A stretch of DNA of 36,312 nt from Bacillota bacterium (GTDB lineage Bacteria; Bacillota; Clostridia; Peptostreptococcales; Acidaminobacteraceae), in contig JAUMWO010000005.1 of NCBI GenBank assembly GCA_030529605.1, forward strand, positions 1 to 36,312, in the 5' to 3' direction. The translations under genes and the position numbers were made by a program. Shown here in pieces: positions 1-36,312 of this stretch. Each line of letters starts with the position of its first letter. Position 1 is the stretch's first letter. The notes below the pieces were generated by a model that saw nothing but the letters and a program-made list of their open reading frames with translations, was not told the DNA's origin and made no database searches.

Positions 1-1201
1 CGACCGCAGCTCCGACAAAGAGGTTGCAACCGTAAGGTGGCGTACAGAGCCCGATCGCGAGGTTGACCGCCATGATGACGCCGAAATGCACCGGATTGAC
101 CCCGATCGCGCGAACGGTCGGGAGGAGCAGAGGCGCCATGACGATGATCGCCGGCACGGTATCGAGGAAGAGACCGACGATCAGCAAGATGACATTGACG
201 AAGAACAACACGATGAGCGGCTCGCTCGAGACATTCGTGAGGAACTCCGTAATCATCTGCGGCACCTTTTCGTAAGTCATAAAGGTCGAGAAGACCGTCG
301 AGTATCCCAGGAGGAAGGAGGTGACGCCGTTGAGCACCGCCGTGTCCAGGAGCACCTTCTTGAGCCCCTTCCAATCGAGATCCTTGTAGACGAAGAGACT
401 GATGATGATCGAGTAAACGACCGAGATACAAGCCGCTTCGGTCGGTGTAAAGACGCCCGAGTAGATTCCGCCGAGAATGATGACCGGCGAGAGCAATGCC
501 CAGAATCCCTCTTTTACGCTCTTGCCGACTTCCTTGAGTCGATAAGACAGCGCCTGACCGACCGGAACCATTTCCTCACCGCCCTCGGAACGTTTCTTCT
601 TGAGGTCCACGCCCTTGATGGTGCAAAGGATGGTGTTGGCAGCGAGGAACAGCAATCCGAGCAGGACACCCGGCAGCACACCGGCGAGGAAGAGCTGCGG
701 GATCGAGATCTTGGTCGTCGCGCCGTACAGCACGAAGGAGAGGCTCGGAGGAATGATCGGTCCGACGATTCCGCCAAAGCAGACGACCGTCGCGGCATAT
801 GCCGGATCGTAGCCCTTCTTTTTCATCTCCGGAATCATCATACCGCCGATCGCCGAAGTCGTCGCCATCCCCGAACCGGAGAGTGCGCCGAAGAACATAC
901 AGGCGATGATGGTGACGCCGCCGATCGCGCCGTTGACGAAGCTGATGAGCGTCGAGGCGAAGTGGACGATGCGTTTTGCGATTCCGCCGGTGGACATGAT
1001 CAGTCCGGCGAGCATAAAGAACGGAATCGCCATAACGGTGAACGAAAAGATTCCGCTGTAGGAATACTGTGCGTTGATCGCCATGTTGAGATCCGAGAAG
1101 AGCGACATCGAGAACATCGTCGCTCCTCCGATCGAGAATCCCACCGGGACTCCGATCATCAGGAGAACAAACAATGCGATAAAGAGCGCGATGACTGCCA
1201 T
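1..1201 (-). CDS. dctM: TRAP transporter large permease DctM (3' end cut by window)
   Basis: Integral membrane subunit that carries out sodium-driven solute import in a tripartite TRAP transporter. Reading the minus strand from the ATG at 1201 gives about 400 residues of uninterrupted, very hydrophobic sequence with the DctM family look: a start like MAVIALFIALFVLLMIGVPV, then GALSGSGMATTSAIGG and GPIIPPSLSFVLYG, typical of the two re-entrant hairpin regions, and LDTVPAIIVMAPLLLP near the end of the visible part. The stop codon lies outside the window. The start overlaps the dctQ stop (TAATG), so the two are translationally coupled. The family is sure; the substrate cannot be told from the permease. 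Confidence 0.95.
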   Translation of the reverse strand, partial: MAVIALFIALFVLLMIGVPVGFSIGGATMFSMSLFSDLNMAINAQYSYSGIFSFTVMAIPFFMLAGLIMSTGGIAKRIVHFASTLISFVNGAIGGVTIIACMFFGALSGSGMATTSAIGGMMIPEMKKKGYDPAYAATVVCFGGIVGPIIPPSLSFVLYGATTKISIPQLFLAGVLPGVLLGLLFLAANTILCTIKGVDLKKKRSEGGEEMVPVGQALSYRLKEVGKSVKEGFWALLSPVIILGGIYSGVFTPTEAACISVVYSIIISLFVYKDLDWKGLKKVLLDTAVLNGVTSFLLGYSTVFSTFMTYEKVPQMITEFLTNVSSEPLIVLFFVNVILLIVGLFLDTVPAIIVMAPLLLPTVRAIGVNPVHFGVIMAVNLAIGLCTPPYGCNLFVGAAV

Positions 1202-1716
1202 TATGCCTGTCCTCCTTCTTCCGAAACGGCGACGATCGGCTTCGGCGCCTTGATCGCGCGGATCGCTTCCACCAGGAAGATCAGGGCGCGCATAATGAAG
1301 AGCCCGCAACCGAGAACCAGGGACAGATAGCCCCACGCGGTGCTGATCTTAATGCCCGCATAAGGGATTTTCATCTGAATGCCCATCATTTGAACCGAAT
1401 AGTACAGCGTGATGCCGCAGATCAGGATCAAAATAATCTCGGAGAGCGCTTCGAGCACCTTTTGCGCCTTATACGGCAGCATGTCCACAAACAGCGTGAT
1501 CTTGATGTGCTCCTTGCGGCGATGTCCGATGCTGATGCCGAGCCACGAGAGCCAGACAAAGATGAATTTGCCCAGCTCTTCGGACCAGACCAGCGAGTTG
1601 TTGAAGACGAAGCGCATGATAACTTGGAAGAAAATGATGCCGACCATCCCGGCAAACATCGTCACCATCGCAAAATCTTCGATCTTGTCAATGAAGCGGA
1701 GTATTTTTTTTCCCAT
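1201..1716 (-). CDS. dctQ: TRAP transporter small permease DctQ
   Basis: Small four-helix membrane subunit of the TRAP transporter, 171 residues, the usual size. Helices are visible at about residues 15-37, 48-66, 88-108 and 128-150. The stretch NNSLVWSEELGKFIFVWLSWLG is the characteristic DctQ signature around helix 2, and it is followed by a conserved GISIGHRRKEHI loop. The gene lies between dctP (15 bases upstream) and dctM (stop and start overlap as TAATG), the standard P-Q-M order. It scaffolds the large permease rather than binding substrate. The whole unit should be transcribed from the sigma-54 promoter ahead of dctP. Confidence 0.95.
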   Translation of the reverse strand: MGKKILRFIDKIEDFAMVTMFAGMVGIIFFQVIMRFVFNNSLVWSEELGKFIFVWLSWLGISIGHRRKEHIKITLFVDMLPYKAQKVLEALSEIILILICGITLYYSVQMMGIQMKIPYAGIKISTAWGYLSLVLGCGLFIMRALIFLVEAIRAIKAPKPIVAVSEEGGQA

Positions 1717-1731
1717 ATGATTTGTTCATCC

Positions 1732-2766
1732 CTAAGGGCGTGTTTTGAGCCACTTCTCGACCATTTCATCCCCCGCGATGCCGCGCTGGTAGTCATAAAC
1801 AGGCTGAACGGCCTCCTGGAACGCTTTGATTTCTTCCGGAGTCAGCGTGTACACCGTAGCGCCTTCCGATTCGAAACGCTTGATGTACTCTTGCTCTTTC
1901 GCGTACTCTTCCTTGCGTTGTTCTGCCGCTACATAGTGCACACCTTCCTCGAGAACCTTGCGGTCCGCCGGATCGAGCGATTCGATCCACTCGAGCGAGC
2001 AGATGATCGGGAACGGCGAGCTCGCATGGTTGGTCAACGTGACATGCGGCGCGATCTCGTGGAGGTTAAAGTCGTTGAAAACGCCGAGCGAGTGGTCGAG
2101 CGCGTTGATTTGGCCTTGCGAGAGCGATGTTACAACCTCACCCCAAGCCATCGGAGTCGGATTGGCTCCCATCGCTTTCCAGATCTCGATGTTCAGGTCG
2201 TTTTGCGCGATTCGGATCTTTTGCCCTTTGAGGTCGGCGCTGTTGTGGTACACCTTGTCGCGGCTGATGACTTGGCGCATGCCGTTGTAATACATATCGA
2301 TGCAGTAATAGCCCGCATCTTTCAGTGTCTCGTTGAACAGTTGGAGACCGCCGTTTTCAAAGGTTCCCTTTTCCCAATCCGCAAACGAAGGGTAGAGATA
2401 AGGCAGGTCGATGCAAGTCGATGCCGGGCCCGAAGCGGATGTGATAACCGAAGAAAGGTCAAACATCATCGTCACGGTGCCGATCTTAATCCCGGAAACA
2501 AGGTCCGGCGTGTCACCGAGAGATCCGTCCGAGTACACTTCGATCTTGAAGCGTCCGGGTGCTTTTTCCTCGAGGTATTTTCCGAGTGCCTCGGACCAGA
2601 GGTGCGTCGAACGTTGCGAAGAGTCCGTGTGACCGATCTTGATGACGATCGGCTGCGAAGCGTCCGGTTTCTTTGCGTCTCCACCGGTCGCATTTCCGCC
2701 ACAGCCTGCAAGCAGGGAGAGAGTCAGTGCCAGCACCAGAGCCAGTACCATGAGTTTCTTTTTCAT
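1732..2766 (-). CDS. dctP: TRAP transporter substrate-binding lipoprotein DctP
   Basis: Extracytoplasmic solute receptor of the TRAP system, 344 residues. The start at 2766 is chosen because AAGGAAGGA sits just before it and a lipoprotein signal peptide follows at once (MKKKLMVLALVLALTLS, lipobox LAGC at about residue 22); an in-frame ATG 14 codons upstream has neither. The mature part begins with IKIGHTDSSQ and contains LKGQKIRIAQN, where the family's conserved carboxylate-binding arginine lies, and a GEVVTSLSQGQINALD segment typical of DctP. A carboxylate substrate is therefore likely, but which one cannot be read from the sequence. The nearby kinase and regulator probably control it. Confidence 0.95.
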   Translation of the reverse strand: MKKKLMVLALVLALTLSLLAGCGGNATGGDAKKPDASQPIVIKIGHTDSSQRSTHLWSEALGKYLEEKAPGRFKIEVYSDGSLGDTPDLVSGIKIGTVTMMFDLSSVITSASGPASTCIDLPYLYPSFADWEKGTFENGGLQLFNETLKDAGYYCIDMYYNGMRQVISRDKVYHNSADLKGQKIRIAQNDLNIEIWKAMGANPTPMAWGEVVTSLSQGQINALDHSLGVFNDFNLHEIAPHVTLTNHASSPFPIICSLEWIESLDPADRKVLEEGVHYVAAEQRKEEYAKEQEYIKRFESEGATVYTLTPEEIKAFQEAVQPVYDYQRGIAGDEMVEKWLKTRP

Positions 2767-2828
2767 ATGTCCTTCCTTTCCCGCGTGCCGAGCCTCATCG
2801 GGCTTCACGCGATGTTCTGAGAGACATT

Positions 2829-2847
2829 ATTGCAAGGATTATGCCAA
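2829..2847 (-). promoter_or_regulatory. sigma-54 (-24/-12) promoter of dctPQM
   Basis: Minus-strand sequence TTGGCATAATCCTTGCAAT has GG and GC exactly 12 bases apart, as in the TGGCAC-N5-TTGCW consensus. Transcription would start near 2820, giving a 5' leader of about 53 bases before the dctP ATG. The gene immediately upstream encodes a sigma-54 activator, which supports the call. Confidence 0.8.
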
Positions 2848-2913
2848 AAACCTCTTGCGGCCGGGAGCTCGAGTCTGCATAGCCGGATTTCGGTTTCGAT
2901 CGAAAAGCAAATA

Positions 2914-2941
2914 AAAAGCGTGAAATGAGCTTCACGCTTTT
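2914..2941 (-). terminator. Terminator of the response-regulator gene; possible activator site
   Basis: A perfect 11-base inverted repeat (AAAAGCGTGAA / TTCACGCTTTT, 6-base loop), followed on the minus strand by a T run, lies 18 bases after the regulator stop. It reads as an intrinsic terminator. Its centre is also about 107 bases upstream of the predicted dctP start site, where sigma-54 enhancer proteins bind, so GCGTGAA-N6-TTCACGC could double as an upstream activating sequence. Confidence 0.7.
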
Positions 2942-2959
2942 GCCTTGAAGTGTGAAATT

Positions 2960-4336
2960 TTATTCCCGCTTTTCGACCGGGATCTTGAGCTGGCTGATTT
3001 TGTTCCAGAGCTGTCGCGTGCTCAGTCCGAGCTCGTCCGCCGCCCGTGTGACATTGCCGCTGCTCCGCCGTAGAGCTTGCTCGATGAAGTCGCGCTCGAA
3101 CGCGCTCCGAGCACCGCGCAGTGTACGTTCCATGGTCGCCGGATTCGCCGCAGAACCGCTTGCATCGACCTGCGGCATGCGAATTTCGTCGATGGTCACG
3201 ATTCCGTCCTTGCTGAGGGCGATCATACGCTCGATGATGTTTTTCAGCTCGCGGATATTTCCGGGATAGCTGTAGTGCAGCAGGAAGTGCTCCACCTCCG
3301 GTTCGATTCGGACGATCTTTTTCTTTTGATCCGCCTCGATCTTACGCACGAAGAAGCGGATCAGATCCGGCAGATCTTCCCGGCGCTCACGAAGCGTAGG
3401 GATGCGCAGAGTCAAGGTGTTGATGCGGTACAGGAGATCCTCGCGAAACCCGCCGTCGAGGATCTGTTTGTCCAGATCTTTGTTGGTGGCGGATACGAAG
3501 CGGATGTCGAGATCGATCGATTGGTTGCCGCCCACGCGTTCGATTTTCTTGTTTTCGATCGCGCGGAGCAACTTGCCCTGCGTAGCGAGCGGGAGATCGC
3601 CGATCTCGTCGAGAAAGAGCGTGCCCAGATTGGCCTGCTCAAATTTGCCGACGCGGGTTTCAATCGCGCCGGTGAACGACCCCTTTTCGTGACCGAAAAG
3701 CTCGGACTCGATGACTCCTTCGGGATAGACCTGACAGTTGATCGCGACAAAGGGTTCTTGGCGGCGGCTGCTCAGCCGGTGGATGTAGTTGGCGACGACT
3801 TCCTTTCCGACGCCCGACTCTCCCAGCAAGAGGATGTTGATCCCCGTGTCCGCCGTGCGCTCACACATATCGAGCAGCTCGCGATATTGCGGGTTCTTGG
3901 TCTCGATGAAGAGTTCCTCTTCGTTGCGATTGCTGAGCAAGATCTCATTTTTGCGGCGAAGACGGGAGATTTGCGCAAAGCGCTCCACTTTCATCACCAA
4001 TTCGTTCATATCCGCGCTCTTGACGAAATAGTCGCCGGCACCGTAACGCATGGAGTCGACGGCGCTTTCGATGCTCCCGAACGCGGTCATCACAATGATG
4101 TCGACGCTTTCGTTGCACTCCCGGATATGTCGGATCAGTTCAACGCCGTCCATCACCGGCATCTTGAGATCCGTGACGACGAGTTGCACCATATTCTTTT
4201 CGAGATAAGCCAGGGCTTCCGCACCGTTCGAACAGCTTGCAACCTTGTATCCCAGATCCGAAAGGATCAGAGTCAGGACGCGCTGATATTCGATTTCGTC
4301 GTCGACGATCAGTATTTTATAGCCTTTGTTGGACAT
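2960..4336 (-). CDS. Sigma-54-dependent response regulator (DctD/NtrC type)
   Basis: Enhancer-binding transcription activator of 458 residues with three domains. The N-terminal receiver (about 1-120) has the acidic pair in ILIVDDE, phospho-acceptor D56 in VVTDLKMP, the switch T in VMTAFGS and the K in YFVKSAD. The central AAA+ domain (about 145-380) has Walker A GESGVGKE, GSFTGA (a variant of the sigma-54-contacting GAFTGA loop, near residue 217) and Walker B GTLFLDEIGDL. The C-terminal Fis-type helix-turn-helix (about 415-455) contains NVTRAADELGLSTRQLWNKI. The start MSNKGYK at 4336 lies inside the end of the kinase gene (20-base overlap); longer in-frame upstream sequence is only the kinase read in another frame. 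It most likely drives the sigma-54 promoter at 2829-2847. Confidence 0.93.
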   Translation of the reverse strand: MSNKGYKILIVDDEIEYQRVLTLILSDLGYKVASCSNGAEALAYLEKNMVQLVVTDLKMPVMDGVELIRHIRECNESVDIIVMTAFGSIESAVDSMRYGAGDYFVKSADMNELVMKVERFAQISRLRRKNEILLSNRNEEELFIETKNPQYRELLDMCERTADTGINILLLGESGVGKEVVANYIHRLSSRRQEPFVAINCQVYPEGVIESELFGHEKGSFTGAIETRVGKFEQANLGTLFLDEIGDLPLATQGKLLRAIENKKIERVGGNQSIDLDIRFVSATNKDLDKQILDGGFREDLLYRINTLTLRIPTLRERREDLPDLIRFFVRKIEADQKKKIVRIEPEVEHFLLHYSYPGNIRELKNIIERMIALSKDGIVTIDEIRMPQVDASGSAANPATMERTLRGARSAFERDFIEQALRRSSGNVTRAADELGLSTRQLWNKISQLKIPVEKRE

Positions 4337-6314
4337 GATCGAGATTCTCCTTGATCGGCAATCGGATGCGGAAGGTTGTCCCGACGCCCGGTTCGCTTTC
4401 CACGGTGATGTTGCCGTCGTTATTATACAATTCCGTGCTGATGATATAAAGTCCGAGCCCTGTGCCCTGCTCCTTCGTCGAGAAGAACGGGTCAAACACG
4501 CGCTCCAAAGCACTGCGTTCGATGCCGCGGCCATTGTCCGACAAGGTGATTTCCAGCTGATCTGATTGACGACAGATGTGGAGCTTGACCTCTTTGCGTT
4601 CGCGTTCCATTCCTTCCAGGGAATCGATGCTGTTTTGAATCAGATTGAGCAATGCCATGCGCAGCACATCCTCGTTCAGTCGCACCGTCTCCTTGATCGG
4701 AGGCGAAATCTGATATTCGAAATGGATTCGTTCGCGTGTCAGATGGATCTGTACGAGTTCCGAGATCATTTGCAGCAAGGCGTCGAGATCGACATCGCGC
4801 ACTTCTTCGTTGGAGAGCTTGGAAAAGCGGAGCAGATTTTCGATCAAACTGTTGATTCGTCGCACTGAATCTCCGATCACGGAAATCGCGTGCCGCGCGA
4901 CTTCGTCCAGTTCTTTTTTCTCGATGATGTAGCTGTAGCTGCGGATGAGACCGAGCGGATTGCGGATCTCGTGCGCGAGCCCGGCGGAGAGGCGCCCGAC
5001 CGCCACCATCTTGGCTTCCTGCCTTGCACGCTTTTCGTTGAGGTGTTTTTCGGTATAATCTTCGACGACGAGGAGGGATTTGCCTGCGACATAGTCCTGT
5101 TTGACCACATAGTAGTAGGCGCCTTGCAACTGGAGCAGTTCTTCCTTGTCATGTTCCCAAAACGGGCGGAACGATTCTGTCGTACGGATGTCCGCTCCGA
5201 GGATTTGATCGCGGGACAGTCCGAGCATCCCGTGAATCGCGTCATTGCACTCGATGATGCGGCAGTCCGTATCGACGACGAGGAGTCCGCTCGATATCGA
5301 GTCGATGATCCGTCGGAGCTCCTCTCGGCTCTCGGAAAGCTCGCGCGTGCGCGTATTGACGCGTTTTGTGATCACGTAGTTCCAGCTTGAAAACGCCACG
5401 ACGAGCACCAGAATCGAAGCGATCACGCGGTACGCCGTATCGATGTATCGGAGGTCAAATCCTTCGGAATCGTAGTCACCGAGCCAGCGGTACTGGGTCT
5501 GCGCGATCAGATTTTTGCGCTTGAGCTCGACGATGCCCTTGTTTAGGATGGTCAGCAGCTCCGTGTTGTCCGGAGTAACTTGAAACGACCGAGGAGAGCG
5601 GTACAGCACGTCGCCGATCGCGCGGTAAGTTGAGCCTCGATTTGTGACGCCGAGGAAATGCGTCGCTTCCATGTCTTCGCCGAGGAAACCCGCAACATCC
5701 CCTCGCGACAGAAGTGCAAAAGCTTGGTAGATGTTGTCGACATAGACGACGCGCACCCCCTCTGCATTGAGGCGGTTTAAAACCGTCTCGTTCGTCGCAT
5801 CGCGCTCGAGTGCGACGACGGTGCGACCGGTCAAATCCGCAATTCGATGGAAATAAGACGACTTGGAGACAAAGATCTGTGTTTTGACGACGCAGAGCGG
5901 CATCCCGTAATTCGAGCTGCTTGCTTCCTCTCCCGGCATTTCGGTGACGATCGTATCGACGCTTCCCGTCTCCAGTGCCTCCGGGAGAGACTCCGCCGAG
6001 AGGACTTTGACCAACACATTGCCTCCGAGCTCGATCCCGATTTGCGAGAAATAGTCGATCAGGATTCCGGCATTGTAATTGTTGTATTGGTTGGTAAAGG
6101 CGAGTGGGGGATCATTGGCGATTCCCACGACGATCGGACGCTCGCGGATGCGAGCACGTTCTGTCTCCGTCAGTGCCGCGCTGTATCGGTAAAAATCCCC
6201 GATCCCCAGCTCGTAGCGAATCCGGATATCGAGTATATGCAAGACAAATAGAATCGCGATCGCTGCGAGTACGATGCCGATGGCAGATTTCGTTAAGATG
6301 CTGCGAATTTTCAT
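4317..6314 (-). CDS. Sensor histidine kinase with periplasmic solute-binding domain
   Basis: Membrane sensor kinase, 665 residues, partner of the overlapping response regulator. Transmembrane segment at about 8-29; extracellular bacterial solute-binding family 3 domain at about 55-275 (VGIANDPPLAFTN, then IDTIVTEMPGEE); second transmembrane segment at about 290-312; PAS domain at about 330-425 (GLLVVDTDCRIIECNDA); HisKA with H448 in GLAHEIRNPLG; ATPase domain with N-box NLIQNSIDSL, DNGRGIE and EQGTGLGLYI. The binding-protein domain suggests direct sensing of a small amino- or carboxylic-acid ligand, much as DctB senses a transported substrate. The gene starts 32 bases after the ABC-F gene on the same strand, so some transcripts may run through. 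Confidence 0.93.
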   Translation of the reverse strand: MKIRSILTKSAIGIVLAAIAILFVLHILDIRIRYELGIGDFYRYSAALTETERARIRERPIVVGIANDPPLAFTNQYNNYNAGILIDYFSQIGIELGGNVLVKVLSAESLPEALETGSVDTIVTEMPGEEASSSNYGMPLCVVKTQIFVSKSSYFHRIADLTGRTVVALERDATNETVLNRLNAEGVRVVYVDNIYQAFALLSRGDVAGFLGEDMEATHFLGVTNRGSTYRAIGDVLYRSPRSFQVTPDNTELLTILNKGIVELKRKNLIAQTQYRWLGDYDSEGFDLRYIDTAYRVIASILVLVVAFSSWNYVITKRVNTRTRELSESREELRRIIDSISSGLLVVDTDCRIIECNDAIHGMLGLSRDQILGADIRTTESFRPFWEHDKEELLQLQGAYYYVVKQDYVAGKSLLVVEDYTEKHLNEKRARQEAKMVAVGRLSAGLAHEIRNPLGLIRSYSYIIEKKELDEVARHAISVIGDSVRRINSLIENLLRFSKLSNEEVRDVDLDALLQMISELVQIHLTRERIHFEYQISPPIKETVRLNEDVLRMALLNLIQNSIDSLEGMERERKEVKLHICRQSDQLEITLSDNGRGIERSALERVFDPFFSTKEQGTGLGLYIISTELYNNDGNITVESEPGVGTTFRIRLPIKENLDHVQQRL

Positions 6315-6346
6315 AAAGACCTCGGGAACAGTGTAACATCAAATGG

Positions 6347-7867
6347 TTATTGCAACCAGAGACCTTCGGCTGTCAGTCGATACTGCACGGTACAGACTTC
6401 GTCGAGAAAGGCGCGGTCGTGCGAAACGGCGATGATCGCCCCCGGAAAACTGCGTAGGACAGCACGAAGCTCGATGTTGGATAAAGGAGAAAGATTTCGG
6501 GTCGGTTCATCCAAAAGGAGCACGTCGACCGGATCGAGCATAAAGCGTGTGAGAAACAACTTCGCGCGCTGTCCGCCGGAAAGGGCATTCGGAGAGTGCT
6601 GCATTTCGTCGTAGGAAAAATTCATGCTTCCTAGGAAGGTGCAGATTCGAGCAATCTCATCCCGCGCACCATCCGAACCGGACAAGAACTCAATTGCACT
6701 CCGTGCCTCGCCGAGAATCTGCATGTAGTTCTGGGGCATATACCCGACGTGCAGTCGGGGAGGGATCGCCCTATGGATCACTTGAAGCAAGGTCGTTTTG
6801 CCGATTCCGTTGGGACCTACGATCGCGATCTTTTGCGGTCCGTCGATCGTCAAATGGATGGTTCTGGCCAGCAAACGATCGCCCGCTGTCAGATTTTCGA
6901 GATGCAGATCAAGCACACGGGTTCCGCTGTGGATGCGAGTTTCAGGCCGAAAGCGCATGAAAATTCCTTCTTCACGTTCCGGGCGCTGCGTGCGATGCTC
7001 ATCTTCCCGTTCAAAGCGTTCGCGCATCGATGTCAGCGACTTCATTTTCTTTTTGAGGAGTCGTCCGGTCGCGGGATCCTGACGCGTGATGACACGTTGC
7101 TTATGCTGCACGCGCTCAAAGATCTGTTGAAACCGTTCTTGCTGTGCTTTACGTTCGCTCTCTTCCTTCCTTGCTCGTTGTTCTTGGATCTGAAACCGCC
7201 GATTTCGCTCATCGACATACTCTCGATATCCCCGGTGCGCGACAGTGACCCTCGGCTCGGTACGATGCGACAATTGTTCGATGTGGATGATGGTATCGGC
7301 TACGGCTTCGAGCAGACGTTCGTCGTGCGAAATCAACAAAAGGGGAATTTCGAGATGGCATAGAAAATCCTCCAGCCAACAGACGGTATCCCGATCGAGA
7401 TCGTTCGTCGGTTCATCCAGCGTCAGAATGGTCGGTTCCTTCAGCAGTTCGATGAACAGAGCCATTTTGATCCTTTCGCCCCCGGAAAGACTGCGGAAAT
7501 CGCGAAACGGAGAAATCAGGTCTTCCGAAATTCCGATCGAATCGAGCAATCGATAGTAACGGCGGTAACAATCGGCATCACGAGCCGGTGCAACGAGGTC
7601 TTCGGTGGAACTCCGGAGCATGGATTCGGAAAAGAGTTGCGGGACATAACCGATGCGCTCTCGATGGCATAAAATGCTTCCCGATCGGATCAGATAGTCC
7701 TCGGTTCGAGTCGGGTCGACGATCGTCTGCAAAAGAGCGGATTTGCCGTTGCCTTCCTCGCCGATGATGGCGACTTTTTGGCCGGGCTGCAGTGAAAAGG
7801 AGAAGTCCTTTAATAGGATCCGATGATCCGTTTTGAGTGTGAGAGAAAGGTTTTGAATCGACAACAT
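6347..7867 (-). CDS. ABC-F family ATPase (probable ribosome-protection/antibiotic-resistance type)
   Basis: Cytosolic protein of 506 residues with two ATP-binding domains and no membrane segment, the ABC-F layout. Domain 1: Walker A GEEGNGKSAL (about 36-45), signature LSGGERIKMA, Walker B ILTLDEPTNDLD. A charged linker (about 225-300, rich in R/E/Q with KKKMKSLTSMRERFE) corresponds to the P-site tRNA interaction arm. Domain 2: Walker A GPNGIGKTTL, signature LSGGQRAKLF, Walker B VLLLDEPTRNLSPLS. The RNLSPLS variant and the length of about 500 residues resemble clostridial ABC-F proteins of the resistance branch rather than housekeeping EttA types, but this is from memory of the family. The leader structure upstream fits an antibiotic-inducible gene. 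GGGAGGT precedes the ATG at 7867. Confidence 0.9.
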   Translation of the reverse strand: MLSIQNLSLTLKTDHRILLKDFSFSLQPGQKVAIIGEEGNGKSALLQTIVDPTRTEDYLIRSGSILCHRERIGYVPQLFSESMLRSSTEDLVAPARDADCYRRYYRLLDSIGISEDLISPFRDFRSLSGGERIKMALFIELLKEPTILTLDEPTNDLDRDTVCWLEDFLCHLEIPLLLISHDERLLEAVADTIIHIEQLSHRTEPRVTVAHRGYREYVDERNRRFQIQEQRARKEESERKAQQERFQQIFERVQHKQRVITRQDPATGRLLKKKMKSLTSMRERFEREDEHRTQRPEREEGIFMRFRPETRIHSGTRVLDLHLENLTAGDRLLARTIHLTIDGPQKIAIVGPNGIGKTTLLQVIHRAIPPRLHVGYMPQNYMQILGEARSAIEFLSGSDGARDEIARICTFLGSMNFSYDEMQHSPNALSGGQRAKLFLTRFMLDPVDVLLLDEPTRNLSPLSNIELRAVLRSFPGAIIAVSHDRAFLDEVCTVQYRLTAEGLWLQ

Positions 7868-7874
7868 AAACAGA

Positions 7875-7941
7875 CCTCCCAGGAGGGATTCCGCGGCAAT
7901 TCAAGTCCAAAGGACCGATATTTGAATCGCTCGATCGGGTC
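7875..7941 (-). promoter_or_regulatory. Candidate attenuator leader of the ABC-F gene
   Basis: Minus-strand leader with mutually exclusive hairpins. Stem 1 pairs GACCCGAT (7934-7941) with ATCGGTC (7913-7919). Stem 2 pairs GCGATTCAA (7922-7930) with TTGAATTGC (7896-7904), capped by GTCC/GGAC (7905-7908 with 7912-7915). The arms overlap, so both cannot form. CCTC and GAGG at 7875-7886 can also close over the ABC-F ribosome site. Confidence 0.5.
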
Positions 7942-7955
7942 TACTTGTTGTTCAT
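7941..7955 (-). CDS. Four-codon leader peptide MNNK
   Basis: On the minus strand ATG AAC AAC AAG TAG is preceded by GGAGG (7961-7965), five bases before the start. It lies between the promoter and the hairpins of the ABC-F leader, and its stop codon abuts an arm of stem 1. Such very short ORFs are the sensing element in many antibiotic-inducible resistance genes. The role here is inference; translation is supported only by the ribosome site and position. Confidence 0.5.
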   Translation of the reverse strand: MNNK

Positions 7956-7981
7956 TCCAACCTCCGCAATGAATTTGTTTC

Positions 7982-8009
7982 AGTATATCACAAATTATTC
8001 CATCGACAA
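7982..8009 (-). promoter_or_regulatory. Sigma-A promoter for the ABC-F leader
   Basis: On the minus strand TTGTCG (8004-8009) and TATACT (7982-7987) are separated by 16 bases. Transcription would begin near 7975, just ahead of the leader-peptide ribosome site. Confidence 0.55.
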
Positions 8010-8060
8010 ATCGTAGTTTTCGCGGTAAAATGCCTATGGAACAAGTCGGAATTGAGTCGA

Positions 8061-8072
8061 TCGGTATACCGA
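8061..8072. promoter_or_regulatory. Palindrome TCGGTATACCGA in the divergent promoter region
   Basis: A perfect 12-base palindrome lies between the ABC-F promoter and the Dps promoter, about 36 bases before the Dps -35 box. It could be an operator. No regulator is known for it. Confidence 0.35.
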
Positions 8073-8107
8073 CCAGATTTGTTCACGATTTTTTATCAAT
8101 TCGTTAT

Positions 8108-8136
8108 TTGACTTCTCGGCGGCCGAGTGATATGAT
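8108..8136 (+). promoter_or_regulatory. Sigma-A promoter of the Dps-like gene with palindromic spacer
   Basis: TTGACT (8108-8113) and TATGAT (8131-8136) with a 17-base spacer make a near-consensus promoter. The spacer contains a perfect inverted repeat CTCGGC-G-GCCGAG (8115-8127), a natural position for a repressor or MerR-type activator. Just downstream, CATTCC (8151-8156) and GGAATG (8168-8173) form another inverted repeat around the expected start of the transcript. Confidence 0.75.
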
Positions 8137-8218
8137 TCCTACAGTGTTTTCATTCCAAATTTGTTATGGAATGAAGGGATGCCCTGAAATAGAGTGATAT
8201 CAACAATAGGAGGATCAA

Positions 8219-8647
8219 ATGGAAAAGCAATTCAACCAGTATCTGTCGAATCTCGTTGTTTGGACCGTAAAGCTTCACAATATTCATTGGAATGTGAAAG
8301 GTGAGCTTTTCGTTCCGGTGCATGAGTTTACGGAGGCGGAGTACGACAAATCGTTCGCTCGCATCGACGAGGTTGCCGAGCACATGAAGATGTATGACCA
8401 CATGCCGGCTTCCACTCTGAAAGAGTACATGGAGCTCGCAACGATCAAAGAAGAGCCGACTCGCAGCTTCGAGTGCAAAGAAGCGCTCAAGATCGTTTTG
8501 GATGACATGGAAGCACTCCGCAAGGAAGCGACCGATCTCCGCAATGCAGCGGATGAGCAAGGTTGGTTCAGTGCGGTCGCATTGTTCGAAGACCATGTCA
8601 ACGATTACAACAAGCAAATCTGGTTCCTGAAATCGATGCTGGCGTAA
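8219..8647 (+). CDS. dps: Dps-like ferritin (DNA-protecting / iron-storage mini-ferritin)
   Basis: Four-helix protein of 142 residues of the Dps/ferritin-like family; these assemble into 12-subunit shells that oxidise and store Fe(II), protecting DNA from peroxide. The motif KLHNIHWNVKG near the N-terminus gives the ferroxidase histidine and the HWNV signature, and SFARIDEVAEHMKMYDHMP gives the aspartate and glutamate of the neighbouring helix together with the conserved region before helix 3. It lacks the lysine-rich N-terminal tail used by some Dps proteins to bind DNA. ATAGGAGGATCAA precedes the ATG. It has its own strong promoter and a terminator, so it is monocistronic. Confidence 0.92.
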   Translation: MEKQFNQYLSNLVVWTVKLHNIHWNVKGELFVPVHEFTEAEYDKSFARIDEVAEHMKMYDHMPASTLKEYMELATIKEEPTRSFECKEALKIVLDDMEALRKEATDLRNAADEQGWFSAVALFEDHVNDYNKQIWFLKSMLA

Positions 8648-8703
8648 CAGCGGCGAACGCAAACCACGATAAACACATAACCGTCAAGGATAGAAATGAG
8701 CCG

Positions 8704-8741
8704 AAAGCGCATATGAGACGTGAGTTTCATTGCGCTTTTTT
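8704..8741 (+). terminator. Intrinsic terminator after the Dps-like gene
   Basis: AAAGCGCA pairs with TGCGCTTT, extended by ATGA/TCAT, and is followed by a run of six T (8736-8741). It sits 57 bases after the dps stop. Confidence 0.8.
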
Positions 8742-8769
8742 GTATCGTTTTGAATCCGTGGATTATAAT
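8740..8769 (+). promoter_or_regulatory. Probable promoter of the 8847 gene
   Basis: A perfect TATAAT (8764-8769) follows a weak TTGTAT (8740-8745) at 18 bases. The -35 box overlaps the T run of the preceding terminator. Confidence 0.5.
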
Positions 8770-8846
8770 TGAAAAAGAGGCGGAAGGGGAATGAGAACGA
8801 GGCACGGTTCCTTCGAATCGAGTCCGATCAATCGAGGAGGAATGAA

Positions 8847-9575
8847 ATGGAAGAAAAACTGAGAGAGGAACTTCGTCAAATTTGGCTCCAAAACAGCAAG
8901 ACCGAACGGAAAGAGAAACTGGAAGCGGTGGTGCATCCGATCTTAGAGGAATCGCCTCAGCGTCTCCTCGATCTTTGTGACGGGCACATCGGAGGACTTC
9001 CGGATGTCAATCTCCTGAGAAAAGCGAAGGACGATGTCGAAGATTTTGTGTTTATGAACATCAGCACCGGCTCCTATTACTATTCCACTGTGGAGAAGGA
9101 ACCGCCTCATCCCGATTCGAGAGCGATTAAAAAAATTTACCGAGAACTCCTCCGGATTTTGGGTTTGGGCGACAAGGAGATTCAAACGATCCTAAATCGC
9201 ACCTCGCGCCACGACGAATACAATGCGGAACCTGCGCTGACTTTGCTCGACATACTGATCGATGCCAACCTTTGCGCCGCGATTGACTGGAAGTTCGGGC
9301 CGGACGATGTCGAATACAATCTCAATTTGATCACGAAACGGCTCAAGATGGCGCCGATTCGAGACTTTCCGCCGTATGAGGAGGGACAGCCGCTCGGTTA
9401 TGAGGCGATTGTGGAGGTGATCCGAGAGTGTGACCATGCAGCGGTCACTCTCTTTGATGGCGATGAGATCCTCGTCTTCCTGACGACGGAGGAATCGGCA
9501 CCCAAAGTAAAGGCGAAACTCGAGGAACTTTCCGAATTTTGGGATCTCGAAGACATCGAGGTTGTGACGGGCTGA
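8847..9575 (+). CDS. Unrecognised cytosolic protein, 242 aa
   Basis: Soluble, acidic protein of 242 residues that I do not recognise. The start at 8847 is chosen for GAGGAGG six bases upstream; an in-frame ATG at 8769 lies on top of the -10 box and cannot be used. There is no signal peptide or membrane segment. The first 60 residues are charged and probably helical. The middle part (GSYYYSTVEKEPPHPDSRAIKKIYRELLRIL) and the C-terminal block (AAVTLFDGDEILVFLTTEE) look like a folded alpha/beta domain with a solvent-exposed strand pair. It appears monocistronic. The reading frame continues after its TGA for 69 more codons (see the separate entry). Confidence 0.8.
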   Translation: MEEKLREELRQIWLQNSKTERKEKLEAVVHPILEESPQRLLDLCDGHIGGLPDVNLLRKAKDDVEDFVFMNISTGSYYYSTVEKEPPHPDSRAIKKIYRELLRILGLGDKEIQTILNRTSRHDEYNAEPALTLLDILIDANLCAAIDWKFGPDDVEYNLNLITKRLKMAPIRDFPPYEEGQPLGYEAIVEVIRECDHAAVTLFDGDEILVFLTTEESAPKVKAKLEELSEFWDLEDIEVVTG

Positions 9576-9785
9576 GCATATGAACGATCGGGGCCTGGGG
9601 GATCGGCTTTTGCCAAGAGGCGATGCAGTCCCGAAATGGTTATCCAAGCCGGGTGGGGATTTCAATGTCAGTTTACGCGGGAAACCTATCGAGCGTTTTT
9701 TCGGGATATGGGGTATGACGCGCATTTCTTTGTAGCGGAGGGTCGGATTCCTTGCGCTGTCGCCGTCATTCCAAATCAAAAATAA
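9576..9785 (+). pseudogene. Possible gene remnant after the 8847 gene
   Basis: The frame that follows the TGA of the preceding gene stays open for 69 codons. Its second half reads like real protein (ETYRAFFRDMGYDAHFFVAEG, ending near IPNQK before TAA) although it has no ribosome site of its own. It may be the decayed 3' end of a longer or neighbouring gene, or chance. No cysteine-type motif surrounds the TGA, so selenocysteine is not suggested. The rest of the gap up to 9979 holds only the short minus-strand ORF and the promoter listed next. Confidence 0.25.
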
Positions 9786-9798
9786 AGTCGCGGTTCAT
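9766..9798 (-). CDS. Ten-codon ORF with a good ribosome site (doubtful)
   Basis: On the minus strand AAAGGAG (9807-9813) lies eight bases before an ATG that opens MNRDFIFDLE and then a TGA. It could be the surviving start of a lost minus-strand gene or a leader peptide. No gene continues in any frame. Low confidence. Confidence 0.2.
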   Translation of the reverse strand: MNRDFIFDLE

Positions 9799-9912
9799 GG
9801 GAAATGCTCCTTTCGTAGGGGTTGAAGCTCCATACAGCGATCGGAGATGATTACTTTGATGTCCAAAGTGTTTTATTTGTAATGAATTGCTGTCGTAATT
9901 CGTGAGACTAAG

Positions 9913-9921
9913 TGGTAAAAT
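9913..9921 (+). promoter_or_regulatory. Extended -10 element ahead of the SLH protein
   Basis: TGGTAAAAT fits an extended -10 (TGN-TAAAAT) about 59 bases before the gene start. No convincing -35 box is at the right distance. Confidence 0.4.
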
Positions 9922-9979
9922 GTAAAATAAGAGGAACATTGAATGCCGATTCATGTTTCATTTCATTCAAGGAGGACTT

Positions 9980-12793
9980 ATGAGGAAGCTAATTGCGTTG
10001 TTGCTGTCGCTTTTGCTGATCGTCAATGTCGTCTCGTTTGCAGGCGCTTATGACGAGCCCGGGCTTACAGGCGGGCAACTCCTGAAGAAGTACGGATTCG
10101 TTCAAGGAAACGAGAAGGGCGAACTGAACGAACACAAACCGTTAAACCGTGCAGAACTCACAGCGCTCTTGGCGCGGATGTACGGCGTCAACGACGAAGC
10201 CAGAGCGTACAAAGCGGGCTCCGGTTTCAAAGATGAATCAAAGTTCGGATGGGCGAAGGGATACATCGCCTACGCTAAAATGAAAGGATGGATGAAGGGC
10301 GAAGCCGGGGGAAATTTCAACAACTTCGGTCAGGTCAGCGGGGAGCAGCTCGCGACCGTCCTGCTTCGTGTGTTGAACCGTCCGGAAAAATGGGGCGAGA
10401 ACATCGGTCGAATGGGTGCATTGGGCGTCGTAATTCCAAGTGGTAAGTTGACTCGCGGCCAAACATTTGCGGCGATATGGTCCGTGGTATCGGAGCCGAT
10501 TATGGCGGATGGTTCGACACTCGGCGTCAATCTCGGAAAACTTGTTCCGAAACAACCGGATCCGATCGCGTTGGGGATCGCAGAAATTAAAACGGTCGGT
10601 CTCCGAGACATCCATGTCAAATTCAACCAACCGATTCAAGATCGAGAGCCGAGCGTCGAAGTCCTCGGGCTGCCGCTCGGTATCGAGAAGCGTTTTCCTG
10701 AAAACGACGACAAGGTCGTTGTGCTGTCGCTCAACAAGTCGATGGTCAATCAAAAGGAATACACACTCAAGATCGGTCGCGTTTACCCTAAGGATACCCG
10801 AACGTCTCCGATTGTTGCTTGGGTCGAGAAAAAGTTCACGGCTCTCGACGCGTCGATGCCTGTAGTGGAGTCCGTCCGATTTAGCGGTACCAAACACATC
10901 GAAATCACATTCTCCGAGCAAATGGCGTCTCCAACGACCGGTAAAGTCGAAGTGAAGCAAGGCAACACCACGCTTTCCGTCAATAACGCCAATGCGAGAG
11001 TGAGCGGAAACAAGGTCGTCGTCGAACTGTTCTCGGTTCTGACGCAGGGTAAGGATTATACGATTACGGTCAGTGATTTCAAGGACTTTGCGGGCTATTC
11101 CAACAAGATCGAGACGGTCAATCTGGCATATGGCAAAGACAGTTCTGCGCCGACCGTTACTCGCGTTTCCGGAAACAACGAATATGTGACGATCCAGTTC
11201 TCAAAACCGGTTAAGGGCGCGAGTCTGACGAACTTTGCGCACTCGTTCCCGAACTATCATCCGGTTCTGATCCAAGCGGACGGAGGCGCATTCAACAGCA
11301 ATCAATTCTACGATAAGTTGTTTGTCACGTTCTACCAAGGAAATGCATCCGATAAACCGCTGCCATCGGGAGAAGTCAAGTTTATGGTATTCGGTAAGTC
11401 GAGCGGCGGTACGATCGTGGACGCTTGGGGCAATGCGCTTCAAGACCAGACGCTGACCGTCACGATTACCGGCAACAACGATCCGCTCGCCGCAACAATC
11501 AAGGCTCTCAGCGGGACGCAGATCGAAGTCGAGTTCAGCAAAGCGGTCAAGAATCTGACCTCTGCCGATTTCCGAATCAAAAAGACCAACGGATCCGGTA
11601 TCGGATTCACGGTGACCAAGGTCTCCGACAAGAAATACCATCTTGTCTTGAATCAACCGGTTACGAGTGAAACGCTGAATGTCGAGATCCTCAAAGCGGT
11701 CGATACGACAGCAAATGCAAGTGAACTCAAAAATTACAAGATCGACATCGTGTTTGGCGATACCGAGGCACCTAAGATTGACAGTGTCGTCGTCGTTCCG
11801 GTGATCCAGAGTGCGGTTGAGGTGGCGCGCGAGCTCGTCATCACCTTCGAGAAGGACGACACGAGCAGCGACGCGATCGTGGGTTCCAATTACAAGGTGA
11901 CAAACGGTAGCCTCTATTACAATTTGAGCGGAACCGGAGAGTTTGTAGGCGGCTCGAATATCGTAAAATTCGTGTTGCCTAAGAGCTCCACAGATGCTGC
12001 AATGTATGCGTTGCTCGCATTCAACGGAACCAATGCTCTCCTGGCGGACAACATCAAGGACAATGCCGGAAATGTTATGCCGACAAAATCTCACATCATT
12101 CAAGATTCGGGCAGCCTGGATCTGTATGTCGATGAAGCCATCACGTTCTCGGATTACAACGGTACCGGTCGAGATGGCATCGTTCTGTTCATGACGAGCG
12201 GAGTCCGCGAAGTCAAGGACATCAACCGCATTACAACAAGTTTCGCAACCAAGTTCGACTCCGTCGAAATTGTCGGCAACAAAGTGTACCTAATGGCTTC
12301 GACCGACATCCCGAAGTATACGGACGGAACGCATACCATTGACGTTCCTGCCGGAGTGATCGTTTCCGACCTCGGAAGGGACAACATCGCGGATTCAGGT
12401 CGCGGCATCATCGACGGCTATGCTCCGGACTTTGCTCGTGATTCTTCGGATCAAAGTAAGATCGATGTCTCCAATTACCTTGCAAATTGGCTTGTGATGG
12501 ACTTTTCCGAGCCGTTGGATTCGCCTGGAAACGTCAACGATCTCCTTACCATGGCGTTCAAGGTCACACAAACCTCCGGTTCGACGACGAAAGAACTGGT
12601 TCCTTATGTCGATTTTAGAATCGAGCTGGACTTGGTACGTTTCAATAATGCCGACATCAAGTTGCTCGGTGCGGTAGCAAACGGAGACCTCTTTGTGATC
12701 GAGTGGAAGGGAAGCGAGTACCTCAAGGACAAAGCACTCAATAAGTTCAAGGTGGCTCCGGGTATCTACGGTCAAGTAGAATACAACAATTAA
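9980..12793 (+). CDS. Large SLH-domain surface (S-layer-like) protein
   Basis: Secreted cell-surface protein of 937 residues. The start at 9980 has AAGGAGGACTT before it and gives a classic signal peptide (MRKLIALLLSLLLIVNVVSFAGA). Three degenerate S-layer homology repeats follow: about 40-85 (LNRAELTALLARMYGV), about 95-140 (WAKGYIAYAKMKGWMKGE ... GEQLATVLLRVL) and about 145-185 (LGVVIPSGKLTRGQTFAAIW). These anchor proteins to pyruvylated cell-wall polymers. The rest is a chain of Ig-like, SbsA-type modules, recognisable by repeated motifs such as IEITFSEQM, VTIQFSKPV and IEVEFSKAV, each starting a domain of roughly 90-110 residues. It has no LPxTG anchor, and codon use is regular. It is a probable S-layer or adhesive protein; a terminator follows. 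Confidence 0.9.
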   Translation: MRKLIALLLSLLLIVNVVSFAGAYDEPGLTGGQLLKKYGFVQGNEKGELNEHKPLNRAELTALLARMYGVNDEARAYKAGSGFKDESKFGWAKGYIAYAKMKGWMKGEAGGNFNNFGQVSGEQLATVLLRVLNRPEKWGENIGRMGALGVVIPSGKLTRGQTFAAIWSVVSEPIMADGSTLGVNLGKLVPKQPDPIALGIAEIKTVGLRDIHVKFNQPIQDREPSVEVLGLPLGIEKRFPENDDKVVVLSLNKSMVNQKEYTLKIGRVYPKDTRTSPIVAWVEKKFTALDASMPVVESVRFSGTKHIEITFSEQMASPTTGKVEVKQGNTTLSVNNANARVSGNKVVVELFSVLTQGKDYTITVSDFKDFAGYSNKIETVNLAYGKDSSAPTVTRVSGNNEYVTIQFSKPVKGASLTNFAHSFPNYHPVLIQADGGAFNSNQFYDKLFVTFYQGNASDKPLPSGEVKFMVFGKSSGGTIVDAWGNALQDQTLTVTITGNNDPLAATIKALSGTQIEVEFSKAVKNLTSADFRIKKTNGSGIGFTVTKVSDKKYHLVLNQPVTSETLNVEILKAVDTTANASELKNYKIDIVFGDTEAPKIDSVVVVPVIQSAVEVARELVITFEKDDTSSDAIVGSNYKVTNGSLYYNLSGTGEFVGGSNIVKFVLPKSSTDAAMYALLAFNGTNALLADNIKDNAGNVMPTKSHIIQDSGSLDLYVDEAITFSDYNGTGRDGIVLFMTSGVREVKDINRITTSFATKFDSVEIVGNKVYLMASTDIPKYTDGTHTIDVPAGVIVSDLGRDNIADSGRGIIDGYAPDFARDSSDQSKIDVSNYLANWLVMDFSEPLDSPGNVNDLLTMAFKVTQTSGSTTKELVPYVDFRIELDLVRFNNADIKLLGAVANGDLFVIEWKGSEYLKDKALNKFKVAPGIYGQVEYNN

Positions 12794-12842
12794 GGTGTTC
12801 TTTCAACCGGGCGTCATTCCGTCGTCTCGTTGGAAACCGAAT

Positions 12843-12875
12843 GCTCTCCGGGAATCGACCCGGAGAGCGTTTTTT
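12843..12875 (+). terminator. Strong intrinsic terminator after the SLH gene
   Basis: GCTCTCCGGG / CCCGGAGAGC forms a perfect 10-base stem with a 6-base loop (AATCGA), followed by G and six T. Confidence 0.92.
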
Positions 12876-12878
12876 CTC

Positions 12879-12908
12879 TTGCGGCACTCGGAGGCATTCT
12901 CGTAGAAT
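12879..12908 (+). promoter_or_regulatory. Probable promoter of the acetyltransferase gene
   Basis: TTGCGG (12879-12884) and TAGAAT (12903-12908) with an 18-base spacer lie between the preceding terminator and the gene. Confidence 0.45.
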
Positions 12909-12956
12909 CGGGAATGTAGATGTCGGGTGTCGAAACCACTACAAAAAGGAGGTAAT

Positions 12957-13433
12957 ATGAGTCACGTGACATTTCGGAATGCGGAGCGCAAAGATACGGC
13001 GTTGATTTTAGAGTTTGTACGGGAACTCGCGGAGTATGAAAAAATGCTCGACCAAGTCGTAGCGGATGAGCGGATCTTGGAAGAATGGCTCTTTGATCGG
13101 AAAAAGGCTGAGGTGATCTTTGCCCTCGAGGATGGGAACGAAGTGGGATTTGCGCTGTTCTTTCACAATTTTTCGACCTTTCTCGGGAGAGGCGGAATCT
13201 ATCTCGAGGATCTCTATGTCAAACCGCAATCCCGGGGAAAGGGCTACGGGAAGGCGCTTCTCAAGAAACTGGCGGCAATTGCGGTCGAGCGAGGCTGCGG
13301 TCGCTTGGAATGGTGGTGCCTCGACTGGAATCAGCCGAGCATCGACTTTTATTTGTCGCTCGGAGCCGAAGCGATGTCCGATTGGACGGTTTATCGCATC
13401 GCCGGGAAAACTCTCGTCGATTTGGCGCAATAA
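12957..13433 (+). CDS. GNAT acetyltransferase, spermidine/spermine N1-acetyltransferase (SSAT)-like
   Basis: Acetyl-CoA-dependent N-acetyltransferase of 158 residues. The start at 12957 follows AAAAAGGAGGTAAT; an in-frame ATG ten codons earlier lacks a ribosome site. The fold signatures are in order: the N-terminal FRNAERKD and LAEYEKM helix, the beta4 segment GIYLEDLYVKPQSRG, the acetyl-CoA pyrophosphate loop RGKGYGKALL, and the C-terminal block EWWCLDWNQPSIDFYLSLGAE. LEDLYV and the WNQPSIDFY block closely match the SSAT/thialysine acetyltransferase branch of GNATs, so polyamines or lysine analogues are likely acceptors. The exact substrate is uncertain. It stands alone and converges on the TspO-like gene. 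Confidence 0.85.
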   Translation: MSHVTFRNAERKDTALILEFVRELAEYEKMLDQVVADERILEEWLFDRKKAEVIFALEDGNEVGFALFFHNFSTFLGRGGIYLEDLYVKPQSRGKGYGKALLKKLAAIAVERGCGRLEWWCLDWNQPSIDFYLSLGAEAMSDWTVYRIAGKTLVDLAQ

Positions 13434-13468
13434 AAAACCGATCGATCCCCACTCGGAAGATCAATCGG
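13432..13468 (-). terminator. Intrinsic terminator of the TspO-like gene
   Basis: On the minus strand CCGATTGATC pairs with GATCGATCGG and is followed by TTTTTTATTG. It overlaps the stop codon of the convergent acetyltransferase gene. Confidence 0.75.
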
Positions 13469-13493
13469 GCATGGATTATGGTCGCCGGGTAAC

Positions 13494-14267
13494 CTAGCGC
13501 TCCGGACTCCATTTGAATTCGTTCTTAGCGTAAGTCAGTACAGTGAGCGCGGTTAGGATCAAAATGCCGGCGATCAGAGTGATGGGAACCGGTTGAAGCA
13601 GATGCCCGAAGACTTCGAGGCGTACCCCGATCCCGATGAATGCCCAGATGAGTGAAAGCGGAAGAACGGTGTTTCGCAGTTTGGTCTGAAGCATCGATGT
13701 AGCGAGCACCGCGATCACGACAGCAAGGAGAATCCATAAATCCGTCGAGAGTCCCAGCCAACTCCATCTCAGCTTTACCAGCATCGCATACACATTGACG
13801 ATGGTTGCGATGGTGAGCCATCCCAGGTGGATTCCGAAGGCGACTGCCGGCAATGCTGTTCCTCGGCTCTGCTTGCGCACTTTATCACAGATCCAAAAGA
13901 GACAAACCCAATATCCGAGGATCATCAGCACGGAGGCTTCGATCCACTGCGCACAGAACACGATGTTCCAAAGGACATTGAAGAAGTACATCCCCCAAAG
14001 GAAGGGTGTGATTTCATCGGTCAGCTTGGATGTTTCCGGATGCGAAGCCTTGCGTATCATCTGTACGATCGTTGCAAAGAGCAACAGGTAGATGACACCC
14101 CAGATGGAGAATGTGTAACCTGCGGGTGTGATCGACGTTTGATACATCTGAGAGACCTCTTTTTGCGGTGCGAGCCAAGGAAACAAGCCCGATGCAACGA
14201 GGTAGTTCAAAACGATCACGACGAGGAATCCGGCGAGGCTGATCCAAGATTTTTGTTTTGTCGTCAT
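13494..14267 (-). CDS. TspO/MBR-related tryptophan-rich membrane protein
   Basis: Integral membrane protein of 257 residues with about seven hydrophobic segments. It shows the TspO-like start (LNYLVASGLFPWLA followed by ITPAGYTFSIWGVIYLLL) and many tryptophans in membrane segments (WGMYFFNVLWNIVF, HLGWLTIATIVNVYA). The family is related to the TspO/peripheral benzodiazepine receptor group but is longer, as in many Bacillota. The function is unknown; tetrapyrrole or stress sensing has been proposed for TspO itself and should not be assumed here. GGGGGAAAT precedes the ATG. It has its own promoter inside the 3' end of the upstream ABC gene, and a terminator follows. Confidence 0.82.
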   Translation of the reverse strand: MTTKQKSWISLAGFLVVIVLNYLVASGLFPWLAPQKEVSQMYQTSITPAGYTFSIWGVIYLLLFATIVQMIRKASHPETSKLTDEITPFLWGMYFFNVLWNIVFCAQWIEASVLMILGYWVCLFWICDKVRKQSRGTALPAVAFGIHLGWLTIATIVNVYAMLVKLRWSWLGLSTDLWILLAVVIAVLATSMLQTKLRNTVLPLSLIWAFIGIGVRLEVFGHLLQPVPITLIAGILILTALTVLTYAKNEFKWSPER

Positions 14268-14300
14268 ATTTCCCCCTTTTTAAAAAAAACCCTCATGTTC

Positions 14301-14329
14301 ATTATATTGGAATTATGTCCTGCTGTAAA
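14301..14329 (-). promoter_or_regulatory. Sigma-A promoter of the TspO-like gene
   Basis: On the minus strand TTTACA (14324-14329) and TATAAT (14301-14306) are 17 bases apart, close to consensus. The -35 box lies in the last codons of the upstream ABC exporter gene, so the TspO-like gene is transcribed independently as well as by read-through. Confidence 0.75.
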
Positions 14330-16076
14330 ATGGAAGCCGCCAACCCTCGGCGCGTTGTCGGATTTCAATGAAGTCGCGATAGATTCCTTCGCGAGTGCTG
14401 AGTTCCGAATGGGTGCCGGATTGCACGAGACGCCCTTCATCGATGACCAAGATTTGATCGGCATGTTCGATTGTGTTGAGGCGATGCGCAATGGTGACGA
14501 CGGTCTTGCCGCGGGTCAGTTCGCTGAGCGCATCTTGGATCAGATGCTCGTTTTCGGGGTCGATGCTCGCTGTCGCTTCGTCGAGCAAGATGATCGGTGC
14601 GTCCTTTAATATGGCGCGTGCGATGGAGATGCGTTGCTTTTCTCCCCCTGAGAGAGAAGAGCCTCCTTCCCCGATCACGGTGTCATATCCGTCCGGCAGT
14701 GCGAGGATAAAATCGTGACAGCGCGCTTTTTTTGCCGCGGCGATCAATTCCTCTTCGCTCGCGTCGGCTTTGCCGAAACGGATGTTGTTGCGTACGGTAT
14801 CCTGAAAAAGATAGACGGACTGAAAGACCATGCTGATGTGCTTGAGCAAACTGTCGCAAGTAAGTCGGCGTACATCGATTCCGCCGACCTCGATCGACCC
14901 GCGATCCACATCATAAAACCGCGTCATCAGATGACAGATGGTCGATTTGCCGCTGCCGGATGCCCCGACGATCGCCGTCATCGAATGCTCCGGAATCGTG
15001 AAGTCGAGGTGATGGAGTACCGTTCGCTCCCCATATGAGAAGGAGACATCGCGAAAGCGGATGTCGAAGCGCTCGAGAGGCAGATCGCCTCCGTCCTCGT
15101 CGATGAAACGCGCATGGTGAATCGCTTCCAACTTGTCCATCGATGCATCGATCAGGCCGAGCATGTAAACCGAGTCGCTCATGGTCTCGACGGAACCGAA
15201 GATCAAGAAGGCGAAAAGTGCAACCATCAAGAAGTTTGCGAGAGACATCCCGCCTTGGACGGCGGAAACTCCTGCGAGCAAAATCAGCAGCACGCTCGCG
15301 AGTTTCAACGCGGTGAGATGGGCGCAATTGTTCGGGACGACGCCATGTTCGATGTCGAGGTTGGTTTTTTTGTGGTGTTCGCAGGCGCGCATCCAAGACG
15401 CGATCGAGATGCCCTCTTGACCGTAGGACTTCACGAGAGGGAGTCCGTGAATGTATTCGAGAGCAGCGTCCGTGAGTTGGGTCTGCGATTTTTGTTTGAT
15501 CGGGGCGTAGTGCCGACTGTGTTTGCTGATCAAGTTCAGGAAGAGCCAGGAAACGGCTGCACCGCCGACGATGGCGAGCGCGCCCGTCGGGAAAAAGAAC
15601 GCCATCATCGTGAGGATGGCGATCAAACTGATGTACCCGTTGACCACGGCGTCGATCAATTTCATCCCCATCAATTCCAGCGCCGAAAGATCCCCGGTGA
15701 TCGTCGTCAAGATGTCACCCGTGCTGTGTTCCGTAAAGTACCCGAGGGAGACACGCTTGAGGATATCGCCGATTCTGAGACGTTCTTCGGCGGCGACCTC
15801 ATCGCCGATGCTCTCTTGGAGACGTGCTTTCCAGTAGGAGAAGAAAAAGCGCAGAAGGATGGAGAGTACGATGCCGCCGAAGGAAAGCGCGATGGTCGTC
15901 CCATCGAGCATTGCTTCCCCTCTTTGATCGGCAAGCACGCGCCCGAGCGCCCAGGCGGCGATCAGAATCGGAAGCGATGCGCTCCATACGGAAAAGAAGG
16001 AGCAAATGCACCCGAGAATCAGGCGCTTGCGGTAGTCCTTTGCCCAATGCAAAATGCGTTTCAGAGAACGGATCAT
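14313..16076 (-). CDS. ABC exporter half-transporter, second subunit (YbtQ/IrtB-like position)
   Basis: Type IV ABC half-transporter of 587 residues: six-helix membrane domain at about 1-310 and ATPase domain at about 335-575. ATPase motifs are GASGSGKSTI, the Q-loop in SMVFQSVYLFQD, signature SLSGGEKQRISIARAIL, Walker B PIILLDEATASID and H-loop TIAHRLNTI, all intact. The start MIRSLKRI at 16076 overlaps the TGA of the preceding ABC gene (ATGA), so the two are coupled and probably form a heterodimer. Paired exporters of this kind beside an AraC regulator resemble the YbtPQ/IrtAB group, which imports metal-siderophore complexes despite the exporter fold. That role here is inference from neighbourhood. 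Confidence 0.9.
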   Translation of the reverse strand: MIRSLKRILHWAKDYRKRLILGCICSFFSVWSASLPILIAAWALGRVLADQRGEAMLDGTTIALSFGGIVLSILLRFFFSYWKARLQESIGDEVAAEERLRIGDILKRVSLGYFTEHSTGDILTTITGDLSALELMGMKLIDAVVNGYISLIAILTMMAFFFPTGALAIVGGAAVSWLFLNLISKHSRHYAPIKQKSQTQLTDAALEYIHGLPLVKSYGQEGISIASWMRACEHHKKTNLDIEHGVVPNNCAHLTALKLASVLLILLAGVSAVQGGMSLANFLMVALFAFLIFGSVETMSDSVYMLGLIDASMDKLEAIHHARFIDEDGGDLPLERFDIRFRDVSFSYGERTVLHHLDFTIPEHSMTAIVGASGSGKSTICHLMTRFYDVDRGSIEVGGIDVRRLTCDSLLKHISMVFQSVYLFQDTVRNNIRFGKADASEEELIAAAKKARCHDFILALPDGYDTVIGEGGSSLSGGEKQRISIARAILKDAPIILLDEATASIDPENEHLIQDALSELTRGKTVVTIAHRLNTIEHADQILVIDEGRLVQSGTHSELSTREGIYRDFIEIRQRAEGWRLPFYSRT

Positions 16077-17882
16077 GGGCGACCTCCTTTCGCGACGGTC
16101 CATTGCTTGGAACCGATGTGAGCTTCCCACATCGAGCGGTACAATCCGTTTTGTGCGAGCAAATCTTCATGTCTGCCGGCTTCAACCGGATTCCCCTTCG
16201 AGAGCACGAGAATCTGATCGGCATGTTGGATGGTCGATAGCCGATGCGCTATGACGAGGAGCGTTTTTCCTTGCGTGAGTGCGGCGATCGATTGCTGGAT
16301 CTGCTCTTCGCTCTGCGGATCGGTAAAGGCGGTCGCTTCGTCCAGCAACAGAATCGGGGCATTCTTTAAGATGGCGCGTGCGATCGAAATGCGCTGTTTT
16401 TCTCCTCCGGAAAGGAGTTTGCCGGCTTCGCCTGCTGAGGTCTCGTAGCCATGTTCGAGCTTTCGTATAAAGTCATGGCAACAAGCGGCCTTTGCAGCGG
16501 CTTCGACTTCCTCGATCGAAGCATCGGGTTTGCCGAGGCGGATGTTCTCCAAAATAGAGCAATCAAACAAAAAATTGTCCTGCGTGACAAAGCTGACGAG
16601 GCGAGAAAGTTGCTTGAGCGGGATGTGGCGTACATCGACGCCGCCGATGGAAATGCTTCCTTCGGAGACATCCCGGAATCGAGCGATCAGCTTGGTAATC
16701 GTCGATTTTCCTCCGCCGGACGGTCCGACGATCGCGGTAAAACTTCCCTGCGGCACCTGAAAATCGAGTCGGTGCAGAACATGGTCTTTGGGATCGCCCG
16801 TATACGAAAAACTCACGCCGTCGAATCGGATGTCGGCCGCAGTCGCGCCCTCCGCGGTCGCATCACCCCCGACCGGTGCTCCCGCCGATGTGGCCGCCGC
16901 ATCCCCTGCATCCGGCAGAGTCTCCAACTTGAGCAGTTCGAGCGCTCCCAGCACATTGTATTTCATCGATTTCATCTCCGAGATGAAGGCGGTCGCCCGG
17001 ATAAAGACCGGAAGCATACTGAGCGCAAGGACCAGACACATCATCAGTTCGACGGAGCTGAGATCGCCCGACCGATAGAGCAACAGTCCGACCGGCAAGG
17101 TGCCGAGGAAGGTCGTCGGCAGGATGGAAAGGATCAGATTCATTCCCTTCCAGGAACTGCGGAACCAATCCAGTATGAAGTCTTTGTACGAAAGCACTGC
17201 AGCGGCGTATTTCTCATAGGAGCGCGTCGACTGATTGAAGGTCTTGACGACTTCGATCCCGCGGACATATTCGACGATGACGCTGTTGATTCGATCGCTG
17301 GCTTCGCGGTAGGCGGCGTATTTCGCCTCAAAGTCCCGATTGGTCAGCATCATCGGGATCGCGGCGACGGGCACGGTGACCATCGACGCCAGCCCCATCC
17401 GCCAATCGATGGTGAAGAGGTAGCCGACGACCCCGATGGCCAGGACCGAGCTCCGGTACCATGTGAGCCAAGGGGCGCTCGATGCCTTCGACCTGCTCGA
17501 CCATCGTGTTTTTGAGACGGCCGACGGAATCCCCGGTGACCTTCCCGAGCGGCGCTTTCATCAAGCGATCGGCGATGGCGCGCCGCAGCTGCACGAGAAT
17601 CTGATAGGCAGCGCTGTGCGAAAGCGACGTGGACAGCCCGAAAAAGAGGTAATGGACGAGGTAGCCGAGCGCGGCGACGCCGCTCCACCAAAGTATCACT
17701 TGGATCCGGGGTACCTCAAAAATGAAGTGATGCAAAATCCGATAGAGACAGAGATAAGGGACAAATCCGCCGACGACGCTGATGAGCGAAGTGATCCCCG
17801 ATCCGATCATCTTCCATTTTCCTTCCGCGGAGAAGGAGAAGAGAGCGGTAAGCCAGTTGTTTGATTCACGGTTTGATTTCAT
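16073..17882 (-). pseudogene. ABC exporter half-transporter, first subunit, interrupted by a frameshift
   Basis: The N-terminal part (start 17882, MKSNRESNNWLTALFSF, good AGGAAGG site) runs in one frame through the first membrane helices to MVEQVEGIERPLAHMVPEL. The rest continues in another frame (VLAIGVVGYLFTIDWRMGLASMV and onward) to the stop at 16073. The frames cross at about 17447-17458, where the coding sense needs two more, or one fewer, bases. The ATPase part is intact: GPSGGGKSTI, LLSGGEKQRISIARAILKNAP, LLLDEATAFTDP, VIAHRLST. Full length would be about 600 residues, a normal half-transporter. Either the gene is newly inactivated or the assembly has a small indel; everything else, including the ATGA coupling to its partner, looks functional. 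Confidence 0.85.
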
Positions 17883-17959
17883 TGTTGCCTTCCTATGATT
17901 GTGACAGCGATCGACAGTCCATGGGGACGAATCGCTTGGATGGCTCTATTATAGGTTGC

Positions 17960-18967
17960 TTACTGCAAATCCTCCTCTCCATCCGGACGGAAAGCCTCCA
18001 ATTGGACAGGAAATTTTCGATAGGCGAGGGGGGTGTTGCCCATGACGGCCTTAAACGCGGCAGAAAACTTACCGGGACTCTCATAACCGACCGCCCCGGC
18101 GATTTCGGCGATGCTCAGCGCGTGGTCTTCTCGCAGGAGCTTGGCGGCATGGTGCATCCGCAGGGTCCGCACATAGGCAAAAATCGAGTTGCCGTAGATG
18201 GACTTAAAGCAGCTCTTCATCGCGGTCAGCGGCAGATCGAAGCGCTTGGCCAGGTATTCCAAGGTGTAATGCTCCGTGAAATGGTCGGTCAGGAACTTTT
18301 GAATCTCCTTGACTTTCTCGACCTGGCGGCGATAAAAATACGGCCGGGTCTCTTTGTTGTGCGGCGAAAGCTCGAGCGCATCGAGATAGAGCAGCAATTC
18401 CAGGATTTTGACGCGCAGATAAAAGGGCTTGATCTGGAGCGGAACGGTGTACAGCTCCGAAAAAATATGCTCGATGGAGGGCTCGCCCGGGATCACGAAG
18501 GGATGCTGATCGTCGCAGTATTTTTGTTGAATGGCGTAGAGATCGACCGGGAAACCGGGCATCGCGTCCTGCAGCGACTTGTTGGCAAGCTTCAGATCGA
18601 AGACGATGGAGATGCCGTGGAAATGTTTGGTCGGCATTTCCATGCGCCCGCAGTGGTGAAGGCGCCGATCGACCTTGAGGTCACCGGCTTGGAAGTAGCT
18701 GTAGACCCCGCTTTGGATCTCCTGCTCGATGCGGCCTTCGCGGCAGTGATCGATGCAGAGGATGTCGCGGTCGGGTTGGAAGCCGGACTCGCATGACTTC
18801 ATGTGAAAGTCGTTGGTTACCACGGAAACACCCGGGAGCACTTGGTAAAAGGTCATCATCCCGTCGCCGGTGAGGTCGGCGATGCGCAGCACCTGGCAGT
18901 GTTCGTCGAGGGTGATCGCCTGATGCTTCGCGTTGGGGAACGGTCGGCTGGGTTTGGTATGTTTCAT
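17960..18967 (-). CDS. AraC-family transcriptional regulator (YbtA/PchR-like)
   Basis: DNA-binding regulator of 335 residues. The N-terminal two thirds form a ligand-sensing domain of the PchR/YbtA type (about 40-220, with GDLKVDRRLHHCGRMEMPTKHFHGISI). The C-terminal 100 residues are the double helix-turn-helix: the first helix pair includes TLEYLAKRFDLPLTAMKSCFKSIYG, the second SIAEIAGAVGYESPGKFSAAFKAVMGNTPLAYR, a very regular AraC signature. GGAGGGAC precedes the ATG at 18967. It sits between the ECF genes (31 bases) and the ABC pair (77 bases) in one direction. Members next to metallophore transporters usually activate them when the loaded metallophore is present; the ligand here is unknown. 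Confidence 0.9.
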   Translation of the reverse strand: MKHTKPSRPFPNAKHQAITLDEHCQVLRIADLTGDGMMTFYQVLPGVSVVTNDFHMKSCESGFQPDRDILCIDHCREGRIEQEIQSGVYSYFQAGDLKVDRRLHHCGRMEMPTKHFHGISIVFDLKLANKSLQDAMPGFPVDLYAIQQKYCDDQHPFVIPGEPSIEHIFSELYTVPLQIKPFYLRVKILELLLYLDALELSPHNKETRPYFYRRQVEKVKEIQKFLTDHFTEHYTLEYLAKRFDLPLTAMKSCFKSIYGNSIFAYVRTLRMHHAAKLLREDHALSIAEIAGAVGYESPGKFSAAFKAVMGNTPLAYRKFPVQLEAFRPDGEEDLQ

Positions 18968-18998
18968 AGTCCCTCCTGGGATGCGCGTGAGCCCAAAG

Positions 18999-20417
18999 CT
19001 ATGCGCGTGGTTGTGGCCGAAGCGGGAGGAGTCGGTTGCAGGTCGCGTTTAAGAATTCCACATCGTGCGACACGACAAAGAGGATGTGCCCGTCAGCGGA
19101 AAGTTGCTGGAGTAGGGCGCTCACCTCCATCATATGGCGGTAATCCAGACCGCTGGTCGGCTCGTCAAAGATCAGAATTTGCCGGCGCGAGAGCACGGCG
19201 GCTGCGACGGCGAGACGTTGTTTTTGCCCGCCGGACAGAGTCATCGGATGGGCGTCTCGGTAGTCCAGCAGGTCGAACCGCTCCAGGACGCACTCGATCT
19301 CCTCACGATACGCATTGCGCGCGGAGAGCTCACATTCTTCCCACACGCTGTCGGTGAACAGCTGGTGGTTGACATCCTGCATCACCAAGGCGCAGAGCTT
19401 TTGCCGGGCGCGTGGCGGCTGCGGCTTGCCTTCCCAGTGAACGATGCCGCCGCTTTCTCGGATGCCCTCTCGGAGCAGACCGCTGAGGCACAGACAAAAG
19501 GTCGTCTTTCCCGCCCCATTGGGTCCCGTAATACCGATGATATCACCTTTTTGCGCCGAAAGGTGGATGTTGTGCAGGATCGCCTGCGTTTTGTAAGCAA
19601 ACGACAGATCCTCGATGAGGAGGTCCGGAAGATTGCCCTGCGGTCGGGAGGCCGGCGCTTCGCCGAGGCGAAGAGAGGGTCCGGTGATCGACCGGAGTCC
19701 GAGTTCGATGCGCTGGGTTTCGGTCAGGTTCCGGAATTCCTCCCCCGTCCAGCGATGTTCGAGTCTGCCGCGTCGGAAGTAGCAGACATCATCGACCAGA
19801 TGCGCGAGATAGTGGAGCCGGTGTTCGGCGATGACGACGGTGTGACCATGGTCTTTCGCCTTGGCGATCTGATGTTGCAAGGTTTCGATCGCTGCCGCGT
19901 CCAGATTGGCGGAGGGCTCGTCCAGCACCAGGATCTGTGGACGCATGGCGTACACCGAAGCAAAGGCGAGAGCCTGCTTTTCACCCCCCGACATGGAAAA
20001 AATGCTTCGATGTTCGAGATGCCGGATGCCCAGCGCCTCTACCGTCTCCTGCACGCGGGCGCGGATCTGCTCCGGAGGCAGTCCCTCGTTTTCCAAACCG
20101 AAGGCGAGCTCGCTGTCCGAATCGAGGTGGAAGAACTGGGATTTGGGATTTTGAAAGACGGAGCCGACTCGCTGCGCAAGCTCATACATCTTGAGCCCCG
20201 ACACGGGCTGCCCTTGGATCGCGACTTCTTCGGTATCGCCTAGTCCCGGGGTCATGTGCGGGATGATGCCGTTGATCAGCCTGGTAACGGTGGTTTTGCC
20301 GCCTCCGCTCTCGCCGCAAAGCAGCACGCATCGGCCCGGTGCGATCTCCAAATTGAGGTCGTTCAGAACGAAGGGTCCATCGGTGTAACGAAAATTCAGG
20401 TTGTGGATGCGGATCAT
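18999..20417 (-). CDS. ecfA: ECF transporter ATPase with two fused ATP-binding domains (EcfA)
   Basis: Energy-coupling ATPase of an ECF importer, 472 residues, carrying both ATP-binding domains in one chain. Domain 1 (about 1-230): Walker A GESGGGKTTV, signature MSGGEKQALAFASV, Walker B ILVLDEPSANLD. Domain 2 (about 260-470): GPNGAGKTTF, LSGGQKQRLAVAAA, ILIFDEPTSGLD. The start MIRIHNLNF at 20417 is preferred over an ATG four codons upstream: that ATG abuts the EcfT stop (TAAATG), and the GGAGGAG right after it is the ribosome site for the inner ATG. It binds the paired coupling helices of EcfT, encoded just upstream. Confidence 0.92.
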   Translation of the reverse strand: MIRIHNLNFRYTDGPFVLNDLNLEIAPGRCVLLCGESGGGKTTVTRLINGIIPHMTPGLGDTEEVAIQGQPVSGLKMYELAQRVGSVFQNPKSQFFHLDSDSELAFGLENEGLPPEQIRARVQETVEALGIRHLEHRSIFSMSGGEKQALAFASVYAMRPQILVLDEPSANLDAAAIETLQHQIAKAKDHGHTVVIAEHRLHYLAHLVDDVCYFRRGRLEHRWTGEEFRNLTETQRIELGLRSITGPSLRLGEAPASRPQGNLPDLLIEDLSFAYKTQAILHNIHLSAQKGDIIGITGPNGAGKTTFCLCLSGLLREGIRESGGIVHWEGKPQPPRARQKLCALVMQDVNHQLFTDSVWEECELSARNAYREEIECVLERFDLLDYRDAHPMTLSGGQKQRLAVAAAVLSRRQILIFDEPTSGLDYRHMMEVSALLQQLSADGHILFVVSHDVEFLNATCNRLLPLRPQPRA

Positions 20418-20429
20418 GGGCTCCTCCAT

Positions 20430-21101
20430 TTAGACAAGAAAAACCGACGCGATCCACATCGCGCCGATCAAAAGGACGGCGTAGTCGGCCGGAGTGCGGC
20501 GAAGCTGCACGGCGCTCGTCTTCTTCGCCGGGTTCTCGATTCCGCGTGTGACGGCGGCGGCAGAGAGTTCCTCAACCGTCGTGGAAGCGGACATCAGGAA
20601 GGGCACGAGGAGTGCCTCCGCCTTTCTGGATCCGGGAATGTCGCGGAGCCGCATCGCGTTGCGGATGTGCCGCAGTTCCTCCCGCATCGCCGGAAAGTAG
20701 CGAATCGTCACCGACAGCGGAATGATCAGCGCTTGCGGCAATCTCCAGCACCGCATCGCCAACACCACCTCGTGAAGCGAGGTCGTCCGGATCAGCAGAG
20801 CCGCAGCCATCAGACTCGGAAACATCTTGATGCTGTAATTGACCGTGATCGCAAACAGAGCGATCAACGCCCGCGGAGCGATCGGAAGCAGGAAATGATG
20901 GATTCCCGCGAGCACCGCGCCCGCCAGCGTAAACCGCAGCAATGTTTTTCCGCAGCGCGACGCGAGAAGCAGCAGGGCGAGAAATCCGAGATAGGGATAG
21001 GTGACCTTCATTCCGGTATCGAGAAAGAGGATGAGGTTGGAGATGAGGAGCAACAAGATCTTCGTTCTCGGGTCGAGACGAAGTCTCCATTCACCGAACA
21101 T
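20430..21101 (-). CDS. ecfT: ECF transporter transmembrane coupling protein (EcfT)
   Basis: Integral membrane protein of 223 residues joining the substrate subunit to the ATPase. It has hydrophobic helices at about 12-48, 58-75 and 78-110 and a last one at about 205-220. The two coupling-helix signatures are present: one in HIRNAMRLRDIPGS (A-R-D) and one in EELSAAAVTRGIENP (the A-x-R-G motif). The ATG directly follows the EcfS stop (TAGATG). Order and spacing make an ecfS-ecfT-ecfA operon. Being a dedicated set (group I-like layout), it probably serves only the S component beside it. Confidence 0.9.
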   Translation of the reverse strand: MFGEWRLRLDPRTKILLLLISNLILFLDTGMKVTYPYLGFLALLLLASRCGKTLLRFTLAGAVLAGIHHFLLPIAPRALIALFAITVNYSIKMFPSLMAAALLIRTTSLHEVVLAMRCWRLPQALIIPLSVTIRYFPAMREELRHIRNAMRLRDIPGSRKAEALLVPFLMSASTTVEELSAAAVTRGIENPAKKTSAVQLRRTPADYAVLLIGAMWIASVFLV

Positions 21102-21701
21102 CTAGAGTATTCCTGCCTTTGCGAAATGCTTTTTGAACATCGATTTGGCGATCAGACTGCCGATGAGACCGCCGACGATCGGAGCGATCATCAATACGAC
21201 CAGCATCATCGGGGACGTGAGCGATTGCAATGTTTCGATGTAAGCCGCCGGGATTCCCTTCGCCGAGATCTGAGCAAAGAAATGATCGCGGAACAACCAC
21301 ACCGGCAGTGGGGACCCCGTCATCCCGTAGGAGAACAGGATGAACGCGATCGCGTTGCCACGAAAGCTGTGGTACTTGATCGTCCAACGCATGATTTCGG
21401 CAAGCAGACAGCCGATGGCGAAGGTCGTGAGGATCACGACGGTGAATTGACCGGTCGCATAATAAAGCAACCCGGTGATCAGTCCCATCAAGATCACGAC
21501 TCCCGGTTTCCGCACTCGGGAGCAGAGCAGCAGAAAGGGGATGCCGGCGAGAATCGCGACGATTCCGGGCATGAGAATCCATAGAATCGGGATCATTCCC
21601 ATCAGCATGCCGATGAAGCTCAGCGCGAAATAAATCGCTGAGAAGATTCCGATTTGGATGAGGTCTTTTCCGTTGAGTTTCCAAGATGTAGGGTGGGACA
21701 T
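21102..21701 (-). CDS. ECF transporter substrate-binding S component, MptD/Trep_Strep family
   Basis: Membrane protein of 199 residues with about six helices, the size and pattern of an ECF S component. Features such as LIQIGIFSAIYFALSF at the start, LMGLITGLLYYATGQ in the middle and APIVGGLIGSLIAKSMFKKHFAKAG at the end place it in the MptD/Trep_Strep group as I recall it. Relatives sit beside AraC regulators and YbtPQ-like ABC genes, as here, and some have been linked to heme or metallophore uptake. The substrate cannot be read directly. AGGAGGAACC precedes the ATG. It is the first gene of the operon. Confidence 0.85.
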   Translation of the reverse strand: MSHPTSWKLNGKDLIQIGIFSAIYFALSFIGMLMGMIPILWILMPGIVAILAGIPFLLLCSRVRKPGVVILMGLITGLLYYATGQFTVVILTTFAIGCLLAEIMRWTIKYHSFRGNAIAFILFSYGMTGSPLPVWLFRDHFFAQISAKGIPAAYIETLQSLTSPMMLVVLMIAPIVGGLIGSLIAKSMFKKHFAKAGIL

Positions 21702-21717
21702 GGTTCCTCCTGACTGT

Positions 21718-21733
21718 GTTAGCGTTTGCTAAC
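21718..21733. promoter_or_regulatory. Palindromic operator GTTAGC-GTTT-GCTAAC in the ECF operon leader
   Basis: A perfect 6-4-6 inverted repeat lies 17 bases before the EcfS start codon, between the probable -10 and the ribosome site. A second inverted repeat, CCTCGG/CCGAGG (21733-21738 and 21747-21752), adjoins it. The half-site GTTAG/CTAAC recalls DtxR-type metal-repressor boxes, though with wider spacing. A repressor bound here would block the operon. Confidence 0.5.
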
Positions 21734-21763
21734 CTCGGGTGATGCACCGAGGCGCTTACTTCC

Positions 21764-21769
21764 AGTATA
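21764..21769 (-). promoter_or_regulatory. Probable -10 box of the ECF-AraC-ABC operon
   Basis: TATACT on the minus strand, about 63 bases upstream of the EcfS start. No good -35 box is visible, which would suit an activator such as the AraC protein of this operon. Confidence 0.4.
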
Positions 21770-21852
21770 AGGGCCGGCATCCGATTCGACATCTCCAAAC
21801 GGTCATTTTTTGCCCGATTGGTCAATGTATTTCTCCTGTCACGCGAAAGGGT

Positions 21853-21858
21853 TATAAT
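21853..21858 (+). promoter_or_regulatory. -10 box of the paired surface-protein genes
   Basis: A perfect TATAAT 71 bases before the lipoprotein start at 21929, divergent from the ECF operon. The -35 region is poor. Confidence 0.45.
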
Positions 21859-21928
21859 AAGAGTGGACGATTGGAATTTTGCGGAATCAATCGACCATAA
21901 ACTCAGCAAACGATCGAAAGGAGGAGCT

Positions 21929-22924
21929 ATGGCAAAATATCTCGTCACGGCGGTGATCGCTCTGTTGTTGATCTTCGCAACGGCTTGTCAATTTTCGGGA
22001 GGAAAGGAGCTTCCTCCGGAGACATCCTCGGACGCCGGATCGACTGCGCCGACCGGACCATCTGCGCCGACTGCGCCGCAGCCGTCACAGCCTTCGCAGG
22101 TGCCCGATCTCGGGACTTTGGGGTCTTACCAATTCTCCTTCTCCGGGGGGCTGGCAAACGACTATTACGAAGCGCGTGTGGAGCGCGATGCAGAGGGAAA
22201 GCTCTGGTTTTATGAAATTCCGGCGCTCGGAGGATGGGCGAATGACGAACGGGTCGGCTATCGCTACGCGATGCAGGACGATGCGTTGGAGCGCATCGAA
22301 AAGCATCTCAAGGAGCAGGGACTTTGGGTGTCGGAGCCGTTTCCTTCCCCGGATCCGGTGGTCATGGACGGTCTCACCTACTCGTGGGGATTTTCAACCG
22401 AACAAGGGTATTTCAATATCTACAATGGCATGGGCGCCGAAGCTTCGGTGAGCAAACGACTTCACGAACTCACTGTATTTGTTGAAGCCCTGCGCGGAAA
22501 TGCGGCGAGGGAAAAGGATCCGGCAACCGCACCGCTGAAGCCGGAAGACATCGTCGGGATCCAACTGCAGTCCGGTTCGCGCAGTGCGATGTTGCTCTCG
22601 ATCCCGGGAAAGCAGGACTTTCACATCGATTCCGTCGGGAAGGATGTCGCGAATCTGTCCTATGAGGAGCTTCTGGAACAAGTGCTCGCCAAGTACAAAG
22701 AAGCGGAAGGAAAGTGGGGCGCGGAAATCTGGGATCGGTATCCTCTGGCGATGCCTTCCGGCGCTGAGGTCGCCGAAGGATACTACCGCCTTGCTCTCCT
22801 CGTGCGACAGGAGGAGGAACCGGATGCGTTCCGCATGGTCACGAAGCTGAATGAATCGGTGTCAAAGGATGCCGCCGCTTGGATCGAATCGATCTTCGAG
22901 TTGCTGCAAACTCATTCGAAATAG
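21929..22924 (+). CDS. Lipoprotein of unknown function, paralogue of the next gene
   Basis: Probable surface lipoprotein of 331 residues. The start at 21929 (AAAGGAGGAGCT before it) gives a signal peptide MAKYLVTAVIALLLIFATAC with the lipobox cysteine at residue 20. A low-complexity S/T/P/A linker follows (about 28-60), then a folded domain that I do not recognise. This domain is shared with the next gene almost block for block: SFSGGLANDYYEARVERD, LWFYEI, YRYAM, LERIEKHLKEQGLWV, WGFSTEQGYFNI, EALRGNAAREKDP, EDIVGIQL and IWDRYPL. The pair arose by tandem duplication. The spacer to the next gene is 34 bases, so they are one operon. Confidence 0.85.
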   Translation: MAKYLVTAVIALLLIFATACQFSGGKELPPETSSDAGSTAPTGPSAPTAPQPSQPSQVPDLGTLGSYQFSFSGGLANDYYEARVERDAEGKLWFYEIPALGGWANDERVGYRYAMQDDALERIEKHLKEQGLWVSEPFPSPDPVVMDGLTYSWGFSTEQGYFNIYNGMGAEASVSKRLHELTVFVEALRGNAAREKDPATAPLKPEDIVGIQLQSGSRSAMLLSIPGKQDFHIDSVGKDVANLSYEELLEQVLAKYKEAEGKWGAEIWDRYPLAMPSGAEVAEGYYRLALLVRQEEEPDAFRMVTKLNESVSKDAAAWIESIFELLQTHSK

Positions 22925-22958
22925 GTCGTCCGGTCGCAAGGACCGCTTTGGAGGCGCA

Positions 22959-23894
22959 ATGACTCAAATTCTTTTCGGCGCTGCGATCGCCGTGCTGTTC
23001 GCCGCGTTTCTTCTGTGGCGACGGCGGAAACGACGGCCGGATCTCGGAGAGCTGCGATCGTATCACTACATGACTTCCGGCGGGATGATCAACAGCCACT
23101 ATGAGATCCGCTTGGAGCGAGATCCCGCGGGACGGCTGTGGTGGTATGAGATCGACGCGAAGGAGGAGGAGCCGTTCGAGAAGCGGATCGCGTACCGCTA
23201 CGCCTTGCCGGAAGATACCTTGGAGCGACTGGAACACCATCTTAAGGAGGCCGGACTCTGGGTCGCGCAGCCTTTTGCGGCGGCTCGCGTGGAAGTCCGG
23301 GACGCTCCGCCCCATGTCTGGAGTTTCTCGACGGACCGCGGTTATTTCCCAATCTGTTCGGCGATGCTCCCCGACGATCGGGTGCGGGATCGACTGCATG
23401 ATCTCAATTGCTTTGTCCGCTCGCTCCGCGGGGATGCGGTGCGCGAAAAGGACCCGTCGTACCCGCGGCTCAAGGCGGATGAAATCGTCGGGATCGAGGT
23501 AAGCGACGGCTTACGCAGCGCGCGGATTTGCATCCTTCCGGAAGAAAGGGAACTGCTGGTCGACGGAAGCGAGCGCGTGCCGCTCGCGACCGGCGAGGAA
23601 CTGTTTCGCCGGGCTCTCGATGAGTACGCCGTGCGATTGGCGTCGTTTGGAGATGCGATCTGGGATCGGTATCCTCTCGACGAGCCGAGCCCCGGGCTGC
23701 CGGTACCATCAAACTCCGAGTCGCCGGGTTACCGCATTCATCTGCTCGTTCCAAGCGAACAGATCGGCACGCGCTATGACGCGATCAGAAAACTCGGCGA
23801 TCCCGCGCCGCAAAGCGGCGTAGCGCTGATACAAAGTATTTACAGGCTTTTGGACGAACAGTCGAAGGAGTTGCAGAGGATGGAGATGCAATAA
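22959..23894 (+). CDS. Membrane-anchored paralogue of the preceding lipoprotein
   Basis: Protein of 311 residues with the same domain as the preceding gene but a different anchor: a single N-terminal transmembrane helix (about 4-20, ILFGAAIAVLFAAFLLW) followed by RRRKRR, and no lipobox or linker. Matching blocks are YHYMTSGGMINSHYEIRLERD, LWWYEI, YRYAL, LERLEHHLKEAGLWV, WSFSTDRGYFPI, RSLRGDAVREKDP, DEIVGIEV and IWDRYPL. TTGGAGGCGCA precedes the ATG. The positive-inside rule places the domain in the cytoplasm if RRRKRR stays inside, opposite to its sister; this is worth noting but unproven. Confidence 0.82.
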   Translation: MTQILFGAAIAVLFAAFLLWRRRKRRPDLGELRSYHYMTSGGMINSHYEIRLERDPAGRLWWYEIDAKEEEPFEKRIAYRYALPEDTLERLEHHLKEAGLWVAQPFAAARVEVRDAPPHVWSFSTDRGYFPICSAMLPDDRVRDRLHDLNCFVRSLRGDAVREKDPSYPRLKADEIVGIEVSDGLRSARICILPEERELLVDGSERVPLATGEELFRRALDEYAVRLASFGDAIWDRYPLDEPSPGLPVPSNSESPGYRIHLLVPSEQIGTRYDAIRKLGDPAPQSGVALIQSIYRLLDEQSKELQRMEMQ

Positions 23895-23930
23895 TCTTTG
23901 CGCTAAAACGGAGCCTTGGCGATCAGGCTT

Positions 23931-24107
23931 TTACATAGGTATCAAATGTCGGACGGTCGCGGTGTCGGATGAGAGCATCACCTGAAGCGGCTTTCCCTGC
24001 TCCTTGCGGATCGTGTCAAACAACTCCGGCGTCAGTTCCGCTACCTCGGATTCTTCGATTTTAAGGTAGCTGTGTCGATTGTGAAAACGGTTTTCATATA
24101 TTTGCAT
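23931..24107 (-). CDS. Small protein of unknown function, 58 aa
   Basis: The minus strand between 24107 and 23931 holds an intact 58-codon ORF too short for usual gene lists. It begins MQIYENRFHNRHSYLKIEES, continues with EVAELTPELFDTIRKEQGKP and ends HLIPM before TAA. A GGAG lies about six bases before the ATG, and the composition is protein-like (charged, amphipathic, no low complexity). I do not recognise it. It lies alone in the 470-base gap between the paralogue pair and the ornithine operon, antisense to both. Confidence 0.55.
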   Translation of the reverse strand: MQIYENRFHNRHSYLKIEESEVAELTPELFDTIRKEQGKPLQVMLSSDTATVRHLIPM

Positions 24108-24174
24108 ACTCGGCTCCGACGGGTTTACTGTTCCGATCTTAGCACAGATAAGGGACGATGTCTAAGAACACATG

Positions 24175-24219
24175 GGCAACGATTTTTGCATATTTTCATG
24201 CAAAAATCGTTGCCTTTTT
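24175..24219 (+). terminator. Perfect 17-base-pair hairpin with T run
   Basis: GGCAACGATTTTTGCAT pairs perfectly with its complement at 24198-24214 across a 6-base loop and is followed by TTTTT. It is an intrinsic terminator on the plus strand, isolating the ornithine operon from transcripts arriving from the paralogue pair 280 bases upstream. Confidence 0.8.
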
Positions 24220-24306
24220 GTTTCTGCGCATTACGGGGTGAGAGAATGAGAGCGTGAAACGCGGTCACCGACTATGGTATCGGGATTGTTCTTCGATTGA
24301 AGCTCT

Positions 24307-24322
24307 GGCACGGGAGTTGCAA
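24307..24322 (+). promoter_or_regulatory. Sigma-54 promoter of the ornithine operon (perfect consensus)
   Basis: TGGCACGGGAGTTGCA matches TGGCACG-N4-TTGCA at every fixed position, with the right 12-base GG-to-GC spacing. The transcript would start near 24333, 31 bases before the ord ATG at 24364, and excludes an in-frame upstream ATG at 24325. A GCGTGAA half-site with a nearby GTCAC (24252-24268) lies about 70 bases upstream of the start. Confidence 0.88.
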
Positions 24323-24363
24323 ATATGTCGGTCATCATTCATGCCGAGAGGCAAGGGGGAAGT

Positions 24364-25413
24364 ATGAGAACAGAGAACATTCGGGTAGGAATCTGGGGAT
24401 TCGGCGCGATGGGAAGCGGCATGGCGCGTATGCTTCTGACCAAGACCGGGGTCGAGATCGTCGGGGTATGCGATCTGAGTCCGGACCGCGTCGGCAAGAG
24501 CATTTTCGACGTGTTGGGCATTGAGCGGGGCGACCGTGCCGATGTGATCGTGACATCGAGTATCGACGAAGCGCTCGACGGCAAGCGTGTCGACCTCTGC
24601 CTCTGCGCGACCGACTCCTTCACCGCCAAAGCGTTTCCAAGGCTCAAGACCGTGCTCGAGAAAAAGATCAATGTCATCTCGACGGCGGAAGAAATGTCGT
24701 ATCCGCAAGCCCAAAATCCGGAGCTCGCGGCCGAACTCGATCGCGTCGCGCGTGAAAACGGCGTCACCATCCTCGGTACGGGCATCAACCCCGGACTGAT
24801 CATGGACTTGCTTGTCGTCGTACTGACGGGTTGTATGACCGATCTGACACATGTCGAAGCGAAGCGGGTCAACTCGCTGTCGCCATTCGGACGTGCCGTC
24901 ATGGAAGAGCAGGGGGTCGGAATTACGGTCGAGGAGTTTGAGCGAGGGGTGTCGGACGGCAGCTTGGCAGGACATGTCGGCTTTGCCGAGTCGATTCGTA
25001 TGATCGCCGACGCGGTCGGTTGGAACGTCGACAAGATCGAGACCCAGATGAAGCCGATCGTCACAAGCGTCGACCGCAAATCCCCACACGGCTTCGCAGC
25101 GGCAGGGCATGTTGCGGGCGTCGCGATGACGGGACAGGGCTATGTCGACGGCAAGCCGATCATCGATATGATTCATCCGCAGCAGATCGAGCCGGAGATG
25201 GAAGGCACTTACACGGGAGACTATATTACGCTCAAAGGGACCCCGGAAGTCAATATGAGCATCAAGCCGGAGGTCGAGGGTGGACTCGGAACCATCGCGA
25301 TGTGCGTCAATATGATTCCGCAGGTGATCAATGCCGAACCGGGGCTCAAGACGATGCTGGATCTGCCGGTTCCACGTGCAATGATGGGCGATATGCGTCG
25401 TCTCGTCAAATAG
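24364..25413 (+). CDS. ord: 2,4-diaminopentanoate dehydrogenase (Ord)
   Basis: NAD(P)-dependent enzyme of D-ornithine fermentation: it oxidises (2R,4S)-2,4-diaminopentanoate, releasing ammonia and giving 2-amino-4-ketopentanoate. 349 residues, the family size. A Rossmann fold opens with VGIWGFGAMGSGMARML (GxGxxG near residues 12-17), followed by VCDLSPDRVGK and the STAEEMSYP and GTGINPGLIMD segments typical of DAP dehydrogenases. The start has AAGGGGGAAGT before it and lies just downstream of the sigma-54 start site. It is the first gene of ord-ortA-ortB-oraS-oraE. Confidence 0.96.
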   Translation: MRTENIRVGIWGFGAMGSGMARMLLTKTGVEIVGVCDLSPDRVGKSIFDVLGIERGDRADVIVTSSIDEALDGKRVDLCLCATDSFTAKAFPRLKTVLEKKINVISTAEEMSYPQAQNPELAAELDRVARENGVTILGTGINPGLIMDLLVVVLTGCMTDLTHVEAKRVNSLSPFGRAVMEEQGVGITVEEFERGVSDGSLAGHVGFAESIRMIADAVGWNVDKIETQMKPIVTSVDRKSPHGFAAAGHVAGVAMTGQGYVDGKPIIDMIHPQQIEPEMEGTYTGDYITLKGTPEVNMSIKPEVEGGLGTIAMCVNMIPQVINAEPGLKTMLDLPVPRAMMGDMRRLVK

Positions 25414-25421
25414 GAGGAGTG

Positions 25422-25727
25422 ATGAACCAAGCAATCCAAGTGCACATCGGCGATTGGGTCAAGATTCATGCCATTGTGCTCGCGCCGGCGGACCGCGCAC
25501 CGAACATTCCGGAGGAAACGTCGCGCGTGCCGCTCGAGATGTGGGTCAAAGGGCATGTCACCGAAATCGGATCGGACGGTCAGGTGGCGGTACGCACGAT
25601 GACGGGGCGCATTGAGCGCGGGACGGTCACCGAGGTCAATCCGACCTACAGTCATAGCTTTGGACATTTCGTACCGGAGATTTTGCGCATCGGTCGTGAT
25701 CTCAAGGAGTTCCTATATGAAAAATAA
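25422..25727 (+). CDS. ortA: 2-amino-4-ketopentanoate thiolase, alpha subunit (OrtA)
   Basis: Small subunit (101 residues) of the PLP-dependent thiolase that splits 2-amino-4-ketopentanoate with CoA into D-alanine and acetyl-CoA, the last step of the oxidative ornithine pathway. Recognised by size, position and family sequence (GDWVKIHAIVLAPADRAPN, LEMWVKGHV, GTVTEVNPTYSHSFGHFVPE). The ribosome site GGAGGAGTG follows the ord stop directly, and the 3' end overlaps the ortB start by 11 bases, giving coupled synthesis of the two subunits. Confidence 0.95.
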   Translation: MNQAIQVHIGDWVKIHAIVLAPADRAPNIPEETSRVPLEMWVKGHVTEIGSDGQVAVRTMTGRIERGTVTEVNPTYSHSFGHFVPEILRIGRDLKEFLYEK

Positions 25728-27159
25728 AAGCTATGCGGCCGTCATGGCGCGACGCGGCGAGATTATGAAAGCGGCGATTGGTATCGATTACGCTGCATTT
25801 GAGAACGGATCGATCGCGTTCGACTACGAAAAAATGATGCGTGAGACCGGATACAGTCTCAGTGAAATCGAGGAAATCCAAGCTTCTGTCGGCGTCGGAA
25901 ACACCCCGATATATGAACTCAAGAATCTCACCGCACTGGCACGAAAACTGGCCGATGCCGGCAGGGGAGCGCGTATTTTCTTAAAGGACGAGGCTGCCAA
26001 TCCGTCCGGATCGTTCAAGGCGCGTCGCGCCGCGACGGCTGTCTACCATGCCAAGAAACTCGGTTACCGGGGCGTCATCGCCGCGACTTCCGGCAACTAC
26101 GGTGCGGCGGTCGCTTCGCAGGCTGCGATGCAGGGACTCAAATGCATCATCGTGCAGGAGACCTACGATTCGACAGGCAAGGGTCAGCCGGAAATCATCG
26201 AGAAAGCCCGAAAATGCGAAGCGTACGGCGCCGAGGTCGTGCAGCTTTCTGTCGGCCCGGAGCTCTTTTATCAATTTTTGATTCTCTTGGAGGAGACCGG
26301 ATATTTTAATGCGTCGCTGTATACGCCGTTCGGCATCGCCGGAGTCGAAACCCTCGGATACGAGCTCGTGATGCAGATGCGTGAGCGGTACGGCGTCGAT
26401 CCGACGGCGGTCGTTTGCACCAACGCCGGCGGAGGGAATCTAACCGGCACGGCGCGCGGTTTGATCAAAGCCGGGGCATTGGAGACCGAGGTAATCGGCG
26501 CTTCGGTCGATCTCTCCGGGCTGCACATGGCGAGTGATAACGATTTCAACCGCAAGTCTTTCACCACCGGACACACCGGATTCGGACTCCCGTTTGCTAC
26601 GATGCCGGATCGCTCGGATGTTCCGCGCTCGGCGGCACGACCGCTCCGCTATCTCGATCGCTATGTGACCGTGACGCAGGGTGAGGTCTTTTATATGACG
26701 GAGGCGCTCGCACAGCTGGAAGGGCTGGAGAAAGGCCCCGCGGGAAACACTTCGCTGGCTGCGGCCTTTGCCATCGCGCAGGAGATGAACGACACAGAAA
26801 CCATCGTCGTACAGGAAACCGAATATACCGGCGCCGGGAAGCATTTGCAACCGCAGCTGAGCTTCGCGCGTGAGAACGGGATCGCGATTGATTTTGGCGA
26901 TCCGCGCGAATCGACTCCCGGAAAGAACATTATTTTACCGGAGCATCCGCGGTTGCTCCGCTGTGTCGATCTCGATCTCGACAAGATCCGGCACTCGCTG
27001 ATCAAGCATGCCGTCCAGCCATTCCTTGAGAAGGGACAAAGCATCACGGATGGCGATGTCGTGTATCTTGCACAGGAAACAAAGACGGACACCGATTATG
27101 TCCGGCGGGTCGTGGATTCCCTCACAGAAGGGATTCGCGATCGATCAAGGAAAGGATGA
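25717..27159 (+). CDS. ortB: 2-amino-4-ketopentanoate thiolase, beta subunit (OrtB)
   Basis: Catalytic PLP subunit, 480 residues, of fold-type II like threonine synthase. The PLP lysine is in NPSGSFKARRAA; the phosphate-binding glycines are in TNAGGGNLTGT; SGNYGAAVASQAA and GIAGVETLGYE are further family blocks. The start MKNKSYAAVMARRG at 25717 lies within the end of ortA; in-frame sequence upstream of it is only ortA in another frame. It works with OrtA to release acetyl-CoA and alanine. oraS begins nine bases after its stop. Confidence 0.95.
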   Translation: MKNKSYAAVMARRGEIMKAAIGIDYAAFENGSIAFDYEKMMRETGYSLSEIEEIQASVGVGNTPIYELKNLTALARKLADAGRGARIFLKDEAANPSGSFKARRAATAVYHAKKLGYRGVIAATSGNYGAAVASQAAMQGLKCIIVQETYDSTGKGQPEIIEKARKCEAYGAEVVQLSVGPELFYQFLILLEETGYFNASLYTPFGIAGVETLGYELVMQMRERYGVDPTAVVCTNAGGGNLTGTARGLIKAGALETEVIGASVDLSGLHMASDNDFNRKSFTTGHTGFGLPFATMPDRSDVPRSAARPLRYLDRYVTVTQGEVFYMTEALAQLEGLEKGPAGNTSLAAAFAIAQEMNDTETIVVQETEYTGAGKHLQPQLSFARENGIAIDFGDPRESTPGKNIILPEHPRLLRCVDLDLDKIRHSLIKHAVQPFLEKGQSITDGDVVYLAQETKTDTDYVRRVVDSLTEGIRDRSRKG

Positions 27160-27168
27160 GGAGTTCTC

Positions 27169-27543
27169 ATGAAGGGATTTATCAAACGAGAAGATGATTT
27201 TGCGACCCGTCGCGCCCATCTTCAGAATATGTCGGATGAAGAGCTGAAAGCTCGTTTTTGGGATTTGACCGGACAGATCGTCGATCCCTTGCTGGATTTG
27301 GCGCGCAAACACACATCGCCTTCCATTGAACGTTCGGTATTGCTTCGCATGGGCTTTTCCAGCCTTGAAGCGCAGCCGCTCGTTGAAGGCGCAATCGATC
27401 GCGGCTTGATCGGTCACGGAGTCGGCCATGTGGTGTATCGGATTTCCAAGGAAAAGGGTCTCGATCTGCGGGCAGCCGGACTCGAACTGATCGAAGGCAA
27501 GCATTGGGAAGATGCCGTGCGCATGTTCAAAGGAGGGAAGTAG
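27169..27543 (+). CDS. oraS: D-ornithine 4,5-aminomutase, small subunit (OraS)
   Basis: Small subunit, 124 residues, of the adenosylcobalamin- and PLP-dependent enzyme that moves the terminal amino group of D-ornithine to C4, giving 2,4-diaminopentanoate. Typical family segments are DDFATRRAHLQNMSDEELKARFW, HTSPSIERSVLLRMGFSS and GLIGHGVGHVVYRIS. GGAG lies seven bases upstream of the ATG. Its stop is followed at once by the oraE ATG (TAGATG), as expected for a 1:1 complex. Confidence 0.96.
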   Translation: MKGFIKREDDFATRRAHLQNMSDEELKARFWDLTGQIVDPLLDLARKHTSPSIERSVLLRMGFSSLEAQPLVEGAIDRGLIGHGVGHVVYRISKEKGLDLRAAGLELIEGKHWEDAVRMFKGGK

Positions 27544-29763
27544 ATGTATCGACTGCAACCGGATCAAAAAATTGATGTCAAGGAGATCCTGAAAGATCTC
27601 GATCAGTATCGTCCGCGTCGTCGCGGATGGACTTGGCGAGAAAAAAGCGACCGGCAGCATTACGGACCATTTGTCTATCGTGATATGTCGACCCCGCTCA
27701 AACAGTACATCGGCATCCCGGCAGCGCAGTATTTCAACAACATCGACCCTCAGCCGAACAACAACATCACGACCGAGATTGCATCGGGAAGGTTTGAGGA
27801 CGACATCCGTCGGATGCGGATGGCGGCTTGGCATGGGGCGGACCACATCATGGTCATTCGGACAGCGGGACAATCCCATTTTGACGGATTGATCGAGGGA
27901 ACTCCGCAGGGGATCGGCGGCGTGCCGATTTCGCGCAAGCAGGTGCGTGCGCACCGCAAAGCGCTCGATCTGATCGAGGAAGAGGTCGGTCGTCCGATCA
28001 ACTATCACTCCTATGTCTCGGGCGTCGCCGGACCGGATGTCGCCGTTATGTTGGCGGAGGAGGGAGTCAACGGCGCGCACCAGGACCCGCAGTACAATGT
28101 CCTGTACCGCAACATCAACATGGTGCGCTCCTTCGTCGATGCGGCGGAATCCAAGAAGGTGATGACTTGGGCGGGGATGACTCAGATCGACGGTGCGCAC
28201 AATGCGAATGCGACGGCACGTGAGGCATGGAAGGTCATGCCGGAGCTGATGGTGCAGCATGCGATCAACGCGTTGTATTCGCACCGTGTCGGGATGCCGA
28301 AATCCTCGATCGCCCTCTCCACCGTGCCTCCGACCTCATCGCCGGCTCCTTGTATGAAACTCGACCTGCCGTATGCGGTCGCGCTTCGCGACCTCTTTGA
28401 CGAGTATCGGATGCGCGCGCAGATGAACACGAAATACATCACTTCGTCGGCGCGCGAGGCGACGGTTACGCATGTCATGAACATGCTGATCTCCCGCCTG
28501 ACATCGGCGGACATCCAGTCGACGATCACCCCGGACGAAGGGCGCAATGTGCCTTGGCACATGTACAATATCGAAGCCTGCGATACGGCGAAGCAAACGC
28601 TCGCCGGGATGGACGGACTGATGGATATGGTGCAGCTGCGGGACGAGGGATACCTGCGCGACAAGGCGCGCGAGCTCAAAGAACGCGCCATCCTCTACAT
28701 GGAGGAGATTCTCGAGGCGGGCGGTTACTTTAACGCGGTCGAGCAAGGCTTCTTCGTGGATTCGGGGATTTATCCGGAGCGAAACGGAGACGGCATCGGT
28801 CGTAAAATTGATGGCGGTGTCGGAGCCGGTACGGTTTACGAGCGTGCCGAGGACTATATGGCGCCGGTGACCGCGCATTTCGGCTACAACAACATCGCGC
28901 AGTACGGCGGTTCCTGCGAGAATCCGTCGGATTTGATCGACGGCTGTACCTTTGAAAAGCCGGAAAAGATCATTTACATCGACGAGCTCGACGATCAGGA
29001 CAATGTCAATGTCCGGATGGCGGAGTCCGATAAATACCGCGGGGAACACGGAGATTCTCCATTCGTCAAGCCGGAGGTGCAGTGGCTCGGCGACGGTGTC
29101 GTACAAGTCGAGATCTTGCTCCCGACTTCGCTTCGTGTCGCGCAGTTTGCGGCGATCGAATTTGCCAAGAAGATGAATCTCCGCGATGTGGAGCTGATCC
29201 ACATCGAACCGATGCATCCGGTGGAAGCGACCCGCGTTCAGCTCAAAGGTGTGCTCGATTTCGACATCGACGTGCGCAACTTGGTGATCCCGCCGGAGGC
29301 GGAGGTGATGAATGACGACGAGATCCGCGGGGAATTCGAGAAGCACCCGGTCAAGATCGTCGCCGGTACCGTCGGCGAGGACGAGCATTCCGTCGGTCTT
29401 CGCGAAGTCATCGACATCAAGCATGGCGGCATCGAGAAATACGGCTGCGAGGTCGAATACCTCGGTACCTCCGTGCCGGTCGAAAAGCTGGTCGACGCGG
29501 CGATCGAGATCGACGCCGATGTCATTCTCGCTTCGACCATCATCTCGCATGACGACATCCATTACAAAAACATGAAGCGCATTCATGAGTACGCGCTCGA
29601 AAAAGGGGTGCGCGACCGCTTCATCATCTGCGCCGGCGGTACGCAGGTCACCCCGGAGATCGCCCGCGCCAACGGCATGGACGAAGGTTTCGGCCGCTAC
29701 GACCGCGGCGTCAACGTCGCCACTTACCTTGTCAACAAGCGCCGTGCGATGAGAGGAGAGTGA
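27544..29763 (+). CDS. oraE: D-ornithine 4,5-aminomutase, large subunit (OraE)
   Basis: Catalytic subunit, 739 residues, with an N-terminal TIM-barrel region that binds PLP and substrate and a C-terminal Rossmann-like cobalamin domain. The B12 axial histidine is H615 in DEHSVG (a DxHxxG motif), and the PLP lysine is K626 in DIKHGG, eleven residues later, the same spacing as His618/Lys629 in the characterised clostridial enzyme. IICAGGTQVTPEIA near the end is the conserved cobalamin-side loop. All parts are intact. It requires a reactivating/accessory function, probably the GlmL/MutL-like protein whose end is at the right edge of this window. Confidence 0.97.
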   Translation: MYRLQPDQKIDVKEILKDLDQYRPRRRGWTWREKSDRQHYGPFVYRDMSTPLKQYIGIPAAQYFNNIDPQPNNNITTEIASGRFEDDIRRMRMAAWHGADHIMVIRTAGQSHFDGLIEGTPQGIGGVPISRKQVRAHRKALDLIEEEVGRPINYHSYVSGVAGPDVAVMLAEEGVNGAHQDPQYNVLYRNINMVRSFVDAAESKKVMTWAGMTQIDGAHNANATAREAWKVMPELMVQHAINALYSHRVGMPKSSIALSTVPPTSSPAPCMKLDLPYAVALRDLFDEYRMRAQMNTKYITSSAREATVTHVMNMLISRLTSADIQSTITPDEGRNVPWHMYNIEACDTAKQTLAGMDGLMDMVQLRDEGYLRDKARELKERAILYMEEILEAGGYFNAVEQGFFVDSGIYPERNGDGIGRKIDGGVGAGTVYERAEDYMAPVTAHFGYNNIAQYGGSCENPSDLIDGCTFEKPEKIIYIDELDDQDNVNVRMAESDKYRGEHGDSPFVKPEVQWLGDGVVQVEILLPTSLRVAQFAAIEFAKKMNLRDVELIHIEPMHPVEATRVQLKGVLDFDIDVRNLVIPPEAEVMNDDEIRGEFEKHPVKIVAGTVGEDEHSVGLREVIDIKHGGIEKYGCEVEYLGTSVPVEKLVDAAIEIDADVILASTIISHDDIHYKNMKRIHEYALEKGVRDRFIICAGGTQVTPEIARANGMDEGFGRYDRGVNVATYLVNKRRAMRGE

Positions 29764-29832
29764 GGCATCCCTTCGCGGAATATCATCTGCTTTTCCATCA
29801 TCGGCGGGGCAAAGCATTTCGCCTCATGTGAA

Positions 29833-29868
29833 CAACGGCTTGCAGTTTCGGGACTGCAAGCCGTTGTC
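29833..29868. repeat. Perfect 15-base inverted repeat between oraE and the ATPase gene
   Basis: ACAACGGCTTGCAGT and its exact complement are separated by TTCGGG. No T run follows on either strand, so it is not a standard terminator, though it may stabilise the 3' end of the ornithine mRNA. It ends 14 bases before the -10 box of the next gene, where it could also be an operator. Confidence 0.6.
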
Positions 29869-29879
29869 GGATGGAATAT

Positions 29880-29888
29880 GTTATAATC
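29880..29888 (+). promoter_or_regulatory. Extended -10 promoter of the ATPase/DUF4276 pair
   Basis: TGTTATAAT is an extended -10 (TGN-TATAAT), 17 bases ahead of the start codon, so the leader would be very short. No clear -35 is seen. Confidence 0.5.
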
Positions 29889-29904
29889 CAAGAGAGGAGG
29901 AGAC

Positions 29905-31128
29905 ATGGGCAAAATTCTTGGGATACGAATTCGGAATTATGGTTCGCTAAAAGACATCAAAATGGGACGACTCTTCTCTGATCGTGACGCTGCACCTTTG
30001 TCCAACATGAACGCCATCATCGGCGAAAGCGGGACAGGCAAGAGCACATTGGCGGACGCATTCGGTTTTCTCGCCGACTCGTTAGAGAAGGGAGTGGAAG
30101 TCGCCTGCGATTTGAACGGAAGAGGCGGATTCGAAAGAATCATTTCGCAAGAGGCAAAAGGGACAATCGATTTCGAACTCTATTACCGAGAAACCAGCAA
30201 TGAACGACCGATCACATATGAATTGTCCGTTGGGTTACGGGACGGACGACCGGCTGTGGAAAAAGAGCTGCTTCGACAGCGCCGAAGTGGGCAAAAAACG
30301 GGATATCCTATGACCTTCTTATATCTGGAAGATGGAAAAGGCTACGCATTTGCTGGTACGAACAGCGGACTGGATGAGGAAGAAAACAAAGAGATCGGTC
30401 AAAAGGTGGATGTTGCGCTCGCAGACTCCAGACAGCTTGGCATTGTCACTTTGGGAGAACTCAAGGAGCATCCGAGAATCGTCCGATTCAAAAACTTTCT
30501 TAAGAACTGGTACCTGTGTTATTTTAGTCCGACAGCGGCTCGTGAGATTCCAAACGCCGGCCCTCAAAAATATTTGAATCAACTGGGAAATAATGTGAAC
30601 AATGTGGCAGAGTACTTCTACCGAGAAGATCCGAGAGGTTTTGCCAAAGTGTTGGAAAGCATCCAAGGAAAGCTGCCGGGAATTTCCAAAATTCAACCTG
30701 TGCGGCTTCTCAATGGACAGCTGGTTCTGGAATTTTATGAGCATAACTTCAATCGGCCATTCTATTCGCAGAAGATGTCCGATGGCACGCTCAAATTGTT
30801 TGCGTATTATCTCCTTTTGTATGAGAAGGATGCGCGTCCGCTCATCTTCATCGAAGAACCGGAAAATGGTCTGTATCACAAGTATCTTGGGAGTTTGGCT
30901 TCGGATATGAAACGCAGTGTCAAAGGCGGATTTTCCAAGCAGCTCTTTGTGACGACACACAGTCCTTTCTTCGTCAACGCGCTCTCTCCGGATGATGTAT
31001 GGGTACTCGAAAAGAAAGCGGATGGATTTTCACAGATCAAAAGAGCTTCCGAATACCCTGATGTGCAGGCGCTTTGCGACGAAGAGATCGAGCTGGGCTC
31101 CCTCTGGTATAGTGATTACTTCGGTTAG
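29905..31128 (+). CDS. AAA15/21-type ATPase of a probable anti-phage module (AbiLi/OLD-like)
   Basis: Soluble SMC/OLD-like ATPase of 407 residues. Walker A lies in NAIIGESGTGKSTLADAFG (about 33-51). The ABC-type signature area is YSQKMSDGTLKLFAYYLLL, Walker B is PLIFIEEPENGLYHKY with the catalytic glutamates, and a switch histidine lies in LFVTTHSPFFVNAL. There is no nuclease or TOPRIM domain at the C-terminus. The next gene starts 13 bases later and encodes a DUF4276-like protein. The pairing ATPase plus DUF4276 matches abortive-infection and PARIS-like two-gene systems as known. AGAGGAGGAGAC precedes the ATG. Confidence 0.85.
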   Translation: MGKILGIRIRNYGSLKDIKMGRLFSDRDAAPLSNMNAIIGESGTGKSTLADAFGFLADSLEKGVEVACDLNGRGGFERIISQEAKGTIDFELYYRETSNERPITYELSVGLRDGRPAVEKELLRQRRSGQKTGYPMTFLYLEDGKGYAFAGTNSGLDEEENKEIGQKVDVALADSRQLGIVTLGELKEHPRIVRFKNFLKNWYLCYFSPTAAREIPNAGPQKYLNQLGNNVNNVAEYFYREDPRGFAKVLESIQGKLPGISKIQPVRLLNGQLVLEFYEHNFNRPFYSQKMSDGTLKLFAYYLLLYEKDARPLIFIEEPENGLYHKYLGSLASDMKRSVKGGFSKQLFVTTHSPFFVNALSPDDVWVLEKKADGFSQIKRASEYPDVQALCDEEIELGSLWYSDYFG

Positions 31129-31141
31129 AAGTGAGGTGCTG

Positions 31142-31786
31142 ATGTTGTCAAAACAACTATACATCCTAATCGAAGACGAATCCGGGCGGAAATTGGTCGA
31201 ACGGATCATGGAGCAGTATTGCAAGAGCGTCGCGGTTGACTATGAATTGAAAGGCTTTAAAGGCTTAGGGCATTGGAAGAAAGCATCCTCGAAGCTGAGT
31301 GCACCGAAAACCGGCAAACTCTTAAACGATCTTCCGAAATACTTGAAGGGTTTTGATAAAAGTCATCGCGATATGGGAGATGATTTTGCTGTCTTTGTTC
31401 TTCTTGACAGTGACGACGCGGATTGCAGACAACTCAAGTTGGATCTGACGGAAATGTATCGGAGTTTAGATATCAAACTTCAAGTCTTCTTTTGCATTGC
31501 AATCGAAGAAATGGAAGCGTGGTTATTGGGTGATTCCAAGGCTCTGTTTAAAGCTTACCCTAATTCGAAAAATCACCTGTTGCAAAAGTATGACCAAGAC
31601 GCGGTAATCGGTACTTGGGAGTATCTCGCTGATGTTTTGGATATCAAATGGAAGAAAGAGTATTCCAATCCCGGTGAGTTTAAGTGCGAATGCGCGGATC
31701 GAATCGGACAATTTTTGGATATTCGGAGCAACCAATCTCCGAGTTTTAACTACTTTATCGGAAAGCTCGACGAGTTTTGTTTGTAG
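31142..31786 (+). CDS. DUF4276-like partner of the ATPase (AbiLii-like, probable effector)
   Basis: Soluble protein of 214 residues, start at 31142 after GTGAGGTGCTG. It opens QLYILIEDESGRKLVERIM (a TOPRIM-like first strand with the conserved glutamate), has FAVFVLLDSDDADCRQLK (the acidic DxD of a TOPRIM-like metal site, about residues 85-95) and CIAIEEMEAWLLGD, the hallmark of the DUF4276 family. In related pairs this protein is the nuclease or toxin and the ATPase is the sensor that restrains or triggers it. Its role here is inferred from the family. It ends 24 bases before the convergent regulator gene. Confidence 0.82.
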   Translation: MLSKQLYILIEDESGRKLVERIMEQYCKSVAVDYELKGFKGLGHWKKASSKLSAPKTGKLLNDLPKYLKGFDKSHRDMGDDFAVFVLLDSDDADCRQLKLDLTEMYRSLDIKLQVFFCIAIEEMEAWLLGDSKALFKAYPNSKNHLLQKYDQDAVIGTWEYLADVLDIKWKKEYSNPGEFKCECADRIGQFLDIRSNQSPSFNYFIGKLDEFCL

Positions 31787-31810
31787 TCATGAATTCAATC
31801 TTGTAAGAAA

Positions 31811-32008
31811 TCATTCCTCGACGGTGAAGACCTCCTCGATGCGGACACCGAAGGTCTTGGCGATGTTCCAAGCGAGGATGAGCGAGGGATTGTATCGCCC
31901 TTTTTCGAGATTGCTGATGGTCTCGCGGCGCACACCGACGCGCTCGGCGAGCTCCTCCTGCTTCATGTCGAATTTGGCACGCCATTCTTTCATTCGATTG
32001 GTAATCAA
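31811..32008 (-). CDS. Xre-family regulator, 65 aa, TTG start
   Basis: Small Cro/CI-type DNA-binding protein of the YozG kind, almost entirely one helix-turn-helix domain: RMKEWRAKFDMKQEELAERV, then GVRRETISNLEKGRYNPSL and LAWNIAKTFGVRIEEVF. The start is taken as TTG at 32008 because it overlaps the preceding stop (TTGA), GGAG lies eight bases before it, and relatives begin at this point; no ATG gives the full domain. It pairs with the DUF3796-like membrane protein upstream, a common couple in Bacillota, and probably represses their shared promoter. Confidence 0.85.
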   Translation of the reverse strand: MITNRMKEWRAKFDMKQEELAERVGVRRETISNLEKGRYNPSLILAWNIAKTFGVRIEEVFTVEE

Positions 32009-32382
32009 GCTTGATTCTCCTTCCACTCGAAATACACCAGCGCGATGGAGAACGTGATGAATGCGGCGGTAAAGCAGGTCGCCAGCGCCAATGCGACGAA
32101 GTTCTCGATGTCGATGAAAAAATAACTTGTAACCATCGTCGGGATCAACAGCAGGACTTGCAGGAGAAACGCGATGGTCGAAGCATGTTTGACATTCTCC
32201 CAAAAGCCCTCATCCGGTATTACTCGGAAATAGCGCAGATAAGCGGCAAACCCGACAAACCCGAAAAATCCTTTGTTTTCCGTCAGCAGCCCGAGCACCG
32301 AAAGAACCATGAGCAAGGACAACAGGCCGAGCGGGTTGAATCTTTTCGTGTGGCATTTCGTTTCCTGAGATTTCTCGTTCAT
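32005..32382 (-). CDS. DUF3796-like membrane protein
   Basis: Membrane protein of 125 residues with four hydrophobic segments: LGLLSLLMVLSVLGLL, GFFGFVGFAAYLRYF, TIAFLLQVLLLIPTMV, and LALATCFTAAFITFSIALVYF. The motif ENKGFFGFVGFAAYLRYFRVIPDEGFWENV is the family signature. AAGGAGGATGC precedes the ATG at 32382. It ends in a TTGA overlap with the Xre regulator. The function is unknown; the fixed pairing with an Xre protein suggests a membrane sensor or target of that regulator. Confidence 0.8.
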   Translation of the reverse strand: MNEKSQETKCHTKRFNPLGLLSLLMVLSVLGLLTENKGFFGFVGFAAYLRYFRVIPDEGFWENVKHASTIAFLLQVLLLIPTMVTSYFFIDIENFVALALATCFTAAFITFSIALVYFEWKENQA

Positions 32383-32430
32383 GCATCCTCCTTCTGCGGT
32401 GTACGGCACGATCGGCGATCATATTGACGT

Positions 32431-32482
32431 GGTGTATTTATCACTCTATGTTATAAGTACACCACATTTCGTGGTCTGTCAA
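32431..32482 (-). promoter_or_regulatory. Promoter and operator of the DUF3796-Xre pair
   Basis: On the minus strand TTGACA (32477-32482) is consensus; a -10 lies in the TACTTA/TATAAC stretch at about 32451-32459. An inverted repeat GGTGTACTTAT / ATAAATACACC (one mismatch, 11-base centre) spans 32431-32463 and covers the -10, the right place for autorepression by the Xre protein. Confidence 0.6.
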
Positions 32483-32506
32483 GCGATCTTTCCGAAGAAA
32501 AGGTAC

Positions 32507-32539
32507 AAAAAAAGCTTGTTGCGCCTGGCGCTTCAAGCT
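32507..32539 (-). terminator. Intrinsic terminator of the arsC-lipoprotein operon
   Basis: On the minus strand AGCTTG-AA-GCGCC-A-GGCGC-AA-CAAGCT is followed by a T run. It lies 27 bases after the stop of the 123-residue gene and closes the operon. Confidence 0.8.
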
Positions 32540-32565
32540 CTCTATTTGGGACCGATGATCCGGTC

Positions 32566-32937
32566 TTACTCCATCACCAGATCGGTTTGCTCTCTGTCTC
32601 TGTAATAAATGTGTTTGCCGATTAAGATTCGGAGCTTCCGGACATCGTCGATGTCCGGAGAAGCAAATTCGAGATAGCATATCGTCGAATTCGAGGTGTT
32701 GAGGGAAGGATAAAAGTCGTTGATGTGGCAATACGTCATATCGAGGATCTCCTCGAGCGGGTACTGGGAGATCTCGTCAGCGAAAGTGCCCTCGCCGTGT
32801 TCCGGCTCCTGTTCGAAGGAAAGAGAAGTCACATAGAACACTTCGTTTCCATCAACGAACCGGTAGATCCCTTCTTCCACAGTATGGTATTCTGAGGTGT
32901 CGTATTTCTCAGCTTTAAAGTTTTGGATATTTTTCAT
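32566..32937 (-). CDS. Unrecognised small soluble protein, 123 aa
   Basis: Acidic cytosolic protein without signal or membrane segment. I do not recognise a family. It begins MKNIQNFKAEKYDTSEYHTV and has a regular beta-rich stretch (GIYRFVDGNEVFYVTSLSFEQ), then DEISQYPLEEILDMTYCHIND, and ends with DDVRKLRILIGKHIYYRD. GGAGGAACC precedes the ATG at 32937. The ribosome site directly follows where the preceding lipoprotein gene would end if its frameshift were repaired (TGA at 32948-32950), so it was the last gene of that operon. Confidence 0.8.
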   Translation of the reverse strand: MKNIQNFKAEKYDTSEYHTVEEGIYRFVDGNEVFYVTSLSFEQEPEHGEGTFADEISQYPLEEILDMTYCHINDFYPSLNTSNSTICYLEFASPDIDDVRKLRILIGKHIYYRDREQTDLVME

Positions 32938-32947
32938 AGGTTCCTCC

Positions 32948-33779
32948 TCACTCCAAGGTTTTGTTGTGCAGCAAGGTCAATCGATCATTGCCGAGTTCCT
33001 GTTCCCAAATTCTACCGTCCGGTGCGATGTAGTAATTGTGTACCACGGTGATCGGAGGGGGCTGGTACCGCACGATCCAGGATCTCCGGCACATTCCACA
33101 TCCAGGTGCGGATCATCGTGGGATTGAGGAATCCGAGACCTTCGGTCGGTTGCTGTGTCAAGATGAGTGTGGTCTCTTGAAATTCGTCTTCCGTGAGCAG
33201 GAGATCTTCGTCCGGTTCGGAGAGAGTCAGGCGGTTGATCGGCCCTCTCTCCGGATATTGGACGACATAATTCGCTGCAATCTTCTTGCGCGGCGCAACT
33301 TCATCGCCGCTCATGTCGAGTTCGAGATCCATCGAGAGCCGGCCGCTAAAGGCGTAGAGATCCCCCGTGTAGGAGTAGAGGATGTCGTCCATCGAAGCAT
33401 GCGCCGGATCGACTCGAAGCAGGTCGACGCTGACCGCGGAGAGCTCCAGAAAGAGGATGCGCAGATAATGTTCCTCACCGGTTCCGCCGTAGTTTGGGAT
33501 CTCGGCGATCCATTGTCCTTGCTTGAGTTCATCCGGAATGCTGTCGAGGTAATGCGAGAGGTTGTTCAGCTGCTCCTCTGCCGGCTCGGTGCCGGCGATG
33601 TCAGTCTGAGCGGTGCCTTCGTTGCCCGCTGCGGAGTGAGGGACAGAAGTCATCTCCGTTCGGGTATTCGAGCCGTTATTCGTGCCGGGATCGGATACGT
33701 CCGCTCGGCAGCCACAGAGGAAGCTCAGCATGAGACTGATCGATACGAGTAACGCGATTTTCGAGGGTTTCAGGATCAC
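32948..33779 (-). pseudogene. Lipoprotein, paralogue of the upstream gene, with internal deletion and frameshift
   Basis: It begins with a GTG at 33779 overlapping the stop of the upstream paralogue (GTGA) and has a lipoprotein signal (KIALLVSISLMLSFLCGC). It then follows its sister: WIAEIPNYGGTGEEHYLRI, LTLSEPDEDLLLTEDEFQETT, LNPTMIRTWMWNVPEILDRA. After that the frame runs into out-of-frame residues and stops at 33012. In a second frame the expected ending appears, VVHNYYIAPDGRIWEQEL, up to a TGA at 32948. Compared with the sister, about 25-30 residues between PEI..RA and the APDGR block are missing. A deletion that also broke the frame is the simplest reading. If translated, a tail-less version would be made. 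Confidence 0.75.
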
Positions 33780-34711
33780 CGGAATGTTTCGCTCCAAATC
33801 AGCTTGTTGGTGTCGGTCACCGGATCGTATTCCCAGACTCTGCCGTCCGGAGCGAGGAAAAAGTGATACTCCGCCACAAACTGTCCGTAGTGATGAAGTC
33901 CGAGTTGGACGAGGAGGCAATCGATGTTGTCGATGACGGCGGTTTCCTCGGTGACGCGCATCGCCAAGGTTTCTTGTTTGGTCGCGCGCTCAAAGATTTC
34001 CGGGATGCCGAACATGTAATGGCGCACCATGGTCGGGTTCAGCAATTCCATCCCCGGGCGAATTTCCTGGATCAAAGTGTATGTCGTATCGGGGAATTCG
34101 TTCGAACGGAGCAGCGGATCGAGCGTCGGTTCGGAGAGTGTAAAGAAGCGTGTCTCCGCATCCAGTGCGTAGGAAACGCGGTATTCGGCATCGATTTCGT
34201 CGCGCGGAATATCGCTCGGACTCAGCCCGTTCCCGGCATATTCCAAATGCAGTTTCATCCGAAACTTCCCGTCTTGTGCGACGAGCTCGCCTTCATAGGA
34301 TGCGAGAATCTCGTTGGACGGATTGATTGCTCCGGCCGGATCTTTCACGATGTCCACACTGAGTATGGAATTGGGGAAGAAGATCATCCGGAGCGAGTAC
34401 TCCTGCCCGCTGCCGCCGTAGTTTGGAAGCGGTGCGACCCAATATCCGTTCAGCATTTCCTTGGGGAGACCGTTCGGAACGGGATCTGTCACTGCGGATG
34501 CGTAAGGTGTCGCACTCTGAGGCGAAGAGGTAAGGGTGTAAGTCTGGGTTTCCGGCGCCGTCGTCGGACTCCCTGCCGCCGTGGTCGGAAGCGACGAAGT
34601 CGAAGGTGCGGTCTCGGTAGGGTTGGAGCTCGGTTCACTCTTACAGCCGGCGAGGCAGATCAGGATCAATGCGAACGCGATCAGCACTGCGGTCATACGT
34701 TGTTTGTTCAT
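33776..34711 (-). CDS. Lipoprotein of unknown function (intact paralogue)
   Basis: Surface lipoprotein of 311 residues. The ATG at 34711 overlaps the stop of the arsC-like gene (ATGA). Signal peptide MNKQRMTAVLIAFALILICLAGC, lipobox LAGC with the cysteine at residue 23, then a long S/T/P/A-rich linker (about 25-75). The folded part has WVAPLPNYGGSGQEYSLRMIFF, TLSEPTLDPLLRSNEFPDTT, LNPTMVRHYMFGIPEIFERA and, near the end, FLAPDGRVWEYDP. The family is not known to me, but the next gene is its clear, damaged paralogue. It is unrelated in sequence to the pair at 21929-23894. Confidence 0.82.
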   Translation of the reverse strand: MNKQRMTAVLIAFALILICLAGCKSEPSSNPTETAPSTSSLPTTAAGSPTTAPETQTYTLTSSPQSATPYASAVTDPVPNGLPKEMLNGYWVAPLPNYGGSGQEYSLRMIFFPNSILSVDIVKDPAGAINPSNEILASYEGELVAQDGKFRMKLHLEYAGNGLSPSDIPRDEIDAEYRVSYALDAETRFFTLSEPTLDPLLRSNEFPDTTYTLIQEIRPGMELLNPTMVRHYMFGIPEIFERATKQETLAMRVTEETAVIDNIDCLLVQLGLHHYGQFVAEYHFFLAPDGRVWEYDPVTDTNKLIWSETFR

Positions 34712-35052
34712 AAGTCTTCCCACTCCTTTTCTTTGAAGCCGATCAAAACGCGGTCTTTCGTGATCAGAAGCGGGCGTTTGACGAGCATACCGTCGCCGGC
34801 GAGCATTTGGTATTGCTCTTCCTCGGACATCGTCGGCAGCTTGGACGCGAGTTCGAGTCCGCGGTATAGTTGTCCGCTGGTGTTGAAAAATCGTTTGAGC
34901 GGCTGGTTCGAGAGCTGATGCCATGCGCGAATTTCCTCCACGGTCGGTTTCTCGAGTTTGATGTCGCGCATCACATAGTGTCGATTGTGTGTTTCAAGCC
35001 AAGCCTTGGCTTTTTGACAAGTTGTTCATTTTGGATAGCAAAGAAACAGCAT
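34708..35052 (-). CDS. Candidate selenoprotein of the ArsC/Spx/YusI family (in-frame TGA = Sec at residue 9)
   Basis: Thioredoxin-fold reductase-like protein, 114 residues if the TGA at 35026-35028 is read through. The true start is the ATG at 35052 (GAAGGAGGAACT before it): MLFLCYPK, then TGA, then TTCQKAKAWLETHNRHYVMRD. Family members such as B. subtilis YusI read YPKC-TTC-(R/K)KAK at this place, so the TGA stands exactly on the first, catalytic Cys of CxxC, while the second Cys is kept. The rest is typical (RFFNTSGQLYRGL, DGMLVKRPLLI, VLIGFKEKEWE). A hairpin at 34996-35012 lies at SECIS distance. Ordinary calling gives only an 88-residue fragment from an inner ATG (34974) without the active site. 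It is 59 bases downstream of the racemase and overlaps the next lipoprotein gene. Confidence 0.85.
34996..35012 (-). promoter_or_regulatory. Candidate bacterial SECIS element
   Basis: In the mRNA, 13 bases after the UGA, AAGCCA-AGGCT-TGGCUU forms a six-pair stem with a five-base loop; the loop begins 20 bases after the UGA. Loop AGGCU carries G in its first two positions, as bacterial SECIS elements do, and recalls AGGUCU of E. coli fdhF. Confidence 0.65.
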
Positions 35053-35111
35053 AGTTCCTCCTTCGTGTTTTCCCCGGGGATGGTCGGGATAGTTCTGCAG
35101 AGCAGTACCCG

Positions 35112-36176
35112 TCACCGGATCACTTTCTTGACATAACGGCTGGTGAAGGCGCGCAGCATAGCGCCGTAATCGCATCGGAAGCGTAACACATCGCCGACGC
35201 GATACGAAGCGGAGCAATCGGTCAGGTCGAAGATGGTGTGATCGCTGGAACCGCCGACGAGGGTGATCGCCGAGTCGAGTGGAGTCAATCCGCTTGCGTC
35301 GATGTCCTGTTTGCCGATGGCGACGATGGCGCGGAGTCGTTCACCGCGATCGACGAAGGTCGGAACCTGCCCGAAGGCGTCGTAGCCGATTTCGCCGGTC
35401 GGTACCGACGGTTTGTGTTTGAGCTCGACGATCTCGGCTTCGAGGACGAAGGTGTCGTTGTGAAAGCCCTCGAGTTCTTTGAGATAGGCGGTCTCCTTGC
35501 CGCAGACGACGGCCTCCCCGATCCGCAGATTGTTGATGCCCTTCGGCATCTTGCCGCTCTGCAGAAGCGGAATGCTGCTCGAATTGCCGCCGGAGACGAT
35601 AGCAAGTTGTACGCCGTATTTGTTTTCGATCGCCGCCGCCGTATTCGCAAGGACGCCGAGGTTGTCGCCGGACGGGATGACGCCCCCGTAGCATGTCAGA
35701 TTGACGCCGATGCCCTTGAGTTCGAGATGAGGAGCGCGCAGCACTTCGCCGGCGACTTCGATCGCTTCCTCGGGCTTCATTCCTTCGCGCAGATCGCCGA
35801 GATCGACCATGAGGGCAATGCCATGTCGAAGTCCGGCGCGGGCTGCCGCATCGGCGAGTGCCCGAATCGTCGTAACTTCCGAGTTGAGGCTGATCTCGGC
35901 ATGCCGGACCACCGCATCCACTTCGGAGAGCATCGGCAGTCGCAGCAAAACCCTTGGGACACCAAGTGAAGCGAGCTGCTCCAGATTCTCGATGCGGGAG
36001 TCCGCGAGCGCTTCCACGCCGGCTTCGACGGCGATGCGCGCGAGTTCCGGCATCGCCGTGTAGACCTTGGTCACGGCGAAGATGCCGACACCATGCGCGC
36101 GGCCGATTTCGACCATGCGCGAATAATTGTGTTTGAGTTTGGCGGCATCGATGACGATGCGCGGGTAGCTTGTCAT
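35112..36176 (-). CDS. orr: Ornithine racemase (Orr), PLP-dependent
   Basis: Alanine-racemase-like PLP enzyme of 354 residues interconverting L- and D-ornithine, the entry step for the D-specific aminomutase. The PLP lysine is in GIFAVTKVYTAMPELA (K near residue 37). Further barrel motifs are ALADSRIENL, MVDLGDLREGM, GVNLTCYGGVIPS, and VSGGNSSSIPLL, the phosphate-binding and Tyr/Ser region of this group. It lacks the C-terminal beta-domain of Alr-type alanine racemases, as expected for Orr. The ATG overlaps the stop of the upstream GlmL/MutL-like gene (ATGA), its usual neighbour in ornithine clusters. Confidence 0.93.
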   Translation of the reverse strand: MTSYPRIVIDAAKLKHNYSRMVEIGRAHGVGIFAVTKVYTAMPELARIAVEAGVEALADSRIENLEQLASLGVPRVLLRLPMLSEVDAVVRHAEISLNSEVTTIRALADAAARAGLRHGIALMVDLGDLREGMKPEEAIEVAGEVLRAPHLELKGIGVNLTCYGGVIPSGDNLGVLANTAAAIENKYGVQLAIVSGGNSSSIPLLQSGKMPKGINNLRIGEAVVCGKETAYLKELEGFHNDTFVLEAEIVELKHKPSVPTGEIGYDAFGQVPTFVDRGERLRAIVAIGKQDIDASGLTPLDSAITLVGGSSDHTIFDLTDCSASYRVGDVLRFRCDYGAMLRAFTSRYVKKVIR

Positions 36177-36312
36177 AGGGTCTCCTTGTGCTCCGCTGTG
36201 TCGTGGGGACCTGTCAGGGACTCGGTCGCTTGAGGACGGTTCCGGTCATCGCGAGGGATGCCGAGGGAACCCAAGAGCAGAGCAAGAGCCGCCTCGGGGT
36301 ACTCTTTGGAAA
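36173..36312 (-). CDS. C-terminal end of a GlmL/MutL-like ornithine-degradation accessory protein (partial)
   Basis: The last 45 codons of an ORF enter from the right edge and stop at 36173, overlapping the orr start. The visible segment SKEYPEAALALLLGSLGIP resembles the C-terminal helix of GlmL/MutL proteins, which end with similar xxYPEAALRLL sequences; the final 25 residues are a polar tail. In other clostridia a GlmL-related ATPase lies directly before or after orr and is thought to reactivate or assist the B12 mutase. The identification rests on a short segment plus context. Confidence 0.6.
   Translation of the reverse strand, partial: SKEYPEAALALLLGSLGIPRDDRNRPQATESLTGPHDTAEHKETL

Follow-up and report, generated by a model that had tools for sequence, protein, structure and literature searches.

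The gene on the minus strand at positions 34708-35052 of the window (the whole stretch of DNA analyzed, 36,312 nucleotides from a genome of the Acidaminobacteraceae) very probably encodes a selenoprotein with selenocysteine at residue 9 (Sec9) as its redox residue, an estimate that pertains to the selenoprotein as such and not to the choice of its role. Judged from profile matches, the product is a Spx/YusI-type protein (TIGR01617) that is full-length when the in-frame UGA is read through. The gene parts and the adjacent genes are the following.

34708..35052, minus strand: whole read-through gene, 114 residues including Sec9, with the stop codon TGA at 34710-34708
35026..35028, minus strand: in-frame TGA, codon 9, very probably read as Sec; TGA in 34 further homologs, TGC or TGT in 104
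35057..35063, minus strand: Shine-Dalgarno sequence AAGGAGG, 4 nt 5' of the ATG at 35052-35050
34996..35012, minus strand: bSECIS-type hairpin AAGCCAA-GGC-UUGGCUU, 7 bp, loop 20 nt after the UGA
35017..35019, minus strand: codon of Cys12, the second residue of the UxxC motif according to the alignment
34771..34776, minus strand: Arg93-Pro94, the RP motif belonging to the Trx-like fold and shared by all aligned sequences
35112..36176, minus strand: upstream gene, similar to ornithine racemase Orr (NF040742, 464 bits with a cut-off of 480)
33776..34711, minus strand: downstream lipoprotein-like gene, overlapping the stop of the read-through gene by ATGA

Reading frame and decoding of the in-frame UGA

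Read from 35052 on the minus strand, the sequence is ATG CTG TTT CTT TGC TAT CCA AAA TGA ACA ACT TGT, which translates as MLFLCYPK-UGA-TTCQKAKAW followed by an open frame down to the TGA at 34708; re-reading reproduced the frame that had been claimed in an earlier note on this DNA. Ordinary ORF calling recovers only 34974-34708 (88 aa, GTG start), an ORF devoid of strand 1, helix 1 and the active site, so that the claimed loss of the active site under standard calling is real. The notion that the UGA is an ordinary stop, with the gene broken or only this 88-aa downstream ORF translated, draws on that calling result but is hardly credible in view of the strong ribosome-binding site in front of the ATG at 35052, the lack of any Shine-Dalgarno-like sequence found upstream of the GTG at 34974, the conservation of residues upstream of the UGA, the intact frame across the domain and the truncated fold of the short ORF. 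The residues flanking the UGA on both sides match those of close homologs beyond chance (MLFLCYPKCTTCQKAKAWL in L006, 66% identity), and an ordinary stop combined with a decayed N-terminus, named earlier as a pattern that would speak against a selenoprotein, is found in none of the relatives examined. At third positions, codons 1-25 (34978-35052, minus strand) contain 32% G+C, compared to 70% over the remaining codons and 40-76% over the first 25 codons of other window genes; part of this depression may be due to the hairpin. The Orr-like gene is located on the same strand, separated by 59 nt from the start codon of the read-through gene, and the latter is likely to be translationally coupled to the downstream lipoprotein-like gene via the ATGA overlap. 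No match to the downstream gene was found in Pfam or NCBIfam, and a scan for promoters and terminators around the read-through gene yielded no hits above those in shuffled sequences.

The genome encodes the Sec machinery: selA, an adjoining selD truncated where the contig ends, selB and the gene for tRNA-Sec (selC; 73 bits with a threshold of 47) were all found, so that absence of selB or selC, put forward earlier as a possible counter-argument, does not hold. No match to GrdA (PF04723) or GRDB (PF07355) was detected in this 71%-complete genome, and the controls gave no match either, so that this negative carries no weight. Bacterial SECIS elements carry a G in the first two positions of the loop, and the loop starts 16-37 nt after the UGA. 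Hairpins were scored by these two rules, with loop lengths of 3-14 nt allowed, using a purpose-written script. The hairpin in the window, with its 7 bp, loop GGC and distance of 20 nt, conforms to this definition, and the earlier description of a SECIS-like hairpin at a normal distance stands. Under synonymous recoding of the peptide, the hairpin score was reached in 0.2% of 5000 trials with the codon usage of the window (p = 0.002) and in 0.48% with uniform codons (p = 0.0048). The folding energy of the hairpin is unremarkable compared to dinucleotide shuffles (z from -1.2 to -0.4). Among the homologs, the recoding test gives p<0.05 for 18 of the 35 UGA genes versus 6 of the 104 Cys genes, and in an earlier set of 25 UGA and 73 Cys genes the hairpin scores differ with a Mann-Whitney p of 3e-10, with the independence of the genes overstated by their relatedness in both comparisons.

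These observations bear on the alternative that the UGA is decoded as Cys or Trp without selenium, through either a reassigned code or near-cognate read-through. Natural misreading of UGA exists and the UGA stands in for Cys in this gene, in line with such decoding. Several other genes in the window terminate at UGA, which argues against wholesale reassignment of the codon, and the presence of both the Sec machinery and the hairpin makes decoding without selenium highly improbable. Under the preferred selenoprotein reading, ribosomes would initiate at 35052 and meet the UGA at codon 9; the hairpin at 34996-35012 would recruit SelB together with Sec-tRNA-Sec, resulting in the insertion of Sec and completion of the Trx-like domain. 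Sec insertion along these lines is predicted from the machinery and the signal that are both seen in the sequence.

UGA or cysteine codons at position 9 of the homologs

Of the 139 homologous genes inspected, 70 have TGC, 34 have TGT and 35 (the window gene among them) have TGA at codon 9, which bears out the claim that the UGA occupies the position of the catalytic Cys. The 35 TGA genes comprise that of the window, 8 from other genomes of the same family, 10 from elsewhere in the order and 16 distant loci (L070-L085), mostly from Syntrophomonadaceae; the distant loci were found via shared peptide patterns (e.g., TCQKAKAW) and are accordingly biased toward this motif, whereas the whole-genome searches were free of such patterns. 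Apart from the distant Syntrophomonadaceae-type bacteria, the UGA form spans four families of the order. It is present in the closed genome G028, in the near-closed genome G180 and in the named, cultured species Acetoanaerobium noterae (L158), where the protein is very similar to that of L150. The nearest homologs of the window protein by identity all contain Cys, and this, along with the fragmented assembly (190 contigs, 71% complete), is what could be expected if the TGA were a sequencing or assembly error for TGC or TGT in a gene for an ordinary Cys-containing YusI-type protein. Such an error is nevertheless very improbable given that 34 independent sequences, those of G028, G180 and A. noterae among them, share a UGA at this codon, that the hairpin is improbable under the peptide and that the whole Sec machinery is encoded in the genome. 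In the same order outside the family of the window, selA was detected in 9 of the 10 UGA-form genomes versus 10 of the 30 Cys-form genomes (Fisher p 0.003, a rough value because the genomes are related; the sole exception, G345, is 82% complete). Within the family, selB does not discriminate between the two forms, with matches in 41 of 41 genomes (39 above the cut-off).

The motifs at this site are UxxC (27 sequences, which answers the earlier suggestion that other UxxC members might exist), UxxS (4), UxxA (3), UxxV (1), CxxC (102) and CxxV (1). Sec forms without the second Cys come from several genomes of the order: UxxS in L103, L105, L108 and L151, UxxA in L146, L153 and L154, and UxxV in L152. 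Such variability of the second position implies that the residue there is dispensable and that the constant redox residue is the one at the first position. The resolving Cys invoked in the earlier note is indeed retained in the window protein, as Cys12, but is inessential across the family. The UxxV protein L152, to which the window protein is 45% identical, shares 77% identity with the CxxV protein L155 that is encoded in a genome of 4.26 Mb from the same order. Trees built from about 117 columns are poorly resolved, such that gains and losses are indistinguishable; about 6 changes between Sec and Cys (4 of them forced) are reconstructed on one tree and about 10 (well-supported branches force at least 5 of these) on the other. 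As read from these sequences, Sec and Cys have been exchanged repeatedly at a single codon within the YusI-type subfamily.

Family assignment, putative role and genomic context

The read-through product scores 88.2 bits against TIGR01617 (arsC_related, Spx/MgsR-type), above the cut-off of 75.05, and 65 bits against Pfam ArsC (cut-off 24). In the AlphaFold model (mean pLDDT 96.6), residue 9 directly precedes the first residue of helix 1, and the Sec9 position is the place of the reactive Cys in Spx and ArsC. The best structural match is 3gkx (TM 0.96), followed by 3fz4, 2m46 and Spx (0.88-0.89) and by E. coli ArsC (0.80). Two other identities were considered and rejected: that of canonical Spx, with 59.1 bits against NF002459 (cut-off 123) and Pro51 in place of Gly52, and that of the 'ArsC family (seleno)protein' model NF041106, with 28.5 bits, far under the cut-off of 85. 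The assignment of Pro51 to the Gly52 column of Spx, a residue in contact with the C-terminal domain of the RNA polymerase alpha subunit, comes from reading of the alignment. YusI-type proteins are defined by a CxxC-type redox motif, the RP motif and the lack of Gly52 (PMC11481553). The window protein displays UTTC, with Sec for the first Cys, the RP motif within KRPLL, and Pro51, the latter replacement in agreement with the account of the YusI subfamily in the work on OseR (PMC11481553).

The label 'ArsC-like' in the earlier note thus holds insofar as the protein is YusI-type, but not in the sense of an arsenate reductase, and Spx/YusI-type is the better term. A selenocysteine arsenate reductase would agree with the ArsC fold, including the similarity to the E. 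coli enzyme, and with the common naming of the family, e.g., the Sargasso Sea 'arsenate reductase' with UxxS (PMC1088965). It is nonetheless very unlikely considering the score of 24.2 bits against the glutaredoxin-type arsenate reductase model TIGR00014 (cut-off 106.05), the absence of any adjoining arsenic gene among those seen and the fact that the 3gkx-type protein and Spx are the nearest solved relatives.

With modest confidence, the most likely role appears to be that of a selenol-disulfide oxidoreductase in O2 or peroxide defense. By analogy with the chemistry of the family, the Sec9 selenolate would be the nucleophile that attacks an oxidized partner (a disulfide, sulfenate or peroxide), after which a selenenylsulfide could form with Cys12 or an outside thiol and be reset by cellular thiols. 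In 5 of the 16 distant loci (L072, L080, L081, L084 and L085), the gene directly upstream of the UGA-containing ArsC-like gene encodes a peroxiredoxin that itself carries an in-frame UGA at the peroxidatic Cys (DFTFV-UGA-PTE), an arrangement that favors a peroxide or disulfide reductase and provides the most distinct functional neighbor to recur. These pairs appear to be tandems of two putative selenoproteins, and the peroxiredoxin neighbor is limited to the distant clade. The gene in the window lies close to a cluster of genes for ornithine fermentation (ord, ortB, oraE), with 2,4-diaminopentanoate dehydrogenase, OrtB and OraE at 24325-29763 on the plus strand all scoring above the NCBIfam cut-offs; its neighbors, the ornithine racemase and the lipoproteins, provide no pointer to oxidative defense. 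The neighborhoods of the close Cys relatives revealed no conserved functional partner, the clusters being dominated by antisense or shadow ORFs and taxon-specific neighbors. Two pairs of adjacent genes in the window are also of note, the lipoprotein-like paralogs at 33012-33920 and 33776-34711 on the minus strand (38% identity over 242 columns), and the genes at 21932-22924 and 22956-23894 on the plus strand that look like paralogs by eye (LG-LxSY start, RLERD/RVERD-LWxYEI stretch).

The rival to the enzymatic role, equally compatible with Sec, is that of a Sec redox switch in a YusI/OseR-type regulator, where O2 or peroxide would oxidize Sec9 and thereby lift the repression of O2-defense genes; this is a real possibility although not the one we expect. 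Sec usually serves turnover in enzymes, which speaks against a regulator, as does the limited identity of the window protein to L152. A precedent in the YusI subfamily is OseR of C. difficile, which is needed for the O2-dependent control of the fdp and revrbr genes and has CxxV instead of CxxC (PMC11481553), and the genetics of OseR favors a redox regulator. The close similarity of the CxxV protein L155 to the UxxV protein L152, Pro51 at the Gly52 column as in YusI-type proteins and the presence of a rubrerythrin gene in the genome point in the same direction. The description of L155 as OseR-like is itself putative, the likeness to OseR (CD1777) being drawn from the published CxxV motif. The broader proposition that OseR-type O2-responsive regulators of anaerobic Clostridia use Sec for sensing in several lineages, with the window protein and L152 as examples, is conceivable but rather unlikely.

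Selenoproteins of the ArsC family that carry UxxS or UxxC have been in the literature since 2005 (PMC1088965, PMC2398784, PMC13188914), and reviews list them with a largely undefined function. A text search of open-licence papers for Sec-containing Spx returned only papers on selenium in plants, and YusI-type proteins with Sec do not seem to have been described as such. Swapping of Cys and Sec in YusI-type proteins ties this selenoprotein group to OseR, a type of protein with a genetically shown role in the response to O2, and adds selenium forms, in which the second Cys can be replaced by Ser, Ala or Val, to a little-studied family related to oxygen and redox. Sensing of O2 by selenium becomes testable in the cultured A. 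noterae, which carries the Sec form. On the practical side, ordinary ORF calling strips the active site from such genes, and the Sec-aware model NF041106 scores them below its cut-off.

Comparison with known proteins

The ArsC-family selenoproteins of the NF041106 and Sargasso/GOS type share with the window protein the Trx/ArsC fold, Sec as the first residue of UxxC or UxxS and a bSECIS shortly downstream; the window protein differs in belonging to the TIGR01617/YusI-type group, in which its closest members by identity contain Cys. OseR of C. difficile, a member of the same YusI-type family, likewise contains the RP motif, lacks an equivalent of Gly52 and has the redox residue where helix 1 begins, but its motif is CxxV with Cys, whereas the window protein has UxxC with Sec and only a putative regulatory role. 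Canonical Spx of B. subtilis (PDB 1z3e, 3gfk) is similar in structure, at the TM-scores given above, and in the CxxC-type motif, yet the window protein has Pro51 for Gly52 and an identity of about 26%. The closest solved relative is a putative ArsC-related protein from Bacteroides fragilis (PDB 3gkx), which is 59% identical in the structural alignment but contains Cys where the window protein has Sec, in an entry that names no function.
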